DNA from: Thioclava sp. GXIMD2076
GTDB lineage: Bacteria; Pseudomonadota; Alphaproteobacteria; Rhodobacterales; Rhodobacteraceae
DNA length: 64,000 bases
Assembly (NCBI RefSeq): GCF_037949795.1
Contig: NZ_CP149932.1
Coordinates: 372,001-436,000, forward strand
Reading direction: 5' to 3'
Shown piece by piece: positions 1-64,000 of this stretch. The translations under genes and the position numbers were made by a program. Numbering within the stretch: the first letter of the stretch is position 1; the number at the start of each line of letters is the position of its first letter. The notes beneath the pieces were generated by a model. The model saw only the letters and a list, made by a program, of their open reading frames with translations, was not told the DNA's origin and did no database searches.

Positions 1-1
1 G

Positions 2-403
2 CCCCAGAAACAGGTGCCCCCCCAGCAGATGAACCTGCGCCCCAACGAAACGCCCGAGTTACGCAGAATGATCAACAGCTATGCCGATCAATACGAGATC
101 CCGCGCGCGCTGATGCACCGTGTGGTCACCCGAGAAAGCTCCTACCGCCCCGAGGCGCGCAATGGCAGCTACTACGGCCTGATGCAGATCTCGCCCCAGA
201 CCGCAGGCGCTATGGGCTTCAGTGGCGCACCGCGCAACCTTCTGGATGCCGAAACCAATCTCAAATATGCGGGCAAATACCTCCGCGGCGCCTGGCTGCT
301 GTCGGATGGCTCGAGCGATAAGGCCGTCTCGCTTTATTCGCGCGGCTATTACTATGAGGCCAAGCGCCGCGGGATGCTGAAAGAGACCGGCCTGCGCAAC
401 TGA
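2..403 (+). CDS. Lytic transglycosylase, SLT domain (5' end outside window)
   Basis: Peptidoglycan-cleaving soluble lytic transglycosylase domain. The frame is open to the left edge, so the true start and any signal peptide lie outside; a GTG at 14 is only the first possible start inside the window. Visible SLT hallmarks, numbered from that GTG, are the catalytic Glu in RESSY (about residue 41), the GLMQI motif (about 55-59), the N-x2-Y-AG-KYL helix and a final LYSRGYYY motif. Only about 130 residues are visible. The family acts in the periplasm or on the outer membrane. The gene converges with the HIT gene and is followed by a perfect 10-bp hairpin. Domain assignment is firm; the subfamily cannot be told without the N-terminus. 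Confidence 0.88.
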   Translation, partial: PQKQVPPQQMNLRPNETPELRRMINSYADQYEIPRALMHRVVTRESSYRPEARNGSYYGLMQISPQTAGAMGFSGAPRNLLDAETNLKYAGKYLRGAWLLSDGSSDKAVSLYSRGYYYEAKRRGMLKETGLRN

Positions 404-450
404 GCCGGACCTTGTAACCGAGCCGACCTTATAGCCCCGCCCATGTCCCG

Positions 451-476
451 AAGGCACCGGCGCGAACCGGTGCCTT
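451..476. terminator. Bidirectional hairpin between convergent genes
   Basis: Perfect inverted repeat AAGGCACCGG / CCGGTGCCTT with a 6-nt loop (CGCGAA). It sits between the stops of the lytic transglycosylase and the HIT gene. The U-tract is short on both sides (TTGTTC on plus), as is common for terminators in this group. Confidence 0.7.
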
Positions 477-504
477 GTTCATTCAGGGATCACTCAGGCA
501 GGGA

Positions 505-870
505 TCATTCGGCCAGAAGCGGCCCCATCACCTTGCCCGCCAGGATATGCATGTGGAAATGCGGCACTTCCTGACAGCCATGCTCGCCCGCATTGGTTAT
601 CGCGCGGAAGCCCTTGTCCTCGACGCCCAGATCCTTGCAGATCTGCCCGCAGGCCCGCATGAAATCGAGGATCTCTGGGTCGGAGGCGTTCTGGCAGAAA
701 TCGTCGTAATTCACATAGGCCCCCTTGGGGATGACCAGCACATGGTCGGGTGCTTTGGGGGTAATGTCCTTGAAGGCCAGCGTGTAATCGGTTTCGAGCA
801 CGGTCGCGTTGGGAATATCGCCGCGCAGGATTTTGGCGAAGATATTCTCGCTATCGTAGGAATAGGACAA
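505..870 (-). CDS. HIT family protein (histidine triad nucleotide-binding, HINT type)
   Basis: Small nucleotide-binding hydrolase of 121 aa, the normal length for HINT proteins, which usually cleave purine nucleoside phosphoramidates. The triad is near the C-terminus as HFHMHIL (His about 104, 106, 108), preceded by a DHVLVIPK strand. The start is a TTG at 870, placed 6 nt after a strong GAGGAGG; no ATG fits as well. It lies 11 nt downstream of the glycosyltransferase stop and is probably cotranscribed with it. The family assignment is secure; the physiological substrate is unknown. Confidence 0.92.
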   Translation of the reverse strand: MSYSYDSENIFAKILRGDIPNATVLETDYTLAFKDITPKAPDHVLVIPKGAYVNYDDFCQNASDPEILDFMRACGQICKDLGVEDKGFRAITNAGEHGCQEVPHFHMHILAGKVMGPLLAE

Positions 871-881
871 GGGAAGCCTCC

Positions 882-2456
882 TCAGTCGGAAAACAGGTAG
901 TGGGTTGCCGCTATTTCGGCAGCGGTATCGGTATCGATCTTCAGGAATTGCGCAAGCGGTTCGGCATTACCCGCAAGACCCGATGCCTCGCGGATGCGCC
1001 AGAAATGCTCGAATTCCGCATCGCGGATCCGCTCGCTCTCGTAGCGCAGATCGTAGCGGATCGTCGGAAGGACACGCTCGTAGATCTGCGGCGGGCTGTC
1101 ATGGCCCGCCAGCCCGATCCGCTGCGCATGGCCCACCAGATAGTCGTCCGAGAACTCCGTCTGGATCTCGAGAATCCGCGTCTCGGATTTATCCGAGGTC
1201 AGATCGCGCAGAAGATCGAAATCCGACGGGTCGACACAGATCAGCAGCCGGTCACTGCGGTGATATTCCAAGAGCATCCGCAGCAGTGCCCGACGGTGAC
1301 GGTTGCGTTTTTCAAGCGTCTTCTCGATGCCCCCCAAAGGCGGCAGCTCCTCCTCCTCATTGAACAGATAGTTCACGCAAGGAAGGTCGCTACGCGTGCG
1401 GATCTGCTCGACGAGGCGCTTGGCCACATGCCATTTCTTGCATACCACCACATAGAGTGCGCGATCGCGGCCAAGGGTCGCCTCGGTCTCCCAGAAGCGC
1501 GGCGCGAACCGGTGTCCCTCGCGGCCCTTCTGCGTAAGGAAGCCGAACATGGCGCGGCCCTCATTGGAGATCGGAAACGCCATCCCCTCCTCGCCCCAGA
1601 GCGTGCCGAGCCGCGTTTTCAGCTCTTTCGCCTTCGGGCTAATCTTGCGGGCAAACAGGTAGTCCTGCGCCAGAAGCATGTCGTAATGGTCGTTATAGAA
1701 GGTCACCGGCATGCCGTAATCGGTGAACATCAGGAAGGTCAGTGTGCGCGAGCGGATCTCGCGCTCGGGAACCACATGGCGCACCACCGTCTGGAAGAAG
1801 GTCTCGTCGGGGATCCATGTCGTGGAGAAGAATTTCATCACCTCTGGGCGGTCCACGCAGAATTGCAGGACTTTCAGGATCGTATCGCGGCGCAGACACC
1901 ACCATTGCGAGCCGATCATCATCTCTACATCGGCAGGCACCTTGCGGGTGATCCCGAGCCGTTTCTGCCACTCGTAGCTCTTGTAGAACCACCATTTATG
2001 GGTGCGCTCGTTGAACCAGTGGCGGTAGATCAGCCGCTCTTCCTTGAAGCCGGTCTTGATCCAGTCCGAGTTGAAGAAATCGAAGCTCTCGATATAGTCG
2101 CATTGCTCGTCTGCAAGCCGCTGATGGGCATATTCGGCGGATTTGATCTGCATGCAGTCCCCCGAGAGCATGTAGAAATGCGTGGCCTCGGGAAACGCCT
2201 CCACTGCCGCCTTCACCGCCTCGAGGGTTGCCGCCACAAGGCTCCATTCGCCCCAGCCGCATTTGAGCCGCTTCTTGGCAAAGGTCACTTGCGGATTATC
2301 GGCCAGACCATCGGCAATTTTGACAAAATCGTTGGGATTCGCCCGTGCATCGAAGTGGATCGAGACACAATCGCCCGCCGCCGTTAACCGTGCCGCTTGA
2401 CGGATCACGGTTTCGGGGTCTTTGTGTGTCAGGAGGATAAAGGCAATCTGGACCAT
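882..2456 (-). CDS. Beta-1,6-N-acetylglucosaminyltransferase-like protein (GT14 / DUF5928 type)
   Basis: A 524-aa protein with an N-terminal GT14-like (core-2/I-branching) transferase fold: ILLTHKD at the N-terminus, SGDCMQIK at about residues 97-104, and WIPDETFF with the probable catalytic Glu. The C-terminal 220 residues are the extension found in Rhodobacterales homologues (DUF5928-like). There is no signal peptide or TM segment, so it is probably cytoplasmic and acts on a nucleotide-sugar donor. It is divergent from a sulfotransferase across 145 nt, and the HIT gene follows. Inference: modification of a cell-surface or exopolysaccharide glycan. The acceptor is unknown. Confidence 0.8.
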   Translation of the reverse strand: MVQIAFILLTHKDPETVIRQAARLTAAGDCVSIHFDARANPNDFVKIADGLADNPQVTFAKKRLKCGWGEWSLVAATLEAVKAAVEAFPEATHFYMLSGDCMQIKSAEYAHQRLADEQCDYIESFDFFNSDWIKTGFKEERLIYRHWFNERTHKWWFYKSYEWQKRLGITRKVPADVEMMIGSQWWCLRRDTILKVLQFCVDRPEVMKFFSTTWIPDETFFQTVVRHVVPEREIRSRTLTFLMFTDYGMPVTFYNDHYDMLLAQDYLFARKISPKAKELKTRLGTLWGEEGMAFPISNEGRAMFGFLTQKGREGHRFAPRFWETEATLGRDRALYVVVCKKWHVAKRLVEQIRTRSDLPCVNYLFNEEEELPPLGGIEKTLEKRNRHRRALLRMLLEYHRSDRLLICVDPSDFDLLRDLTSDKSETRILEIQTEFSDDYLVGHAQRIGLAGHDSPPQIYERVLPTIRYDLRYESERIRDAEFEHFWRIREASGLAGNAEPLAQFLKIDTDTAAEIAATHYLFSD

Positions 2457-2601
2457 GATTTCGGGCGTCGCTTATGTCGGTTACGCCACTATCGCCCCTC
2501 TTTGCGGCGAGTGACATTGAAAATATAAAGTTTGTTTGCTTTTTCAGACTAATCATTGCGTAAAGGTGACGATAAGCGCACCGGGTTAAAGGAGCAGACA
2601 G

Positions 2602-3420
2602 ATGGGGTTTCCCGGAACGTGGATGACGGAAAGCGAAAGCGTGGTCTATCGCGTGGTGCCCAAATGCGCCTGCTCGTCGATCGGCCAGATCATGTTCTAT
2701 TCCGATCACGGGCGGTTCTTCGATGGTGACATCCACGATTCGAAAGAAGGGCTGCACAAATGGTCGCAAGAGCATAGCCAGGGCCCGATCGAGCGGGTCG
2801 TCAAAGGCGGTCAGGCCTATTCCTTCACCTGTGTACGCAATCCCTATGGCCGGATCCTGTCATCCTTCTTCGACAAGATCGCCGGCATCCAGCGCAATGG
2901 CCGCCGCTACCGCGGCAATCTGGTGCCGCAGCTGATACAGAAATACGGGATCGATGTCGGCTCTCCGGAAGATAATTTCGACTTCGATCAGATCAAGAGC
3001 TTCCGCCGCTTCCTGCTGTTTGCGCGTGACACAATCCGCTGGCGGCGCCCGATGGAGCCCGACATCCACTGGTCGGCCATGTCCGGCCATATCTCGACTT
3101 TCATCGTCAACGGCGGCCGCTACAACAACATCTTCTTCACCGAGAAGTTCAACGAGGGCATGCAAAGCGTGCTCGACGATATCCAGACGCCGGTGAAAGT
3201 GGATCTTTCGGCGGTGCCGAAATTCAACGAATCCGAAGGCCACGGCCCCAAGCGCGCCCATCCGATCAGCGATTATTTCGATGATCTCTCGCGCCATCTG
3301 GTCTGGGAGATCTACAAGAAGGATTTCCAGCTCTTCAGATATGATTTTGACAATCCCGACAACAAGATGCCTCTGGGAGAGGTCGACCTCGATGAGGTCC
3401 ATGCCAAGCTCGGGCAATAA
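2602..3420 (+). CDS. Sulfotransferase family protein
   Basis: A 272-aa PAPS-dependent sulfotransferase-like protein (sulfotransferase family 2). The PAPS 5'-phosphosulfate loop is visible as VPKCACSSI at about residues 18-26, and the 3'-phosphate-binding element as RNPYGRILSSF at about 79-89. The start has AAAGGAG 7 nt upstream. It is encoded divergently from the GT14-type glycosyltransferase. A pairing of branching glycosyltransferase and sulfotransferase suggests sulfation of a surface polysaccharide (inference); no other polysaccharide genes are nearby. No signal peptide or TM helix is seen. Confidence 0.82.
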   Translation: MGFPGTWMTESESVVYRVVPKCACSSIGQIMFYSDHGRFFDGDIHDSKEGLHKWSQEHSQGPIERVVKGGQAYSFTCVRNPYGRILSSFFDKIAGIQRNGRRYRGNLVPQLIQKYGIDVGSPEDNFDFDQIKSFRRFLLFARDTIRWRRPMEPDIHWSAMSGHISTFIVNGGRYNNIFFTEKFNEGMQSVLDDIQTPVKVDLSAVPKFNESEGHGPKRAHPISDYFDDLSRHLVWEIYKKDFQLFRYDFDNPDNKMPLGEVDLDEVHAKLGQ

Positions 3421-3466
3421 TTTCTCGGGCTGGGGAACCCGCTTATGAAAGCTGCGTTGGCCGGAT

Positions 3467-4234
3467 ATGTCGCATGAAGCTCCCACCCTACCCGCCCGCC
3501 TCGCCGCCCGCCTGCCCGCCCCTGTCGGGCCATGGCTCGGGCGGCATCTGGATCGCATCGAGATCGGAGTGCTGCTCAGCCTGATCCTGATCGGAGGCGG
3601 CATCTGGGCCTTCGGCGCCATCGCCGCCGAGATGACCGAGGGCGACACCACCGCCTTCGATCGCGCAATCCTTCTGTGGTTCCGCAATGGCGATGATCTG
3701 GCAGTGCTCAACGGGCCTGCATGGATGGAAACCGTGGTGCGCGATATCACCGCGCTTGGCGGGGTCACGGTCCTCGGCGCGCTGACCGTCTTCACCGCGG
3801 GCTATTTGCTGATGGAAGGCTATCGGCGTCAGGTCTGGGTGCTGCTGGCCGCCGTCATCGGCGGGCAGGTCGTCTCCAATATCACCAAGATGCTGTTTGA
3901 CCGGACCCGCCCCGACCTGGTGCCGCACGGGACCGATGTCACCTCGGCCTCTTTCCCGTCGGGCCACTCGATGATGGCCACGATCACGTGGCTCACCCTT
4001 GCGGTGATGCTGGCGCGCCTACAGGCCCGCCGTCGGACACGGGCCTATCTGATTTCGGTAGCGGTGCTCATTGCGGTCAGCGTCGGCATCAGCCGCGTTG
4101 CCCTGGGCGTGCACTGGCCGACCGATGTGCTGGCGGGATGGTCCATCGGGGCTGCATGGGCGTTGGCGTGCATGCTGATCGCCGATTGGCTCTTCCCCAC
4201 GCGACCCAAACCCGACATTCCCCCGCAGGACTAA
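3467..4234 (+). CDS. PAP2 family membrane phosphatase
   Basis: A 255-aa integral membrane protein with the three PAP2/acid-phosphatase signatures: K-x-L-F-D-R-T-R-P (141-149), PSGHS (164-168, His 167) and SR-x5-H-x3-D (209-220). About six TM helices are expected, the first at residues 32-52. PAP2 enzymes dephosphorylate phosphatidate, undecaprenyl pyrophosphate or similar lipid phosphates at the periplasmic face. The ribosome binding site is weak. The gene stands alone, with the adenosine kinase/nth pair converging on it. The substrate cannot be inferred from sequence. Confidence 0.88.
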   Translation: MSHEAPTLPARLAARLPAPVGPWLGRHLDRIEIGVLLSLILIGGGIWAFGAIAAEMTEGDTTAFDRAILLWFRNGDDLAVLNGPAWMETVVRDITALGGVTVLGALTVFTAGYLLMEGYRRQVWVLLAAVIGGQVVSNITKMLFDRTRPDLVPHGTDVTSASFPSGHSMMATITWLTLAVMLARLQARRRTRAYLISVAVLIAVSVGISRVALGVHWPTDVLAGWSIGAAWALACMLIADWLFPTRPKPDIPPQD

Positions 4235-4325
4235 CCAACTACGCGCGGCAGCGGAGCCGCGTGAGCGGCGCCCTCGGGCGCCCGAGGAAGGCTCCCCCCT
4301 CGGACACTCGCCCCGATGATATCGC

Positions 4326-5309
4326 TCAGATACCGGCTGCGGCAAAGAGCTCTTTCACATCCACTTCCGGCCGTGCACCGTAATGGGTGATCACCTCGCC
4401 CGCCGCCACACACCCCATCCGGCCGGCCTCCTCGAGCGACGCGCCCGTGGCGATACCATACAGGAACCCTGCCGCGAACTGGTCACCCGCGCCTGTCGCA
4501 TCGACCGGCGTCACCGCTTTTACCGGCACTTCCACTGTCTCGTTGCCACGACGGATCACCACACCGGCCCCGCCGCGGGTGCAGACCACCAGCGCGCATT
4601 CCTGCGCGGCCTGCTCCAGCGCCGATGCCAGATCAGTCTCGTAGAGGGCTTCCCACTCATGCTCGTTGCCGATCACGAAATCCATCTCGTCGCGCACAAG
4701 GCGCCGGAAATCCTCGCGGTGACGGTTCACGCAGAAGGGGTCCGACAGCGCGATCCCTGCCTGCCCGCCCGTCCGGCGCGTTGCTTGCGCCGCCTTCAGG
4801 AACGCGGCCTTGCCCTTATCCTTGTCGAACAGATACCCCTCGAGGAACAGGTAGCGCGTGTTCTCGACGACGTCCAAGGGGACATCCTCGGCCGACAGCT
4901 CCGAGGAAATCCCGAGATAGGTATTCATCGAACGCTCGCCATCCGGCGTCACAAAGATCATCGAGCGCGAGCTGGGCAGTTCGCCCGCCTTCACCGGCGG
5001 ATTGGGGAAATCGGTGCCCTCGGCCTTCAGTGCCGCCTCGTAGAACCGGCCCAGACCGTCATCACGCACCCGCCCGATAAAGGCCGATTTCAGCCCCAGA
5101 TTACCGATGCCCGCAATCGTATTGCCCACCGAGCCGCCCGGGATCTGGTTGCGCTCGTCCATCGCGCCATAAAGCAGCTCCGCGCGATCGGTCTCGATCA
5201 GCTGCATGATCCCCTTCTCGATCGCCATATTGTCGAGAAACGCATCCTCGCAGCGGCTGATCACATCGACAATCGCATTGCCGATACCCACGACATCATA
5301 TTTGCTCAT
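4326..5309 (-). CDS. Adenosine kinase (PfkB family)
   Basis: A 327-aa PfkB/ribokinase-fold sugar kinase closest to bacterial adenosine kinases, which make AMP from adenosine. The N-terminal GIGNAIVDV substrate-lid strand is present, and the C-terminal DATGAGDQFAAGF motif carries the catalytic Asp (about 276) and anion hole. The start MSKYDVVG is chosen because AGGAG lies 9 nt upstream and its ATG overlaps the nth stop as ATGA, giving translational coupling. Specificity for adenosine rather than another sugar or nucleoside is a family-level call. Confidence 0.88.
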   Translation of the reverse strand: MSKYDVVGIGNAIVDVISRCEDAFLDNMAIEKGIMQLIETDRAELLYGAMDERNQIPGGSVGNTIAGIGNLGLKSAFIGRVRDDGLGRFYEAALKAEGTDFPNPPVKAGELPSSRSMIFVTPDGERSMNTYLGISSELSAEDVPLDVVENTRYLFLEGYLFDKDKGKAAFLKAAQATRRTGGQAGIALSDPFCVNRHREDFRRLVRDEMDFVIGNEHEWEALYETDLASALEQAAQECALVVCTRGGAGVVIRRGNETVEVPVKAVTPVDATGAGDQFAAGFLYGIATGASLEEAGRMGCVAAGEVITHYGARPEVDVKELFAAAGI

Positions 5310-5962
5310 AAGGTTTTCTCCTCGAACTGGCACAGGTCGCGTATCAGACAGGCACCACATTTCGGTTTACGCGCGACACAGATATAGCGTCCGTGAAGGA
5401 TCAGCCAGTGATGCGCATGATGTTGATATTGCACGGGGACGTTATCCTCGATGGCGCGTTCGACCGCGTCCACGTCTTTGCCGGGGCAGATGCCCGAGCG
5501 GTTTCCGATGCGGAAAATATGCGTATCAACCGCCTGCGCGGGATAATGGAACCACATATTCAGCACCACATTCGCCGTCTTGCGCCCCACGCCGGGCAGC
5601 GATTGCAGCGCCGCCCGCGACGATGGCACCTCCCCGCCATATTCCTCGACCAGAATTCTGGCCGTCTTGATGACATTCTTGGCCTTCTGGCGGAACAGAC
5701 CGATGGTCTTGATATGCTCGGTCAGCCCCTCCTCGCCCAGATCCAGCATCTTCTGCGGCGTATCGGCGATCGGGAAGAGGTGCCTTGTGGCCTTGTTCAC
5801 CCCCGCATCCGTCGCCTGCGCCGAGAGCGCGACCGCCACCAGAAGCGTATAGGCATTCACATGGTCCAGCTCGCCCTTGGGCTCGGCCTCGGAAGCCTGG
5901 AAACGTGCGAAAACCTCGCACATTTCGTTATATCCAAACTGTTTGACGCTTTGTTTGCTCAT
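5306..5962 (-). CDS. nth: Endonuclease III
   Basis: Bifunctional DNA glycosylase/AP lyase removing oxidised pyrimidines; 218 aa. The helix-hairpin-helix LPGVGRKTANVV contains catalytic Lys 128, and VDTHIFRI contains Asp 146. A C-terminal [4Fe-4S] loop is complete as C-x6-C-x2-C-x5-C (Cys 195, 202, 205, 211). The start is MSKQSVKQF; 26 further in-frame codons upstream look unconserved and carry no SD. The stop overlaps the adenosine kinase start by 4 nt, an unexpected functional pairing that I take to be co-transcription only. Confidence 0.95.
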   Translation of the reverse strand: MSKQSVKQFGYNEMCEVFARFQASEAEPKGELDHVNAYTLLVAVALSAQATDAGVNKATRHLFPIADTPQKMLDLGEEGLTEHIKTIGLFRQKAKNVIKTARILVEEYGGEVPSSRAALQSLPGVGRKTANVVLNMWFHYPAQAVDTHIFRIGNRSGICPGKDVDAVERAIEDNVPVQYQHHAHHWLILHGRYICVARKPKCGACLIRDLCQFEEKTL

Positions 5963-6136
5963 GGTCCAGCTATGCCCAGATGAGCTCTCCATCGCAAGCC
6001 CATTCAGCGCTGTCTTCTTTCTAGTCAAACCCGGGAGCAACTCACGAAATCATCATTAACGTCATTTCCGTTAAGCAGATGTTATCCATCCTCGAAGCAG
6101 ATTGAGGATGCGGGGCACAAATACGAGGAGGTGCAG

Positions 6137-7066
6137 ATGGATATGGGCTATCCGATCTCGGCAATCATACGGGATCGCGACGAACAGGTCTGGACATTGC
6201 GGAGCGATTTTCAGCCGGAAAACATGCTGGAGATCCTGTTCGAGGGTGAGATCGCGGTGCTGCGCGACCCTGATGGTCAAGCGCTGGCCCGTGGTTATCT
6301 GACCGCCGATATCCCCGTTCTGCTCGAATCGACCTCGGGGACATTGCGCCTTGACCGGATCGAAATCGACGGACAGCTCTGTCTCTATATCCCCTCCGAC
6401 GTGATGACACCCGGCATCCCCTACCGGGAGGCTTCCCAAAGCTCGAGCGGTGCGCGCGCCGCCTCGCCCGAAGAAATCTCAAACATGCCCTGCCTCGCGG
6501 GCGGCACATTGATTGCCACCGATGAAGGCCCCCAGCCCATCGACTGGCTGCGCCCCGGTGACCGTGTGCTGACCCGCGATAATGGCTACCAGCCGCTTCT
6601 CTGGCTTGGTCATCACACCATGCCGCGCCGTGCGCCATTGGCCACGCAGCTGATGTCCGTCTCCGCCGAACTGCTCGGCCCAAACCTGCCCGAGCGCGAG
6701 CTGGTGATGAGCCCGCGCACCGGTGTCCTGCTGGCGGGACCCGAACTGGAACTGTGGTTTGCAGAGGCCGAGATGCTGGCACAGGCCGATCATCTGGCGC
6801 CCCATAGCCCGCGCCTCGAAGGCCGCCGCATGGTCTATTCGCTCCTCTTTACCGCGCCCGAGCTGGTTCTGGCCGAGGGGATGTGGGTTGCGACCGTTCA
6901 GGCAGATTCCCCCTATATGTCGCTGATGCCGCCGCGCGTGCGCACCAGCCTTGCGCCGCAGCTGGCGCAATATCATGACCTGTCGGCCCGCGTCTGGCTC
7001 GCCGATTGGGAGGCAGAGATGTTCTGCAAGGACCGCCGCGCCCGTCAGGACCGGATCGCTGCCTGA
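6137..7066 (+). CDS. Hint_2 (hedgehog/intein-like) domain protein
   Basis: A 309-aa protein. The C-terminal two thirds is a Hint domain of the type abundant in Rhodobacterales: it starts with Cys in MPCLAGGTLIATDEG (about 119 onward), followed by WLRPGDRVLTRDNGYQPLLWLG and a block of Hint beta strands ending near residue 265. The N-terminal 115 residues form a beta-rich region without a recognised domain. No signal peptide or RTX repeats. ATG 6137 is preferred over the upstream GTG (6131) because GAGGAGG (6125-6131) sits 5 nt before it. Hint domains self-cleave at the first Cys in inteins and hedgehog; whether this family does so is unknown. A paralogue lies at 50002-51054. Confidence 0.8.
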   Translation: MDMGYPISAIIRDRDEQVWTLRSDFQPENMLEILFEGEIAVLRDPDGQALARGYLTADIPVLLESTSGTLRLDRIEIDGQLCLYIPSDVMTPGIPYREASQSSSGARAASPEEISNMPCLAGGTLIATDEGPQPIDWLRPGDRVLTRDNGYQPLLWLGHHTMPRRAPLATQLMSVSAELLGPNLPERELVMSPRTGVLLAGPELELWFAEAEMLAQADHLAPHSPRLEGRRMVYSLLFTAPELVLAEGMWVATVQADSPYMSLMPPRVRTSLAPQLAQYHDLSARVWLADWEAEMFCKDRRARQDRIAA

Positions 7067-7141
7067 ATTTCACACAGGTTTCGGGTCGTGCTCCGGCGCG
7101 GCCCGATTTAATCTGGGCCAAACCGCAAAAGGCCCTACCCC

Positions 7142-7993
7142 ATGGAAGACCGCTATCATTACCGCCTGATCGCGCGCGCCATCGCCGAGATCGATGCCGC
7201 CCATGCCGAGGGGCTGACACCCTCGCTGGCCGATCTGGCGCAGCGTCTGAACCTGAGCGAGGCGCATTTCCAGAAATGCTTCACCGCATGGGCCGGTGTC
7301 TCTCCCAAGCGCTACATGCAATACCTCAAGCTGGATCTGGCCAAAGATCTCCTGCGCAAACGGCATCCGCTGATCGCCGTGGCAGCCGCTACGGGGCTCT
7401 CCGGCTCTGCCCGCCTGCATGATCTGATCCTGCGCTGGGAGGCCATGACCCCCGGCGAATTCGCGCGGGAAGGCGCAGGGCTGACCATCCAATGGGGCCG
7501 GTTCGAGACCCCCTATGGCCCTGTAATCGCTATGGGGACGGGGCGTGGCATCTGCGGCATGGCCTTTACCGAAGAGATGGGAGAGGCGTTGGCCTTTGCC
7601 GATCTGGCAAAACGCTGGCCTGCCGCGCAGTTCCGCGAGGACCCTGCCGCACTCGGCAATTGGGTCGCGGCAGCTTTCGCCCAGCGGGGAGACGTCTCAC
7701 TGACCCTCACAGGCGGCGCGTTCCAGATCAAGGTCTGGGAGGCGCTGCTGCAGATCCCCGAAGGCGCCGTCTCCACCTATCAGGACATTGCCACGGCCAT
7801 CGGCTCGCCCAAGGCCACCCGCGCGGTCGGCACCGCCATCGGCAAGAACCCGATTGCCGCGCTGATTCCCTGCCATCGTGCGCTTCGCAAATCGGGGGGG
7901 CTGGGCGGCTATCACTGGGGATTGACCACGAAACGTGTGCTTCTGGCGCGCGAAGCGGCCCGTTCGGAGGCCGAGCGTTCGCCTATGCTGTAG
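7142..7993 (+). CDS. AraC-type HTH fused to methylated-DNA-cysteine methyltransferase (Ada-like, short)
   Basis: A 283-aa fusion. Residues about 8-110 are an AraC-type double HTH (LADLAQRLNLSEAHFQKCF, then SPKRYMQYLKLDLA). Residues about 115-275 are an O6-alkylguanine-DNA methyltransferase with the acceptor Cys 244 in IPCHRAL, plus the YQDIA and RAVGTAIGKNP motifs. The N-terminal methylphosphotriester-sensing domain of E. coli Ada, with its four zinc Cys, is missing. It probably repairs O6-methylguanine; whether it still activates transcription is open. The SD is weak. It is a single gene. Confidence 0.9.
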   Translation: MEDRYHYRLIARAIAEIDAAHAEGLTPSLADLAQRLNLSEAHFQKCFTAWAGVSPKRYMQYLKLDLAKDLLRKRHPLIAVAAATGLSGSARLHDLILRWEAMTPGEFAREGAGLTIQWGRFETPYGPVIAMGTGRGICGMAFTEEMGEALAFADLAKRWPAAQFREDPAALGNWVAAAFAQRGDVSLTLTGGAFQIKVWEALLQIPEGAVSTYQDIATAIGSPKATRAVGTAIGKNPIAALIPCHRALRKSGGLGGYHWGLTTKRVLLAREAARSEAERSPML

Positions 7994-8140
7994 CGCTGGA
8001 TCGCGGCGGATAACATTTGGCGGAAGCCTTCGGCAAAATGCCGCCCAGCCATTGAAGCCTGATGGAACTTCCCCTTCTCTCGGACGTAATATCCACCGGA
8101 CGCCCGAGAATACGGGCGCATGAACAAAGGCTGGAACGAG

Positions 8141-8800
8141 ATGAACAAGAAGATTTCCCTTGGTGTGGCAGGTGTCGCCTTGCTTGCAATGGCAGGCTGT
8201 GTGACCACCCCCGCCGACCCGAACGACCCCTATCAGAACACCCGTGGCGGCGCGATTGCCGGCGCTCTTCTGGGCGGTGCCGCAGGCGCCATGTCCGGTG
8301 GTGACGAGCGTCTGACCAAAGCTGCAGCCGGTGCCGCCGTGGGCGGCCTGATCGGTGGCGCCATCGGCAACCAGATGGACAAGCAGGCGCAAGAGCTTCG
8401 CCGCGATCTCGACGCACAGGGCACCTCGGTCGTCAACAACGGTAACAACCTTGTCGTGACCATGCCGCAGGATATCCTGTTCGATACCGACAGCTCGGCC
8501 GTCCGCCCGAGCCTGCGTAACGACCTCTACACGCTGGCCGGTAGCCTCAACCGCTACCCGAACTCCACGCTGCAGGTCGTCGGCAACACCGATAACACCG
8601 GCGAAGCTGCTTATAACCAGCGCCTCTCGGAAGCCCGCGCCGATGCCGTCACCGGCGTATTGGTGCAGGCCGGTGTGCCCGCCTCGCGCATCCAGTCCTA
8701 TGGTCGCGGCGAAGAGAACCCGATCGCGTCGAACCTGACCGCGGAAGGCCGCGCCAAGAACCGCCGCGTCGAGTTCATCATCACGCCGACGAACAACTGA
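8141..8800 (+). CDS. OmpA family lipoprotein with glycine-zipper segment
   Basis: A 219-aa outer-membrane lipoprotein. Signal peptide and lipobox LLAMAGC place the lipidated Cys at residue 20. A glycine-zipper segment (GGAIAGALLGG ... GGLIGGAIGNQMD, about 37-85) is followed by a C-terminal OmpA peptidoglycan-binding domain with ILFDTDSSAVRPS and NTGEAAYNQRLSEARA. Family role: noncovalent anchoring of the outer membrane to peptidoglycan. The start at 8141 is chosen because it begins a standard signal peptide (MNKKISLG); an ATG at 8120 would add 7 residues and abuts a hairpin (CGCCCG/CGGGCG, 8101-8118). A terminator follows. Confidence 0.92.
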   Translation: MNKKISLGVAGVALLAMAGCVTTPADPNDPYQNTRGGAIAGALLGGAAGAMSGGDERLTKAAAGAAVGGLIGGAIGNQMDKQAQELRRDLDAQGTSVVNNGNNLVVTMPQDILFDTDSSAVRPSLRNDLYTLAGSLNRYPNSTLQVVGNTDNTGEAAYNQRLSEARADAVTGVLVQAGVPASRIQSYGRGEENPIASNLTAEGRAKNRRVEFIITPTNN

Positions 8801-8824
8801 GTTTTTCCATTACCGATTTGGGAG

Positions 8825-8852
8825 GGGCCGGCATCTGCTGGCCCTTTCTTTT
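8825..8852 (+). terminator. Rho-independent terminator after the OmpA lipoprotein
   Basis: Stem GGGCCGGC / GCTGGCCC with an ATCT loop and the tail TTTCTTTT, 25 nt after the stop. This is a typical intrinsic terminator on the plus strand. Confidence 0.85.
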
Positions 8853-8878
8853 GACCAGATCCCATGGCATCGGATAGA

Positions 8879-8899
8879 TTGGCTAGAAAAACTAACCAA
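8879..8899. promoter_or_regulatory. Inverted repeat, candidate autoregulatory operator of the FadR-type gene
   Basis: TTGGCTAG - AAAAA - CTAACCAA; 7 of 8 arm positions pair. It overlaps the start of the Shine-Dalgarno (AAGGAGG, 8898-8904) of the GntR/FadR gene. FadR-family operators are short TTGG/CCAA-like dyads, so autorepression is a reasonable inference, but it is not shown. Confidence 0.5.
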
Positions 8900-8912
8900 G
8901 GAGGTGCCTGCG

Positions 8913-9677
8913 ATGCCGTTCCAGAGAATCGAATCGGAAAAGCTTGCCACGGCCATCGTGCGCCAGATCGAAGAGCTGATTCTGCAGGGGATCCTGCGCC
9001 CGGGTGAACGTCTGCCCTCCGAGCGCGAACTTTCGGACAGGCTCGGCGTCTCGCGCCCGTCTCTGCGGGAGGCGATTGCGGAGCTGCAGGATCAGGGGCT
9101 GCTTGCCACGCGCGCCGGTGCCGGCGTCTATGTGGCCGATGTTCTGGGCTCGGCTTTCTCGCCCGCGCTGATCCGCCTCTTCTCGTCCTCCGATCAGGCG
9201 GTCTATGACTATCTGGCCTTCCGCCGCGATGTCGAAGGGCTGGCCGCCGAGCGCGCCGCGCGTTTTGCTTCCGATACCGATCTGCAGGTTATCGACGGGC
9301 TTTTCCGCCGCATGGAAGCCGCCCATAGCAAACGCAGCTATGCTGATGAAGCCGCGCTTGATGCGCAATTCCACCTGGCCATCATCGAGGCCAGCCATAA
9401 CGTGATCATGCTGCATATGATGCGCGCGATGTTCGACCTGCTGAGCGAGGGCGTGTTTTACAACCGCTCCATGCTCTTCAAGAACCGCGTGACCCGTGAC
9501 GAGCTGCTCAACCAGCACCGCGCGATGAACGAGGCGATCCAGAAGCGCGACGGGACGGCCGCACGCGAGGCAGTGGCGGCGCATATGAACTTCGTCGAGG
9601 TCGAGATGACCCATAACCGCAAAGCGATGAAAAACGAGGAAACAGCAAAGCTGCGTCTGCAACAGCGCAGCAGCTGA
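8913..9677 (+). CDS. FadR-subfamily GntR transcriptional regulator (FCD domain)
   Basis: A 254-aa regulator with an N-terminal winged HTH (RLPSERELSDRLGVSRPSLREAIAELQDQGLL, about 30-65) and an all-helical FCD ligand domain with the metal/ligand residues D...H (DAQFHLAI), H (LLNQHRAM) and H (AAHMNF). The closest known group is PdhR/LldR/FadR-like, whose ligands are carboxylates or acyl-CoAs. ATG 8913 is preferred to GTG 8904 because AAGGAGG is 8 nt upstream of it. It stands alone between an OmpA gene and the F0 operon, so the target genes are unknown. A dyad just upstream suggests autoregulation. Confidence 0.88.
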   Translation: MPFQRIESEKLATAIVRQIEELILQGILRPGERLPSERELSDRLGVSRPSLREAIAELQDQGLLATRAGAGVYVADVLGSAFSPALIRLFSSSDQAVYDYLAFRRDVEGLAAERAARFASDTDLQVIDGLFRRMEAAHSKRSYADEAALDAQFHLAIIEASHNVIMLHMMRAMFDLLSEGVFYNRSMLFKNRVTRDELLNQHRAMNEAIQKRDGTAAREAVAAHMNFVEVEMTHNRKAMKNEETAKLRLQQRSS

Positions 9678-9698
9678 CGCGTCCCGCAAGCTGACATG

Positions 9699-9724
9699 AA
9701 AAAACCCGGCCCAAGGGCCGGGTT
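9699..9724 (-). terminator. Terminator of the F0 ATP synthase operon
   Basis: A perfect 10-bp stem (AACCCGGCCC with GGGCCGGGTT). Read on the minus strand it ends in a run of T residues, 25 nt past the atpF stop. Confidence 0.85.
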
Positions 9725-9748
9725 AGAATGTTTAGTGACCTCGAAAGA

Positions 9749-10306
9749 TCAGTGCAGACGCTGGGCGACCTCGTCGATGGACGCATCAACGCGGGCCGCT
9801 TTATCAGCTGCAGACATCTGCTCGGCCAGAACCTTGCCAGCAGCAGCGATCGCGACCGTGATGGCCTCGTCGCGCACGGCTTTCACGGCACCGGCTTCGG
9901 CGGAGGCGATCTGCTCTTCTGCAGCCTTCAGGCGACGCTCGATCGAATCGGCCAGATCCTTCTTCGCCTGAGCGGCAGCCAGCTCCGCGTCGCGCTTGGC
10001 GCTGGCGACGATCTCGTCGGCCTGCACCTGCACTTCACGCTGCTTGCGCTCGTAGGTGGCAAGAATGGCTTGGGCTTCCTCACGAAGGCTGCGCGCCTCC
10101 TCGAGGTCCGATTTGATCCCTGCGGCACGCTTATCGAGCAGGCCACCCAGCATCGTCGGGACTTTCACATAGAAAAGCACACCGATGAAGGTCAGGAAGG
10201 CCAGCGTCACGATGAAGTTCGTGTTATGCAGGCTGAAGAACGGGCCGGACGCTGCGAAGGCGGGCTGAGCAGCGACAAGGGCGATGAGAACAGCAAGTTT
10301 CTTCAT
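9749..10306 (-). CDS. atpF: F0F1 ATP synthase subunit b
   Basis: Peripheral-stalk subunit b, 185 aa. It starts with a hydrophobic stretch resembling a cleavable signal ([18 protein letters not shown]), then a TM helix at about residues 32-50 ([17 protein letters not shown]). A long charged coiled coil follows (about 60-150), rich in Ala, Glu, Lys and Arg. It is the last gene of the F0 operon, 4 nt after the b' stop. The pair b + b' is typical of photosynthetic-type and many alphaproteobacterial enzymes. Confidence 0.93.
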
Positions 10307-10310
10307 GACC

Positions 10311-10868
10311 TTATCCTTTCAACCGTTCGTCGACAGCCGCAGCGACGCTGGCTTGGTCGGCCTGACCACCCAGAGCCGAGACGATCTCGACAGCAGCGTC
10401 TTTGGCGACGGCTTCCACCGCCTCTTTGGCACCGGCTTCGATCTCCGCGATCCGCGCTTGGCTTTCGGCCGTTTTCGCCGCGATCTCGGCATCCGCTTTC
10501 ACGATTGCCGCATCCACGTCTTTCCGGATGTCTGCACGGGCTTGGGCCACGATGGCCTGCGCTTTGGTGCGAGCATCGGCCAGGGCCTTTTCATAGGCGG
10601 CCTCGGCTTCTTTGGCCTTGAGCTTGAATTCCTCGGCGGAGGCAAGATCCCCCGAGATGGTGCCCTGACGGTCGGCCAGCACGGAGGCGATCCGCGGCAG
10701 CGCGACTTTTGCCAGAACCCAATAAATCACGACCAACGAGACCAGAAGCCAGAAGATCTGGTTGGGATAGGTCGAGAAGTCGAGCTGCGGCATACCGGCA
10801 GCATCGGCGTTATGCGCCGAAGCGCCAGCCGTCACCGCCACATCGCCAGCTTCATGTTCTGTTGCCAT
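10311..10868 (-). CDS. atpF2: F0F1 ATP synthase subunit b'
   Basis: Second stalk subunit, b', 185 aa. A 30-residue soluble N-terminus precedes the TM helix [25 protein letters not shown] (about 34-58), then an Ala/Glu/Lys coiled coil. The YPNQIFWL entry to the TM helix is characteristic of b' subunits. It lies between atpE and atpF. The heterodimer with b links the F1 head to subunit a in the inner membrane. The gene is also called atpG or atpX in some species. Confidence 0.93.
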
Positions 10869-10963
10869 GTCGTTGTCCCTCTCGGACCGCAGGCACGCGG
10901 TCCTGTCTCAAACTCGGAAGGGCCCGTCGGGGCCCCTCCGTCCGCAAGATTGCGAAAAAGGGA

Positions 10964-11200
10964 TCAGACGGCGAACATCAGCAGCAGAGCGACGAGGAAC
11001 GAGAAGATCCCCAGTGCTTCTGCGAATGCGATGCCGATGAACAGCGTTGCGGTTTGACCAGCGGCTGCCGACGGATTGCGCAGGGCACCCGACAGGAAGT
11101 TGCCTGCAACGGTGCCCACACCGATTGCCGAACCACCCATACCGATACAAGCCAGACCTGCACCGATGTAAGCACCCATTTGAACGATATCGCCTTCCAT
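10964..11200 (-). CDS. atpE: F0F1 ATP synthase subunit c
   Basis: Proton-translocating ring subunit, 78 aa. Two TM helices are joined by the polar loop RNP (Arg 41), and the essential carboxylate is Glu 61 in FAEALGIF. The glycine-rich helix 1 ([17 protein letters not shown]) is diagnostic. ATG 11200 is preferred over the GTG at 11209 because AGGAG sits 8 nt upstream, and it gives the usual 78 residues. Confidence 0.97.
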
Positions 11201-11260
11201 AGTCGTCACTCCTAAAGTTGGAATTGGCTTGAGTAGATTAACGCGACCCTTGGATCGACC

Positions 11261-12097
11261 TTAGTGTGCGGGATGCAGCGCGTCTTTCAGATAGACGCAG
11301 GTCAGGATCGTGAAAACATAGGCCTGGATGAAGGCAACAAGCACTTCGAGGCCGTAGATTGCAGTGATGGCCAGCACGGACACGGGAGAGATCAGCGCGA
11401 TGGCGGCAAAGCCTGCGAAGACCTTCATCACCGCGTGACCGGCCATGATGTTGCCCGCAAGCCGGATCGAATGCGATACGGGGCGGACGAAATAGGAGAT
11501 CACCTCGATCAGGGCAAGGATCGGACGCAGCGGAAGCGGCGCAGCCGAGACCCAGAACAGGCTCAGGAAGCCCGCGCCGTTCTTGATGAAGCCGATCACG
11601 GTCACCGAGACGAACACGAAGAGTGCCAGAACAGCGGTCACAGCGATATGCGAGGTGGTGGCAAAGCTACCCGGCAGCAGGCCGAGGAAGTTCGCGAAGG
11701 TGATGAAGGAGAAGATCACCATGACATAGGGGAAGAACTTCAGCCCCTCCTTGCCACAGATATCCTCGACCATTTTGTGGCCCATGCCGTAAAACAGTTC
11801 GGCGATGGATTGTGCGCGCGAGGGCACAATGCCGCGGCCGCGGGTACCGACAACCAGCACCAGAACGATTGCGACGATCGCAATCGCCATCCACAGGGTT
11901 GCATTGGTGATCGTATACCAATGGACAGCACCCTCACCCACCAGAGGGGAGACCACGAACTGGTCCATCGGGTGGAAAGCCATCTCGCCCGACCCTTCGG
12001 TCACAATCGCAATGAGGAGCATCAGGATCACAACGGCGAACAAGATGTAGCTGATCATCTTGGACGAGCCATTGGCGTTCGAAGTGCTTTCCGCCAC
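11261..12097 (-). CDS. atpB: F0F1 ATP synthase subunit a
   Basis: Membrane stator subunit a, 278 aa, forming the proton half-channels against the c-ring. The essential Arg is at about 212 in [26 protein letters not shown] and the C-terminal [14 protein letters not shown] helix are also conserved. The first 13 residues precede a second Met and may not be translated. The gene starts 2 nt after the atpI stop. Confidence 0.95.
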
Positions 12098-12099
12098 GT

Positions 12100-12438
12100 C
12101 TATTTTCCCTCTTCATCAGCCGCAGGAGCGGCATCAGGTTTCGCATTTATTTCCGCAGCGGTGCGCATCATCACGCGCACCCCCGCAATCAACCCCAGAA
12201 GAACGAAGATGATCATGAAGATCGGCAACGTTCCCAAGAGGACATCAAGCCCGTAACCGACCCCGAAACCGATACCCAGCCCCGAAACCAGCTCTATGAC
12301 CATCCTCCAGGCAAGCTCGGATTGTGCGACACCGCCACGCGGTGGTCCATCCGTCTCGCCCGGGGCCTGCTTTCTAAGCTTCGCAAGCTTGTCTTCGAGC
12401 GCTTTTAGACGTTCGGGATCAGGCTCGTTGCTCATCAT
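12100..12438 (-). CDS. atpI: AtpI-type accessory protein of the F0 operon
   Basis: A 112-aa protein with two TM helices (about 46-66 and 72-92), a charged N-terminus starting [20 protein letters not shown], and an acidic Ala-rich tail. Family role: assembly of the c-ring and possibly Mg2+ handling; not an enzyme subunit. It is first in the operon and 2 nt from atpB. It starts ATGATG, so either Met is possible. The promoter should lie in 12439-12661. Confidence 0.85.
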
Positions 12439-12614
12439 TCAGGCCTTTGGTCGTGTTAGGGCTGTGATAGACGTCACGGCGCAGTGAGTCAACGCTCATG
12501 ACCGCAGGAGGAATACCGCGCAAGGCACTGATATGTATCAATTTTGAAAACCGCACACCTCACGCCGCCCTGCGACAATCTGACCACCCCGCCCCGCGGG
12601 GCCAAAATCCAAAT

Positions 12615-12630
12615 TCAACCCATCGGTTGA
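12615..12630. promoter_or_regulatory. Inverted repeat, candidate ArsR-type operator
   Basis: TCAACC - CATC - GGTTGA, perfect 6-bp arms, 31 bp upstream of the ArsR-family start codon. Size and position fit an autorepression site. There is no experimental support. Confidence 0.5.
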
Positions 12631-12661
12631 CCATCGACCCAAAACCTCCGTAAGTAAGCCC

Positions 12662-13024
12662 ATGAGCACGCAGCCCTCTTCCGATCTCGATGCGATATTC
12701 GCAGCCCTCGCCGACCCGACGCGGCGCGAGATCCTGCATATGCTGCTCGAGGACGATATGGCGGTGAGCGATGTGGCCAGCGCGTTCGACATCTCGCTGG
12801 CGGGCGTGTCGAAACATCTGGCAATCCTGAGCCAAGCAGGACTGATCAGTCAGGAAAAGCATGGCCGTGTGAAATGGTGCAAGCTGGAACCTTCGGCCAT
12901 GAGCGAGGCGATCATCTGGATCCAGAGTTTCGGCCAGTTCCGGGCGATGGATCTGGATGCGTTCGAACGCTTTGTCGAGAGCGAGCTTGCCCCCCTCGCC
13001 GCACCGCAGCCGGAGGCCGATTAG
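12662..13024 (+). CDS. ArsR family transcriptional regulator
   Basis: A 120-aa winged-helix repressor: ALADPTRREILHMLLEDDMAVSDVASAFDISLAGVSKHLAILSQAGLI spans the HTH (about 15-62), followed by the wing (QEKHGRVKWCKLEP). It lacks the ELCVCDL metal-binding Cys motif in helix 3, so it is probably not an arsenic or cadmium sensor. Members of this branch are often autorepressed or act with SRPBCC/AHSA1 partners, but no partner gene is adjacent. A dyad (12615-12630) sits in front. Confidence 0.88.
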   Translation: MSTQPSSDLDAIFAALADPTRREILHMLLEDDMAVSDVASAFDISLAGVSKHLAILSQAGLISQEKHGRVKWCKLEPSAMSEAIIWIQSFGQFRAMDLDAFERFVESELAPLAAPQPEAD

Positions 13025-13084
13025 GGGCTCTGCCCCCTTGGCGCTGCGCGCCAATTCCCCCGGGATATTTACAGACACTGGAAG

Positions 13085-13115
13085 AAGGGGCCGCGCGGGC
13101 CCCTTTGTCTTTGTT
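13085..13115 (+). terminator. Terminator after the ArsR gene
   Basis: Stem AAGGGGCC / GGCCCCTT around a GC-rich loop, then TTTGTCTTTGTT. It lies at the convergent junction with the DUF1989 gene and may serve both strands. Confidence 0.75.
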
Positions 13116-13974
13116 ACAGGCCGTGGCTCCGGTCATAGGAGTTGCGTGCGGAAGGCTCCCAGCCGCGGGGCGGCTCTGAGGCGGCGAAAATCTCGACCTT
13201 GAGCGGGTAGCAGGCCGCACTATCGGAGCTGTGCTCGGAGGAGCAATCGCCGCCCGGACAGGCCGAGAGCGCGCCGAGAAGATCGATCTCGGCGAAGATA
13301 TCCATGTAATCGCCGAGGCGGACCGGACTTGCCTTCATGAAATACTGCCCCGTATCACGGGTGAAGCCTGTGCACATGAAGATGTTGAAGACGTCATGCA
13401 CCTGGGTTTCAGCCTCGGCCAGGGACATGCCCGTCTCCGCTGCCAAGGCACGCGTCAGATTGGAATGGCAGCAATGGTGATATTGCCCGCCATCGCTGAG
13501 CAGCGCATGGGTATAGGGGTCGCAGCGGGTACCGATGACATCATGCACCGACCCGCCATCGGGATCGACCCCATACCAGTCGAGGCTGTCATCGATGATC
13601 GTGGCCATCGGGCGCAGGCTCGGGAAAGAGGACCAGAAGCGGTCACCGCTGGACAGATGCGTGCCGTGGAGTGCGCGGGTCTTGCCGGAATAGAACCGCT
13701 CGGAAAGATCGGCTGACCAGAGGTTGAGATCGCCCACCTGGGCGCCCTCGATCGAGGAGATCCGGAAGAACTGGCCGGCTTTCACGTGGAAACAGGCACC
13801 ATCGCGCGGAGGAACGATTACCTCGCCGATTTTCTCCGCCCCTGCCCGCGATGCGCGATAGGCGGCAAGATCGGGTCGGGGCAATGTGGTGACGGGATAG
13901 CAGATCACCGGCGGGACGGATTTGCGCGCGATGGCATCGGCGGGCGCGGCATGTTCGGGCGTGGAAAGCTTCAT
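13114..13974 (-). CDS. DUF1989 / urea carboxylase-associated family protein
   Basis: A 286-aa protein of the DUF1989 family, often annotated urea carboxylase- or aminomethyltransferase-associated. Conserved features are GACFHVKAGQFFRISSIEGAQVGDLNLW, RTLH-like RALHGTH, and the Cys/His segment YHHCCHSNL followed by VFNIFMCTG and CPGGDC. The Cys and His could bind metal, but the function of the family is not established. There are no urea carboxylase genes nearby. The start at 13974 is chosen because AAGAGG lies 6 nt upstream; ATG 13992 and TTG 14013 have poorer sites and the TTG lies inside a terminator stem. Confidence 0.8.
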   Translation of the reverse strand: MKLSTPEHAAPADAIARKSVPPVICYPVTTLPRPDLAAYRASRAGAEKIGEVIVPPRDGACFHVKAGQFFRISSIEGAQVGDLNLWSADLSERFYSGKTRALHGTHLSSGDRFWSSFPSLRPMATIIDDSLDWYGVDPDGGSVHDVIGTRCDPYTHALLSDGGQYHHCCHSNLTRALAAETGMSLAEAETQVHDVFNIFMCTGFTRDTGQYFMKASPVRLGDYMDIFAEIDLLGALSACPGGDCSSEHSSDSAACYPLKVEIFAASEPPRGWEPSARNSYDRSHGL

Positions 13975-13995
13975 CGCGAACCTCTTGGACATAAC

Positions 13996-14020
13996 AAAAC
14001 CCCGGTTGCTCAACCGGGGT
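13996..14020 (-). terminator. Terminator of the 56-codon gene, directly upstream of the DUF1989 start
   Basis: Perfect 10-bp stem (ACCCCGGTTG / CAACCGGGGT) with a 2-nt apex, followed on the minus strand by TTTTGTT. It ends 22 nt before the preferred DUF1989 start codon, leaving almost no room for a separate promoter. Confidence 0.75.
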
Positions 14021-14042
14021 CTGTCAGGCCCTAGAGACCGGT

Positions 14043-14213
14043 TCAGGCGCTATAGTAGCCATACATTTCATCAAGAACAGCGATGTTTGCAGGTTTTTGC
14101 GCCTGCGGTGAGGCCTGTTCCGGCTTGTGCGTACCGGGATTGTAATAGGCCAGCGCGTCTTCCTGCTTCAGAGCGGACTCGGCCTGTTCCGGGAATTTGA
14201 CAATCTGATTCAT
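14043..14213 (-). CDS. Small conserved-looking protein of unknown function (56 aa)
   Basis: A 56-residue polar protein beginning MNQIVKFPEQ and ending AVLDEMYGYYSA. It has no TM segment or signal. The start is at 14213, with GGAGAG 4 nt upstream; the 27 codons further upstream in frame are not plausible. It is a monocistronic unit: an AT-rich palindrome at 14252-14270 precedes it and a terminator at 13996-14020 follows. I recall similar short proteins with MYGYY-like C-termini in Rhodobacteraceae but cannot name a family. Soluble; role unknown. Confidence 0.7.
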   Translation of the reverse strand: MNQIVKFPEQAESALKQEDALAYYNPGTHKPEQASPQAQKPANIAVLDEMYGYYSA

Positions 14214-14251
14214 GGAACTCTCCAGTGTTTCCGAGTTCCTCCCCGACGCCT

Positions 14252-14270
14252 GATATAAAGTTTTTATATC
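14252..14270. promoter_or_regulatory. AT-rich palindrome before the 56-codon gene
   Basis: GATATAAA - GTT - TTTATATC: 8-bp perfect arms in otherwise GC-rich DNA, 39 bp upstream of the start. It may contain the -10 element (TATAAA) and/or an operator. No convincing -35 at 17 bp was found. Confidence 0.45.
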
Positions 14271-14312
14271 GCGGCGCCATGGCCCGCGCTGCAACGCTTA
14301 CATGCGTATACT

Positions 14313-14354
14313 GCAATGCAAAATGCAAACACCCCCAGCTTTCGCCGGGGGTGT
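14313..14354 (-). terminator. Terminator of the sdh operon
   Basis: Minus-strand stem ACACCCCCGGC - GAAA - GCTGGGGGTGT (one mismatch), followed by TTTGCATTTT. It begins 22 nt after the sdhB stop. Confidence 0.85.
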
Positions 14355-14375
14355 CGCAGGACATGACCGTAAGGA

Positions 14376-15155
14376 TCAGTTCTGGCGTTCGACCATCATA
14401 TGCTTGATCGCGGCGATGGATTTCGCCGGATTGAGACCTTTGGGGCAGGTCTTGGTGCAGTTCATGATGGTATGGCAGCGGTAGAGCTTGAAGGGATCTT
14501 CGAGCTGGTCGAGACGCTCTGCCGTGGCTTCATCGCGGCTATCGATGATCCAGCGATAGGCATGCAGGAGGGCTGCCGGACCGAGATAGCGGTCGGAGTT
14601 CCACCAGTAGCTCGGGCAGGAGGTCGAGCAGGAAGCGCACATAACACACTCGTAGAGACCATCGAGTTTCTTGCGATCCTCGATCGACTGACGCCATTCC
14701 TTCTCGGGACGGTTGGTCTTGGTTTCCAGCCACGGCATGATCGACGCGTGCTGCGCGTAGAAATGCGTCAGATCGGGGATCAAATCCTTGACCACCGGCA
14801 TATGCGGCAGCGGGTAGATCTTGACCACATCGGTCTTGATCTCGTCGAGACCGAAGATACAGGCCAGCGTGTTATGGCCGTCGATATTCATCGCGCAGGA
14901 CCCACAGATCCCTTCGCGGCACGAGCGGCGGAAGGTCAGGGTCGGGTCGATCTCGTTCTTGATCTTAATCAGCGCATCGAGAACCATCGGGCCGCATTTG
15001 GCGAGGTCGACGAAATAGGTGTCGACCCGCGGGTTTTCACCATCTTCCGGCTCCCAGCGATAGATCTGGAATTTGCGGACGTTTTTGCCTTCCGGCTTCG
15101 GCCATGTCTTGCCGACACGGATCTTCGAATTCTTGGGTAGGGAAAACTGAACCAT
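14376..15155 (-). CDS. sdhB: Succinate dehydrogenase iron-sulfur subunit
   Basis: Iron-sulfur subunit of complex II, 259 aa, passing electrons from FAD to quinone. [2Fe-2S] ligands are C79, C84, C87 and C99 (CREGICGSC...C). The 4Fe-4S cluster uses C170, C173, C176 and C237, and the 3Fe-4S cluster C180, C227 and C233. The start MVQFSLPK follows GGAGG-type SD sequence; six upstream in-frame codons are unlikely. It is separated from sdhA by a small lipoprotein gene and a structured 108-nt spacer. Confidence 0.97.
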
Positions 15156-15263
15156 GTTTCTACCTCCGGTCATATGTGGACGGGGCGGGTCGCTGCGTAG
15201 CGGACTTCGTCGCGAAGCGCCCCCGTTATATCTCTTCCCTGCCCGGGGCCACCGGACAGCGGA

Positions 15264-15554
15264 TCACCTGTTATAGAGCGGCGTTTGCGGCAGTTGACCG
15301 GAATACTGGTAGACACAGCTCTTGTAGACCTCGTTGGGGTCGCGGAACGTATCCGAGGAGATCCCCACCTTCAGATCATAAGAGGTGGCCGGTTTTCCGT
15401 TTGCCACGCCCAATCCCACAGAACCGGAGACCGGACGCGCATCCTGCACGCGTTGCTGGCAGAGGGTTTCTGCCCGAGCGACCGGGATCTTGGTGCAGCC
15501 GGAGAGCGCAAGCGCGCCCCCCAGAACCACCGCCAGAGCCGGCCGCCCCCGCAT
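15264..15554 (-). CDS. Small lipoprotein encoded inside the sdh operon
   Basis: A 96-aa predicted lipoprotein with a short signal peptide and lipobox LALSGC (Cys about 20). The mature part has two more Cys (in ETLCQQR and KSCVYQY), possibly a disulfide. Its ATG overlaps the sdhA stop as TGATG, so it is translationally coupled to sdhA and expressed with complex II. I do not recognise a family. Possible roles, such as an assembly or envelope link, are speculation. Confidence 0.75.
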   Translation of the reverse strand: MRGRPALAVVLGGALALSGCTKIPVARAETLCQQRVQDARPVSGSVGLGVANGKPATSYDLKVGISSDTFRDPNEVYKSCVYQYSGQLPQTPLYNR

Positions 15555-17362
15555 CAGTAGACCCGCTTTTTGGGCGCGATCTTGGCCGTATCGATACCAC
15601 CATCCTCGAATTTGGTGAGCGGATCGATATGCACCGGACGGAAGGTCAGATCCACATTCGGGCCGTCGACACGCATAATCGAGTGCTTGCGCCAGTTGGT
15701 ATCGTCACGATCCGGGTAGTCCTCATGCGCATGGGCGCCGCGGCTTTCCTTACGGGCCTCAGCACCGACGATGGTGGCCATCGCATTCGGCATGAGGTTG
15801 GTCAGCTCGAGGCTTTCCATCAGATCCGAGTTCCATACGAGCGAGCGGTCGGTGACCGAGAGATCGTCGAGCTTGGAGGCCACAGACTTCATCTTCTCGA
15901 CGCCTTCTGCCAGCGTCTTGTCTGTCCGGAACACGGCCGCATCGGCCTGCATCGTGCGCTGCATCTCGAGACGCAGCTCTGCCGTCGGCGTGCCGCCCTT
16001 GGCATAGCGGATCTTGTCGAACCGCTCGAAGGCCGCTTCCACGCCCTTGAGGTTCATGGTCGGGTTCGGCGCCTCGGGATCGAGCGTCTTGCCCGCCCGA
16101 AGCGCGGCTGCGCGACCGAAGACCACAAGGTCGATCAGCGAGTTCGAGCCCAGACGGTTCGCACCGTGAACCGACGCACAGCCCGCCTCGCCCACAGCCA
16201 TCAGGCCGGGAACGATCGCATCGGGGTCTTCGGCGGTCGGGTTGATGACCTCGCCCCAATAGTTGGTCGGGATGCCGCCCATATTGTAGTGCACCGTCGG
16301 CAGAACCGGAATCGGTTCCTTGGTCACATCGACACCGGCGAAGATCTTCGCGGATTCCGAGATACCCGGCAGACGCTCGTGCAGCGCCTCGGGGGGAAGG
16401 TGCGAGAGGTTCAGGAAGATGTGGTCTTTATGCTCGCCCACACCGCGACCTTCGCGGATTTCCATCGTCATGCAGCGCGAGACCACGTCACGGGACGCGA
16501 GGTCCTTATAGGTCGGTGCATAACGCTCCATGAAGCGCTCGCCTTCGGAGTTGGTCAGATAACCACCCTCGCCGCGCGCGCCCTCGGTGATCAGGCAGCC
16601 CGAGCCATAGATGCCGGTCGGGTGGAACTGGACGAATTCCATATCCTGCAGCGCCAGACCCGCACGGGCCACCATGCCGCCACCGTCGCCGGTGCAGGTA
16701 TGGGCCGAGGTTGCCGAGAAATAGGCGCGGCCATAGCCACCGGTCGCCAGAACGACGGTTTTGGCCGAGAACAGGTGGAAGGTGCCGTCATCGAGTTTCC
16801 AGCACAGCACGCCCACACAGGACTTGCCGTCTTCCGACATGATCAGGTCGATGGCGAAATATTCGATGTAGAACTCTGCGTTGTTCTTCAGCGACTGGCC
16901 GTAGAGCGTGTGCAGGATCGCGTGACCGGTCCGGTCGGCGGCGGCACAGGTGCGCTGAACGGGCGGGCCTTCACCAAATTCGGTGGTATGACCGCCGAAG
17001 GGGCGCTGGTAGATCTTGCCTTCTTCGGTGCGCGAGAACGGCACGCCGTAATGCTCGAGCTCGTAGACGGCCTTGGGCGCCTCACGCGCCAGATATTCCA
17101 TCGCGTCGGTGTCGCCCAGCCAGTCCGAGCCCTTCACGGTATCATAGAGGTGCCATTGCCAGTTATCGGGGCCCATATTGGCCAGCGAGGCGGCGATACC
17201 GCCCTGTGCGGCAACCGTGTGCGAGCGGGTCGGGAAAACCTTGGTCACACAGGCGGTGCGCAGACCCTGCTCGGCCATGCCCAGCGTCGCGCGCAGACCG
17301 GCGCCACCGGCACCGACAACCACGACGTCATATTTATGCGTCTCGTATTCGTAAGCAGCCAT
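15554..17362 (-). CDS. sdhA: Succinate dehydrogenase flavoprotein subunit
   Basis: Catalytic flavoprotein of complex II, 602 aa. The N-terminal Rossmann motif [20 protein letters not shown] is followed by the covalent-FAD His 48 in [11 protein letters not shown]. Further conserved blocks include [21 protein letters not shown] with active-site residues, [10 protein letters not shown] and [10 protein letters not shown]. It is third in the operon sdhC-sdhD-sdhA, 20 nt after sdhD. The length matches alphaproteobacterial SdhA. Confidence 0.98.
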
Positions 17363-17382
17363 TTGTCTTTATCCCGTTATTA

Positions 17383-17775
17383 TCAGGCGCCCATTGCCAG
17401 GCCGATGAGAACCATCCGGCCAAGCGCGTAAAGCACGCATGCGATCAGAAAATAGGACAGGCCCTGCACGAACAGCACCGCAATCTTGCGGGTCATGCCC
17501 TGCCAGTAGTCCTCGATCATCGTCTGTGCGCCTTTGGCAAAGTGACGCAGACCCACGAAGAAGGTCAGCGCGGTGATGATCGCCGGGAAGGGATGCGAGA
17601 AGGTCGCGATGACTTCCGCCTGCGACTTGCCGAGTGCGGAGCCGAAGATGAAGATGAAGCAGGGAACGAGGAACACCAGAGCCCATGCCGAGACGGTCAT
17701 GTACCAGTGATGTTCGGTGCCCGTCCCCGAGGCTCCTTTGCCAACGGCGCGCTTGCGGTCGGTGAGGTAACGCAT
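17383..17775 (-). CDS. sdhD: Succinate dehydrogenase membrane anchor subunit D
   Basis: Membrane anchor, 130 aa, three TM helices (about 24-46, 63-77, 98-122). The HF-x-G-x-MIEDYW motif matches alphaproteobacterial SdhD, where the Asp-Tyr pair contributes to the quinone site. It starts 12 nt after sdhC and precedes sdhA. Confidence 0.93.
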   Translation of the reverse strand: MRYLTDRKRAVGKGASGTGTEHHWYMTVSAWALVFLVPCFIFIFGSALGKSQAEVIATFSHPFPAIITALTFFVGLRHFAKGAQTMIEDYWQGMTRKIAVLFVQGLSYFLIACVLYALGRMVLIGLAMGA

Positions 17776-17787
17776 GAGATCCCTCCC

Positions 17788-18177
17788 TCAGACGATGATG
17801 ATGGTAAGAAGGGTCAGCACGACCGAACCGATCATGCAGGCCATGCCGAGTTTCTCGGCAGTCTCGATATCGAGCCCGCGGCCCGAATCGAAGTAGAAGT
17901 GACGCAGCCCCGCGAGGTAGTGATACCAAAGGCCCAGCACCGAAACCGTGAAGACCAGATCGCCGATGAAGGAGGTCATGAGCCAGTTGACGGTCTCGAA
18001 GGTGGAGGGCGCGCCGGTTGCGGCCATCAGCCACCAGACGGCGAGGATTGTCGTAATGATCAGCGCATTGCCCGTGATCCGCGTCAGAATAGACGAGATC
18101 GAGGTCATTTGCGGGCGGTAATACTGACCGATCATGAAGGGGGAAAGGGGCCGTTCAACCCGTTTCGTTTCTGCCAT
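17788..18177 (-). CDS. sdhC: Succinate dehydrogenase cytochrome b556 subunit
   Basis: Cytochrome b subunit, 129 aa, three TM helices. RPQMTSISSILTRITG carries the quinone-site Ser/Arg, and HYLAGLRHFYFDSG carries the haem-ligand His motif. The start MAETKRVERP is chosen: the 43 upstream codons run through the promoter region and look unconserved. It is the first gene of sdhCDA-lipoprotein-sdhB. A paired palindrome lies 188-216 bp upstream. Confidence 0.94.
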   Translation of the reverse strand: MAETKRVERPLSPFMIGQYYRPQMTSISSILTRITGNALIITTILAVWWLMAATGAPSTFETVNWLMTSFIGDLVFTVSVLGLWYHYLAGLRHFYFDSGRGLDIETAEKLGMACMIGSVVLTLLTIIIV

Positions 18178-18364
18178 AGTGGGTCCCTCTGTCGCTTGGC
18201 CCCGAAATTCGCATGGCAAAAGACGATCGGCTATTGCTATGGGTGCCGCGGGGCTGGCCGGAATAATGTCTGGCACATGCATAGGACGATCTGTCGCAGG
18301 TGTCACGCGTCACGACTGGAAAATTTGCCACGTTTCAGTGAAAACAGAGTGGAAATCCCGCTTT

Positions 18365-18393
18365 GTGATCACGAAAATTCTTCCTGTGATCAC
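18365..18393. promoter_or_regulatory. Paired GTGATCAC operator upstream of sdhC
   Basis: Two perfect 8-bp palindromes GTGATCAC at 18365-18372 and 18386-18393, 21 bp apart centre to centre, flanked as TTGTGATCACG and TGTGATCACA. AATTCTTCC lies immediately before the second. The same arrangement and spacing occurs upstream of sucC (24873-24901). The 21-bp spacing places both on one DNA face, suggesting cooperative binding of two dimers. Confidence 0.7.
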
Positions 18394-18482
18394 ATTATTG
18401 GCGCTAACAATTCATGAGTGATTTTGTCGACTTATAGCGTGGGCACCGGCAGAGTCGCACAAGAGGCCGCTGGCGGATCCTA

Positions 18483-18515
18483 AACGAAAACACCCGCCCA
18501 ATCCATGGACGGGTG
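18483..18515 (-). terminator. Terminator after the first TM2 protein
   Basis: Minus-strand stem CACCCGTCC / GGGCGGGTG (one G-U pair) followed by TTTTCGTTT, 26 nt beyond the stop. Confidence 0.8.
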
Positions 18516-18540
18516 CATGATTGGGGGGCGCGAGGCCAGC

Positions 18541-18801
18541 TTAGCGACGCAGCGGCAGGCCGTTCTTGTCTTTCAGCGAGCCCACGACAAGGCGCACGAA
18601 ATCGATCAGCGTCCAGATCCCGAGCCCGCCAAACGTGATCAGCATCAGGATGCCGGTAAAGATGCGACCCAGATAGAAGCGGTGCACACCGAGGCTACCC
18701 AGAAAGAAGCATAGCAGAACCGCCGGAACGAAACCCTTGGTGGATTCGCCCGTAACGGGGGCTTGTTGCATGGATTGCGGCTCGATCGGGGTAGCGGTCA
18801 T
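18541..18801 (-). CDS. TM2 domain protein
   Basis: An 86-aa protein with a polar 23-residue N-terminus and a TM2 domain: helix 1 FVPAVLLCFFLGSLGVHRFYLGR and helix 2 ILMLITFGGLGIWTLIDFVRLV, with the conserved GVHRFYLG and the Asp in LIDF. The start at 18801 has GGAG 7 nt upstream; an extended reading from 18846 lacks support. The role of TM2 proteins in bacteria is not settled. It is downstream of a second, divergent TM2 gene, probably in one transcript. Confidence 0.85.
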   Translation of the reverse strand: MTATPIEPQSMQQAPVTGESTKGFVPAVLLCFFLGSLGVHRFYLGRIFTGILMLITFGGLGIWTLIDFVRLVVGSLKDKNGLPLRR

Positions 18802-18826
18802 GGAAATCTCCGGTATTGGGAAAAGG

Positions 18827-19114
18827 TCAGATAGGTGTTGATGCAAGGCAGATGCGTCGGCCCTGCCCGTCGCGTTCCTGCTCGGTGATCAGCTTGTAGA
18901 ACACGATGACCGTGTGCAGCGCATCCGCCAGCAGGAACACCAGCGCGAGCGGATTGCCGTTGCAAAACAGCGCCACAGTCACGAGGAACAGGCCCAGATC
19001 GACCAGCCCGTGCAGGATATTGCCGAGATAGAAGTGATGCACGCCCAGTACACCGAACACGCCACAGAGCGCGACAGCGGTGCCGTAGGACTTCGGGGAA
19101 CGTGTATCGCTCAT
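18827..19114 (-). CDS. Second, atypical TM2-like membrane protein
   Basis: A 95-aa protein. GVFGVLGVHHFYLGNILHGLVDLGLF matches the first TM2 helix and turn (GVHHFYLG), but the second helix (LALVFLLADALHTVIVFY) replaces the usual GGxGIWxLID with a shorter ADALH segment, and a charged tail follows. It is probably a diverged paralogue of the gene at 18541-18801, 25 nt upstream of it. A 9-bp inverted repeat lies about 76 bp before the start. Function unknown. Confidence 0.78.
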   Translation of the reverse strand: MSDTRSPKSYGTAVALCGVFGVLGVHHFYLGNILHGLVDLGLFLVTVALFCNGNPLALVFLLADALHTVIVFYKLITEQERDGQGRRICLASTPI

Positions 19115-19189
19115 CTAAAATTCTCGCAAAACGGTCGCATCAATGTGATCCGTTTGAAGCAGGTTTTTCGGATGATCAACCGCAAAAAC

Positions 19190-19215
19190 CGAATGCATTC
19201 AAACATATGCATTCG
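19190..19215. promoter_or_regulatory. Inverted repeat upstream of the TM2 gene pair
   Basis: CGAATGCAT - N8 - ATGCATTCG, perfect 9-bp arms; the left half is itself the palindrome GAATGCATTC. It lies between the TM2 promoter region and the mch stop. It has no T-tract, so I read it as an operator rather than a terminator. Confidence 0.55.
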
Positions 19216-19249
19216 ATTTCAATGTTTTAGGCGGTATCTTGCCGGTCGG

Positions 19250-20284
19250 TCACAGGGGGCAAAGCGCCCAGTAGTCCAGATCCAGCAGCACTTCGGGCAG
19301 GTATTTCCCGTCCTCCCCCTTCAGGGCAAAAGGTGCAGCCCCCGCCTTGACCGCGACCAGACGCAGGCGCAGCGCCCCTACCCCCGGAGCGCCCGTCCCG
19401 GCCTTGTCGATCACCTCCGACCATGCCTTGACCGTATCCCCCGCAAAGCAGGGATTGGCATGTGCGCCGCCATTGAGCGCCACGATCATCTGCGCATTGG
19501 CCAGCCCGTTGAACGACAGCGCCCGCGCCATCGAGATCACATGACCGCCATAGATGAGCCGCTGGCCATCGGGGCGGAAGGTCGCGTCAAAATGCACTTT
19601 AGCGGTGTTCTGCCACAGGCGGGTGGCCAGCATGTGCTCGGCTTCCTCGATGGTGACGCCATCGACATGGTCGATCTTCTCGCCGATCCCGTAATCGCCC
19701 CAGCGATGCGGCTCGCCCGCCAGATCGAAATCATAGCCGGTGAAATCCAGCCCCTCGGGCAGGATCAGGTCCTCGGGCGCCACAACTCTGGCCAGATCGG
19801 GCAGCACTGTCTCGGGCGCGGGCGCATCCGGGTTGCCCTTGCGCACCATCACCCAGCGGACATAGTCCATCACCGTTTCATCGCGCTGGTTCAGCCCGCG
19901 CGTGCGGACATAGACCACGCCGGTCTTGCCGTTGGAGTTCTCCTTGAGACCGATCACCTCGGATTCGGAGCGCAGCGTATCGCCGGGATAGACCGGAAGA
20001 TACCATCGCCCCTCGGCATAGCCCAGATTGGCGACTGCGTTCAGCGAGACATCCGGCACCGTCTTGCCGAAGATCACATGGAAACTCGCCAGGTCGTCGA
20101 TGGGAGAGGCAGGCAGGCCACAGGACCGTGCGAATTCATCCGATGAATAAAGCGCCCCGCGCGCGGGATAGAGCGCGTGATAAAGCGCCCTCTCCCCGCC
20201 CGAGACGGTGCGGGGCACGGCATGTTTCAGCACCTGCCCCACATGATAATTCTCGAAAAACCGGCCCGCATTCGTTTTGGCCAT
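19250..20284 (-). CDS. mch: Mesaconyl-CoA hydratase (beta-methylmalyl-CoA dehydratase)
   Basis: A 344-aa double hot-dog (MaoC-like) hydratase interconverting mesaconyl-CoA and beta-methylmalyl-CoA in the ethylmalonyl-CoA pathway. The first half has FFENYHVGQVL and YSSDEFARSCGLPASPIDDLASFHVIFGKTVPDVSLNAVANLGYAE; the second has YGGHVISMARALSFNGL and GGAHANPCFAGDTV. ATG 20284 is preferred over GTG 20293 because GGGAGGAG lies 8 nt upstream. It is last in the minus-strand operon mcl2-nnrU-DUF1737-mch. The length matches Rhodobacter Mch. Confidence 0.93.
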   Translation of the reverse strand: MAKTNAGRFFENYHVGQVLKHAVPRTVSGGERALYHALYPARGALYSSDEFARSCGLPASPIDDLASFHVIFGKTVPDVSLNAVANLGYAEGRWYLPVYPGDTLRSESEVIGLKENSNGKTGVVYVRTRGLNQRDETVMDYVRWVMVRKGNPDAPAPETVLPDLARVVAPEDLILPEGLDFTGYDFDLAGEPHRWGDYGIGEKIDHVDGVTIEEAEHMLATRLWQNTAKVHFDATFRPDGQRLIYGGHVISMARALSFNGLANAQMIVALNGGAHANPCFAGDTVKAWSEVIDKAGTGAPGVGALRLRLVAVKAGAAPFALKGEDGKYLPEVLLDLDYWALCPL

Positions 20285-20313
20285 ACCCTGCACTCCTCCC
20301 GTTTGGGGGCGCG

Positions 20314-20517
20314 TTAGAGCTGCCCCAGTTTCAGTTCGGGCGAATACTCGCCCTCGACGATCTTCGTCACCGCCTGCCCGCAGCGCATCACGCCGCGCGC
20401 CGCGTCGAACGCATATTGCGGGTTCCCCTCCAGCACCCAGCCCTTGGCCAGGGCTTCGGTTACCTTGTGGCAGAACTCGCTCGTGTCATCTGCCGTGAGA
20501 AAACGATAGGCTTTCAT
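20314..20517 (-). CDS. DUF1737 domain protein
   Basis: A 67-aa protein with the DUF1737 layout: YRFLTADDTSEFCHKVTEALAKGWVLEGNPQYAFDA, then CGQAVTKIVEGEY. These small proteins are cytoplasmic with unknown function. It is encoded between nnrU and mch with 11- and 29-nt gaps, and the SD is GGATCC-like and weak to moderate. Its conserved link to mch in Rhodobacterales, which I recall but cannot verify here, would hint at a role near the acyl-CoA pathway. Confidence 0.82.
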   Translation of the reverse strand: MKAYRFLTADDTSEFCHKVTEALAKGWVLEGNPQYAFDAARGVMRCGQAVTKIVEGEYSPELKLGQL

Positions 20518-20528
20518 GGGATCCTCCT

Positions 20529-21068
20529 TCACCCGAATACCGGGTAGCCGAAGGCATAATGGATACCCGCAATCACGCCATAGACAATCACCGTCCCGAG
20601 AAGGGCGAAAATCTCCATTTTGGCGCCCTTGCCCTTGGGCGGCACCCACGCGGTGCGGTTGATCAGCACCATTTCGACCAGCGCCCAGATCCCGATCCCG
20701 CCAAAGAGCACGAAGCTCGGCGTATCGCCATTCACGAGGATATGCGCGACCGACCACAGCAGCACGCCCAGCAGCATCGGGTGGCGGTAGATCTGCGCGA
20801 TCTTGGTCTTCATGCCGGCAGCTGCAAACAGATAGACCGAGACCAGCATCAGCAGATTGTTCACCCCTGTCACCGCAGGGCTACGGCCCCAGAAGAACGC
20901 GCCATCCGCCGAGCGGTAACCGATCACCATCAGGATCAGCGACAGAACGAGAAGCCCCGACACCATCGCCCGCCCCTGCGGCCCCATCTTCGCGCGCGCC
21001 TCGGGCGCCAGACGTTTGAACAAATGCGCCAGCGCCCAGATCAGGACACCGAGGATGAGAAGGATCAT
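20529..21068 (-). CDS. NnrU family membrane protein
   Basis: A 179-aa protein with five or six TM helices, matching the NnrU family (PEMT/isoprenylcysteine-methyltransferase-like fold): RHPMLLGVLLWSVAHILVNGD and GYRSADGAFFWGR. NnrU was first seen next to denitrification genes, but no such genes are here. The function is unknown in this setting. It lies 18 nt after the mcl2 stop in the same operon. Confidence 0.85.
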   Translation of the reverse strand: MILLILGVLIWALAHLFKRLAPEARAKMGPQGRAMVSGLLVLSLILMVIGYRSADGAFFWGRSPAVTGVNNLLMLVSVYLFAAAGMKTKIAQIYRHPMLLGVLLWSVAHILVNGDTPSFVLFGGIGIWALVEMVLINRTAWVPPKGKGAKMEIFALLGTVIVYGVIAGIHYAFGYPVFG

Positions 21069-21086
21069 TGGCTTACTCCGCTTGGC

Positions 21087-21947
21087 TTATATCCGTGCGG
21101 CAATCGCCTCCGCTTTGGCGAGGACCTGCCGCGCTGTGACGATATGCAGATTTTCCACGATCTTACCATCGACAACCGCAACACCCTGCCCCTTTGATCG
21201 CGCCTCGTCAAAGGCGGCGATCTGGCGCTCGGCTAGATCGATCTCGGCCTCGGATGGGGCAAAGGCGGTATTGGCCACGGAGAGTTGCGCCGGATGGATC
21301 AGGGTCTTGCCGTCAAAGCCCATGTCGCGTCCCTGCGCGCATTCGGCGGCCAGACCCTCCTCGTCCCTGAACGCATTATAGACTCCATCCACGATGATCT
21401 TCCCATAGGCTTTGGCCGCCAGCAGGCACAGGCCCAGCCCCGAGAGCATCGGCAACCGGTCGGGGCGGAACCGCGCGCCCAGTTCCTTGGCGAGGTCATT
21501 GGTGCCCATCACCATCCCCTGAAGGCGGGGATGGGCGGCAATCGCCTGCGCGTTCAGCATCCCCAGCGAGGTCTCCATCATTGCCCAGAGAGGCACGTCG
21601 GGGATCAGATCCCCCACGGCATCCAGATCGGCGGGGTCATTCACCTTGGGGATCAGGATCGCATCGATCCGGGCGCCTTCGCGCAAGGCGCGTGCCATCT
21701 TCAGCACATCCTCGCGACCCCAGTCGGTATCGAGCCCGTTGATCCGCACGATGCGCGCGCGATTGCCAAAATCCTTATCCTTCAGCGCTGCGACCAGCGT
21801 GTCGCGGGCGTTGATTTTTTCGTCAACGGCGACAGCATCCTCCAGATCGAAGATGATCGCATCACAATCTAGCCCCATGGCCTTATCAAGCGCCCGCTCC
21901 TTGGAGCCGGGGATGTAAAGCACCGAACGATAAGGCTGTGCCGACAT
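21087..21947 (-). CDS. mcl2: (3S)-malyl-CoA thioesterase (HpcH/HpaI aldolase fold)
   Basis: A 286-aa CitE/HpcH-fold protein: SVLYIPGSKERALDKAMGLDCDAIIFDLEDAV at the N-terminus, Glu in MMETSLGMLNAQAI, and GFDGKTLIHPAQL. Its length and neighbourhood (mch operon between sdh and mdh) match R. sphaeroides Mcl2, a malyl-CoA thioesterase, rather than Mcl1 (about 318 aa, malyl/methylmalyl-CoA lyase). It hydrolyses malyl-CoA to malate, giving apparent malate synthase activity together with Mcl1. GGGAGGAG lies 4 nt before the ATG. It is first in its operon. Assignment as thioesterase rather than lyase is by synteny and length. Confidence 0.82.
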   Translation of the reverse strand: MSAQPYRSVLYIPGSKERALDKAMGLDCDAIIFDLEDAVAVDEKINARDTLVAALKDKDFGNRARIVRINGLDTDWGREDVLKMARALREGARIDAILIPKVNDPADLDAVGDLIPDVPLWAMMETSLGMLNAQAIAAHPRLQGMVMGTNDLAKELGARFRPDRLPMLSGLGLCLLAAKAYGKIIVDGVYNAFRDEEGLAAECAQGRDMGFDGKTLIHPAQLSVANTAFAPSEAEIDLAERQIAAFDEARSKGQGVAVVDGKIVENLHIVTARQVLAKAEAIAARI

Positions 21948-22103
21948 GATTCTCCTCCCAAACTGCTATACGGAACAAAAGATCACAGTATAAACGTTAT
22001 TTGCAATATAATTTCTGCCGCATCGCAGAATTTTAGTTCTCGCAGGTAAATTGCGGGCGCCCCTAGGGTGATTAACTCTCTTTTCGTCAGTTCGCCTTAG
22101 TTT

Positions 22104-22113
22104 AGTGATCACT
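22104..22113. promoter_or_regulatory. Single GTGATCAC palindrome
   Basis: AGTGATCACT occurs 26 bp before the secreted-protein start. It contains the same 8-bp core as the paired sites before sdhC and sucC, but no partner exists 21 bp away on either side. It may be a low-affinity or unrelated site. Confidence 0.3.
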
Positions 22114-22138
22114 GCATATCACAACCAAGGGGCGATCT

Positions 22139-22465
22139 ATGCAAAAGAAGCTTTTTGCCCTCTCACTGGGCTTTCTTGCACTCATCCTTGCCGCGCAGAA
22201 CCTGCGCGCCGAGACCCCCGCCTGTGGTGACCGCTCAGAGATCGTGGTCGAGCTGGCAAACCGCTATCAGGAAACACAGCGCAGCACGGGAATTGCTGCC
22301 AATAATACGCTGATGGAGCTGTTTGCCGCGGAGAGCGGCACATGGACCCTGCTGGCCACCACTCCTGGTGGCACCAGCTGCCTGATCGCCTCCGGAATGG
22401 ACTTCAAGACCCAAAGCGGCGGTTTTGGCAGAGCTTTCGGCACCGGCCCGAAAAAAGACATCTGA
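22139..22465 (+). CDS. Small exported protein of unknown function
   Basis: A 108-aa protein with a Sec signal peptide (MQKKLFALSLGFLALILAAQNLRA, cleavage about residue 24). The mature region has Cys in PACGDR and TSCLIASG, likely a disulfide, and the phrase TWTLLATTPGGTSCLIASG found in other alphaproteobacterial small secreted proteins. The SD is AAGGGG. It is divergent from mcl2 and upstream of mdh. I do not recognise a named family. Confidence 0.75.
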   Translation: MQKKLFALSLGFLALILAAQNLRAETPACGDRSEIVVELANRYQETQRSTGIAANNTLMELFAAESGTWTLLATTPGGTSCLIASGMDFKTQSGGFGRAFGTGPKKDI

Positions 22466-22515
22466 ACGGCGGAATCCACCTGTTTTATTTGATTTCGCGG
22501 GATATTTTTGCTCAC

Positions 22516-23642
<1,127 letters not shown>

Positions 23643-23662
23643 GCCATCGATGTTTCACGTGA

Positions 23663-23689
23663 AAGGCGCGGCTCAGGCCGCGCCTTTTG
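23663..23689. terminator. Bidirectional terminator between mdh and the glycosyltransferase
   Basis: Perfect 11-bp stem AAAGGCGCGGC / GCCGCGCCTTT, TCAG loop, TTTT tail on plus and AAA on the other side. It lies 21 nt after the mdh stop, between convergent genes. Confidence 0.85.
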
Positions 23690-23698
23690 CATTCGGGT

Positions 23699-24781
23699 CT
23701 AGCCTGCGATCCCGTCCATGGCGAAGGCCCGCGCATCGAAGCCCAGCTCCTCCCTCGCCCGCCCGATCAGAGCCGCCTCATGCTCCATGAGCAGCCTGTC
23801 GAACCCCGCGGAGGTAAAATCCAGCTCGGGAAAAAGTGCACGGGCATGGCCCAGAACCGGACAGGCGATCCGCTCCAGCAGATGACGCTTTAGCAACCCC
23901 ACCTCCTCCGCCTCCGTGACGCCCTGAACGGCATACCACTGGTCCCATAGCGCCTGCGGATCCCGCGCCCGCGCGGCGGCCTCCCGGAACTGTGCGACGC
24001 GTGGTTCGGCATAGGGCACCGGATCACCTTGCACCTGCGTCAAGGCCCGACGCATCATCTTGAGAATATAATGCAGCGGCGTGAGCCCGTCGAAATGCAT
24101 CAGTCGCGCATTGTAGGAGGGACGATACGGCAGGGTCACCGTGCCACCTGGCGCGTCCCAGTGTTCGGTCGGGTGATGAACCCCCAACACATAGCCCTGC
24201 CCCACGCGCGTGCAGGCCTTGCCCGCGATATGGCCGGAAACGCCACGGTTGAGGAACTGCGCCCGTGCGCCGTAAAACGCCTCTCCCTCTTCGGCAAATG
24301 CATCCCAGCGCTTGCGGAAGACGCCTTGGAAAATGTCGTTGCCGGTCACATCAGGCACAAAGGTCCGCTCCAGCACTTCCAGCCGCAACCACGCCTTCTC
24401 GTGGGTCTTTGCAAGCTCCCATTCAAAGGGCCGTTCAAGATGGATGAACTCGTCTGCATCACAATGCACCATCCAGGCCACATCCACCTCGTTGGCGATC
24501 CGGGTCGCGTTGTATTTCTGGCGGGCTTGGTGGCGTGAGGGACGTTGCGCGTTCCAATGCCGCACCCAGCCATCTTCGCCCGAACGATGCACGAAGCACC
24601 CGGCTACCCCGCGCAAAAGACGTTCTGCCGGAGGATCGGGCCGGTCGAAAACCACATGGACCTCGGAGGCACCGATGGCCAAATGATGGGCCACCCAGGC
24701 CGCGACAAGCGGCACAGGCTCGTCCATCGTGCCGACCACCCCCCATCTCGGAAGCTCCGGTGATTCGTCGGATTTCGTCAT
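23699..24781 (-). CDS. Glycosyltransferase family 2-like protein
   Basis: A 360-aa cytoplasmic protein of the GT2-like group with WGVVGTMDEPVPLVAAWVAHHLAIGASEVHVVFD at the N-terminus (PF13704-like) and a metal-binding DxD in HCDADEFI (about 107-114). C-terminal His- and Arg-rich segments (LMHFDGLTPLHYILKMMRRA) are typical of these Rhodobacterales proteins. Probably transfers sugar to a surface glycan; donor and acceptor unknown. It converges with mdh and is divergent from sucC, whose promoter region it faces. Confidence 0.8.
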   Translation of the reverse strand: MTKSDESPELPRWGVVGTMDEPVPLVAAWVAHHLAIGASEVHVVFDRPDPPAERLLRGVAGCFVHRSGEDGWVRHWNAQRPSRHQARQKYNATRIANEVDVAWMVHCDADEFIHLERPFEWELAKTHEKAWLRLEVLERTFVPDVTGNDIFQGVFRKRWDAFAEEGEAFYGARAQFLNRGVSGHIAGKACTRVGQGYVLGVHHPTEHWDAPGGTVTLPYRPSYNARLMHFDGLTPLHYILKMMRRALTQVQGDPVPYAEPRVAQFREAAARARDPQALWDQWYAVQGVTEAEEVGLLKRHLLERIACPVLGHARALFPELDFTSAGFDRLLMEHEAALIGRAREELGFDARAFAMDGIAG

Positions 24782-24872
24782 TGCTGCATCACTTTCAACT
24801 GCCCTGCCCAGTCTTCAAAGATTCGTTCCGTTTTGGCTACTGCAGAGTTGAATCGCTAACGAATTCTTCCTT

Positions 24873-24901
24873 GTGATCACACGCATCAATCGTGTGATCA
24901 C
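24873..24901. promoter_or_regulatory. Paired GTGATCAC operator upstream of sucC
   Basis: Two perfect GTGATCAC palindromes at 24873-24880 and 24894-24901, 21 bp centre to centre, embedded in TTGTGATCACA and TGTGATCACAA. GAATTCTTCCTT precedes the first. Spacing, core and the AATTCTTCC flank match the sdhC site. It lies 109-137 bp before the sucC start. Confidence 0.7.
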
Positions 24902-25009
24902 AAAAGTCGGTTTTCCGCTCACATATCAGCGCGCAAGGCAATTTCAGCTTGTCAGGCTGCGACATTCTGTCCAGTCTGCCCCAAATCGCACCAGCATGGG
25001 ACGGAGATC

Positions 25010-26203
25010 ATGAACATTCATGAATATCAGGCGAAGCAGCTCCTCAAGAGCTACGGTTGCCCGGTTTCGGAGGGTCGCGCGGTTCTGAAGGCAGAGGAGG
25101 CCAAGACCGCAGCAGGCGAACTCGACGGACCGCTTTGGGTTGTTAAGGCGCAGATCCACGCCGGTGGCCGTGGCAAGGGCCATTTCAAGGAAGCCGAAGC
25201 CGGCGAAAAAGGCGGTGTCCGCCTTGCCAAATCGGTGGAAGAAGCCGAAGCCATGGCCAAGCAGATGCTCGGCAAGACCCTGATCACGCATCAGACCGGT
25301 CCGGCAGGCAAGCAGGTCAACCGCATCTATATCGAAGACGGCTCGGATATCTCGCGCGAGCTGTATCTGGCGCTTCTGGTCGACCGTCAGTCGAGCCGCG
25401 TCTCGGTGGTTTGCTCGACCGAAGGCGGCATGGATATCGAAGAAGTTGCGGCCTCGACCCCCGAGAAGATCATCTCCTTCTCGATCGACCCGGCAGCAGG
25501 ATACCAGGCCTATCATGGCCGTCGCGTGGCTTTCGCGCTGGGTCTTGAAGGCGGTCAGGTCAAGCAGATGGTCAGCCTTCTGGGCAAGCTCTACCAAGCC
25601 TTCATCGAGAAGGACATGGAGCAGCTCGAGATCAACCCGCTGATCGTCATGCCCGATAACAACCTTAAAGTGCTCGACGCCAAGCTCGGCTTCGACGGCA
25701 ACGCACTTTATCGTCACCCCGACATCCAAGCGCTGCGCGACGAGACCGAGGAAGACAGCAAGGAACTCGAAGCGTCCAAATACGACCTGAACTACATCGC
25801 GCTCGATGGCGAGATCGGTTGTATGGTGAACGGCGCGGGTTTGGCGATGGCGACGATGGACATCATCAAGCTCTACGGCGCAGAGCCTGCGAACTTCCTT
25901 GATGTGGGCGGCGGCGCGACCAAGGAAAAGGTTACCGAGGCCTTCAAGATCATCACCTCCGACAAGAACGTCAAAGGCATTCTGGTCAACATCTTCGGCG
26001 GCATCATGCGCTGCGACATCATCGCGGAAGGCGTTCTCGCCGCCGTGAAAGAAGTCGGCCTGCAAGTTCCGCTGGTTGTCCGCCTTGAAGGCACAAATGT
26101 CGAAAAGGGTAAGGAAATCATCGCGACTTCCGGCCTGAATGTGATTGCCGCAGACAACCTGTCCGACGGCGCAGAAAAAATCGTGAAAGCGGTGAAAGGC
26201 TAA
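25010..26203 (+). CDS. sucC: Succinyl-CoA synthetase beta subunit
   Basis: ADP/GDP-forming succinyl-CoA ligase beta subunit, 397 aa. The N-terminal ATP-grasp domain ([30 protein letters not shown]) is followed by the phosphohistidine/CoA-domain region with [10 protein letters not shown] and [10 protein letters not shown]. It interconverts succinyl-CoA and succinate with nucleotide phosphorylation. First gene of the suc cluster, 4 nt before sucD. Confidence 0.98.
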
Positions 26204-26207
26204 GATC

Positions 26208-27092
26208 ATGGCAGTTCTCGTCAACGAAAACACCAAAGTCATCTGTCAGGGCTTCACCGGCTCGCAGGGGACCTTCCACTCGGAACAGGCGATCGCCTAC
26301 GGCACCAAGATGGTCGGCGGCGTGACCCCCGGCAAAGGCGGCCAGAAGCATCTGGACCTGCCCGTGTTCAACTCGGTTCATGAAGCCAAGCATGTCACCG
26401 AAGCCAATGCGACCGTGATCTACGTTCCCCCGCCTTTCGCGGCCGACTCGATCCTCGAGGCGATCGACGCTGAAATGGAGCTGATCGTCTGCATCACCGA
26501 GGGCATTCCGGTGCTCGACATGATGAAGGTTAAGCGCGCTCTGATCGACAGCAAGTCGCGTCTGATCGGTCCGAACTGCCCGGGCGTTATCACCCCCGAT
26601 GCCTGCAAGATCGGCATCATGCCCGGCCACATCCACAAGCGTGGTTCGGTCGGCGTCGTGTCGCGTTCGGGCACTCTGACCTACGAGGCCGTCAAGCAGA
26701 CGACCGATCTGGGTCTGGGCCAGTCTTCGGCTGTCGGTATCGGTGGCGACCCGATCAAGGGCACCGAACATATCGACGTGCTCGACATGTTCCTTGACGA
26801 TCCGGAAACGACCTCGATCATCATGATCGGTGAAATCGGTGGTTCGGCGGAAGAAGAAGCCGCAGAATTCCTCGCCGAGCAGAAGAAAAAAGGCCGTTGG
26901 AAGCCGACCGCAGGCTTTATCGCAGGCCGCACGGCCCCTCCGGGCCGCCGCATGGGCCACGCAGGCGCAATCGTCGCCGGCGGCAAAGGCGATGCGGAAT
27001 CGAAGATCGAAGCCATGAAATCGGCTGGTATCGTCGTGGCAGACAGCCCCGCAACGCTGGGTGAAGCCGTCATGAAAGCCATCAAGGGCTAA
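26208..27092 (+). CDS. sucD: Succinyl-CoA synthetase alpha subunit
   Basis: CoA-binding alpha subunit, 294 aa. The N-terminal Rossmann fold has [19 protein letters not shown]; the phosphorylated His 251 is in RRMGHAGAI, with Glu 209 in MIGEIGG. Translation is coupled to sucC (4-nt gap). A 13-bp perfect hairpin follows within 10 nt of the stop, before the lipoprotein and sucA. Confidence 0.98.
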
Positions 27093-27470
27093 TTTTCTGG
27101 TGCCCGCGCAGGTGACCTGCGCGGGCATCTCCGGCTCATTTCCGGGCCACTCGGCAGAGCTGAACAGAGACCGCGTCTCTGTTTTGCCCTTCCGAGGTTT
27201 CTTTAGAACTACGTCAGCCTGACAAAAGGTCGGGCAAAGGGCGAACCAATGAGAAGACGGATCAACGTGCTGACGAGCCATCTCCCGACCCATCGTGGCC
27301 GGGCGGTTCGCGCCTACGCCTCCGTCACCAGCGTTTCGCCCATACTGCACGCACATATGCCAGATGTTAAACTTACCGCTATCTGCCCCGACGGCCTTGA
27401 CGATGCGGAAACCTATTATCTGACTAATGACACCGATAGTGCAGCCGAGCCTCCGAGAAGGACAATGACG
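27093..27470 (+). other. sucD-to-lipoprotein spacer
   Basis: 378 nt with no convincing gene. It contains the hairpin at 27101-27127 and an open frame from 27249 that runs into the lipoprotein. The codons before 27471 read as low-quality, Arg-rich sequence that would destroy the signal peptide, so I treat this as leader DNA. It probably holds a promoter for the lipoprotein-sucAB-lpd segment. Confidence 0.5.
27101..27127 (+). other. Perfect 13-bp hairpin after sucD
   Basis: TGCCCGCGCAGGT - G - ACCTGCGCGGGCA begins 8 nt after the sucD stop. No T-tract follows (ATCTCCGG), so it is a doubtful terminator; it may be a 3' stabilising or attenuating structure splitting sucCD from sucAB expression. 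Confidence 0.6.
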
Positions 27471-27881
27471 ATGACGCCCACGACAACCCGTTCCCTCCGT
27501 TTCCCCCTGCTGTCGATGCTGGGGGTCGCGGCGCTTGCCCTGACCGCTTGCGGCCCGGGCAATTACTGGGGCAGCGGCAAGCTGCACGAGCAATCCGACA
27601 CCCCCGCTCACGAAATTCAGGACCAAATGGTGAAAGGTGCCCCCGGCCCGATCACCACAGGGCCGGTTGTCGGTCACGGAAAAGTTCCGGCAGGCACCAC
27701 GCCCACCGGTTCTACGGGTTATGCCGTTGCAAATACTGCCCGCACGGACGGGACCATTGTCAACGGGCAAGCTGCGCGCTGCACCAATGCCAATGACTGG
27801 TCCAAATACTCAGACGGTTGTGCCCATGCCGCAGGTTTGCCTGCCGCCAGCCAGCCCTATATCTCGCCTTACAGCAACTAA
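27471..27881 (+). CDS. Small lipoprotein between sucD and sucA
   Basis: A 136-aa predicted lipoprotein. Start at 27471, with GAGAAGGA 8 nt upstream (ATG 27465 is too close to it). Signal peptide RFPLLSMLGVAALALTACG places lipidation at the Cys in LALTAC. The mature part is Gly/Thr/Pro-rich, apparently disordered, with a later Cys pair (AARCTN, SDGCAH). It ends 72 nt before sucA. No family recognised; envelope location inferred. Its position in a TCA operon is unexplained. Confidence 0.72.
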   Translation: MTPTTTRSLRFPLLSMLGVAALALTACGPGNYWGSGKLHEQSDTPAHEIQDQMVKGAPGPITTGPVVGHGKVPAGTTPTGSTGYAVANTARTDGTIVNGQAARCTNANDWSKYSDGCAHAAGLPAASQPYISPYSN

Positions 27882-27934
27882 GGCCACACAAGCATCACGG
27901 TCCGCGAGACGCGCGGGCCGCGCCATCACCCATC

Positions 27935-27948
27935 CACCTGAACAGGTG
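27935..27948 (+). promoter_or_regulatory. Hairpin covering the sucA Shine-Dalgarno
   Basis: CACCTG - AA - CAGGTG: the 3' arm overlaps AGGTGA, the only SD-like sequence 5 nt before the sucA ATG (27954). The stem could limit ribosome access, but it is short (5 to 6 bp). Confidence 0.35.
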
Positions 27949-27953
27949 ACCAT

Positions 27954-30902
27954 ATGAACGACGAATCTCCAAACAGCCAATTCCAGGCATCCAGCTTCCT
28001 TCAGGGAGGCAATGCCGAATATGTCGAGCAGCTTTACGCACGCTTCGCCAATGATCCGGCGTCTGTAGATGCGGCATGGGCGGATTTCTTCCGTCAGCTG
28101 CAGGACGACGAAGCCAGCGTGAAGAAATCGGCCTCCGGTCCCAGCTGGGAACGCAGCGACTGGCCGAGTGCGGCGCCGTCCGAGATCATGGGCGCGCTGA
28201 CCGGCGAGTGGCCGGCCGCCGAAGTGAAGGATGCCGGCAAGAAAATCTCGAAGAAAGCCGCCGAGACAGGCGTCGCTCTCGACGAGGGCGCGATCAAGCG
28301 TGCCGTGCTGGATTCCGTTCGCGCGCTGATGCTGATCCGTGCCTACCGTATCCGTGGTCACCTCGCCGCAGATCTCGACCCGCTGAAAATGCGTGACGAG
28401 GTTCCACATCCCGAACTCGACCCCAAATCCTACGGCTTCACCGATGCCGATATGGACCGCCCGATCTTCCTCGATAAAGTGTTGGGGCTGGAAATCGCCT
28501 CGATGCGCCAGATCATGGAGATCGTGAAACGCACCTATTGCGGCACCTTCGCGCTGCAATACATGCATATCTCGGACCCCGAGCAATCGGCATGGCTCAA
28601 AGAGCGTATCGAGGGCTATGACAAGGAGATCACCTTCACCCGTGAAGGTCGTCGCGCGATCCTGAACAAGTTGGTCGAGGCCGAAGGCTTCGAGAAGTTC
28701 CTGCATGTGAAATACATGGGGACTAAGCGCTTCGGTCTGGATGGCGGCGAGGCCCTGATCCCCGCAATGGAGCAGATCATCAAGCGCGGCGGCAATCTCG
28801 GCCTGAAAGAGATCGTCATCGGCATGCCGCACCGCGGCCGTCTGTCGGTTCTGTCGAACGTGATGATGAAGCCCTACCGCGCCATCTTCAACGAATTCCA
28901 GGGCGGGTCGTTCAAGCCCGATGACGTGGATGGCTCGGGCGATGTGAAATACCACCTCGGTGCCTCCTCGGACCGCGAGTTCGATGGTAACAAGGTCCAC
29001 CTCTCGCTGACCGCAAACCCCTCGCACCTCGAGGCCGTGAACCCTGTTGTTCTGGGCAAGGTCCGCGCCAAGCAGGACCAACTCAACGACAGCGAGCGCC
29101 GCGAAGTGCTCTCGATCCTGCTGCATGGCGACGCGGCCTTCGCAGGTCAGGGTGTTGTGGCGGAATGCCTCCAGCTCTCGGGCATCCGCGGTCACCGCAC
29201 CGGCGGCACGATCCATATCGTCGTGAACAACCAGATCGGCTTCACCACCGCGCCGCATTTCTCGCGCACCTCGCCCTACCCGACCGATATCGCGCTGATG
29301 GTGGAAGCCCCGATCTTCCACGTCAACGGCGACGATCCGGAAGCGGTTGTGCATGCCGCGAAAGTGGCCACCGAGTTCCGTCAGAAGTTCCTCAAGGACG
29401 TTGTTCTCGACATCTTCTGCTACCGCCGCTTCGGTCACAACGAAGGCGACGAGCCGATGTTCACCAACCCGCAGATGTATACCAACATCAAGGGTCACAA
29501 GACGACGCTCCAGCTCTATACCGAGCGTCTGGTGAAGGACGGCCTGATCCCCGAGGGCGAGATCGAGGATATGAAAGCCGCGTTCCAGGCCCATCTGAAC
29601 GAGGAGTTCGAGGCGGGCAAGGTCTACAAACCCAACAAGGCCGACTGGCTTGACGGTCGCTGGAAGAACATGGAGCGCGAGGGGCAGGTCTATGACGCAG
29701 GCTCCACCGCTGTCTCCGAAGAGACCTTCCACGAGGTCGGGAAGGCGCTGACCACCGCCCCCGAAGGGTTCGAGATGCACCGCACGGTCACGCGTCTGCT
29801 GGGCCAGAAGGAAGAGATGTTCTCGACCGGCAAGGGCTTCGACTGGGCAACCGGCGAGGCGCTGGCCTTCGGTTCGCTCCTTGCGGAAGGCTATCCGGTG
29901 CGCCTTGCAGGTCAGGACTCGACCCGCGGGACCTTCAGCCAACGTCACTCGGCCTTCATCGACCAGAAATCCGAAGAGCGTTATTACCCGCTCAATCACA
30001 TCAAGGCAGGTCAAGCCCGCTACGAGGTGATCGACTCGGCACTGTCCGAATATGCGGTTCTTGGCTTCGAATATGGCTACTCGCTGGCAGAGCCCAACAC
30101 GCTGACCATGTGGGAAGCCCAGTTCGGTGACTTCGCCAACGGCGCGCAGATCATGTTCGACCAGTTCATCTCCTCGGGCGAGCGCAAATGGCTGCGGATG
30201 TCCGGTCTGGTGATGCTGCTGCCGCATGGCTTCGAGGGTCAGGGTCCCGAGCACTCCTCGGCACGTCTGGAACGCTTCCTGCAGATGTGCGCGGAAGACA
30301 ACTGGATCGTTGCCAACTGCTCCACACCCGCCAACTACTTCCATATTCTGCGCCGCCAGATCCACCGGAACTTCCGTAAGCCGCTGGTCCTGATGACGCC
30401 GAAGTCGCTGCTTCGCCACCCGATGGCGATCTCGACCAAGGAAGATTTCACCACCGGGTCCTTCTTCCACCGCGTCCTGTGGGACGATGCGGAAAAGGGC
30501 AATTCCGAAATGAACCTGAAACCCGATGCCGAGATCAAGCGCGTCGTGATGTGCTCGGGCAAGGTCTATTTCGACCTGCTGGCCGAGCGCGACGCCCGCG
30601 GTCTCGACGATGTCTATCTGCTGCGCGTCGAGCAGTTCTACCCGTTCCCGGCAAATTCGCTGTCGAACGAGCTGGCCCGCTTCAAGAACGCAGAGATGGT
30701 CTGGTGTCAGGAAGAACCGAAGAACCAGGGCGCCTGGTCCTTCATCGAACCGAACCTGGAATGGGTCCTGTCGAAACTCGACGCCAAACATTCCCGCGCC
30801 CGCTATGCAGGCCGTGCCGCTTCCGCCTCGCCCGCAACGGGTCTGGCGAAATCGCACAAGGCCGAGCAGGACGCGCTCGTTAATGATGCACTGGAGGGAT
30901 AA
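27954..30902 (+). CDS. sucA: 2-oxoglutarate dehydrogenase E1 component
   Basis: Thiamine diphosphate-dependent E1 of the 2-oxoglutarate dehydrogenase complex, 982 aa. The N-terminal segment FLQGGNAEYVEQLYARFANDPASVDAAWADFF is the E2-docking region. The ThDP domain has GMPHRGRL, and HGDAAFAGQGVVAE is followed by the ThDP motif GD-N (about 29320-29460). The transketolase-like C-terminal domain has GQDSTRGTFSQRHS and GQGPEHSSARLERFLQ. It converts 2-oxoglutarate to a succinyl group passed to E2. 3 nt before sucB. Confidence 0.98.
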   Translation: MNDESPNSQFQASSFLQGGNAEYVEQLYARFANDPASVDAAWADFFRQLQDDEASVKKSASGPSWERSDWPSAAPSEIMGALTGEWPAAEVKDAGKKISKKAAETGVALDEGAIKRAVLDSVRALMLIRAYRIRGHLAADLDPLKMRDEVPHPELDPKSYGFTDADMDRPIFLDKVLGLEIASMRQIMEIVKRTYCGTFALQYMHISDPEQSAWLKERIEGYDKEITFTREGRRAILNKLVEAEGFEKFLHVKYMGTKRFGLDGGEALIPAMEQIIKRGGNLGLKEIVIGMPHRGRLSVLSNVMMKPYRAIFNEFQGGSFKPDDVDGSGDVKYHLGASSDREFDGNKVHLSLTANPSHLEAVNPVVLGKVRAKQDQLNDSERREVLSILLHGDAAFAGQGVVAECLQLSGIRGHRTGGTIHIVVNNQIGFTTAPHFSRTSPYPTDIALMVEAPIFHVNGDDPEAVVHAAKVATEFRQKFLKDVVLDIFCYRRFGHNEGDEPMFTNPQMYTNIKGHKTTLQLYTERLVKDGLIPEGEIEDMKAAFQAHLNEEFEAGKVYKPNKADWLDGRWKNMEREGQVYDAGSTAVSEETFHEVGKALTTAPEGFEMHRTVTRLLGQKEEMFSTGKGFDWATGEALAFGSLLAEGYPVRLAGQDSTRGTFSQRHSAFIDQKSEERYYPLNHIKAGQARYEVIDSALSEYAVLGFEYGYSLAEPNTLTMWEAQFGDFANGAQIMFDQFISSGERKWLRMSGLVMLLPHGFEGQGPEHSSARLERFLQMCAEDNWIVANCSTPANYFHILRRQIHRNFRKPLVLMTPKSLLRHPMAISTKEDFTTGSFFHRVLWDDAEKGNSEMNLKPDAEIKRVVMCSGKVYFDLLAERDARGLDDVYLLRVEQFYPFPANSLSNELARFKNAEMVWCQEEPKNQGAWSFIEPNLEWVLSKLDAKHSRARYAGRAASASPATGLAKSHKAEQDALVNDALEG

Positions 30903-30905
30903 TCC

Positions 30906-32408
30906 ATGAGTACCGAAGTTCGCGTCCCTACGCTGGGCGAATCCGTGAGCGAGGCGACTGTCGCCACCTGGTTCAAGAAGCCGGGTGACGCGGTTGCCCA
31001 AGACGAAATGCTCTGCGAGCTGGAAACCGACAAGGTCACCGTCGAGGTTCCCGCTCCCGCAGCCGGTACGCTGGGCGAGATCGTGGCCGCAGAAGGCACC
31101 ACCGTTGGTGTGGACGCGCTTCTGGCCATGATCAGCGAAGGTGGCGAAGCCGCAGCCTCCGCTCCCAAGGCCGAGGCCCCCGCGGCTGCGGCTCCGGCAG
31201 CTGGTGGCTCGGAAGGCAAGCCTGTGGATGTCATGGTCCCGTCGCTGGGCGAATCGGTGTCGGAAGCCACCGTCTCGACCTGGTTCAAGAAAGTCGGCGA
31301 CACCGTTGCGCAGGACGAGATGCTGTGCGAACTCGAAACCGACAAGGTGTCGGTCGAAGTGCCCGCGCCCGCCGCTGGCGTTCTGATGGAGATCGTGGCC
31401 ACCGAGGGCACCACCGTTGATGCCTCGGCCAAGCTCGCCGTGATCTCGGCAGGCGCGTCGGCCGGTTCCGCACCCGCCGCAGCCCCCGCTCCGGCGGCAG
31501 AAGCCTCCTCCGGCGCCGGCGTGAAGAACGCCCCTTCGGCAGAAAAAGCGATGGCCGAAAAGGGCATCAGCCCCGCATCGGTCACCGGCACCGGCCGCGA
31601 CGGTCGCATCATGAAAGAGGATGTGGCCAAAGCGGGTTCGGCTCCGGCAGCGTCCGTGGCCCCCGCACCGGCACAGATGCCGCGCGGCACCTCGAATGCC
31701 GATGACGCGGCCCGCGAGGAACGCGTGAAGATGACCCGCCTGCGGGCCACCATCGCCAAGCGCCTGAAAGACAGCCAGAACACCGCTGCCATGCTGACCA
31801 CCTATAACGAGGTGGACATGACCGAGGTGATGGCGCTGCGCAACCAGTACAAGGACATGTTCGAGAAGAAACATGGCGCGCGTCTGGGCTTCATGTCCTT
31901 CTTCACCAAAGCGTGCTGCCACGCTCTGAAAGAAGTGCCGGAAGTGAACGCGGAGATCGACGGCAACGAGATCGTCTACAAGAACTACGTCCATATGGGC
32001 GTGGCGGCAGGCACCCCGCAGGGTCTGGTCGTTCCGGTCATCCGCGACGCCGACAGCATGTCCTTTGCCGATATCGAGAAAGCGATCTCGGAAAAAGGTA
32101 AGCGCGCGCGTGACGGCAAGCTGTCGATGGCAGAGATGCAGGGCGGCACCTTCACCATCTCCAACGGTGGTGTCTATGGCTCGCTGATGTCCTCGCCGAT
32201 CCTGAACCCGCCGCAATCGGGTATCCTCGGCATGCACAAGATCCAGGACCGTCCGATGGTCGTCAACGGCAAGATCGAGATCCGCCCGATGATGTATCTC
32301 GCGCTGTCCTATGACCACCGTATCGTCGACGGCAAAGGCGCCGTGACCTTCCTCGTGCGCGTCAAGGAAGCGCTGGAAGATCCGCGCCGCCTGCTGATGG
32401 ATCTGTGA
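30906..32408 (+). CDS. sucB: 2-oxoglutarate dehydrogenase E2 (dihydrolipoyl succinyltransferase) with two lipoyl domains
   Basis: Core of the complex, 500 aa. Two lipoyl domains are repeated nearly identically: residues 1-78 with lipoyl Lys 43 and about 105-180 with Lys 147, both in ETDKV-(T/S)-VEV. Ala/Pro-rich linkers separate them from a peripheral subunit-binding domain (about 205-245: [30 protein letters not shown]) and the catalytic domain with His 471 and Asp 475 in YDHRIVDG. The E. coli enzyme has a single lipoyl domain; two are the usual form in this clade as far as I know. SD is GGAGGG. Confidence 0.97.
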
Positions 32409-32480
32409 TCCGACATGTGGCGCTCCATCACGGGGCGCCACATCCCTACGTTCTTCGGGACGCATTTCGAGGCAAGACTG

Positions 32481-32816
32481 ATGCAGTTGGCACGTTGGAT
32501 GTTCTGGGCAGAGATCGCGCTTCGCGGCGTCTATTTCCCCCTCCTTGTCGCGTATCTTGCGATGGGGCGTGCGGAAGCCTCCGACATGATCCTCCTGCTG
32601 GTTGATGTTTTGCTTCTGCTCTCCGTGCAATTCGCGCTGCGCGCCCCCTCACGCACTGCCTTTGCCGCCGCCCTCGGCCTCTGCGCCCTGCATTATCTCC
32701 ACGCGATTTCCGGTGGTATTGCTCTCGCTAATCTCTGGCCGCTGGTTGACGGCATTCTGGCGATGATCGCGGGGCTTTCGCTCGTGATCCGCAAACCGAA
32801 AGAGGCAATTGCATGA
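32481..32816 (+). CDS. Small membrane protein in the suc operon
   Basis: A 111-aa hydrophobic protein with about three or four TM helices (about 8-28, 37-56, 64-80, 84-102). Start at 32481 with GAGG 8 nt upstream; an ATG at 32415 would add 22 residues without an SD. It follows sucB and overlaps the first MAPEG gene as ATGA, so it belongs to the operon. No family recognised. The three-gene membrane block between E2 and E3 is unusual. Confidence 0.72.
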   Translation: MQLARWMFWAEIALRGVYFPLLVAYLAMGRAEASDMILLLVDVLLLLSVQFALRAPSRTAFAAALGLCALHYLHAISGGIALANLWPLVDGILAMIAGLSLVIRKPKEAIA

Positions 32817-33205
32817 CAGCAGAGCTTTACGCCTTGGCCGCCACGGTCCTCATCCATCTGGTGGCGGTCTTCTGGTCGCAGCGCTCGCTGGAAGCCGATA
32901 TCGGCAAGGACGGCAATCTTGGCACGCGGGAAAACCTTGACGCCCAGCTGTCCGAGCGGACCAAGCGTCTGCGCCGCGCGCTGTCCAACCATACCGAGAA
33001 TATCGGGCTGTTCATCATTGCCGTCGTGCTGGTGCAGTTCACCGGCTCGAATGGCTGGCTGACGGGCCTTTGTGCGTGGATCTATGTGATTGCCCGTGCG
33101 CTCTACCTGCCCGCCTATGCCTTTGCATGGGTGCCGTGGCGGTCCGCGATCTTTGCCTTGGGCCTTCTGGCCACGCTGGTGATGGTTCTGGCGGCAGTGT
33201 TCTGA
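32813..33205 (+). CDS. MAPEG family membrane protein (first of a tandem pair)
   Basis: A 130-aa four-helix protein of the MAPEG superfamily: GTRENL, RLRRALSNHTENIGLFIIAVVL and RALYLPAYAFAWVPWRSAIF contain the conserved Arg, Asn and Glu positions. MAPEG enzymes are trimeric glutathione-dependent membrane proteins, though bacterial members of this short type have no proven activity. It is translationally coupled to the gene before and 7 nt from its paralogue. Confidence 0.85.
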   Translation: MTAELYALAATVLIHLVAVFWSQRSLEADIGKDGNLGTRENLDAQLSERTKRLRRALSNHTENIGLFIIAVVLVQFTGSNGWLTGLCAWIYVIARALYLPAYAFAWVPWRSAIFALGLLATLVMVLAAVF

Positions 33206-33212
33206 GGGTATC

Positions 33213-33620
33213 ATGATCGCATTCACCACCCCCGAACTCAGCGCCCTCGGGCTCGCCGTTTTCCTGCATATCGCCCTTATGGTGCTGTTCGCGGTGCGCG
33301 CCAATATGGAGCTGCCCTCGAGCTACACGATGGGGCCGCGCGATGATGAACCGCCGGTGCCGTTGTCGGTGACCACCGCCCGCCTGCGCCGCGCGATGAA
33401 CAACTCTTTCGAGAGCCTGATCCTGTTCACCCCTGCCGTTCTGCTGGTGGTTCTGACCCGCCAGACCAGTGCGCTCACCCTTTCGCTTTGCGGCGTATTT
33501 CTCGTCGCACGGCTTCTCTATATCCCCGCCTATGCCTTCGGTTGGGTGCCTTGGCGCTCGCTGATCTGGGGCGTGGGATTGCTTGCAACGCTGGCCATTC
33601 TCGTGATTGGCCTAATCTAA
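33213..33620 (+). CDS. MAPEG family membrane protein (second of a tandem pair)
   Basis: A 135-aa four-helix paralogue of the preceding gene: RLRRAMNNSFESLILFTPAVLLVVL and RLLYIPAYAFGWVPWRSLIWGVGLLAT are nearly superimposable on it. The Asn-His-Thr-Glu-Asn segment of the first copy is Asn-Ser-Phe-Glu-Ser here, which may alter the active site. Tandem duplication inferred. It ends 62 nt before lpd. Confidence 0.85.
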   Translation: MIAFTTPELSALGLAVFLHIALMVLFAVRANMELPSSYTMGPRDDEPPVPLSVTTARLRRAMNNSFESLILFTPAVLLVVLTRQTSALTLSLCGVFLVARLLYIPAYAFGWVPWRSLIWGVGLLATLAILVIGLI

Positions 33621-33682
33621 CACCCTCCGGCGGGGTCCGCCTGCCGGAGACGATATCCGCACCTGACAGATAGGAGCAACAA

Positions 33683-35068
<1,386 letters not shown>

Positions 35069-35082
35069 TCTGGCGGAGAGTT

Positions 35083-35116
35083 AAAAGAAAGGGCGGCCCC
35101 GGGGCCGCCCTTTTTT
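35083..35116. terminator. Bidirectional terminator of the suc operon and the dioxygenase gene
   Basis: Perfect 10-bp stem GGGCGGCCCC / GGGGCCGCCC (35091-35110), TTTTTT on the plus side and TTTCTTTT on the minus side. It serves lpd and the convergent dioxygenase gene. Confidence 0.92.
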
Positions 35117-36002
35117 ATTCCGTCTTGCTGCCGGGGATCAGATCCTCGGGCGAAAGATCGCCCGCGCTCTGTTCCGGCGGCTGACCCGGTGCGCCCCCCT
35201 CCGGTGCTGCGCCCTCGGGCGGCTCGCCCATATTGGCCGATTTCGGTGCACCGCCGGGGCCCGAGCCCTCCTGGCTTACCGCATCGGGATCCACCCCTAC
35301 CACCAGCTGTGCCAGATACATCTCGGACTGCTCGCGGATCGCCGTATAGGCCCCATCGCCCGCCGCCTGCAGGATGCCGTCGATGGCGTTATAGGTGTCA
35401 CGCGTGCTGTCGCGCGTATATGGCTCGATATTGTCGTAGATATACTGGCTTAGCGCGTCAGGGAAAAAGATCTGCGAGGTCAGCACATTGGTCTCGTCGA
35501 GGAAGACCTTGTAATGGATATGGGTCGTGCGCCCGCGATACCAGCCCGGATAGATGGTCTGGAAGCTGACGATACCGCTTTCGTCGGTCATCTGGGTGCC
35601 ACGCAGGAAGGTCTCGCCCTCGGTGTCCAGCGTCCCCTCCGAGCCTTGCGAGGCATAACCCGAGTAATTTCCCTCGGCATCGCAATGCCAGATGTCGACG
35701 CGAGCATTGGCCATCGGCTGACAGTTTTCATCGACGACCTGCAACTGCATGGTCATCGCGATGCCCTCTTTGTCCTCGCGAATATCGGCCCGCACCAGTT
35801 TGGGGTCGATGTAATAGGGCCCTTCGGTGGTTTCCGGCGAGACAAGGCACATATTGCCCGAAATCAGCCCCACGGATTGCGCGGCGGCTTCGGCCTCGGC
35901 ATGGGCCATGCTGGCTATTCCGGCGCCCGTTACGGCCACTGGCGAAGCCGCAAGGACCTTCATCAGATTACGGCGGCTGAGCCCGTTAAAATTGCTTGTC
36001 AT
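35115..36002 (-). CDS. Exported intradiol ring-cleavage dioxygenase-like protein
   Basis: A 295-aa protein with a Tat-type signal SRRNLMKVLAASPVAVTGAGIASMAHA (twin Arg 10-11), so it should be exported folded with its metal. The catalytic domain has GPYYID (Tyr 63/64), YPGWYRGRTTHIHYK (Tyr 155, His 161, His 163), matching the 2-Tyr/2-His Fe(III) ligands of protocatechuate/catechol dioxygenases. A 50-residue Pro/Gly/Glu-rich tail follows. No aromatic pathway gene is near. Exported homologues have no settled substrate. SD AAGGAAG. Confidence 0.85.
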   Translation of the reverse strand: MTSNFNGLSRRNLMKVLAASPVAVTGAGIASMAHAEAEAAAQSVGLISGNMCLVSPETTEGPYYIDPKLVRADIREDKEGIAMTMQLQVVDENCQPMANARVDIWHCDAEGNYSGYASQGSEGTLDTEGETFLRGTQMTDESGIVSFQTIYPGWYRGRTTHIHYKVFLDETNVLTSQIFFPDALSQYIYDNIEPYTRDSTRDTYNAIDGILQAAGDGAYTAIREQSEMYLAQLVVGVDPDAVSQEGSGPGGAPKSANMGEPPEGAAPEGGAPGQPPEQSAGDLSPEDLIPGSKTE

Positions 36003-36106
36003 GAGATCTTCCTTTCGATGCGCTTAAAACGCAGCAGCATGGCCGATCTGTTCCAGAAGATTTTCTGATGGGCAGATTTTATCCTACCCGCTTCGCCAAC
36101 AGGAAA

Positions 36107-36129
36107 GGGCGCCGCCAATGGCCGCGCCC
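36107..36129 (-). terminator. Hairpin after the FYDLN gene
   Basis: GGGCGCCGCC / GGCCGCGCCC with one mismatch and a 3-nt loop, then TTTCCTGTT on the minus strand; 27 nt after the stop. Confidence 0.65.
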
Positions 36130-36156
36130 TTTCCCGATATCATCCTAATCGATGGA

Positions 36157-36483
36157 TCAGTTATCGTCGTCATCCGAGCTGACATCAGCGATATCGTCGA
36201 GCGAGACGTTATCGTCATCATCCTCGTCGAGCAGATCATCGTCGAGATCGACGTCGCCTGCATCATCATCCAGATCGTCATCACCGAGATCATCGACTTC
36301 GAGATCGGTCTGCTTGTTGCTGGTCTTATCCGCGACCAGAACCTGGCCACGACCATTCGATACGCTTTCCAGCGTCAGGCTATTGGAACAGACAGGGCAG
36401 ATCATCGGATCACGGTTCAGATCGTAAAACCGGCTCTGGCAATGCGGGCAGAGGCGCTTGACGCCCCATTCCTCTTTGGGCAT
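36157..36483 (-). CDS. FYDLN acid domain protein (TIGR02300 family)
   Basis: A 108-aa protein. The N-terminus is a small zinc ribbon (C12-x2-C15, C29-x2-C32: LCPHCQSRFYDLNRDPMICPVC) with the FYDLN signature, and residues about 60-108 are an Asp-rich tail with almost no basic residues. Start at 36483, with AGGAG 6 nt upstream. Alphaproteobacterial family of unknown function. Single gene, divergent from the metallopeptidase by 119 nt. Confidence 0.9.
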   Translation of the reverse strand: MPKEEWGVKRLCPHCQSRFYDLNRDPMICPVCSNSLTLESVSNGRGQVLVADKTSNKQTDLEVDDLGDDDLDDDAGDVDLDDDLLDEDDDDNVSLDDIADVSSDDDDN

Positions 36484-36602
36484 GGAATTCTCCTGGCTAC
36501 GCTCTGAGAGAAAGAGTCGAAGCCAACTGCCACAATGACCGAGGCGTGTCAAAGCTTTTTCGAAATTTTCGCCGAATGGGATGAAGGGGTTGTATCTGGA
36601 TC

Positions 36603-37346
36603 ATGGCTTTCCTGTCGCGCAAACGCACTCCCCCTCCCGTCAAGGCGGAGCCCGCCTTCATCGAACTGCCCGAATTGCCCGGTGTGGCGATCCGTCTCAA
36701 CCGTTCGGCACGGGCGCGGCGCTACGGGCTCAGGGTCTCGCGCAGCGACGGAAGCGTAACCCTGACCATCCCGCAGCGTGGCACCCAAAAGGAGGCAATT
36801 GCATTCGCCCGCGCCCAGACCGACTGGCTTAGCGAAGCGATTGCGCGCATGCCCTCGGTGACGCTCGTAGGCTACGGCCAGAGCATCCTCTATGAGGGGC
36901 AAGAGGTGACATTGGCGCCCGGTCAGGGGCGGTTGCCGCTACGCGAAGGCACGACCCTTTTCGTGCCCGGTCCCGAGGACCGCATGGCGCGCAAGCTGGA
37001 GAGCTTCCTCAAGCATAATGCCCGCCGCAGGCTCCAGAGCGCGACGGAGCATTACGCCGCGCGGATCGGGCGCAATTTCAGCGCCATCACCCTGCGTGAC
37101 ACCCGCTCGCGCTGGGGATCGTGCAGTTCGAAAGGCGCGCTCAGCTATAGCTGGCGGCTGATCATGGCCCCGCCCGAGGTGCTGGACTATGTGGCGGCCC
37201 ATGAGGTGGCGCATCTCGTGGAGATGAACCACTCTCCCGCCTTCTGGTCCATCGTCGAGGAGCTGCGCCCGAGCTGGCGCAAAGAGCGGCGCTGGCTGCG
37301 TGAGGAAGGCGGCCGGCTACATGCGACGCATTTCCGCGCGCCCTGA
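36603..37346 (+). CDS. YgjP-like (DUF45/M48-type) zinc metallopeptidase
   Basis: A 247-aa protein with HEVAH (His 200, Glu 201, His 204) and a downstream His 210 in LVEMNHSPAFW, the zinc site of the YgjP/SprT-like family. GKSKWGSC-like block appears as RDTRSRWGSCSSKGALSYSWRLIMAP. No signal peptide, so cytoplasmic. Its substrate is unknown. Its TGA overlaps the ATG of the GntR gene (TGATG). The SD is weak. Confidence 0.88.
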   Translation: MAFLSRKRTPPPVKAEPAFIELPELPGVAIRLNRSARARRYGLRVSRSDGSVTLTIPQRGTQKEAIAFARAQTDWLSEAIARMPSVTLVGYGQSILYEGQEVTLAPGQGRLPLREGTTLFVPGPEDRMARKLESFLKHNARRRLQSATEHYAARIGRNFSAITLRDTRSRWGSCSSKGALSYSWRLIMAPPEVLDYVAAHEVAHLVEMNHSPAFWSIVEELRPSWRKERRWLREEGGRLHATHFRAP

Positions 37347-38035
37347 TGCCCATTGACCTGCCCCCCAAAGCTCATCACATAGAGACCATGACCACCATCA
37401 CCACACGCCAGATCGATAGCGCCGCGCATGACAAGCTATACCGGCGCCTGCGCATGCAGATCATGCACGGGGAAATCCCGCCCGGCACGCCGATGACCCT
37501 GCGCGGGCTGGCCAAGGAGAATGGTGTCTCGATGACCCCCGTGCGCGAGGCGCTGCGGCGTCTGGTTGCGGAAGGCGCACTGTTTCTCTCGGCCTCGGGA
37601 CGGGTAACAACGCCGATGCTGTCGAACGAACGGATCGAGGAGCTGGCCGCCTTGCGCGCCCTGATCGAGCCCGAACTGGCCTCGCGCGCCCTGCCCCGCG
37701 CCCACATGGCGCTGATCGACCGGTTGACGGCCATCAACCACGCCAATGCCGAGGCCGTGGTGAAGATGGATGCGATCGGGTATATCCGCACCAATCTGGA
37801 ATTCCACCGCACGCTCTATCTGCGCGCACAGGCCCCCGCGATCCTCGCCGTGATCGAGACCGTCTGGCTGCAGCTGGGTCCGACGATGAGCACCTATTAT
37901 GCGTCCATGCAGCGCAATGAACCGCCGCGTCACCACAGATTGATCCTCGCCGCGCTACGGGCAGGCGACGACCCCGGTTTACGGCTTGCGATCCGCACGG
38001 ATGTGACCCAAGGTCTGCGACATCTGGCACAATAA
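37346..38035 (+). CDS. GntR family transcriptional regulator (FCD type)
   Basis: A 229-aa regulator. HTH at about 33-78 (PGTPMTLRGLAKENGVSMTPVREALRRLVAEGAL) and a C-terminal FCD helical domain (NLEFHRTLYLRAQAPAILAVIETVWLQLGP). It differs from the FadR-type gene at 8913. The ATG at 37346 overlaps the preceding stop; ATG 37388 (start MTTITTRQID) is an alternative with a poor SD. Target and ligand unknown. Confidence 0.85.
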   Translation: MPIDLPPKAHHIETMTTITTRQIDSAAHDKLYRRLRMQIMHGEIPPGTPMTLRGLAKENGVSMTPVREALRRLVAEGALFLSASGRVTTPMLSNERIEELAALRALIEPELASRALPRAHMALIDRLTAINHANAEAVVKMDAIGYIRTNLEFHRTLYLRAQAPAILAVIETVWLQLGPTMSTYYASMQRNEPPRHHRLILAALRAGDDPGLRLAIRTDVTQGLRHLAQ

Positions 38036-38139
38036 TGTGCGGGCTGTGACATATCCTCCATGTGCAAGGCACCTTTGCGCCGTCGGGGGTTCCCATTCCG
38101 GTCACAGCATGGCTTAAGGCACGGAAAGGTAAGTGGGAC

Positions 38140-38649
38140 ATGACGGGTATGGCCAGTAGATTGACCGAAGACGAGCGCAAGACGCTCGAGATGAACGTTC
38201 TGATGACGCCGGATATGGCGAATTTCTCCGGCAAGGTGCATGGCGGGGCGCTGTTGGCCGAGCTGGACCGCGTGGCCTTCACGCTGGCCTCACGCTATTC
38301 GGGCTCTTATGCGGTCACGCTCTCGGTCGATCAGGTGACCTTCAAACAGCCGATCCTCGTGGGCGAGCTGGTGCGGTTCCAGGCCGCCGTGAACCATACC
38401 GGCCGCTCCTCGATGGAAATCGGGATCCGCGTCGAGGCCGAGAACATCACCGCAGGCCGCCGCCGCCACACCAATAGCTGCTATTTCACGATGGTGGCCG
38501 TGGACGAGATCGGCAAACCGGTCGAGGTGCCGAAGCTGGTGCCGCAGAACGAGGAAGAGCAGCACCGCTGGGATGCCGCAGAGCTGCGCAAGGAGCTGCG
38601 CAAGGAACATGGCAAGCGGATGGAAGAAGCCTCTGCCAAGGTCAAGTAA
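38140..38649 (+). CDS. Acyl-CoA thioesterase (hot-dog fold)
   Basis: A 169-aa single hot-dog protein with the YciA-like motif: MTPDMANFSGKVHGGALLAELDRVAF, in which the N-F-x-G-x-VHGG segment and following Asp form the active site, then QVTFKQPILVGELVRF and MEIGIRVEAEN. A charged helical tail ends the protein. Likely hydrolyses medium or long acyl-CoA. Start at 38140 is by length; 38149 or 38062 are possible. A strong hairpin follows. Confidence 0.87.
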   Translation: MTGMASRLTEDERKTLEMNVLMTPDMANFSGKVHGGALLAELDRVAFTLASRYSGSYAVTLSVDQVTFKQPILVGELVRFQAAVNHTGRSSMEIGIRVEAENITAGRRRHTNSCYFTMVAVDEIGKPVEVPKLVPQNEEEQHRWDAAELRKELRKEHGKRMEEASAKVK

Positions 38650-38663
38650 GCCACGGAACTGGA

Positions 38664-38687
38664 AAAGGCGCCCCGAGGGGCGCCTTT
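38664..38687. terminator. Bidirectional terminator, thioesterase / fliP
   Basis: AAAGGCGCCCC / GGGGCGCCTTT, 11-bp perfect stem with a GA apex, short T-tract on both strands. It ends 4 nt before the fliP stop. Confidence 0.82.
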
Positions 38688-38691
38688 CGCG

Positions 38692-39426
38692 TTAGAAGTA
38701 GCTGCGCACCAGCGCGTCCGAGATCAGCACCCAGCCATTGGCCACCACAAAGAAGGCCAGCTTGAAGGGCAAGGACACGACCGCAGGCGGCACCATCATC
38801 ATCCCCATCGACATCAGCACGGCCGATACCACGAGGTCGATCACCAGAAACGGAATGTAGATCAGGAAGCCGATCTGGAAGGCACGCGCGATCTCCGACA
38901 GCATGAAAGACGGCACCAGGGTCGAGAGCGGCACATCCGGCGACAGCGCAAGGGCCGCATCAGGCGAGCGGAGCTGGGCCAGAGATGCGAAGGTCTCGGG
39001 GTTGGTGCGCCCTGCCATGAAGGTCCGGAACGGCTCTATCGCGCGCTCCAGTGCGGGCATCATCTCGAGCTGACCGTTCATCAGGGGCGCAATACCGTTG
39101 GTATAGGCGTCCATGAAGGTGGGCTCCATAATAAACCATGTCAGAAACAGCGCCAACGAGATGATCAGCATATTCGGCGGCGCCGCCTGCAGACCGATCG
39201 CCTGACGCAGGATCGACAGAACCGTGACAATGAACGGAAAACAGGTCACCATAATCATGATGCCGGGCGCGAGGCTTAGCAGGGTCACCGCAGAGATCAG
39301 CAGAACCGAACTGCCCGTCAGGCTATTCTCGCCGCCGAAATCCAGAGTGACCTCTTGCGCCAAACCCGGCGCCGCAGAAAGCATTAACGTTAATGCGCCG
39401 TAACAAATTAGGCGTGACATTGTCAT
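38692..39426 (-). CDS. fliP: Flagellar type III secretion gate protein FliP
   Basis: Core export-gate component, 244 aa, with a cleavable signal peptide (to about residue 23), then about four TM helices. Signatures SLAPGIMIMVTCFPFIVTVLSILRQAIGLQ and SEIARAFQIGFLIYIPFLVIDLVVSAVLMSMGMMM are diagnostic. It is last in the operon fliF-fliH-fliN-fliP; its ATG follows the fliN stop by 1 nt. Confidence 0.95.
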   Translation of the reverse strand: MTMSRLICYGALTLMLSAAPGLAQEVTLDFGGENSLTGSSVLLISAVTLLSLAPGIMIMVTCFPFIVTVLSILRQAIGLQAAPPNMLIISLALFLTWFIMEPTFMDAYTNGIAPLMNGQLEMMPALERAIEPFRTFMAGRTNPETFASLAQLRSPDAALALSPDVPLSTLVPSFMLSEIARAFQIGFLIYIPFLVIDLVVSAVLMSMGMMMVPPAVVSLPFKLAFFVVANGWVLISDALVRSYF

Positions 39427-39427
39427 G

Positions 39428-39703
39428 TCACAGCCCGTTTTGCAGATCGATCACCTCGGTCAGACGCACGCCCAGTTGCCCGGCGTGATCGCCCTGCAGC
39501 TCGGTCAGTTCGCCACGCGCGATCAGCTTGTCCCCAACATAGAGCTCGACCGGATCATCGACGCGGCTGTCCAACGGCAGGACCGAATCGCGCTTCATAC
39601 GCAGAAGGTCACGCACCATCGGGCGCGCCTTACCCACCGAGATAGTGATCTCGATCGGCACTTGGGTAAATGGGTTCGAGGATTGGGTTGCCGCCTCAGT
39701 CAT
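39428..39703 (-). CDS. fliN: Flagellar motor switch protein FliN (short form)
   Basis: A 91-aa C-ring component consisting of little more than the SpoA domain (IEITISVGKARPMVRDLLRMKRDSVLPLDSRVDDPVELYVGDKLIARGEL). E. coli FliN is about 137 aa, so the N-terminal extension is absent. The start at 39703 overlaps fliH by 8 nt; 15 further upstream codons are not plausible. fliG and fliM are not in the window. Confidence 0.9.
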   Translation of the reverse strand: MTEAATQSSNPFTQVPIEITISVGKARPMVRDLLRMKRDSVLPLDSRVDDPVELYVGDKLIARGELTELQGDHAGQLGVRLTEVIDLQNGL

Positions 39704-40289
39704 TATTCTGCTCCTTCTGGACCGCGCCAAAATAACTGGCAATCGCATCGCCGATCAGTGCGATAACACCATCAAGGTCGATATGCGTTTCTTTGCCGCC
39801 GAAGCGCAGATAGACCTGCCCTTCGCCCAGCGTATCTTCTGCAACAAAGCTCATTGGCAGGCTTTTCTCCTGCGAGAGAAGCTCCCGCACCTGCTCGAGG
39901 CTATTAGGGTTAACCACCACGGTGAGCGGCGTATCGGCAAGCTCGGTCGCCATCGGCATGACCTGCTCCGCGATTGTCTGTGCCAGCGTCTGGCGTGCAA
40001 CAGTCGGCAGAACTTTTGCAGTCATATCAACAAGCAGCGGCTTCATGGCCTCGAGCACATGCTGACGCGCTTCGTGGAAGGTAAAAGAGAGCGCCTGCAG
40101 GTTCTGGCCCAGATCGGCGCGCAAACGCGCCTCCTCGGCATTCTGGGCCGCGACCGCATCTTCCCAGCCTGCCGAGTAGCCCTTTTCGAAGGCCGCGAGC
40201 TTGATTTCCTCGAGTTCGGCATGTTCCACGGTCACGGATTGCGGCACATGCGAGGTCGTTTCAAAGGATTCCAGTTCGAACCGCTGCAT
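39696..40289 (-). CDS. fliH: FliH-like flagellar export ATPase regulator
   Basis: A 197-aa protein, largely helical, with a conserved G-rich entry EKGYSAGWEDAVAA (about 37-50), a long coiled region and a C-terminal half that fits FliH/SctL (LTVVVNPNSLEQVRELL, then GEGQVYLRFGGKETHID). It should bind FliI and the C-ring. ATG 40289 overlaps the fliF stop (TGATG); a GTG at 40292 would add one residue. The sequence is weakly conserved, so identity rests partly on position. Confidence 0.78.
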   Translation of the reverse strand: MQRFELESFETTSHVPQSVTVEHAELEEIKLAAFEKGYSAGWEDAVAAQNAEEARLRADLGQNLQALSFTFHEARQHVLEAMKPLLVDMTAKVLPTVARQTLAQTIAEQVMPMATELADTPLTVVVNPNSLEQVRELLSQEKSLPMSFVAEDTLGEGQVYLRFGGKETHIDLDGVIALIGDAIASYFGAVQKEQNND

Positions 40290-41911
40290 CACGCACGTTC
40301 CTCCTTCTCATCCATCCAGCTGCGCAAGATCTCTACGGTCTCGTCGCGTCGCTCTTCGATCAGGCGTTTCAACCGGTCGACCGGATCGGCATCATTTTCT
40401 GCATCATCAAAGGCGTTGCCCATGGCGAAGGGCATGTCGAAACCGCCCAGTTCGTCACCGCCCCCGAGCCCGGACACGAGCGGCATATCATCGGGCAAGT
40501 CGCCATCGGCAATCTCGCCAGTCAGTGCATTCGGGTCACCTGCAGCAGGAGGCAGCTGTGCAACCTGCTGGCGCTGGGTCAGGATAGGCTTCATCACGAA
40601 AAGACCGAGGATAAGCGCCACCACCGCCAGCACACCCAGCTGGATAAGCTGCATGACATCAAGGTTCTGGCCACCCATGAAGCCTCCCGACATCGCCTCG
40701 ATGCCTTCGATCAGCGTCGGCTCGAATTGCATGCTTTGCAGGGTGATCACATCGCCACGCGCTTCGTCAAAGCCTACAGCCGACGACACGAGCGCTTGAA
40801 GCTGGTCCAGTTCAGCCTGAGGGCGCGGCGCCCAGGTCACGGTACCATCGGCACCGGTGGTCGGGAGGCCATTCACCAGCACTGCGACGGTGAGGCGTGT
40901 CACACTACCCGGTTTACGCAGAACCTCGCGCCGTGTCTCGGACACATCGAAATTGGTGCGCTCGCGGGTCTGCGAGCTGTTGCTCTGGGACTGACCACCC
41001 GCATTCGCATTGCCGGTAGGAAGGTTGGATGCAACGGTCACATTCGCCGGGTCGGTCGATTGGGAACTGTCACTCTGCTCCTGAGCGTCGGTCGAAATTG
41101 CGATCCGGCTGGCCGGGTCGATCACGCGTTCGGTGATAGATTCGCTTTCCAAAGCGGTACGGAGCGAGATCTCCACCACGGCATTCCCACGACCAACACG
41201 CGCTTCCAGAAGTCGTTCCACGTTCTTTTTCAGCTCGGCTGCACGATCTTCGCCATTTTGCAGGATGTTGTCATCGTCACCGGTAGAGATCAGACCACCA
41301 TTCGCATCGATCACCGAAACATCTTCGGGCTTCATACCCGTGACCGCCGAGGCAACAAGATGCTTAAGCGCGCGCGCTTGCTGTTGGCTGATAGAGCCGG
41401 AGACTGCAGTGATGAAGACGGAAGCCGTCGGCTCGATCGAACGGCGGAAAGCGTTATCGCTGCCATGTGCGATATGGACACGGGCCGAGCGGATGCCGGG
41501 ATTGGCTACAATCGTCCGCGCCAGCTCGCCCTCTTTTGCGCGCCAATAGGCCGCATCGAACATCTGCGAGGTCGTGCCAAATCCGGACATCGAATCGAGC
41601 AGCTCATATCCGGCGCCGCCCATCGCCGGTAGTCCTTCGGAGGCAAGCGTCATGCGAAGCTCGTCGCGCTGGGTTGCATCGACATAGATCGAATCGCCAC
41701 GGATTTCATAAGGAACGCCACGCTGTTCGAGCGCGCTGACAACCTCCCCAGAGCTTTTCCCTTCCAGTCCTGCATAGAGGAGAGAGTAGGATGGCTTGGA
41801 TGCCATATTAGAAAGAAGCAGGATCGCCGCGAAGACGATCCCGGTTGCTGCGAGCACAATGAAACGCCGCCGCGTATCCATCGCTTGCCAAACGGCCGTT
41901 ACCTGTTCCAA
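40289..41911 (-). CDS. fliF: Flagellar MS-ring protein FliF
   Basis: MS-ring protein, 540 aa, two TM segments (about 17-38 and about 432-454). Ring-building motifs: SYSLLYAGLEGKSSGEVVSALEQRGVPYEI, AYWRAKEGELARTI and NPGIRSARVHIAHG, then VKVxE-like RREVLRKPGSVTRLTVAVLVNG. The acidic C-terminal tail (VDRLKRLIEERRDETVEILRSWMDE) is the FliG-binding region. First gene of the minus-strand flagellar operon, divergent from fliL. Confidence 0.95.
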   Translation of the reverse strand: MEQVTAVWQAMDTRRRFIVLAATGIVFAAILLLSNMASKPSYSLLYAGLEGKSSGEVVSALEQRGVPYEIRGDSIYVDATQRDELRMTLASEGLPAMGGAGYELLDSMSGFGTTSQMFDAAYWRAKEGELARTIVANPGIRSARVHIAHGSDNAFRRSIEPTASVFITAVSGSISQQQARALKHLVASAVTGMKPEDVSVIDANGGLISTGDDDNILQNGEDRAAELKKNVERLLEARVGRGNAVVEISLRTALESESITERVIDPASRIAISTDAQEQSDSSQSTDPANVTVASNLPTGNANAGGQSQSNSSQTRERTNFDVSETRREVLRKPGSVTRLTVAVLVNGLPTTGADGTVTWAPRPQAELDQLQALVSSAVGFDEARGDVITLQSMQFEPTLIEGIEAMSGGFMGGQNLDVMQLIQLGVLAVVALILGLFVMKPILTQRQQVAQLPPAAGDPNALTGEIADGDLPDDMPLVSGLGGGDELGGFDMPFAMGNAFDDAENDADPVDRLKRLIEERRDETVEILRSWMDEKEERA

Positions 41912-42033
41912 GACGCACCTCCATGAGCGGACCTTCTGTCCCGTCGTCGTCTCATGTTTCGCCGATCGCCCTTAACAATCGGTTAGTGGGTCTGGGTTTA
42001 TTACGGTTTCAACGAAGTAATCGGAATGATCCC

Positions 42034-42531
42034 ATGGCAGAAGCAACAGCAGATCAGATAGAAGGCTCAGAAGAGCCGAAGAAAAAGTCGAAACTTCCGC
42101 TAATTATCGGCCTCGTGCTGATGCTCGTCTTTGGCGGCGGCAGTTTCTTCGCACTTTATTCCGGCATGATTCTCGCCCCTCCGGCGGCAGAGGATCCACA
42201 TGCCGAAGAGGTTCCAAAACCGGCGGATCTGCCGGATATTTCCTTTATCAAACTCGATCCGATGGTGATCTCGCTTAGCGATTCTGCCTCGCGCCATCTA
42301 CGCTTCAGCGCCGAGCTTGAAGTCCCGACGGCGTATCAGGCCGATGTCGAGAAGCTGCGGCCGCGCGTCATGGATGTGCTGAACGGTTATCTGCGCGCTG
42401 TAGATCTGAGCGAGCTTGAGGACCGCACCGCACTCATCAAGCTTCGCGCACAGATGTTGCGGCGCATCCAGATCGTCACCGGCGAGGGCCGTGTGAATGA
42501 TCTGCTTATCATCGAATTTGTGCTGAACTGA
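42034..42531 (+). CDS. fliL: Flagellar basal body-associated protein FliL
   Basis: A 165-aa single-span inner-membrane protein: TM at about 22-45 (LPLIIGLVLMLVFGGGSFFALYSG), a linker, then the periplasmic FliL domain (FIKLDPMVISLSDSASRHLRFSAELEVP ... GRVNDLLIIEFVLN). Supports stator function. The 37 in-frame codons upstream of 42034 are leader DNA. First gene of the plus-strand flagellar operon. Confidence 0.93.
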   Translation: MAEATADQIEGSEEPKKKSKLPLIIGLVLMLVFGGGSFFALYSGMILAPPAAEDPHAEEVPKPADLPDISFIKLDPMVISLSDSASRHLRFSAELEVPTAYQADVEKLRPRVMDVLNGYLRAVDLSELEDRTALIKLRAQMLRRIQIVTGEGRVNDLLIIEFVLN

Positions 42532-42543
42532 GGAATGCAGACC

Positions 42544-42972
42544 ATGGAACTTATCTCTAATATCCTGCTGATCGCTGGCGCTCTGGGTGCTGCCGTCTAC
42601 TGTATTGTCCTGTCGCGCCGCCTCAAGAAGTTCAATCAGCTTGAAAGCGGAATGGGCGGCGCGATTGCCGTTCTATCCGCTCAGGTCGATGAACTGACCA
42701 AGGCTCTGGAAAAGGCGCAAAGCACAGCAAATACCTCGGCGGAGCAGCTGCGGACGCTCACGAAACGCGCGGAGATCGGCGCGGAGAAACTGGAGATCAT
42801 GCTCGCCTCGCTGCATGATCTTCCGGAGCCTGCCCCTCAGGACACAACTCCCGAACCGCGTCCCGCTCCTACGGTTCCCCTGGAACCCGTGATGACCGAA
42901 GAGGCCAATGCCCCGAAGCGCCCGCGCGTCGTACGGCGCCGTAACCGTGACAACATGGAGGCCGCGGAATGA
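42544..42972 (+). CDS. Flagellar-cluster membrane protein (DUF6468-like)
   Basis: A 142-aa protein with an N-terminal TM helix (LISNILLIAGALGAAVYCIVLSRRL), a coiled coil (about 40-90) and a Pro/Glu then Arg-rich tail (RPRVVRRRNRD). Resembles the DUF6468 proteins of Rhodobacterales flagellar clusters. ATG 42544 is preferred to 42535 because GAGGA is then 9 nt upstream. It overlaps the next gene as ATGA. Function unknown, presumably motor-related. Confidence 0.75.
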   Translation: MELISNILLIAGALGAAVYCIVLSRRLKKFNQLESGMGGAIAVLSAQVDELTKALEKAQSTANTSAEQLRTLTKRAEIGAEKLEIMLASLHDLPEPAPQDTTPEPRPAPTVPLEPVMTEEANAPKRPRVVRRRNRDNMEAAE

Positions 42973-43589
42973 GCGCGACCGAAAAGAAAGACGCTCGCAA
43001 ACCGCAAGCGGCGCGAAAGCCCAAAGCCACCCCGCGCAGACCGGCGCGCAATACGCTGATGATCATCGCAACGCTCCTCGCAGGCTCGGCCGCGATCCGT
43101 ATTGCGGCAGGTGCAGACACGGCATTTGCGAAGGCCGCAGATCTCACCAACGCTGTGACCTCTCCAACCTGCACGACAGAAGAAGGCGTCATGGCGCTTC
43201 TATCCGAGGTGAATGCCCGCTCCGGCAAGCTTGATGAACGCGAAGCCCTTCTGGCCAACCGTGCCACAGCGATCAGCGTCGCAGAAGATCGGCTGAGGCA
43301 GCGCATCGAAGAAATGAAAACCGCCGAGGAAGAGCTCGCCAAAACTGTCCAGATTGCGGATCGCGGTGCCGAGGACGATGTAACTCGACTTGTGACGCTC
43401 TATGAAAATATGAAGCCGAAACAAGCCGTTCCTCTATTCGAGACCATGGCGCCGGAATTTGCGGCAGGCTTCCTCGGGCGCATGCAACCCGCCGCGGCTG
43501 CATCGATTATGGCAGGTCTGTCCCCGGACACCGCCTATACGATCAGCGTATTGATGGCAGGTCGGAACGCGAACGCCCCAAAAAGGTAA
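42969..43589 (+). CDS. MotE-like flagellar protein
   Basis: A 206-aa protein: basic cytoplasmic N-terminus (about 1-27), a signal-anchor TM (NTLMIIATLLAGSAAIRIA), a coiled coil (about 85-135), and a C-terminal MgtE-N/MotE-like repeat (VTLYENMKPKQAVPLFETMAPEFAAGFLGRMQPAAAASIMAGLSPDTAY). MotE of rhizobia is a periplasmic chaperone of MotC. Whether this one has the same partner is open; no motC homologue is identified. Confidence 0.8.
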   Translation: MSATEKKDARKPQAARKPKATPRRPARNTLMIIATLLAGSAAIRIAAGADTAFAKAADLTNAVTSPTCTTEEGVMALLSEVNARSGKLDEREALLANRATAISVAEDRLRQRIEEMKTAEEELAKTVQIADRGAEDDVTRLVTLYENMKPKQAVPLFETMAPEFAAGFLGRMQPAAAASIMAGLSPDTAYTISVLMAGRNANAPKR

Positions 43590-43652
43590 AGCGCGTCAGT
43601 AGTTTTTTAAACGTCCTTTGCGATGCTTGCATCGTAACAATGGAGACGGACG

Positions 43653-44522
43653 ATGATTGGCATAGTGGGAATCGTGATCATCTTCGCCATGGTATTTGGC
43701 GGCTATGTAGCAGCCGGTGGCAAGATGGGAATTATCCTGAAATCACTCCCCTTTGAGATGATTATGATCGGGGGCGCGGCCGTCGGGGCCTTTATCCTGT
43801 CAAATGACATGGCGTCTATCAAACACGCGCTGAAGGACATCGGGAAAGTCTTCAAGGGGCCGAAATGGAAGCCTGATGATTATCGGGATCTTCTCTGTCT
43901 GCTGTTCGAGTTGATCCGCCTGCAGCGGCAAAACCCCGTGGCCATTGAAGAACATATCGAAGACCCCGAGAACTCTTCGATTTTTGGGAAATATCCGAAG
44001 ATTCTCCATGACCACGAAGCCGTCGAAATGATCTGCGACACGCTGCGCTCGGCCTCTATGAACTATGACGACCCCCATCAGGTCGAAGAGGTTCTCGAGA
44101 AGCAGCTCGAAGCCAATTACCATCACGCAATGCATTCCAGTCATGCGATCCAGAACGTCGCTGACGCAATGCCCGCGCTCGGGATTGTGGCTGCTGTGCT
44201 CGGCGTTATCAAGACGATGGGCTCCATCGACCAGCCGCCCGAAGTGCTCGGCAAGATGATCGGTGGGGCGCTGGTCGGAACCTTCCTCGGCGTCTTCTTG
44301 GCCTATGGGTTCATCGGTCCCTTTGCGTCGCGCATCAAGGCTGTTGTCGATGAGGATTCCCATTTCTACAAGTTGATCCGAGAAGTCCTCGTGGCAAATT
44401 TGCATAACCACGCGACCAATATCTGCATCGAAGTCGGGCGCCAGAACACTCCTCACCATATTCGCCCGAGTTTTTCGGCACTGGAAGAAGCGCTTAAATC
44501 CGTCAAGTCGGAGGCAGCATGA
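43653..44522 (+). CDS. motA: Flagellar stator protein MotA
   Basis: Proton-channel stator subunit, 289 aa, four TM helices (about 2-20, 34-52, 172-192, 200-220). The cytoplasmic loop carries the rotor-interacting region, and the conserved Pro is in AMPALGIVAAVLGVIKTMGSI. SD GGAG 7 nt upstream. motB, its obligate partner in other systems, is not in the window; the next gene instead encodes a large exported protein whose ATG overlaps the motA stop. Confidence 0.95.
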   Translation: MIGIVGIVIIFAMVFGGYVAAGGKMGIILKSLPFEMIMIGGAAVGAFILSNDMASIKHALKDIGKVFKGPKWKPDDYRDLLCLLFELIRLQRQNPVAIEEHIEDPENSSIFGKYPKILHDHEAVEMICDTLRSASMNYDDPHQVEEVLEKQLEANYHHAMHSSHAIQNVADAMPALGIVAAVLGVIKTMGSIDQPPEVLGKMIGGALVGTFLGVFLAYGFIGPFASRIKAVVDEDSHFYKLIREVLVANLHNHATNICIEVGRQNTPHHIRPSFSALEEALKSVKSEAA

Positions 44523-46825
44523 GGCATCTTTTTGTCGGCGCGATATTTACCACGATAGCAACGGTCACCACGGCCCAGACCGTAACCGTTCAATCGGGAG
44601 AGCATCCAGATTTTACGCGCCTAGTTTTTCTGTTCCGCGATAAAGTTGACTGGTCACTCGAGCAGAACGAGAACGGTTATTCTTTTTCGGTCAACAGGCC
44701 GGAAATTGAGTACAATCTGGATAACGTGTTCTACTTCATTCCCCGTACACGCATTAACGATCTCTACCCCGTTAATGGCTCATCCAGCCTAGATATCCAG
44801 ACCCCAGACGATATCGAACTGACCGCCTTCGAGTTGGCATCCGGTGAAGTTGTTGTCGATGCGAGGAAATCGATGGCCCCACAACCGTCTGCGCGGGCAC
44901 CAGCCTCCCCGCCTCAAATAGAAATCAACCCTTCAAGCCCTCGAGTGGCCAGTACGCCTCCAACGTCTACGGCTATCGCGCTTTCCGATCCGGCGGTTTA
45001 CTGGCGCCTTTCCGACCAGCTTTCCCTCGGCAAAGCGAACTCTGCCCTCACTGCGCCAGCTCAAGAAGAAGCTACCCCCCAAGCAGACACATCGGTAGAA
45101 AGTGCTCTGGCGCTAGATCAGTTGCTCAACGACGACGATGATCGTGTCTCGGAAGCTGAAGAGCAGCTTCTGAAGCAGCTTAGTCGTGCCGCTTCACAAG
45201 GGTTGATCAAACTCGAAATGCCGCAGGCGCCGCCGCCGGAACCGATGGCGGCGCCTGCAGAGGCGCCGGCTCCAGAACCAACGCGGCAAAATGAGCATAT
45301 TGCGATTCATTCCGAGACGGTAATCGACCGCGACGCAGGATCGTTGCAAAGCGCGTTCGACGATGCCTTAGGAGATAAGCGTTGCGCACCCAATTCCAGC
45401 TTCGCGCTCCGCGAATGGTCCGAGGAAGGTGACCCCTTTGCTCTGATCTCGAACCTGAGACGTTCTCTGATAGGCGAGTTCGACAAGCCCGACGAGACTG
45501 TCGCATTGCGACTGGCACAGATTTATATCGCACTCGGATTTGGCGCCGAAGCAGAGGCAATCGTCGAGAATTTTTCGGTCGATGACGACGCTCAGAACGT
45601 GATCCACCTGATGGCGGGGATCGTCGACGGAAAGCCGGTAGCCCAGAACAACCCTCTTCTCTCGATGAGCACCTGCGACGGTTCAGTGGCTTTTTGGGCC
45701 TTGCTGGGACAGAACACCTCCGATCCGCTCGAAATCAACATGAAAGCCATCCAGCGCACCTATTCCGACCTGCCTATTTCTCTGCGGCGGTCGCTAGGCG
45801 TTCCACTCGCAAACAAACTTATTGCCCTCGGCTATCCCGGTGAAGCGGAAACCGTCCGTTTCTCACTGGGGCGCGGCGAAGAAAACAAGAGTTTGCAAGC
45901 CGTTATGCTTGATGCAACTATCGATAGCGAGCGTGAAACGGCAAATGCTCTAGAGCAGAGGCTGAAGCCTGTCGTCGAGCGTGACAATGATGACTCTGTG
46001 GGCGCAACTCTCATGATCGCGGAAGCCGCGTTCCGCGATCATTACGCTATGGACGAGCTTGTTCTGGAGAACGCGTCAGCGCTCGCGATCGAACTGTTGC
46101 CCTCTGAGGATGGCGCAAAGCTGTTACGTGCAGACGCCTTGGGCCGAGCCAGCCGTGACGACTGGAACGGCGCAATGTTGACCCTTGCGCGTTGGCCGGA
46201 CGATCAGCAACCTGAGATGAAGAAAAAAACCGAAGAAGAGATCCTGCAGCGCGCCATCCGTGAGCTTGATGACAAGGAAATGCTGATCTTCTTCTTCCAG
46301 CATAAACCAGAGATAGAGGCTGCGAATCTCACACTGGACGATCATCAGCACATGGCCGGGCGCCTCGTCGATCTCGGCCTGCCCGATAGCGTCCAGACGT
46401 TACTCGAGAACGAGCGCCCGTTATCGGATCCATCGCGTATTCTTATGGCAAAAGCTGCTCTACTGGAACATGATGGCCCTGCCGCCATGACTTATGTTGA
46501 TGGAATCGATACGGAAGAAGCCCAACAAATACGCCTGCAAGCCCAAAATTACTTCCTTGGCGGGGATACCCTGAACGAAGGCGGCGGAGTTCCGCAACTT
46601 TCTGACGCAGGCCCCGACAATGCGTTACGACGGCAGGATTGGGAAACACTCGCGACCTCGGGCTCCGAGCCCGAAAAGGCTTTCGTACAGGCCTTCGGGC
46701 TTACAGGGTCCACCTCGGAGGCAGCCCCTCAGGGCGAACTTTCCAATGCGCAGCGTCTTCTGGATCGCAGTGCCGAAGAGCGTGATGCCCTCAACAACCT
46801 TCTCGAAAGTCTGAATGCGCGCTGA
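44519..46825 (+). CDS. Large periplasmic protein encoded with motA (unknown function)
   Basis: A 768-aa protein with a signal peptide (about residues 1-19, MRHLFVGAIFTTIATVTTAQ). Residues about 20-115 form a beta-rich AMIN-like domain (VTVQSGEHPDFTRLVFLF ... GEVVVDARK); about 120-260 is a Pro/Ala-rich linker; residues about 280-700 are helical TPR-like repeats (e.g. AWFALLG-like and AEAEAIVENF segments) without Cys clusters. It overlaps motA by 4 nt. It has no MotB plug or OmpA domain. A MotC-like scaffold is my best guess, on position only; homology is not established. Confidence 0.72.
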   Translation: MRHLFVGAIFTTIATVTTAQTVTVQSGEHPDFTRLVFLFRDKVDWSLEQNENGYSFSVNRPEIEYNLDNVFYFIPRTRINDLYPVNGSSSLDIQTPDDIELTAFELASGEVVVDARKSMAPQPSARAPASPPQIEINPSSPRVASTPPTSTAIALSDPAVYWRLSDQLSLGKANSALTAPAQEEATPQADTSVESALALDQLLNDDDDRVSEAEEQLLKQLSRAASQGLIKLEMPQAPPPEPMAAPAEAPAPEPTRQNEHIAIHSETVIDRDAGSLQSAFDDALGDKRCAPNSSFALREWSEEGDPFALISNLRRSLIGEFDKPDETVALRLAQIYIALGFGAEAEAIVENFSVDDDAQNVIHLMAGIVDGKPVAQNNPLLSMSTCDGSVAFWALLGQNTSDPLEINMKAIQRTYSDLPISLRRSLGVPLANKLIALGYPGEAETVRFSLGRGEENKSLQAVMLDATIDSERETANALEQRLKPVVERDNDDSVGATLMIAEAAFRDHYAMDELVLENASALAIELLPSEDGAKLLRADALGRASRDDWNGAMLTLARWPDDQQPEMKKKTEEEILQRAIRELDDKEMLIFFFQHKPEIEAANLTLDDHQHMAGRLVDLGLPDSVQTLLENERPLSDPSRILMAKAALLEHDGPAAMTYVDGIDTEEAQQIRLQAQNYFLGGDTLNEGGGVPQLSDAGPDNALRRQDWETLATSGSEPEKAFVQAFGLTGSTSEAAPQGELSNAQRLLDRSAEERDALNNLLESLNAR

Positions 46826-46846
46826 GACAGGCGAGCTTCGGCGCGG

Positions 46847-47476
46847 CTAGACGAGCTTCGCCGGAATAAGGCCGCGAAGCGAGTTGCCGAGCCAGAAACC
46901 GTCTTGCAGATCCTCAAGCCGAAGCACCTGTTCTCGGGCACGCCCTTTGACCAGCAGGCTCTCGCGCAGCACTCCGGGTAACAGCCCCGAAACGGTCGGT
47001 GGAGTTAGAAAGACCTCCGACCGCTCGACGAAGATATTCGTGATGGTGCCTTCGCACACCTCGTCACGCTCGTTGAGAAAAATCCACTCATCAACGCCTC
47101 GCGGCAATGTTTTGCGTGTCTCGTCATAAAGAGCGCGTTGGGTTGTCTTTATCTGCAGCCACGGATCGCCCGATGACAGACGCGGCTGCGCAACCGCCAC
47201 ATTCCATTCCGGCATCGCCGGGCCGAGCGCCACGCATTGTAGATCAACCACGCCCTCGAGCCCGACTGTCAAACGCACGCGATAGGCCCCTGTCGCAGGC
47301 AGCTTTTGCAAGCACTGCTGCACTCTCCCGCGATCCAGCGTGATACCGAGCGAGAGACAGGTGCGCTTCAACCGATCCAGATGCAGATCCAGCCGGATGG
47401 CTACCCCGCCCTCGACGCGGAATGTCTCGATGACCTTCAGGTCCGGAGGACAGCTCCGGCGTAGCGACTTTTCCAT
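46847..47476 (-). CDS. pabC: Aminodeoxychorismate lyase-like aminotransferase class IV
   Basis: A 209-aa PLP enzyme of fold type IV, likely converting aminodeoxychorismate to p-aminobenzoate. The PLP Lys is in KTTQRALYDETRK, and the cofactor loop is NERDEVCEGTITNIFVE. It is shorter than E. coli PabC (269 aa). Its ATG lies 40 nt inside pabB, with GAGGAGG 4 nt upstream, so coupling is firm. In some bacteria the two enzymes are fused. Confidence 0.85.
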   Translation of the reverse strand: MEKSLRRSCPPDLKVIETFRVEGGVAIRLDLHLDRLKRTCLSLGITLDRGRVQQCLQKLPATGAYRVRLTVGLEGVVDLQCVALGPAMPEWNVAVAQPRLSSGDPWLQIKTTQRALYDETRKTLPRGVDEWIFLNERDEVCEGTITNIFVERSEVFLTPPTVSGLLPGVLRESLLVKGRAREQVLRLEDLQDGFWLGNSLRGLIPAKLV

Positions 47477-48549
47477 AGGGCCTCCTCATATTCGGCCTCG
47501 GCACGGCTATCATAGACGATCCCGCCTCCGACATTCAGCGTAACTGCCCCTGCCTCGCATCGCAAAGTGCGGATCGCCACGTTGAAGGCCATATTCCCCT
47601 GCGGTCCGATCCAGCCGATGGTCCCGCAATACAGCCCCCGCGCCCAAGGCTCGAGTTCGCGAATGATCTGCATGGCGCGGATCTTGGGCGCGCCGGTAAT
47701 GGAACCGCAGGGAAAGAGCGCCTCGACAATCTGGCTGAAACCGGCCCCGGGCTGCAAACGGGCCTCGACGGTGGAGACCATCTGATGCACCGTCGGATAG
47801 GTCTCGACGGTAAAGAGGTCGGGCACTTTCACACTGCCCAGACATGAAACACGGGAAAGATCGTTGCGCAGGAGATCGACGATCATCAGATTTTCCGCGC
47901 GGTCTTTCTCCGACCCACGCAGATCCGCGATCTGCGCCTGATCGCCCTGATGATCCTCGCCGCGCGGACGCGTGCCCTTCATCGGGCGCGTCCGGATATT
48001 GCGCGCCGGATCGACCTCGAAAAACAGTTCCGGCGACCGCGATACGAATTGCACTCCACCGAAATCGACGAAAGCGCCATAGGTCAGGGGCGTCTGCTGT
48101 GCCATTTGCGCATAGAGCGCTTCGGGCCGCCCTGTCAGCCTGCCCGTCACCGGGAAGGTCAGATTGACCTGATAGCAATCGCCCGCGCGGATATACTCGG
48201 CCAAGCGGGAGAAGGCTGCACCATGATCGCCCTGCGACCAGCGCGGCACCAACTCGGTAAGCTCGGCCGCTCCCCGCAAGGGCGGTGTGACCGTCGGCGT
48301 GTGATAGGCGGCGAAGGCAATCAACGGATCGCGTCTGGTTTCGGGCAGAAGCGGCAGAAGCTTATCGGAGAAACAATAGCCCAACTCATAGGACATCATG
48401 CCCGCCAACCAGTAGCCCTCGGCTTGCAATGCCTCGATCCGTGCAAGGACCGGCGCGACCTCTTCGGGGCGGTTGGCGCATAGAACCTCGACGGGGTTCG
48501 CAAAACAGGTATGGGCCCCGAGCGGACCGTGATCGAACAAAACCTTCAT
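47437..48549 (-). CDS. pabB: Aminodeoxychorismate synthase component I
   Basis: A 370-aa chorismate-utilising enzyme. The catalytic Lys 191 is in RTRPMKGTRPRG (PabB-type), plus the RNDLSRV segment and the GSITGAPKIRAMQII loop. With a glutamine amidotransferase (not seen here) it makes 4-amino-4-deoxychorismate for folate. Start at 48549, with AGGA upstream; the preceding 27 codons are leader. Operon with pabC. Confidence 0.93.
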   Translation of the reverse strand: MKVLFDHGPLGAHTCFANPVEVLCANRPEEVAPVLARIEALQAEGYWLAGMMSYELGYCFSDKLLPLLPETRRDPLIAFAAYHTPTVTPPLRGAAELTELVPRWSQGDHGAAFSRLAEYIRAGDCYQVNLTFPVTGRLTGRPEALYAQMAQQTPLTYGAFVDFGGVQFVSRSPELFFEVDPARNIRTRPMKGTRPRGEDHQGDQAQIADLRGSEKDRAENLMIVDLLRNDLSRVSCLGSVKVPDLFTVETYPTVHQMVSTVEARLQPGAGFSQIVEALFPCGSITGAPKIRAMQIIRELEPWARGLYCGTIGWIGPQGNMAFNVAIRTLRCEAGAVTLNVGGGIVYDSRAEAEYEEALWKSRYAGAVLRT

Positions 48550-48702
48550 CGGACTTTCCTGCCGCGTCTCGTGCCTACTTCGCATCTTCGGCGCATGGGT
48601 CAAGGCTGAAACCGACATTTCACCGCCCAAACCGGCTTTTCAATCCCGTTGCAGCTCCGATAGCCCGTGCTATCAAGGGTGAAATAGATAAGACAGCTCA
48701 TC

Positions 48703-49623
48703 ATGTTCGACATTATCCGCCTCATCCTCCCGATCTACCTGCTCATCGCCGTCGGATTCGTGCTGATCAGGATCCGGTATATCGCGCCGGCTGATCTGCG
48801 CGGAGCGGGGCGGCTTGTCATCCGGTTTTTCCTGCCGCTTGTCGTTTTTGCGGCGGTGGGCGCGGGACAGCATGATACCGCGCTGCATCCGATGCTGTTT
48901 GCCGCCTATGTCGGGGGGTCGCTGCTCAGCTATGCGAGCGCCTATGGCATGGCGTGGATGGCGGGCAAGGATCATGGTGTCAGGGCCTTCGAGGCCATGG
49001 GATGCTCCTGCTCGAACTCGGCCTTCTTCGGGCTACCCATCGTGACGCTGGTCTCCGGCCCCGCGATTGCCTTCGACATTTTCGCGATGGCACTGCTGGT
49101 CGAGAACCTGATCATGATCCCCCTCGCTGTAAGCATCATCGAGGCGGAGAGCGGGCTGACATGGCCGAAACTGCGCAAACTGATCTTCGGGGTCCTGACC
49201 AACCCGCTTCTTGTCGGCGCGGTGGCGGGGCTCATATGGAAGGCCACCGGTCTGGGTCTGCCACAGATCGCGCTGGATGCCATCGGGCTGATGACACCAG
49301 TGGCGGCTCCTGTGGCGCTGCTGACGGTCGGCGGGGCGGTGGCGGAGCTGTCTTTACGCACCTTCCGCTGGGGCGTCGTGCGTATTACCCTGTGCAAGCT
49401 GATCCTCCACCCGCTGTGGGTGGGTCTGATGATCCTGCTTCTTTCGGGGATGCCCGGTGATCTGCAGATCGCGGCGATCGTCAATGCCTCGCTGCCGATG
49501 ATGTCTGTCTATATGCTCTTCGGCATCCGCTTCCGTCGCGAGGATGTGGCCGCAACAGCCCTTATCACGGCAACGGCTCTGTCCTTCGTGACACTCTCGA
49601 CCCTACTCTACTTGCTTCGCTAG
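48703..49623 (+). CDS. AEC family transporter (auxin efflux carrier-like)
   Basis: A 306-aa membrane protein with about ten TM helices, of the AEC family (FFLPLVVFAAVGAG, CSNSAFFGLPIVTLV, GVLTNPLLVGAVAGLIW). Members export or import carboxylates such as malate or malonate, or hormones; no substrate can be assigned. Divergent from pabB by 153 nt. A long AT-rich spacer follows. Confidence 0.9.
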   Translation: MFDIIRLILPIYLLIAVGFVLIRIRYIAPADLRGAGRLVIRFFLPLVVFAAVGAGQHDTALHPMLFAAYVGGSLLSYASAYGMAWMAGKDHGVRAFEAMGCSCSNSAFFGLPIVTLVSGPAIAFDIFAMALLVENLIMIPLAVSIIEAESGLTWPKLRKLIFGVLTNPLLVGAVAGLIWKATGLGLPQIALDAIGLMTPVAAPVALLTVGGAVAELSLRTFRWGVVRITLCKLILHPLWVGLMILLLSGMPGDLQIAAIVNASLPMMSVYMLFGIRFRREDVAATALITATALSFVTLSTLLYLLR

Positions 49624-50001
49624 GCACCGAAGCAACCCAAGGGAGAATCGCCCTCAGAAAACCAATCTTTTCTACCGGCATAAAAGATAAATAAATTATA
49701 ACTTTCGTAAGGTTAACCAATAGAAGTGAGCAGGTTATTGCGCATTTTCTGCGTTGTGACGAAACGTAAAATGGGGATCGGCACACTTAAAAATTGAAAG
49801 ATCAACGTTTGTTGTCGAAATTAAAACTGTTAATGCCTTTCTCGCCCTCTGGGCAACCTTCCCATTAGCGACGCCCCGCCCCGGGGTAGAGCCTCTTTCA
49901 TTTCACCGCCCCCACCCATCCCGCAGGCATGTTGCTTTGCGGGGCACATAAACCTGTATCCGGTGCTTGGTTGATGAGTGTTTCGCGATTGGAACCCCCT
50001 C
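49624..50001 (+). other. AT-rich spacer before the Hint protein
   Basis: 378 nt without a gene. The first half is visibly AT-rich (for example TAAATAAATTATAAC at about 49688) against the GC-rich surroundings; the second half has a hairpin CCCGCA / TGCGGG (49920-49943) in the likely leader. It probably carries the promoter of the Hint gene. A GTG at 49978 could extend the gene by 8 codons but is not favoured. Confidence 0.5.
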
Positions 50002-51054
50002 ATGACAACGCGTACAAAAGAGCTCGATAACGTCCAGACCTATAATGGCAGCCTGCTCGGCATCCAGAACAACCTCATCCTGAGCGATTTCTCCGACACG
50101 TCCGGCGGAACATTGACCGTTGAGGATACCGACAACGGGCGCGACTGGGATGTTGGCGAAACCGGCACATGGAACGGTGCAGAGGCTACCTATATCGGAT
50201 CGGGCACGATCACATCGGGTGTCAGCCTGAATCTCTCTGTTTTCGGGCTGGATCTCGATGTCGGCACCTCCGTCGAATTCGAAGCTTGGGACGTCGACGG
50301 CACGACCTATATCCACTATCCGAACGGCGACCAAGCCTCTCTTCTTGATGGTCTGGTGTCACAGCTTGAAGCCGGTATCCCTCGTCTCGCCACGGTCCTG
50401 AGGGTGCTCCGCGTCACCAGCCTGACGGAATATGTCGAGAAAAACGCCCTGCTCACTGTCGATTTCGATGCAGGTGGCTCTTTCAATCTTCCGGTCTGCT
50501 TCACGCGTGGCACTCTGATCGATACTATAGCTGGCAAACGCCCCGTCGAGACGCTGCGTGTCGGTGACCTCGTCCAGACCGCAGATGACGGGCTGCAGCC
50601 TATCGCTTGGATCGGACACCGAAAGGTCAATGCGAGAGGCACATTCGCCCCCATCCGCATCGAAGAGGGCGCTCTGGGAAACAGCCGCATTCTGGAAGTG
50701 TCGCAACAGCACCGGATGCTGATCAGCGGCTGGCAGGCAGAACTGCTCTTTGGCGAACCCGAGATTCTCGTGGCCGCGACCCATCTGCAGAATGATTGCT
50801 CGATCCGGATAAGGCAGGGCGGCTCGGTCGAGTATTTCCATATCCTGTTCGGATGCCATCAGATCGTTTTTGCGGAAGATTGCCCCTCGGAAAGTTTCTT
50901 CGTGGGCGAAACAGGTCTCGATACGCTGGACACGCTACAACGCGACGAAGTCCTATCGCTCTTTCCCGAGCTACCGCTGGGCGAGGTGCCAGCCTTGGCA
51001 CGCCAGAGCCTCAAAGCCTATCAGGGGCGCGTGCTGGCGCAGGAGCTCGCCTGA
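50002..51054 (+). CDS. Hint_2 domain protein with a novel N-terminal domain
   Basis: A 350-aa protein. Residues 1-150 are a beta-rich domain (GGTLTVEDTDNGRDWDVGETGTW...GTTYIHYPNGD) of no family I know. The Hint domain begins at Cys in PVCFTRGTLIDTIAGKRPVETL (about 168) with GDLVQTADDGLQPIAWIG and, near its end, the block QQHRMLISG and FHILFGCHQIVFAE. No signal peptide or RTX repeats. Paralogue of 6137-7066, but the N-terminal halves do not match by eye. Possible self-cleavage untested. Confidence 0.78.
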   Translation: MTTRTKELDNVQTYNGSLLGIQNNLILSDFSDTSGGTLTVEDTDNGRDWDVGETGTWNGAEATYIGSGTITSGVSLNLSVFGLDLDVGTSVEFEAWDVDGTTYIHYPNGDQASLLDGLVSQLEAGIPRLATVLRVLRVTSLTEYVEKNALLTVDFDAGGSFNLPVCFTRGTLIDTIAGKRPVETLRVGDLVQTADDGLQPIAWIGHRKVNARGTFAPIRIEEGALGNSRILEVSQQHRMLISGWQAELLFGEPEILVAATHLQNDCSIRIRQGGSVEYFHILFGCHQIVFAEDCPSESFFVGETGLDTLDTLQRDEVLSLFPELPLGEVPALARQSLKAYQGRVLAQELA

Positions 51055-51081
51055 TACACAGGATGCCACTCACGGCAAAAG

Positions 51082-51105
51082 AAAAGGCCCCTCCGGGGGC
51101 CTTTT
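51082..51105. terminator. Bidirectional terminator, Hint protein / lepA
   Basis: AAAAGGCCCC / GGGGCCTTTT, perfect 10-bp stem with a 4-nt loop; T runs on both strands. It lies between convergent genes. Confidence 0.88.
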
Positions 51106-51122
51106 CGCTTATCTTCTGTGGT

Positions 51123-52922
51123 TCAGTCATCCATCTTGAGCGCGGCGATGAAGGCGGATTGAGGGATTTCGACCTTACCGAACTGCCGCATCTTCTTCTT
51201 GCCGGCCTTCTGCTTCTCAAGCAGTTTCTTCTTCCGCGTCGCGTCCCCGCCATAACATTTGGCGGTCACGTCCTTGCGCATCGCCGAAAGCGTCTCGCGC
51301 GCGATCACGCGGGCACCGATGGCCGCCTGAATCGGGATCTTGAACATGTGACGCGGAATCAGGTCCTTCAGCTTCTCGCACATGGCACGGCCACGCGCCT
51401 CGGCGCGGTCACGATGCACCATGATCGAGAGCGCATCCACCGGCTCGTCATTCACCAGGATCGACATTTTCACAAGGAAGTCCTCGCGGTAGCCGATCAG
51501 CGAATAATCGAAGGACGCATAGCCTTTGGTTACCGATTTCAGGCGGTCATAGAAGTCGAAGACGACCTCAGAGAGCGGCAGGTCATAGACCGCCATCGCC
51601 CGCTGACCGGCATAGGTCAGATCCATCTGGATGCCACGACGATCCTGACAGAGCTTGAGCACATCGCCCAGATACTCGTCGGGCACCATGATCGTGGCCT
51701 TGATCCGCGGCTCCTCGATATGGTCGACATAGGTCAGATCCGGCATATCGGCGGGGTTATGCAGGTCGATGACCTCGCCGTCCTTCATATGCAGCTTGAA
51801 CACAACGCTCGGTGCGGTGGTGATCAGATCGAGATCGTATTCGCGCTCCAGACGGTCGCGGATCACCTCGAGATGCAGAAGCCCCAAGAAGCCGCAACGG
51901 AAGCCGAAACCGAGGGCAGCCGAGGTTTCCATCTCGGCCGAGAAGGACGCATCATTCAGCTGCAGCTTCTCGATCGCATCGCGCAGCGCCTCGAAATCGG
52001 CGGCATCAACGGGGAAGAGGCCACAGAAGACCACCGGAATGGACGGTTTGAAGCCCGGAAGCGCCTGTGCACAGGGCTTTTTGTCATGGGTGATGGTGTC
52101 GCCCACTTTCGTGTCACGCACCTGTTTGATCGAGGCGGTGAACACCCCGATCTCACCCGGCCCCAGCTCGGCAATATCGACCATCTGCGGCTTGAGCACG
52201 GAAAGACGGTCCAGCTTGTAGGTGGCGCCCGTCTTCATCATCTTGATCTGGTCGCCCTTTTTGACGACGCCATCCATGACGCGGATCAGAACGACAACGC
52301 CCAGATAGCTGTCATACCAGCTATCGACCAGCATGGCTTTCAGCGGCGCATCGCGATCGCCCTTGGGGGCGGGCAGACGGTGGACAATGGCTTCCAGCAC
52401 ATCGGGAATGCCAAGGCCCGTCTTGGCCGAGATTTCCACAGCATCGGACGCATCGATGCCGATGACATCCTCGATATTTTCCTTCACCCGCTCGGGTTCG
52501 GCGGCAGGGAGGTCGATCTTGTTGAGAACAGGCACGATCTCGTGGTCGGCATCAATGGCCTGATAGACATTGGCCAGTGTCTGCGCCTCGACGCCTTGGC
52601 TGGCATCGACCACCAGAAGCGATCCTTCCACAGCCTGCATGGAGCGCGAGACCTCGTAAGCGAAGTCGACGTGGCCGGGGGTGTCGATCAGGTTCAGGAT
52701 GTAGGTCTTACCATCCTTTGCGGGATACTCGATCCGGACAGAGTTCGCCTTGATCGTAATACCGCGCTCGCGCTCGATATCCATCGCATCAAGAAGTTGC
52801 GCCTTCATGTCACGTTCGGCCACCGTCCCGGTGAGCTGAATCAGCCGGTCGGCGAGTGTCGATTTACCGTGGTCGATATGCGCCACGATGGAGAAATTGC
52901 GAATGCGGTCGAGATCGGTCAT
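51123..52922 (-). CDS. lepA: Translation elongation factor 4
   Basis: Ribosomal GTPase EF4/LepA, 599 aa. G1 is [15 protein letters not shown]3 [12 protein letters not shown] and G4 [13 protein letters not shown]. The C-terminal LepA-specific domain ends in the basic [33 protein letters not shown]. Acts on ribosomes, possibly back-translocation under stress. Monocistronic. Confidence 0.98.
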
Positions 52923-53140
52923 GGCGCGCGATATATATAGGTTTCGACGTTGCGGGAAGAGAAATTCACACGGCAGGCCCTAAGCTACCGCAGAAAGCCT
53001 GCTATGGCGTGAAGATCGTGGCTTGGCAAGCCTGCCCGAAGCGCGCCGAGCGCAAAAATATGCCGCTGGCGTTCATAGCCGCACATTGACCTTTGTCTCT
53101 GCCCGCGCAAGTTAGAGGAAGCATCCCCAAGGAGGTTCCC

Positions 53141-53329
53141 ATGATCCTGTCCGTCCCCAATATGACCTGCAAGCATTGCAAGGCCTCGGTCGAGAACGCC
53201 ATCGAAGAGGTTGGCGGCAAGGCAGAGGTCTTTCTGGAAGACAAGGAGGTCGAGGTCACCGGCCTGCCCCCTGAGACCGTTCTGGCCGCCCTCAAAGGCG
53301 CAGGCTATCCGGCGGAAGTGATCGAGTAA
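53141..53329 (+). CDS. Copper chaperone / heavy-metal-associated domain protein
   Basis: A 62-aa CopZ/Atx1-like ferredoxin-fold protein. The metal site is MTCKHC (Met-x-Cys-x2-Cys), and SVPNMTCKHCKASVENAIEEVGG is the typical first half. Cytosolic Cu(I) carrier. Start at 53141, with AAGGAGG 5 nt upstream. A TTGACC hexamer at 53086-53091 with a weak -10 at 53109 may be the promoter. No copper ATPase is adjacent. Confidence 0.88.
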   Translation: MILSVPNMTCKHCKASVENAIEEVGGKAEVFLEDKEVEVTGLPPETVLAALKGAGYPAEVIE

Positions 53330-53456
53330 CTTCACGATCCAGCGAGAGAGGCAACTCTGCTTTGAGGCGAGCTTCATAGTTTGTTAACCATCTTGCTAAA
53401 ATAAAGATACGCGTGCAGCGTCCATAAGAACCGAGCAAACCATATCGAGGCAGAGC

Positions 53457-53768
53457 ATGAAGACGATCATTCTGACCGCAGCGGCAGCGGTCACCCTAAG
53501 CCTGAGCCTAGGCACCACCGCGCAGGCTGGCGCGCTGGAAAACGCCTGTCAGCAAGGGGGGCGCACCACCGATACGGGCCTGTGCCGTTGTATCCAGCAG
53601 GTCGCAGATATCACGCTCAGCAATCGCGACCAACGCCGCGCCGCCAAGTTCTTCACCGATCCCGATCAGGCACAGATCGTGCGCAGCTCGGATCGTCCCT
53701 CGGATGAGGATTTCTGGGCGCGCTACAAGAATTTCGTATCCGCCGCAGAAGGTTACTGCAGCAACTGA
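53457..53768 (+). CDS. Small exported Cys-containing protein
   Basis: A 103-aa protein with a Sec signal (MKTIILTAAAAVTLSLSLGTTAQA, about 24). The mature protein has four Cys in a short C...C-x-C...C arrangement (ENACQQGG, GLCRCIQQV, EGYCSN), suggesting disulfides. Looks like a Rhodobacteraceae-conserved small secreted protein, sometimes misnamed as arginine transporter. Function unknown. It has its own terminator. Confidence 0.8.
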   Translation: MKTIILTAAAAVTLSLSLGTTAQAGALENACQQGGRTTDTGLCRCIQQVADITLSNRDQRRAAKFFTDPDQAQIVRSSDRPSDEDFWARYKNFVSAAEGYCSN

Positions 53769-53779
53769 TCCCGATGATC

Positions 53780-53803
53780 GGGCCGGGGTTTCCGGCCCTT
53801 TTT
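53780..53803 (+). terminator. Terminator after the small exported protein
   Basis: GGGCCGG - GGTTT - CCGGCCC, then TTTTT; ends 17 nt before the phosphatase stop on the other strand. Confidence 0.85.
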
Positions 53804-53819
53804 CATAACGCGGGCGCCC

Positions 53820-54269
53820 TCAGTCCGGGGCGCTCAGCTCGGCAAGAGTGCGGCGCACCCCTCTTTCGATCAGATCCAGAACACCGTCGAAGTCCCGCGT
53901 ATAATAAGGATCGGGCACCTCGCCCCCCGCCAGATCATCCGGCAGGAACAGCCGGATCTCTGCTCCGCCAGAAACCAGTGCCAGCCTTTGCGCATCCGCC
54001 AGATTTTGCCGGTCCATCGCCAGAATCAGATCGAATCGCCCGAAATCATCCCGCGTCAGTTGCCGCGCCCGCAGATCCGACAGATCATAGCCGCGCGCCC
54101 TTGCCGCTTTCTGCATCGGACCATAGGGCGGCTCGCCGGCATGCCAGCTCCCCGTCCCTGCCGAATCGGTCACCACCTCCAGCCCCGCCTTGCGGGCCAG
54201 ATCACGGAACACACCTTCGGCGGCGGGCGAACGGCAGATATTGCCTAGGCAGAGAAAAAGGATACGCAT
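53820..54269 (-). CDS. Low molecular weight protein-tyrosine phosphatase
   Basis: A 149-aa LMW-PTP: P-loop CLGNICRSP with nucleophile Cys 7 and Arg 13 near the N-terminus, and the general acid Asp in DPYYTRD near the C-terminus. Removes phosphate from tyrosine or Arg residues. Start at 54269; the 49 upstream in-frame codons overlap cobB. Head to head with cobB (28 nt between start codons). Confidence 0.92.
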   Translation of the reverse strand: MRILFLCLGNICRSPAAEGVFRDLARKAGLEVVTDSAGTGSWHAGEPPYGPMQKAARARGYDLSDLRARQLTRDDFGRFDLILAMDRQNLADAQRLALVSGGAEIRLFLPDDLAGGEVPDPYYTRDFDGVLDLIERGVRRTLAELSAPD

Positions 54270-54297
54270 GGAGAAGAGCTTAAAGCAGGAGAGAGCC

Positions 54298-55014
54298 ATG
54301 GCCAAGCCCGCGCGCGCGCCCCGCAAGATCGTTATTCTGACAGGGGCCGGTATCTCTGCCGAAAGCGGCATCCGCACCTTTCGCGCCGAGGACGGGCTGT
54401 GGGAGGAGCACCGCATAGAGGATGTCGCGACCCCCGAGGGCTTCGAGGCCGATCCCGATCTGGTGCTTGATTTCTACAACAAGCGCCGCGCCGTCTCGAC
54501 GGGAGCGCAGCCCAACCCTGCCCACATCGCACTGGCCCAACTGGAGGCCGATCCGCGCTTCGAAGTGCTGATCGTCACCCAGAATGTCGATGACCTGCAC
54601 GAACGTGGCGGCGCGCGGAACGTAATCCATATGCATGGCAGCCTCTATGGCGCGATCTGTCATGCCTGCAAGTCACGCTGGCCAGCCCCCGAGATCATGC
54701 GCGCTTCCGATCCCTGCCCCGAATGCGGCCAGATGGCAACGCGCCCCGATATCGTCTGGTTCGGCGAGATCCCCTACCGGATGGACGAGATCTGGACCGC
54801 GCTGCGCGCCGCCGAGCTGTTCGTGTCGATCGGCACGTCGGGCAATGTCTATCCGGCGGCGGGCTTCGTGCAGGACGCCGCGCGGGCGGGCGTGGCCACA
54901 CTGGAACTCAATCTCGACCCCTCCACCGGCACCTCCAGATTCGACGAATGCCGCCACGGACCAGCCACGACGCTTGTGCCGGAGTGGGTAAAAGAGCAGC
55001 TGACCCAAGCATAG
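54298..55014 (+). CDS. cobB: Sirtuin NAD-dependent deacylase CobB
   Basis: A 238-aa class III sirtuin. NAD motif [14 protein letters not shown] (17-29), [12 protein letters not shown], catalytic His 113 in HMHGSLYG, and zinc Cys 121/124/140/143. The DFYNKRR segment gives Tyr 60-x-x-Arg 63, the pair that binds succinyl-Lys in SIRT5 and E. coli CobB (Tyr 92/Arg 95), so desuccinylase activity is expected. Start at 54298 (AGGAG upstream) rather than ATG 54268. Confidence 0.92.
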
Positions 55015-55181
55015 CGTGCAAAAACCTGCATATCGCTGCGCTATTGCCAGATGAATCGCTTGACCTGCGCTGCGTTTACTCGTATCTCCCGCGGACAGAA
55101 TTCTGGGCGCTGCGCTTGCGGCGCCTTCATATGTTGCGAAAACGGGCGATCTTCGCCCATGTGGAAACAAAGGATGATGCC

Positions 55182-55469
55182 ATGTCGCGCGTTTGCGAAC
55201 TAACCGGCAAAGGCCCGATGACGGGCAACACTGTAAGCCACGCGAACAACAAGTCGCGTCGCCGCTTCCTGCCGAACCTCAATGATGTAAGCCTGATCTC
55301 CGAGACCCTCGGCCAGAGCTTCAAACTGCGCGTTTCGGCGCATGGCCTGCGTTCGGTCGATCACCGCGGTGGTCTGGACGCATTCCTTGCCAAGGCAAAA
55401 GACGCGGACCTCTCGGTCAACGCTCTGAAAATCAAAAAGGCCATCGTGAAGGCACAGGCAGCAGCCTGA
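55182..55469 (+). CDS. rpmB: Ribosomal protein bL28
   Basis: 50S subunit protein, 95 aa: [29 protein letters not shown], then LPNL...[26 protein letters not shown]. Only one Cys, so it is the zinc-free form. AAGGA 7 nt before the ATG; the open frame upstream is not coding. Terminator follows. No ribosomal neighbours, as is common for rpmB. Confidence 0.97.
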
Positions 55470-55494
55470 TCCCCGCGATCCTGACAGATTTCGA

Positions 55495-55523
55495 ACCCCG
55501 TGCCTCCGGCGCGGGGTTTTTTC
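55495..55523 (+). terminator. Terminator after rpmB
   Basis: Stem AACCCCGTGCC / GGCGCGGGGTT (one G-T), TCC loop, TTTTTT tail. Confidence 0.9.
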
Positions 55524-55574
55524 TTTACGGCGCTTCCTGATCGAAATCATTTGGTCCGGCCCGCGCGGCAGGCT

Positions 55575-55943
55575 ATGACGCCGGATATGAAGACGCTCCG
55601 GCTTTTGCCCTTTGTGACGATACTTCTGGTGACAGTCTTCGCGCTCACCAGTCTCGAATTCGCCTCCGCGCGCGGTCAGACCCGCGCGGCCGGACAGATC
55701 GTGCTCTGTAGCGGTCAGGGGCTGGTCACGGTGACGGTCGATGCCGGTGGCACACCGATTCGTCATGTGAAGATCTGTCCCGATATGGCGCTGGGTCTGC
55801 TGGCCTCGCTCGGCGTCACCCCGCCTGTGCTGCACCGCCCGGACGGCATGCACCGGCTCGATGCCACGTCCCCCCTCCCTGTCGAGGGCGGCCTTGCCAT
55901 CATTCTCCCGAAGGCCCGCGATCCTCCTGAGACCGCCGCATAA
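55575..55943 (+). CDS. Small exported protein, possibly DUF2946-like
   Basis: A 122-aa protein with an N-terminal hydrophobic segment (LLPFVTILLVTVFALTSLEFASA), either signal peptide or anchor. The mature part has Cys in VLCSGQG and HVKICPD, and a short His-rich stretch (VLHRPDGMHRLD). DUF2946 proteins look like this and occur by copper genes; I cannot confirm the match. Start uncertain (55575 or 55587). PCu(A)C follows 34 nt later, suggesting co-transcription. Confidence 0.65.
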   Translation: MTPDMKTLRLLPFVTILLVTVFALTSLEFASARGQTRAAGQIVLCSGQGLVTVTVDAGGTPIRHVKICPDMALGLLASLGVTPPVLHRPDGMHRLDATSPLPVEGGLAIILPKARDPPETAA

Positions 55944-55977
55944 CCCTTTGAAATGCGATCTTTACAGGAGACACACC

Positions 55978-56448
55978 ATGATCCGCTCGACCCTTCTGGC
56001 CGCCACGACCCTCATTCTTGGCCTGCCCGCCTTTGCCGAGGGCATCACCGTTCATGATGCCTATATGCGCATCTCTTCTCCCGTCGCCAAATCCGGCGCC
56101 GCCTTCATGACGATCGAGAACACTTCCGGTGAGGCCGACCGTCTTGTCGGTGTCAGCTCCACCATCGCAGAGCGCACCGAGTTGCATACCCATCAGGCCG
56201 ATGCCAACGGCATGATGGAGATGCTGCACGTCCCCGAGGGCTTTGCGATCCCTGCTCATGGCGCGCATGCACTGGCGCGTGGGGGCGATCATGTGATGTT
56301 CATGGGCTTGACCGAACCGCTGGAAGAGGGCGAGCATATCCAGCTTACGCTCGATTTCGAACACGCCGCCCCCGTGACCGTCGATCTGCAGGTGACGATG
56401 GGCGAAGGCCCGACCGGTCAGAGCCACGGCAGCATGAGCCACAACTGA
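55978..56448 (+). CDS. Periplasmic copper chaperone PCu(A)C
   Basis: A 156-aa protein with signal peptide (MIRSTLLAATTLILGLPAFA) and the PCuAC fold. Metal ligands: His 70, Met 79/80/82 and His 105-x-Met 107 (HVM), the family pattern H-x(n)-M-x(n)-H-x-M. A His-rich tail (SHGSMSHN) may also bind metal. Delivers Cu(I) to cytochrome oxidase CuA or cbb3 assembly. SD AGGAG. 1 nt from the convergent meaB stop. Confidence 0.92.
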   Translation: MIRSTLLAATTLILGLPAFAEGITVHDAYMRISSPVAKSGAAFMTIENTSGEADRLVGVSSTIAERTELHTHQADANGMMEMLHVPEGFAIPAHGAHALARGGDHVMFMGLTEPLEEGEHIQLTLDFEHAAPVTVDLQVTMGEGPTGQSHGSMSHN

Positions 56449-56449
56449 C

Positions 56450-57427
56450 CTAGCGCAGGATCTCGAGCATTGCGGCGGCGGCCACCGCCGGCGCAGTGCC
56501 CCCTGCCGCCACTTCGTCCCCCAGAGCGGCCATCCGCTCGCGGATCACCGGATCATTGCGCAATCGCGCCAAAAGCCCCTCGCGCACCTCTGCCTCGAAC
56601 CAGTGACGCGCCTGCTCGGCACGGCGGGCGGCAAAATGCCCCTCGGCCTCGCGCCAACCGGCCAAGGCGCGGATCTCGTCCCATGCGGTCTCGAGGCCCA
56701 CCTCCTCCAACGCCGACACCGCCATCGCCTTGGGGAACCCCTCCGGGTCCTGCGGACGTTTGCGCAACAGCCTGAGCGCACCTGCATAATCGGCCACCGT
56801 GCGCAGCGCCGTCATCTTCAGGTCGCCGTCAGCCTTGTTGACCAGAAGGATATCGGCCATTTCCATGATGCCCCGCTTCACCCCCTGCAGCTCGTCCCCT
56901 CCCGCAGGCGCCATCAGAAGAACGAACAGATCGACCATATCGGCCACCAGTGTCTCGGACTGGCCGACGCCCACCGTTTCGATCAGGATCAGATCGAACC
57001 CCGCCGCCTCGCAGAGCAGGATCGCCTCGCGGGTGCGCCGCGCGACCCCGCCCAGATGCGCCTGCGACGGCGAGGGCCGGATAAACGCCTTGGGGTCACG
57101 CGACAGCAAGTCCATCCGCGTTTTGTCGCCAAGGATCGAGCCGCCCGAGCGCGCCGAGGACGGATCGACGGCCAGCACGGCAACTTTCTTGCCCTGCCCT
57201 GTCAGCATCAGCCCGAAGCTCTCGATAAAGGTCGATTTTCCCACACCCGGCGTGCCCGACAATCCGACCCGCAGGGCATGCCCCCTGCCCGCCAGCAGAT
57301 CCAATAAGCGCAAGGCTTCGGCACGGTGATCGGGACGCTGCGATTCAATCAGCGTGATACCCCGCGCCAGAGCCCGTCTTTCTCCGGCCAGAATGCCGCG
57401 CGCCAGATCATCGGCAGTATTGCGCAT
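56450..57427 (-). CDS. meaB: Methylmalonyl-CoA mutase-associated GTPase MeaB
   Basis: A 325-aa G3E-family GTPase (ArgK/MeaB). P-loop GTPGVGKST (58-66), DPSSARSGGSILGDKTRM switch region, ETVGVGQSE and NKADG. Protects and reactivates the B12 mutase; in the ethylmalonyl-CoA pathway it supports ethylmalonyl- and methylmalonyl-CoA mutases. Those mutases are elsewhere. Start at 57427, with GGAG 6 nt upstream. Confidence 0.95.
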   Translation of the reverse strand: MRNTADDLARGILAGERRALARGITLIESQRPDHRAEALRLLDLLAGRGHALRVGLSGTPGVGKSTFIESFGLMLTGQGKKVAVLAVDPSSARSGGSILGDKTRMDLLSRDPKAFIRPSPSQAHLGGVARRTREAILLCEAAGFDLILIETVGVGQSETLVADMVDLFVLLMAPAGGDELQGVKRGIMEMADILLVNKADGDLKMTALRTVADYAGALRLLRKRPQDPEGFPKAMAVSALEEVGLETAWDEIRALAGWREAEGHFAARRAEQARHWFEAEVREGLLARLRNDPVIRERMAALGDEVAAGGTAPAVAAAAMLEILR

Positions 57428-57575
57428 GGTTCTCCCCCTATCGGCCAATCCTTGCAACCTAGCGTAAAAGAGTGAGTATCTGTGAAACGCTTCCTATTTC
57501 TTGCCTCGGCCAAAAGGTATATGTCCAGCCCATAGCCTGAAGAGCTTCAGGTTTCGTCACGACGAAAGGACCGTC

Positions 57576-58316
57576 ATGAGAGCAGGGGTTATGCACAAGA
57601 TCGTTCTGGCCGGTGCGCTGGCATTGGGGCAGATCGCCACCGGATATGCCGCGCGTGCGGATCAGAGCGACCAGATCACCTTTGATGTCGAGCTGAAGGG
57701 TATCAAGGCGGGCGAATTGCTGATTAATGGCAAAATCGAGGGCAATGGCTATGGCGCCAACGGGACGCTGCAGACCACAGGGCTCTTGGGCTTCATCCGC
57801 AAGGTGCGTTTTGATGCGACCGCGAACGGCTACATCACCGGCCAGCGTTTCACCCCTACCCGCTATGTCGAGCAAGCCGATACGCCGGACCGGGACCGTG
57901 TCTCGACGATGGTCTATAACCGCGGCACGCCGATCTCGGTCAGTCAGGAACCGCCACGCAAGCCGCGCAGCACCGATCTGGACCCGACGCAGCAGCATGG
58001 CACGGTCGATCCGCTAACCGCACTCTATTCGGTCCTGCGCTCGGTTCCCGCAGACGAGGCCTGCAACCGCTCCGAGCAGATCTTCGACGGCTCCCGCCGC
58101 TCGCAGGTCAAACTGAACGCGCCGCAGAAACAGGGGAATAACGTGATCTGCACCGGCGAATACCGCCGCCTGTCGGGCTTCTCCAAATCGGATATGTCCA
58201 AGAAATCGGTCTTCCCTTTCACCCTGACCTATAGTCCCACCGCCAAGGGCCGTCTGGAGGTCAGCCAGATTGCCACCGATACGATCTATGGCGAAGGCCG
58301 CCTGATACGGCGCTGA
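57576..58316 (+). CDS. DUF3108 domain protein, exported
   Basis: A 246-aa protein with signal peptide (MRAGVMHKIVLAGALALGQIATGYAARA) and a DUF3108-like beta region (FDVELKGIKAGELLINGKIEGNGYGANGTLQTTG, ALYSVLRSVPADE, FTLTYSPTAKGRLEVSQI). Periplasmic or outer-membrane, function unknown. AAGGA 7 nt before ATG 57576. Precedes hrpB by 3 nt, so one transcript is possible. Confidence 0.82.
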   Translation: MRAGVMHKIVLAGALALGQIATGYAARADQSDQITFDVELKGIKAGELLINGKIEGNGYGANGTLQTTGLLGFIRKVRFDATANGYITGQRFTPTRYVEQADTPDRDRVSTMVYNRGTPISVSQEPPRKPRSTDLDPTQQHGTVDPLTALYSVLRSVPADEACNRSEQIFDGSRRSQVKLNAPQKQGNNVICTGEYRRLSGFSKSDMSKKSVFPFTLTYSPTAKGRLEVSQIATDTIYGEGRLIRR

Positions 58317-58319
58317 GTT

Positions 58320-60758
58320 TTGACGACCCTTCCTATCGATACCGTCCTGCCCGAGTTATGCGCCGCGATCGCCCGCGATGGCCGCGCCGTCCTGATGGCG
58401 CCGCCCGGCGCGGGCAAGACCACCCGCGTGCCTCTGGCCCTGATGGACCAGATCCGCGGTCGTATCCTGATGCTGGAGCCGCGCCGTCTGGCCGCCCGTG
58501 CCGCCGCCGAGCGCATGGCCGACACATTGGGCGAGCCGGTGGGCCAGACCGTGGGCTACCGCATCCGTGGCGAGGCGAAAGTCTCGAAAGCAACCCGTAT
58601 CGAAGTGGTCACCGAGGGCATCCTGACCCGCATGATCCAGTCCGACCCCGAGCTCTCGGGCGTGGGCTGCGTGATCTTCGACGAATTCCACGAGCGCTCG
58701 CTCAATGCCGATCTGGGGCTGGCCTTGGTCTGGGAGGTGCGTGGCGCGCTGCGCGACGATCTCGCCATTGTGGTGATGTCCGCCACGCTTGACGCGGGGC
58801 CGGTAGCGGCGATGCTCGATGATGCGCCGGTGGTGGTGTCGGAAGGCCGCGCGTTTCCGGTGGAGACCCGCTGGCTCGACCGTCCCGTGGACCGCACGAT
58901 GCGGTTTGAACCCGCACTTGCGGGCCTGATCGAGCAGGCCGCCACCGAGACCACGGGCAGCATTCTCGCCTTCCTTCCGGGCGAGGGCGAGATCCGCCGC
59001 GTCGAGGCGCTGCTGGCCGGCCGCCTGCCCGCCGATATGACCATCCGTCCGCTCTTTGGCGCGATGGAATTTGCCGCCCAACGCGCGGCCATCGAGCCTG
59101 CCAGAACGGGCCGCAAACTGGTTCTGGCAACCTCGATTGCCGAGACCTCGCTGACCATCCAGGATGTGCGTGTGGTGATCGATGGCGGTCGCGCGCGCCG
59201 GATGCGCTTTGACGCGGGATCGGGCATGGCGCGTCTGGTGACCGAGCCTGTCAGTCGCGCCGAAGCCGAGCAGCGTCGCGGACGCGCGGGCCGTGTGGCC
59301 GAGGGCATCTGTTACCGGCTCTGGACCAAAGGCGCCGAGGGCGCGCTGCCCGCCTTCCCGCCTGCCGAAATCGAGGTGGCCGATCTGTCGGGTCTCGCGC
59401 TGGAACTGGCGCAATGGGGCAGCGACGGGTCGGATCTGGCTTTTCTCACGCCGCCCCCCGCGCCCGCATTGGCCGAGGCGCGCGCCCTGCTGGAAAATCT
59501 GGGCGCGCTCGATGGCACCAGCCTGACACCGCATGGTCAGGCGCTCGCCCGCCTGCCACTCCATCCCCGCCTCGGGCATATGCTGCTGAAGGCCGGAAAA
59601 AGCGCCGCCGATCTGGCCGCCCTGCTGGCCGAGCGCGACCCTCTGCGCGGGGCCCCCGCCGAGCTGACGCTACGCCTGAAAGCGGTCCAGAAACCGCGTG
59701 ACTTTGCCGCCGATCATCCGTGGCAGCCCCATCGTGGCACGGTGGACCGCATCCGGCAGGAGGCCCGCCGACTGGCGAAGATGGTCGATCATACTACCCC
59801 GCTCGAGCCCGCCGAGATGGCCGCACTTGCCTATCCCGACCGTGTGGGCCTGCGCCGCGCGGGCGACCAGCCCCGCTATGTGCTCTCGGGTGGCAAGGGC
59901 GTGCAGATCGCCGATACGGACCCGCTGGCCACCGCCCGCCTGATCGTGGCTACTGATACCAATGGTGACCCGCGCGAGGCCATGCTGCGCCAGGGCACCC
60001 AGATTTCCGAAGCCCAGATCCGCGGGCTGTTCGGCGCGCAGATCGATTGGGTGGATGTCTGCGAGTGGTCGCGCCGCGAGGGCCGCGTGGTGGCGCGCAA
60101 GCAGGAGCGTTTCGGCGCGCTGGTGCTCGATGACCGGATCTGGAAGGACGCCCCGCGCGAAGCGCTGGCCCGCGGGGCGCTGGACGGCATCCGCCAGATC
60201 GGGCTGCCATTTTCCGATGCCGCGCGACGCTTCCGCGCCCGTGTGCAGCTTCTGCACGAGGAAGGCGCGGATCTGCCCGCCTTCGATGACGATGCGCTGA
60301 TGGCGCGCGCCGGGGACTGGCTTCTGCCCTATCTGGGTGGCAAGCGCACCGAAGCCGACCTCCGCCGGATGGATATCACCGACGCGCTGCGCGCAAGCCT
60401 CGACTGGGAGCAGCTACAGCTGGTGGACCGCTTGGCCCCTGCGCATTTCGAAACGCCTTTGGGGCGGCGCGTGCCCATCGATTATAGCGGAGAGCACCCC
60501 GCCATCGAGATCCGCTTGCAGGAGATGTTCGGTGTGACGGCCCATCCCAGCATCGGTCCCAAACGCCTGCCGTTACGCGTGACGCTCCTCTCGCCCGGCC
60601 ATAAGGCCATTCAGGTAACGATGGATATTCCGGGCTTCTGGGACGGCTCCTATGCCGATGTGCGCAAGGATATGCGCGGGCGCTACCCCAAACATCCGTG
60701 GCCCGAAAACCCGCGCGAGGCCGACCCAACATTGCGCGCCAAACCCCGTTCCCAGTAG
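58320..60758 (+). CDS. hrpB: ATP-dependent helicase HrpB
   Basis: An 812-aa DEAH-box helicase. Motif I APPGAGKTT, motif II DEFH (DEFHERS), motif III SATLD, motif VI QRRGRAGR, then the HrpB C-terminal domain. Start codon is TTG (58320), 3 nt after the DUF3108 stop; no ATG fits nearby. Role in bacteria unclear (RNA processing or mRNA handling). Terminator follows. Confidence 0.95.
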   Translation: MTTLPIDTVLPELCAAIARDGRAVLMAPPGAGKTTRVPLALMDQIRGRILMLEPRRLAARAAAERMADTLGEPVGQTVGYRIRGEAKVSKATRIEVVTEGILTRMIQSDPELSGVGCVIFDEFHERSLNADLGLALVWEVRGALRDDLAIVVMSATLDAGPVAAMLDDAPVVVSEGRAFPVETRWLDRPVDRTMRFEPALAGLIEQAATETTGSILAFLPGEGEIRRVEALLAGRLPADMTIRPLFGAMEFAAQRAAIEPARTGRKLVLATSIAETSLTIQDVRVVIDGGRARRMRFDAGSGMARLVTEPVSRAEAEQRRGRAGRVAEGICYRLWTKGAEGALPAFPPAEIEVADLSGLALELAQWGSDGSDLAFLTPPPAPALAEARALLENLGALDGTSLTPHGQALARLPLHPRLGHMLLKAGKSAADLAALLAERDPLRGAPAELTLRLKAVQKPRDFAADHPWQPHRGTVDRIRQEARRLAKMVDHTTPLEPAEMAALAYPDRVGLRRAGDQPRYVLSGGKGVQIADTDPLATARLIVATDTNGDPREAMLRQGTQISEAQIRGLFGAQIDWVDVCEWSRREGRVVARKQERFGALVLDDRIWKDAPREALARGALDGIRQIGLPFSDAARRFRARVQLLHEEGADLPAFDDDALMARAGDWLLPYLGGKRTEADLRRMDITDALRASLDWEQLQLVDRLAPAHFETPLGRRVPIDYSGEHPAIEIRLQEMFGVTAHPSIGPKRLPLRVTLLSPGHKAIQVTMDIPGFWDGSYADVRKDMRGRYPKHPWPENPREADPTLRAKPRSQ

Positions 60759-60773
60759 ACCTCCCCCCAATGG

Positions 60774-60803
60774 AAAAGGCGGCCCCGCGAGACCGCCTTT
60801 TTT
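60774..60803. terminator. Terminator, hrpB / DEAD-box helicase
   Basis: AAAAGGCGG / CCGCCTTTT with a 10-nt loop, TTTTTT tail on plus; it lies 3 nt before the helicase stop on minus. Confidence 0.85.
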
Positions 60804-60805
60804 AG

Positions 60806-62698
60806 TTACTTCTTGCCGGGCTTGCCATATTTGGCTTTCGGTTTGCCCTTATCCTTGGGATTCGGCTTGTCCTTGAAAGACTTGCCTGCGGCGGGTTTAC
60901 CGAATTTCGCAGGTTTTCCCTCGCCGAACTCGTCGCGGCTCTTGAAGGATTTGCGCGGCGCACCATCGTCCGAATCCCCTTTGCGATGCGGCTTCTTGAA
61001 CTCGCGGTCTCCACGGTCGCCAAAATCGCGACCCTCGGAATGACGGCGCGGGCCACCGGGTTTCTTGTCCCATTTGGCGGGACGCGGGTTCGGACGGTCG
61101 AGCCCCTCAGGCGCTTTGTCCAGCACATCCACACCGCATTTATCCTCGAGCGAGCGCTCGGGGCCCACCGATTGCAGGAAACGGTCGGCGGCATCGGCAT
61201 GGATCTGCACGAAAGTATGGTCGTTCATGATGCGGATCGCACCGATGTCACGGCGGGTCAGATCACCCGCACGGCAGAGCATCGGCAGCAGCCATTTCGG
61301 ATCGGTGCCGCTGTCACGGCCCATCGACAGACGCATCCATGTCGAGCGCTCAAACTCGACCTTTGCACGCGGCTTCGGCCCGTCCACGCTGATCGGCGTG
61401 ATATCCTCGGGCGCCGAACGACCGGCACGGAAGGCGCGCACAACGGCGGCGGCCAGCTGTACCTTGTCGAAACGCGCGGCCAGCGCCTGAACGGCGTCAT
61501 TCTCGTCCGCTTCGATCAGGTCGGTAAGGCTGGGCATTTCCATCATGCGGGCGCTGTCACGCTCCTGCACTTCCTCGGCCGAAGGCGCGGGCGCCCAATC
61601 GGCGGTGAGGTTGGCGAATTTCAGGAGGCGCTCTGCCTTGGCCTTGATATTGATCGGCACGACCAGCGCAGACACGCCTTTCGACCCCGCACGACCGGTC
61701 CGGCCCGAACGGTGCAGCAGCGCTTCCTTGTTCTGCGGCAGGTCGGCATGGATCACCAGCTCGAGGCCCGGAAGGTCGATACCGCGTGCGGCCACGTCCG
61801 TGGCGATACAGACGCGGGCACGGCCATCGCGCATCATCTGCAGCGCGCGCGAACGCTCTTCCTGGCTCAGTTCGCCCGAGAGCGCCACAACGGCAAAGCC
61901 ACGGTTCAGCAGCTTCGTGGTCAGATGGGTCACCATCGCGCGGGTGCCACAGAAGACGATCGCGTTATGCGCCTCGTAGAAACGCAGCAGGTTGACGATG
62001 GCATTCTCGCGGTCCGAGCGGTCCACCACCAGCGCGCGATATTCGATATCGCTGTGCTGGGCCTTGCGGTCGATGGTCGAGATGCGCTGCGCATCTTTCT
62101 GGAAGGTACCCGCCAGACGCTCGATCTCGGGCGAGACGGTCGCCGAGAACATCAGCGTGCGGCGTTCTTCGGGCGCCTCGTTGAGGATGAATTCCAGATC
62201 CTCGCGGAAGCCCAGATCCAGCATCTCGTCGGCCTCGTCCAGAACCGCGACCTGCAGTTCCGACAGATCCAGCGCGTTACGGCGGATATGATCGCAGATC
62301 CGGCCCGGCGTCCCCACGACAATATGCGCCCCGCGTTCCAGCTGACGGCGCTCATTGCGCGGATCCATGCCCCCAACAGCACCCGCGATGATCATACCGG
62401 CTTCGGCATAGAGCCATTCCAGCTCGCGCTTCACCTGCAACGCCAACTCGCGCGTCGGCGCGATGACGATGGCGCGCGGCACATCGGCACGGGTGTGCAG
62501 CCCTTCGGCCAGAAGCTGGGCCGACATCGCAAGCCCGAAAGCCACGGTCTTGCCCGAGCCGGTCTGTGCCGAGACCAGAAGATCCTGTTCTGCCAGAGCG
62601 GGGTCACCCACCGCATGCTGCACGGAGGTGAGGGTTTCGTAGCCCTTCTTTTCCAGCGCGGACTGCAGCGCGGGGTGAATGGCGATATCAATGCTCAT
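60806..62698 (-). CDS. DEAD-box RNA helicase with DbpA-like and basic C-terminal region
   Basis: A 630-aa helicase. Motif I AQTGSGKT, DEAD in VLDEADEML, SAT in MFSATVS, motif VI HRSGRTGRAG. After the core, a DbpA/CsdA-like RNA-binding domain (WMRLSMGRDSGTDPKWLLPMLCRAGDLTRRDIGAIRI) and a low-complexity Lys/Gly/Asp/Arg tail of about 120 residues. RNA remodelling, perhaps ribosome assembly or cold response. Start at 62698; the SD is weak. Confidence 0.93.
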   Translation of the reverse strand: MSIDIAIHPALQSALEKKGYETLTSVQHAVGDPALAEQDLLVSAQTGSGKTVAFGLAMSAQLLAEGLHTRADVPRAIVIAPTRELALQVKRELEWLYAEAGMIIAGAVGGMDPRNERRQLERGAHIVVGTPGRICDHIRRNALDLSELQVAVLDEADEMLDLGFREDLEFILNEAPEERRTLMFSATVSPEIERLAGTFQKDAQRISTIDRKAQHSDIEYRALVVDRSDRENAIVNLLRFYEAHNAIVFCGTRAMVTHLTTKLLNRGFAVVALSGELSQEERSRALQMMRDGRARVCIATDVAARGIDLPGLELVIHADLPQNKEALLHRSGRTGRAGSKGVSALVVPINIKAKAERLLKFANLTADWAPAPSAEEVQERDSARMMEMPSLTDLIEADENDAVQALAARFDKVQLAAAVVRAFRAGRSAPEDITPISVDGPKPRAKVEFERSTWMRLSMGRDSGTDPKWLLPMLCRAGDLTRRDIGAIRIMNDHTFVQIHADAADRFLQSVGPERSLEDKCGVDVLDKAPEGLDRPNPRPAKWDKKPGGPRRHSEGRDFGDRGDREFKKPHRKGDSDDGAPRKSFKSRDEFGEGKPAKFGKPAAGKSFKDKPNPKDKGKPKAKYGKPGKK

Positions 62699-62815
62699 GG
62701 CGGGGGACTTTCGGGTCTGGAATGGAACGGGCGCACTCAACTGCGGCGCAAGGGGCGGCTCATACGCCCTTTGCGGCCTTCTGTATAGGGGTAATCTGCG
62801 CCCTTGGTTACGCGC

Positions 62816-63712
62816 TCACACCCATTTCGCTATCGGCGGAAGGCTCATCAACACCGCATCGGGGTTGTGACCGGTTTCCAGACCGAATTTCGTGCCGCGA
62901 TCGTAGACCAGATTGTATTCGGCATAAAGCCCGCGATGGACAAATTGCGTCTCGCGGTCGGCATCGGTCCAGGGCTGGTTGCGGCGTTTCTCGGTCACCG
63001 GCACGAATGCCTTGAGGAAGGCACGACCCACATCCTGGGTAAAGGCGAAGTCCTCCTCCCAGTTACCGGTGTTCAGATCGTCATAGAAGATACCGCCCAC
63101 CCCGCGGGCGCGGTTGCGGTGCGGGATATAGAAATACTCGTCCGCCCATGCCTTGAAACGCGGATAGTAGCTTTCGTCATGCGCATCGCAAGCCGCTTGC
63201 ATCGCCGCGTGGAACTCGGCGGTGTCGTCTTCATATTCGATACAGGGGTTGAGGTCCGCCCCACCGCCAAACCACCATGCGCCCGGCGTCCAGAACATCC
63301 GCGTGTTCATATGGACCGCAGGCGTCTGCGGGTTCTGCATATGCGCCACAAGGCTGATCCCCGAGGCCCAGAAGCGCGGGTCCTGATCCATCCCCGGCAC
63401 GCCGCGCGCGGCCATCGCCTTTTGCGCGCGCTCGCCCAGAGTGCCCCAGACCGTGGAGATATTTACCCCGACCTTCTCGAACACACGCCCCCCGCGCATG
63501 ACGCTCATTTTGCCGCCGCCATGATCCTCGCCCTCGGGGCCGGTGCGCACCGTGGGTGTGACCTCGAACCGGCCTGCGGGAATTTCGGCATGGGGACCCG
63601 TGACCTGACTGTCCTCAAGCCCCTCGAAGGCCGCAACAATCTGGTCGCGCAAATCGGAAAACCACTGGCTGGCGCGGGATTTCTCATCCGCGAATAGGGG
63701 CTGGTCGGTCAT
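62816..63712 (-). CDS. hemF: Oxygen-dependent coproporphyrinogen III oxidase
   Basis: A 298-aa haem/chlorophyll biosynthesis enzyme converting coproporphyrinogen III to protoporphyrinogen IX with O2. Signatures: GGGKMSVMRGGRVFEKVGVN, MNTRMFW, FGGGADLNP, RGVGGIFYDDL and VHRGLYAEYNLVYDRGTKFGL. ATG 63712 preferred (AAGGAG 5 nt upstream) to GTG 63718. Single gene. Confidence 0.97.
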   Translation of the reverse strand: MTDQPLFADEKSRASQWFSDLRDQIVAAFEGLEDSQVTGPHAEIPAGRFEVTPTVRTGPEGEDHGGGKMSVMRGGRVFEKVGVNISTVWGTLGERAQKAMAARGVPGMDQDPRFWASGISLVAHMQNPQTPAVHMNTRMFWTPGAWWFGGGADLNPCIEYEDDTAEFHAAMQAACDAHDESYYPRFKAWADEYFYIPHRNRARGVGGIFYDDLNTGNWEEDFAFTQDVGRAFLKAFVPVTEKRRNQPWTDADRETQFVHRGLYAEYNLVYDRGTKFGLETGHNPDAVLMSLPPIAKWV

Positions 63713-63837
63713 GGGCACTCCTTTTCTTGGGCGCAGTCTTAGCGGGCCGCGCTGGCGGGGGCAAATGCCTCTTTCGCATGAGCCCTCTAGCCGCGCGGCC
63801 TGCTAAAAGCTAATCTGATCGCCAAAGGAGCCAAGCA

Positions 63838-64000
63838 ATGATCCGCATCTTCTCTCCCGCCATTCTGGGCCTCGGCGCATTGGCGTTTCTGGCCGCCTGC
63901 GGCACGCCGCAGGAACGCTGCATCGGCCGCTCCACCAAGGAGATTCGCGTGCTCAACGGGCTGCTCGAAGAGGTCAACAGCAACCTCGCGCGCGGCTACG
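63838..64000 (+). CDS. Lipoprotein, partial at window end
   Basis: The first 54 residues of an open frame: signal peptide [22 protein letters not shown] with lipobox LAAC, then a Cys-containing region ([12 protein letters not shown]) and a helical segment. The 3' end lies outside. SD AAAGGAG precedes the ATG. Looks like a Rhodobacteraceae-conserved lipoprotein; no function. Confidence 0.75.

Follow-up and report, generated by a model that had tools for sequence, protein, structure and literature searches.

Two gene clusters of the tricarboxylic acid cycle in Thioclava sp. GXIMD2076, sdhCDAB and the cluster opened by sucC, are preceded by pairs of the same 8-bp palindrome, GTGATCAC, which raises the question of whether one regulator reads both promoters and which protein it might be. 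The window analyzed here is the whole stretch of 64,000 nucleotides, in which mdh, sdhC, sdhD, sdhA, sdhB, sucC, sucD, sucA, sucB, and lpd are supported by Pfam matches. The gene order after sucC is sucD, sucA, sucB, and lpd, and sucC through lpd would presumably be transcribed as one unit. An exact-match search of the window recovered GTGATCAC at four places that form two pairs (Table 1), each with 13 bp between the palindromes and 21 bp from centre to centre, exactly as the original prediction had described for the sequences before sucC and sdhC. The window holds seven copies of GTGATCAC in total, compared with a mean of 1.03 and a maximum of 4 in 100 dinucleotide shuffles, and the three remaining copies (4387, 22105, and 40743) are single sites. 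None of the shuffles (0/100) placed two palindromes 10-16 bp apart, and an independent-base model expects about 0.005 GTGATCAC pairs per genome, in line with the earlier view that a chance origin is very unlikely. Many copies at the same spacing elsewhere in the genome had been named as an argument against this view; the whole genome (4,145,446 bases) contains no GTGATCAC pairs besides those before sdhC and sucC, and the reversed pattern gave none. A listing of TGTGATCACA with at most one mismatch gave three exact places, every one of them within the two pairs of the window. The palindrome pair is a real feature and in all likelihood a functional one.

Table 1. Features of the two promoters and of the regulator gene in the window
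Feature	Position	Strand	Remark
sdhC, first gene of the sdhCDAB cluster	17788..18177	-	Pfam Sdh_cyt on the longer ORF 17788-18306; start codon by sequence and homologues
-35-like element GCGTGAC, sdhC promoter (putative)	18302..18308	-	
GTGATCAC, AkgR-type palindrome, sdhC pair, gene-proximal	18365..18372	-	188 nt upstream of the sdhC start at 18177
GTGATCAC, AkgR-type palindrome, sdhC pair, distal	18386..18393	-	21 bp from the proximal site
Lone GTGATCAC (listed also as AGTGATCACT) between mcl (-) and mdh (+)	22105..22112	.	Not generally conserved, role doubtful
GTGATCAC, AkgR-type palindrome, sucC pair, distal	24873..24880	+	Exact search
GTGATCAC, AkgR-type palindrome, sucC pair, gene-proximal	24894..24901	+	116 nt upstream of sucC
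sucC, succinyl-CoA synthetase beta subunit	25010..26203	+	Pfam ATP-grasp_2, Ligase_CoA
Degenerate palindrome CTCATCAC (2 mismatches) before akgR	37371..37378	+	Sequence comparison with orthologue loci
akgR orthologue, GntR-family HTH and FCD, 215 aa	37388..38035	+	ORF opens at 37346; closest homologues begin at 37388

The pair is widely retained in relatives. In a sample of one genome per genus, 141 of 159 family genomes carry exact palindromes paired at a gap of 10-16 bp, against 0 for the reversed control; this counts presence in the genome, and not every place was matched gene by gene. Outside the family, pairs at a 12-14 bp gap were found in 5 of 380 genomes of the class; in the class sample (n = 385), 10 genomes have such a pair, five being family members and five others, and the reversed control matched five times, all in one genome (G247). 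The pair is thus nearly restricted to the family. At the level of genes, 80 named loci around sucC were compared, of which 31 have a SucC at least 79% identical and 49 are more distant. The 31 closer loci, almost all titled as Rhodobacterales (L050 and L062 have other titles), show the sucC pair exactly in 28 cases and with one mismatch in two (L056 and L067); it is absent from one (L057), which may represent an additional copy of SucC in a Roseovarius. No candidate pair with fewer than four mismatches was seen in the 49 more distant loci. Among the 21 of the 31 closer loci in which sdhC could be located, the exact pair precedes it in 19, with two mismatches in L070 and a single site in L054. 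Absence of the pair from the sdh and suc promoters of relatives had been considered the other observation that could overturn the prediction, and these counts show the opposite.

The spacing of the pair is nearly constant, with 21 bp in 47 of 52 sucC promoters and 32 of 36 sdhC promoters and 20 bp in the remaining five and four, respectively; the pattern of the pair had served to fetch the loci of 36 of these 88 promoters, and two regions lacking a pair, one of sucC and one of sdhC, had been left out of the count. A conserved T precedes the pair and AAA follows it, the gap is well conserved at its ends only with a middle that leans to A/T, and each 8-bp palindrome in relatives is often TGTGATCACA. 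Further arrangements occur in single genomes: a row of three GTGATCAC sites, each 21 bp from the next, before sucC in G166 (L199 1501-1550), a third pair with a 14-bp gap in G006, extra pairs with gaps outside 12-14 bp in G078, G100, G112, and G166, and extra pairs with a 10-bp gap in G075, of which the one inspected (L134) lies inside a long ORF. One detail of the original prediction did not survive the comparison, namely the element AATTCTTCC said to flank one site in each pair. Its offsets in the two pairs of the window differ by one base and its orientation is opposite to transcription, and it occurs in 1 of 53 sucC and 1 of 37 sdhC upstream regions, each time the window's own. As a conserved element, AATTCTTCC was rejected, since of all regions compared those of the window alone contain it.

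Two GntR-type genes in the window could encode the reader of the pairs, and these two, of 26 GntR-type matches in the genome, were compared with the pair across the family. The product of the ORF at 37346-38035 matches the Pfam families GntR (55.5 bits) and FCD (61.9 bits) and is thereby a regulator of the GntR family; among named proteins, the most similar (93% identical) comes from Thioclava sp. GXIMD4216. Of the 31 named loci, several of which are cut off before reaching this region, 11 have the gene close to lpd. A match at E <= 1e-30 is present in 144 of the 159 family genomes, and regulator and pair are jointly present in 139, jointly absent from 13, and discordant in seven, with the regulator only in five (G071, G085, G153, G178, and G186) and the pair only in two (G127 and G145). 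Presence and absence thus agree in 152 of 159 genomes, as would be expected if both were inherited together (Fisher p = 2e-13, a value that overstates independence because genera of one family are related). When weak matches (<=47% identity) are removed, the numbers become 137 for both, 15 for neither, three for the regulator only (G071, G178, and G186), and four for the pair only (G050, G064, G127, and G145). Among the regulator-only genomes, G071 has a sucC pair with one mismatch, and an orthologue was found with no pair in G178 (73% complete) and G186 (92% complete).

The other GntR protein, encoded at 8904-9677, was tested first because it is near sdh, only 9 kb from the sdhC pair. It is found in 122 of the 159 family genomes at E <= 1e-40, and its association with the pair is weaker, with both in 116, neither in 12, the regulator only in six, and the pair only in 25 (p = 3e-5). 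Its best NCBIfam matches are PdhR and LldR, both below the cut-offs, and the operators of PdhR and LldR are of the TGGT-ACCA type, which was counted against it. This protein was set aside on its distribution, since 25 pair-bearing genomes have no match to it at this cut-off, compared with two for the protein at 37388-38035; that the pairs are bound by it as a PdhR/LldR-like regulator, or by some other GntR protein of the genome, is considered very improbable. By eye, the genes adjoining 8904-9677 resemble those for ATP synthase F0 subunits.

The regulator at 37388-38035 can be related to a described protein. We take AkgR of Rhodobacter (Cereibacter) sphaeroides to be RSP_0981, which fits both of the sources cited below under these two names, and genome G082, judged by its gene order, is probably R. 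sphaeroides; the original AkgR paper is reportedly that of Imam in mBio (2015). The gene order in G082 is lpd, sucB, sucA, sucD, sucC, mdh, mcl, two further genes, sdhC, sdhD, sdhA, sdhB, and then the orthologue of the window regulator, which is 75.7% identical and lies 762 bp past the sdhB match, and exact 21-bp pairs stand before both sucC and sdhC. This order agrees with the RSP numbering in passages of PMC4344238, so that the orthologue is positioned as expected for RSP_0981, and the position favours the protein at 37388-38035 over that at 8904-9677. In the same passages (PMC4344238), RSP_0981 is a GntR regulator predicted to control sucCD (RSP_0967-6), sdh (RSP_0974-6), and 2-oxoglutarate dehydrogenase (RSP_0965-62), i.e., sucAB-lpd. 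Passages of PMC6365646 include GTGATCAC among the AkgR sites and term AkgR an activator. The original prediction had named AkgR as a candidate that could not be assigned; it can now be assigned on the basis of the co-occurrence with the pair, the gene position in G082, and the published motif and targets. GTGATCAC operators stand before both the sdh and the suc operons, and the feature is likely a further member of the published AkgR regulon. The present case differs from R. sphaeroides in genus and in the place of akgR, which lies past lpd in the window and not past sdhB, and passages of PMC6365646 and PMC4344238 do not mention a tandem 20/21-bp arrangement. Passages of PMC4419725, PMC5507952, and PMC11323563 contained nothing on AkgR sites, and a literature text search for TGTGATCACA together with sdh gave no match.

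CceR, a LacI-type regulator of central carbon genes, was also weighed as the protein for which the pairs are operators. A CceR-like sequence, with two mismatches to a CceR consensus, stands beside the distal sdhC site (18397-18408); matches with at most three mismatches occur in 10 of 52 sucC and 9 of 36 sdhC promoters, at varied places. According to passages of PMC4344238, sdh and mdh are among the predicted CceR targets in R. sphaeroides, and the CceR motif is GTT-N6-8-AAC, which is not GTGATCAC. CceR was rejected as the reader of the pair, an extremely unlikely explanation, because GTGATCAC does not conform to GTT-N6-8-AAC and the CceR-like sequences, although above expectation, are scattered. 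The sequence at 18397-18408 lies directly beside an AkgR-type site, from which joint control of sdhC by the two regulators would be possible.

Collectively, the two pairs are best read as AkgR operators, through which this GntR/FCD factor, itself encoded in the window, activates sdhCDAB and sucCD-sucAB-lpd together, with a probability of roughly 0.88. The earlier claim that one regulator serves both promoters and couples complex II to succinyl-CoA synthetase and 2-oxoglutarate dehydrogenase is supported by the conservation of the sites, the co-occurrence, and the published targets. Of 36 sdhC promoters, 21 have CGTGAC at 56-59 nt past the proximal site and 10 lack the element altogether, and in the 26 promoters that have it, the standard deviation of its distance is 6.9 nt to the operator, compared with 27.2 nt to the start codon. 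A two-block model places a GCGTGAC-like element at one position, within 4 nt, in 28 of the 36 promoters. CGTGAC is likely the -35 element of the sdhC promoter; a scan of the sdhC side of the window found no sigma-70 match before sdhC. At sucC the corresponding signal is less strong: 17 of 52 promoters have GTTT at 45-46 nt (38-52 nt searched), and only a weak promoter model can be offered there. The constant distance between operator and promoter at sdhC suits an activator. Judging from the palindromes and from the GntR/FCD family, each 8-bp palindrome would bind one AkgR dimer, and 21 bp, being two helical turns, would place two dimers on the same face of the DNA, where they may bind cooperatively. 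From their usual distance to the promoter, two dimers upstream of the sdhCDAB and sucCD-sucAB-lpd promoters might activate both in a class I-like manner, and complex II, succinyl-CoA synthetase, and 2-oxoglutarate dehydrogenase would then be made together.

Lone sites may have another role. Among the 30 best-scoring akgR orthologue loci, the window's included, an exact lone GTGATCAC precedes the akgR start in 12; it lies 14-23 nt before the start codon in 11 of these and 53 nt in L179, and in those 11 loci a TTGAC element is seen by eye shortly upstream of it. A lone palindrome before the akgR start with TTGAC just upstream suits self-repression. Many GntR proteins repress, and this was counted, together with the lone palindrome in these 12 of 30 loci, which would cover a promoter, for a reading in which the palindromes bind AkgR as a repressor rather than an activator. 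Against it stand the designation of AkgR as an activator in passages of PMC6365646 and the place of the sdhC pair, well upstream of the -35-like element and at the distance given above, with a variable distance to the start codon. This reading is considered very unlikely, and AkgR as an activator of sdh and suc remains the preferred reading. Tentatively, and rather doubtfully, whether AkgR activates or represses could depend on the number of sites: two phased sites, or the triple before sucC in G166, would give cooperative activation at sdh and suc and, in one genome or more, at fumC, and a lone dimer over the akgR promoter would repress akgR. If true, this site-number rule would amount to a switch, limited by feedback, by which TCA-cycle capacity is set throughout Rhodobacteraceae.

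The fumC case comes from G073, in which a third exact pair stands before a fumC-like gene (L135 1501-1529; the locus is also L227). As a general target fumC was rejected, since an exact pair was found in only this one of 30 loci, which are the best-scoring of the 57 genomes with a match out of 61. The fumC gene of the window's own genome (L233) has no pair, and that of L229 has a lone exact site with a partner of three mismatches. The lone site at 22105 was likewise rejected as a conserved mdh/mcl operator, as a site is there in just L064 and L068 among the 31 named loci, some of which do not span the interval.

The same palindrome is also found with more distant regulators. In passages of PMC6365646, PS417_07240 of Pseudomonas simiae, a GntR-like regulator of deoxyribonate catabolism that is 32% identical to AkgR, has the GTGATCAC palindrome upstream of its own gene; it differs in the site, at -47 to -40 of the start codon, and in targeting another pathway. 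The best solved relative of the window regulator is McbR of Escherichia coli (PDB 4p9f; E = 2.5e-19), a distant homologue whose likeness is one of sequence alone. Of the pair loci outside the family, L184, L185, L186, L191, and L192 were judged by eye from ORF lists. In genome G320, from another family, a 21-bp pair (L185 992-1020) lies between a TonB-receptor-like gene and a GntR gene, 32 nt before the latter, whose product is 28% identical to the window regulator. In L184, from a second genome outside the family, a receptor gene of similar kind is preceded by a pair whose gap is 14 bp.

AkgR itself is a known regulator, and the pairs of the window in all probability belong to its described regulon. 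Possibly new are the constant 20/21-bp tandem spacing with its usual distance to the -35-like element at sdhC and, likewise possibly, the lone site before akgR (12/30 orthologues) and the pair before fumC (1/30 genomes). These results define the AkgR operator precisely across the family and offer a testable rule by which activation would depend on how many sites there are and how they are spaced, and a regulator described in one model species probably coordinates three enzymes of the TCA cycle across a large bacterial family.
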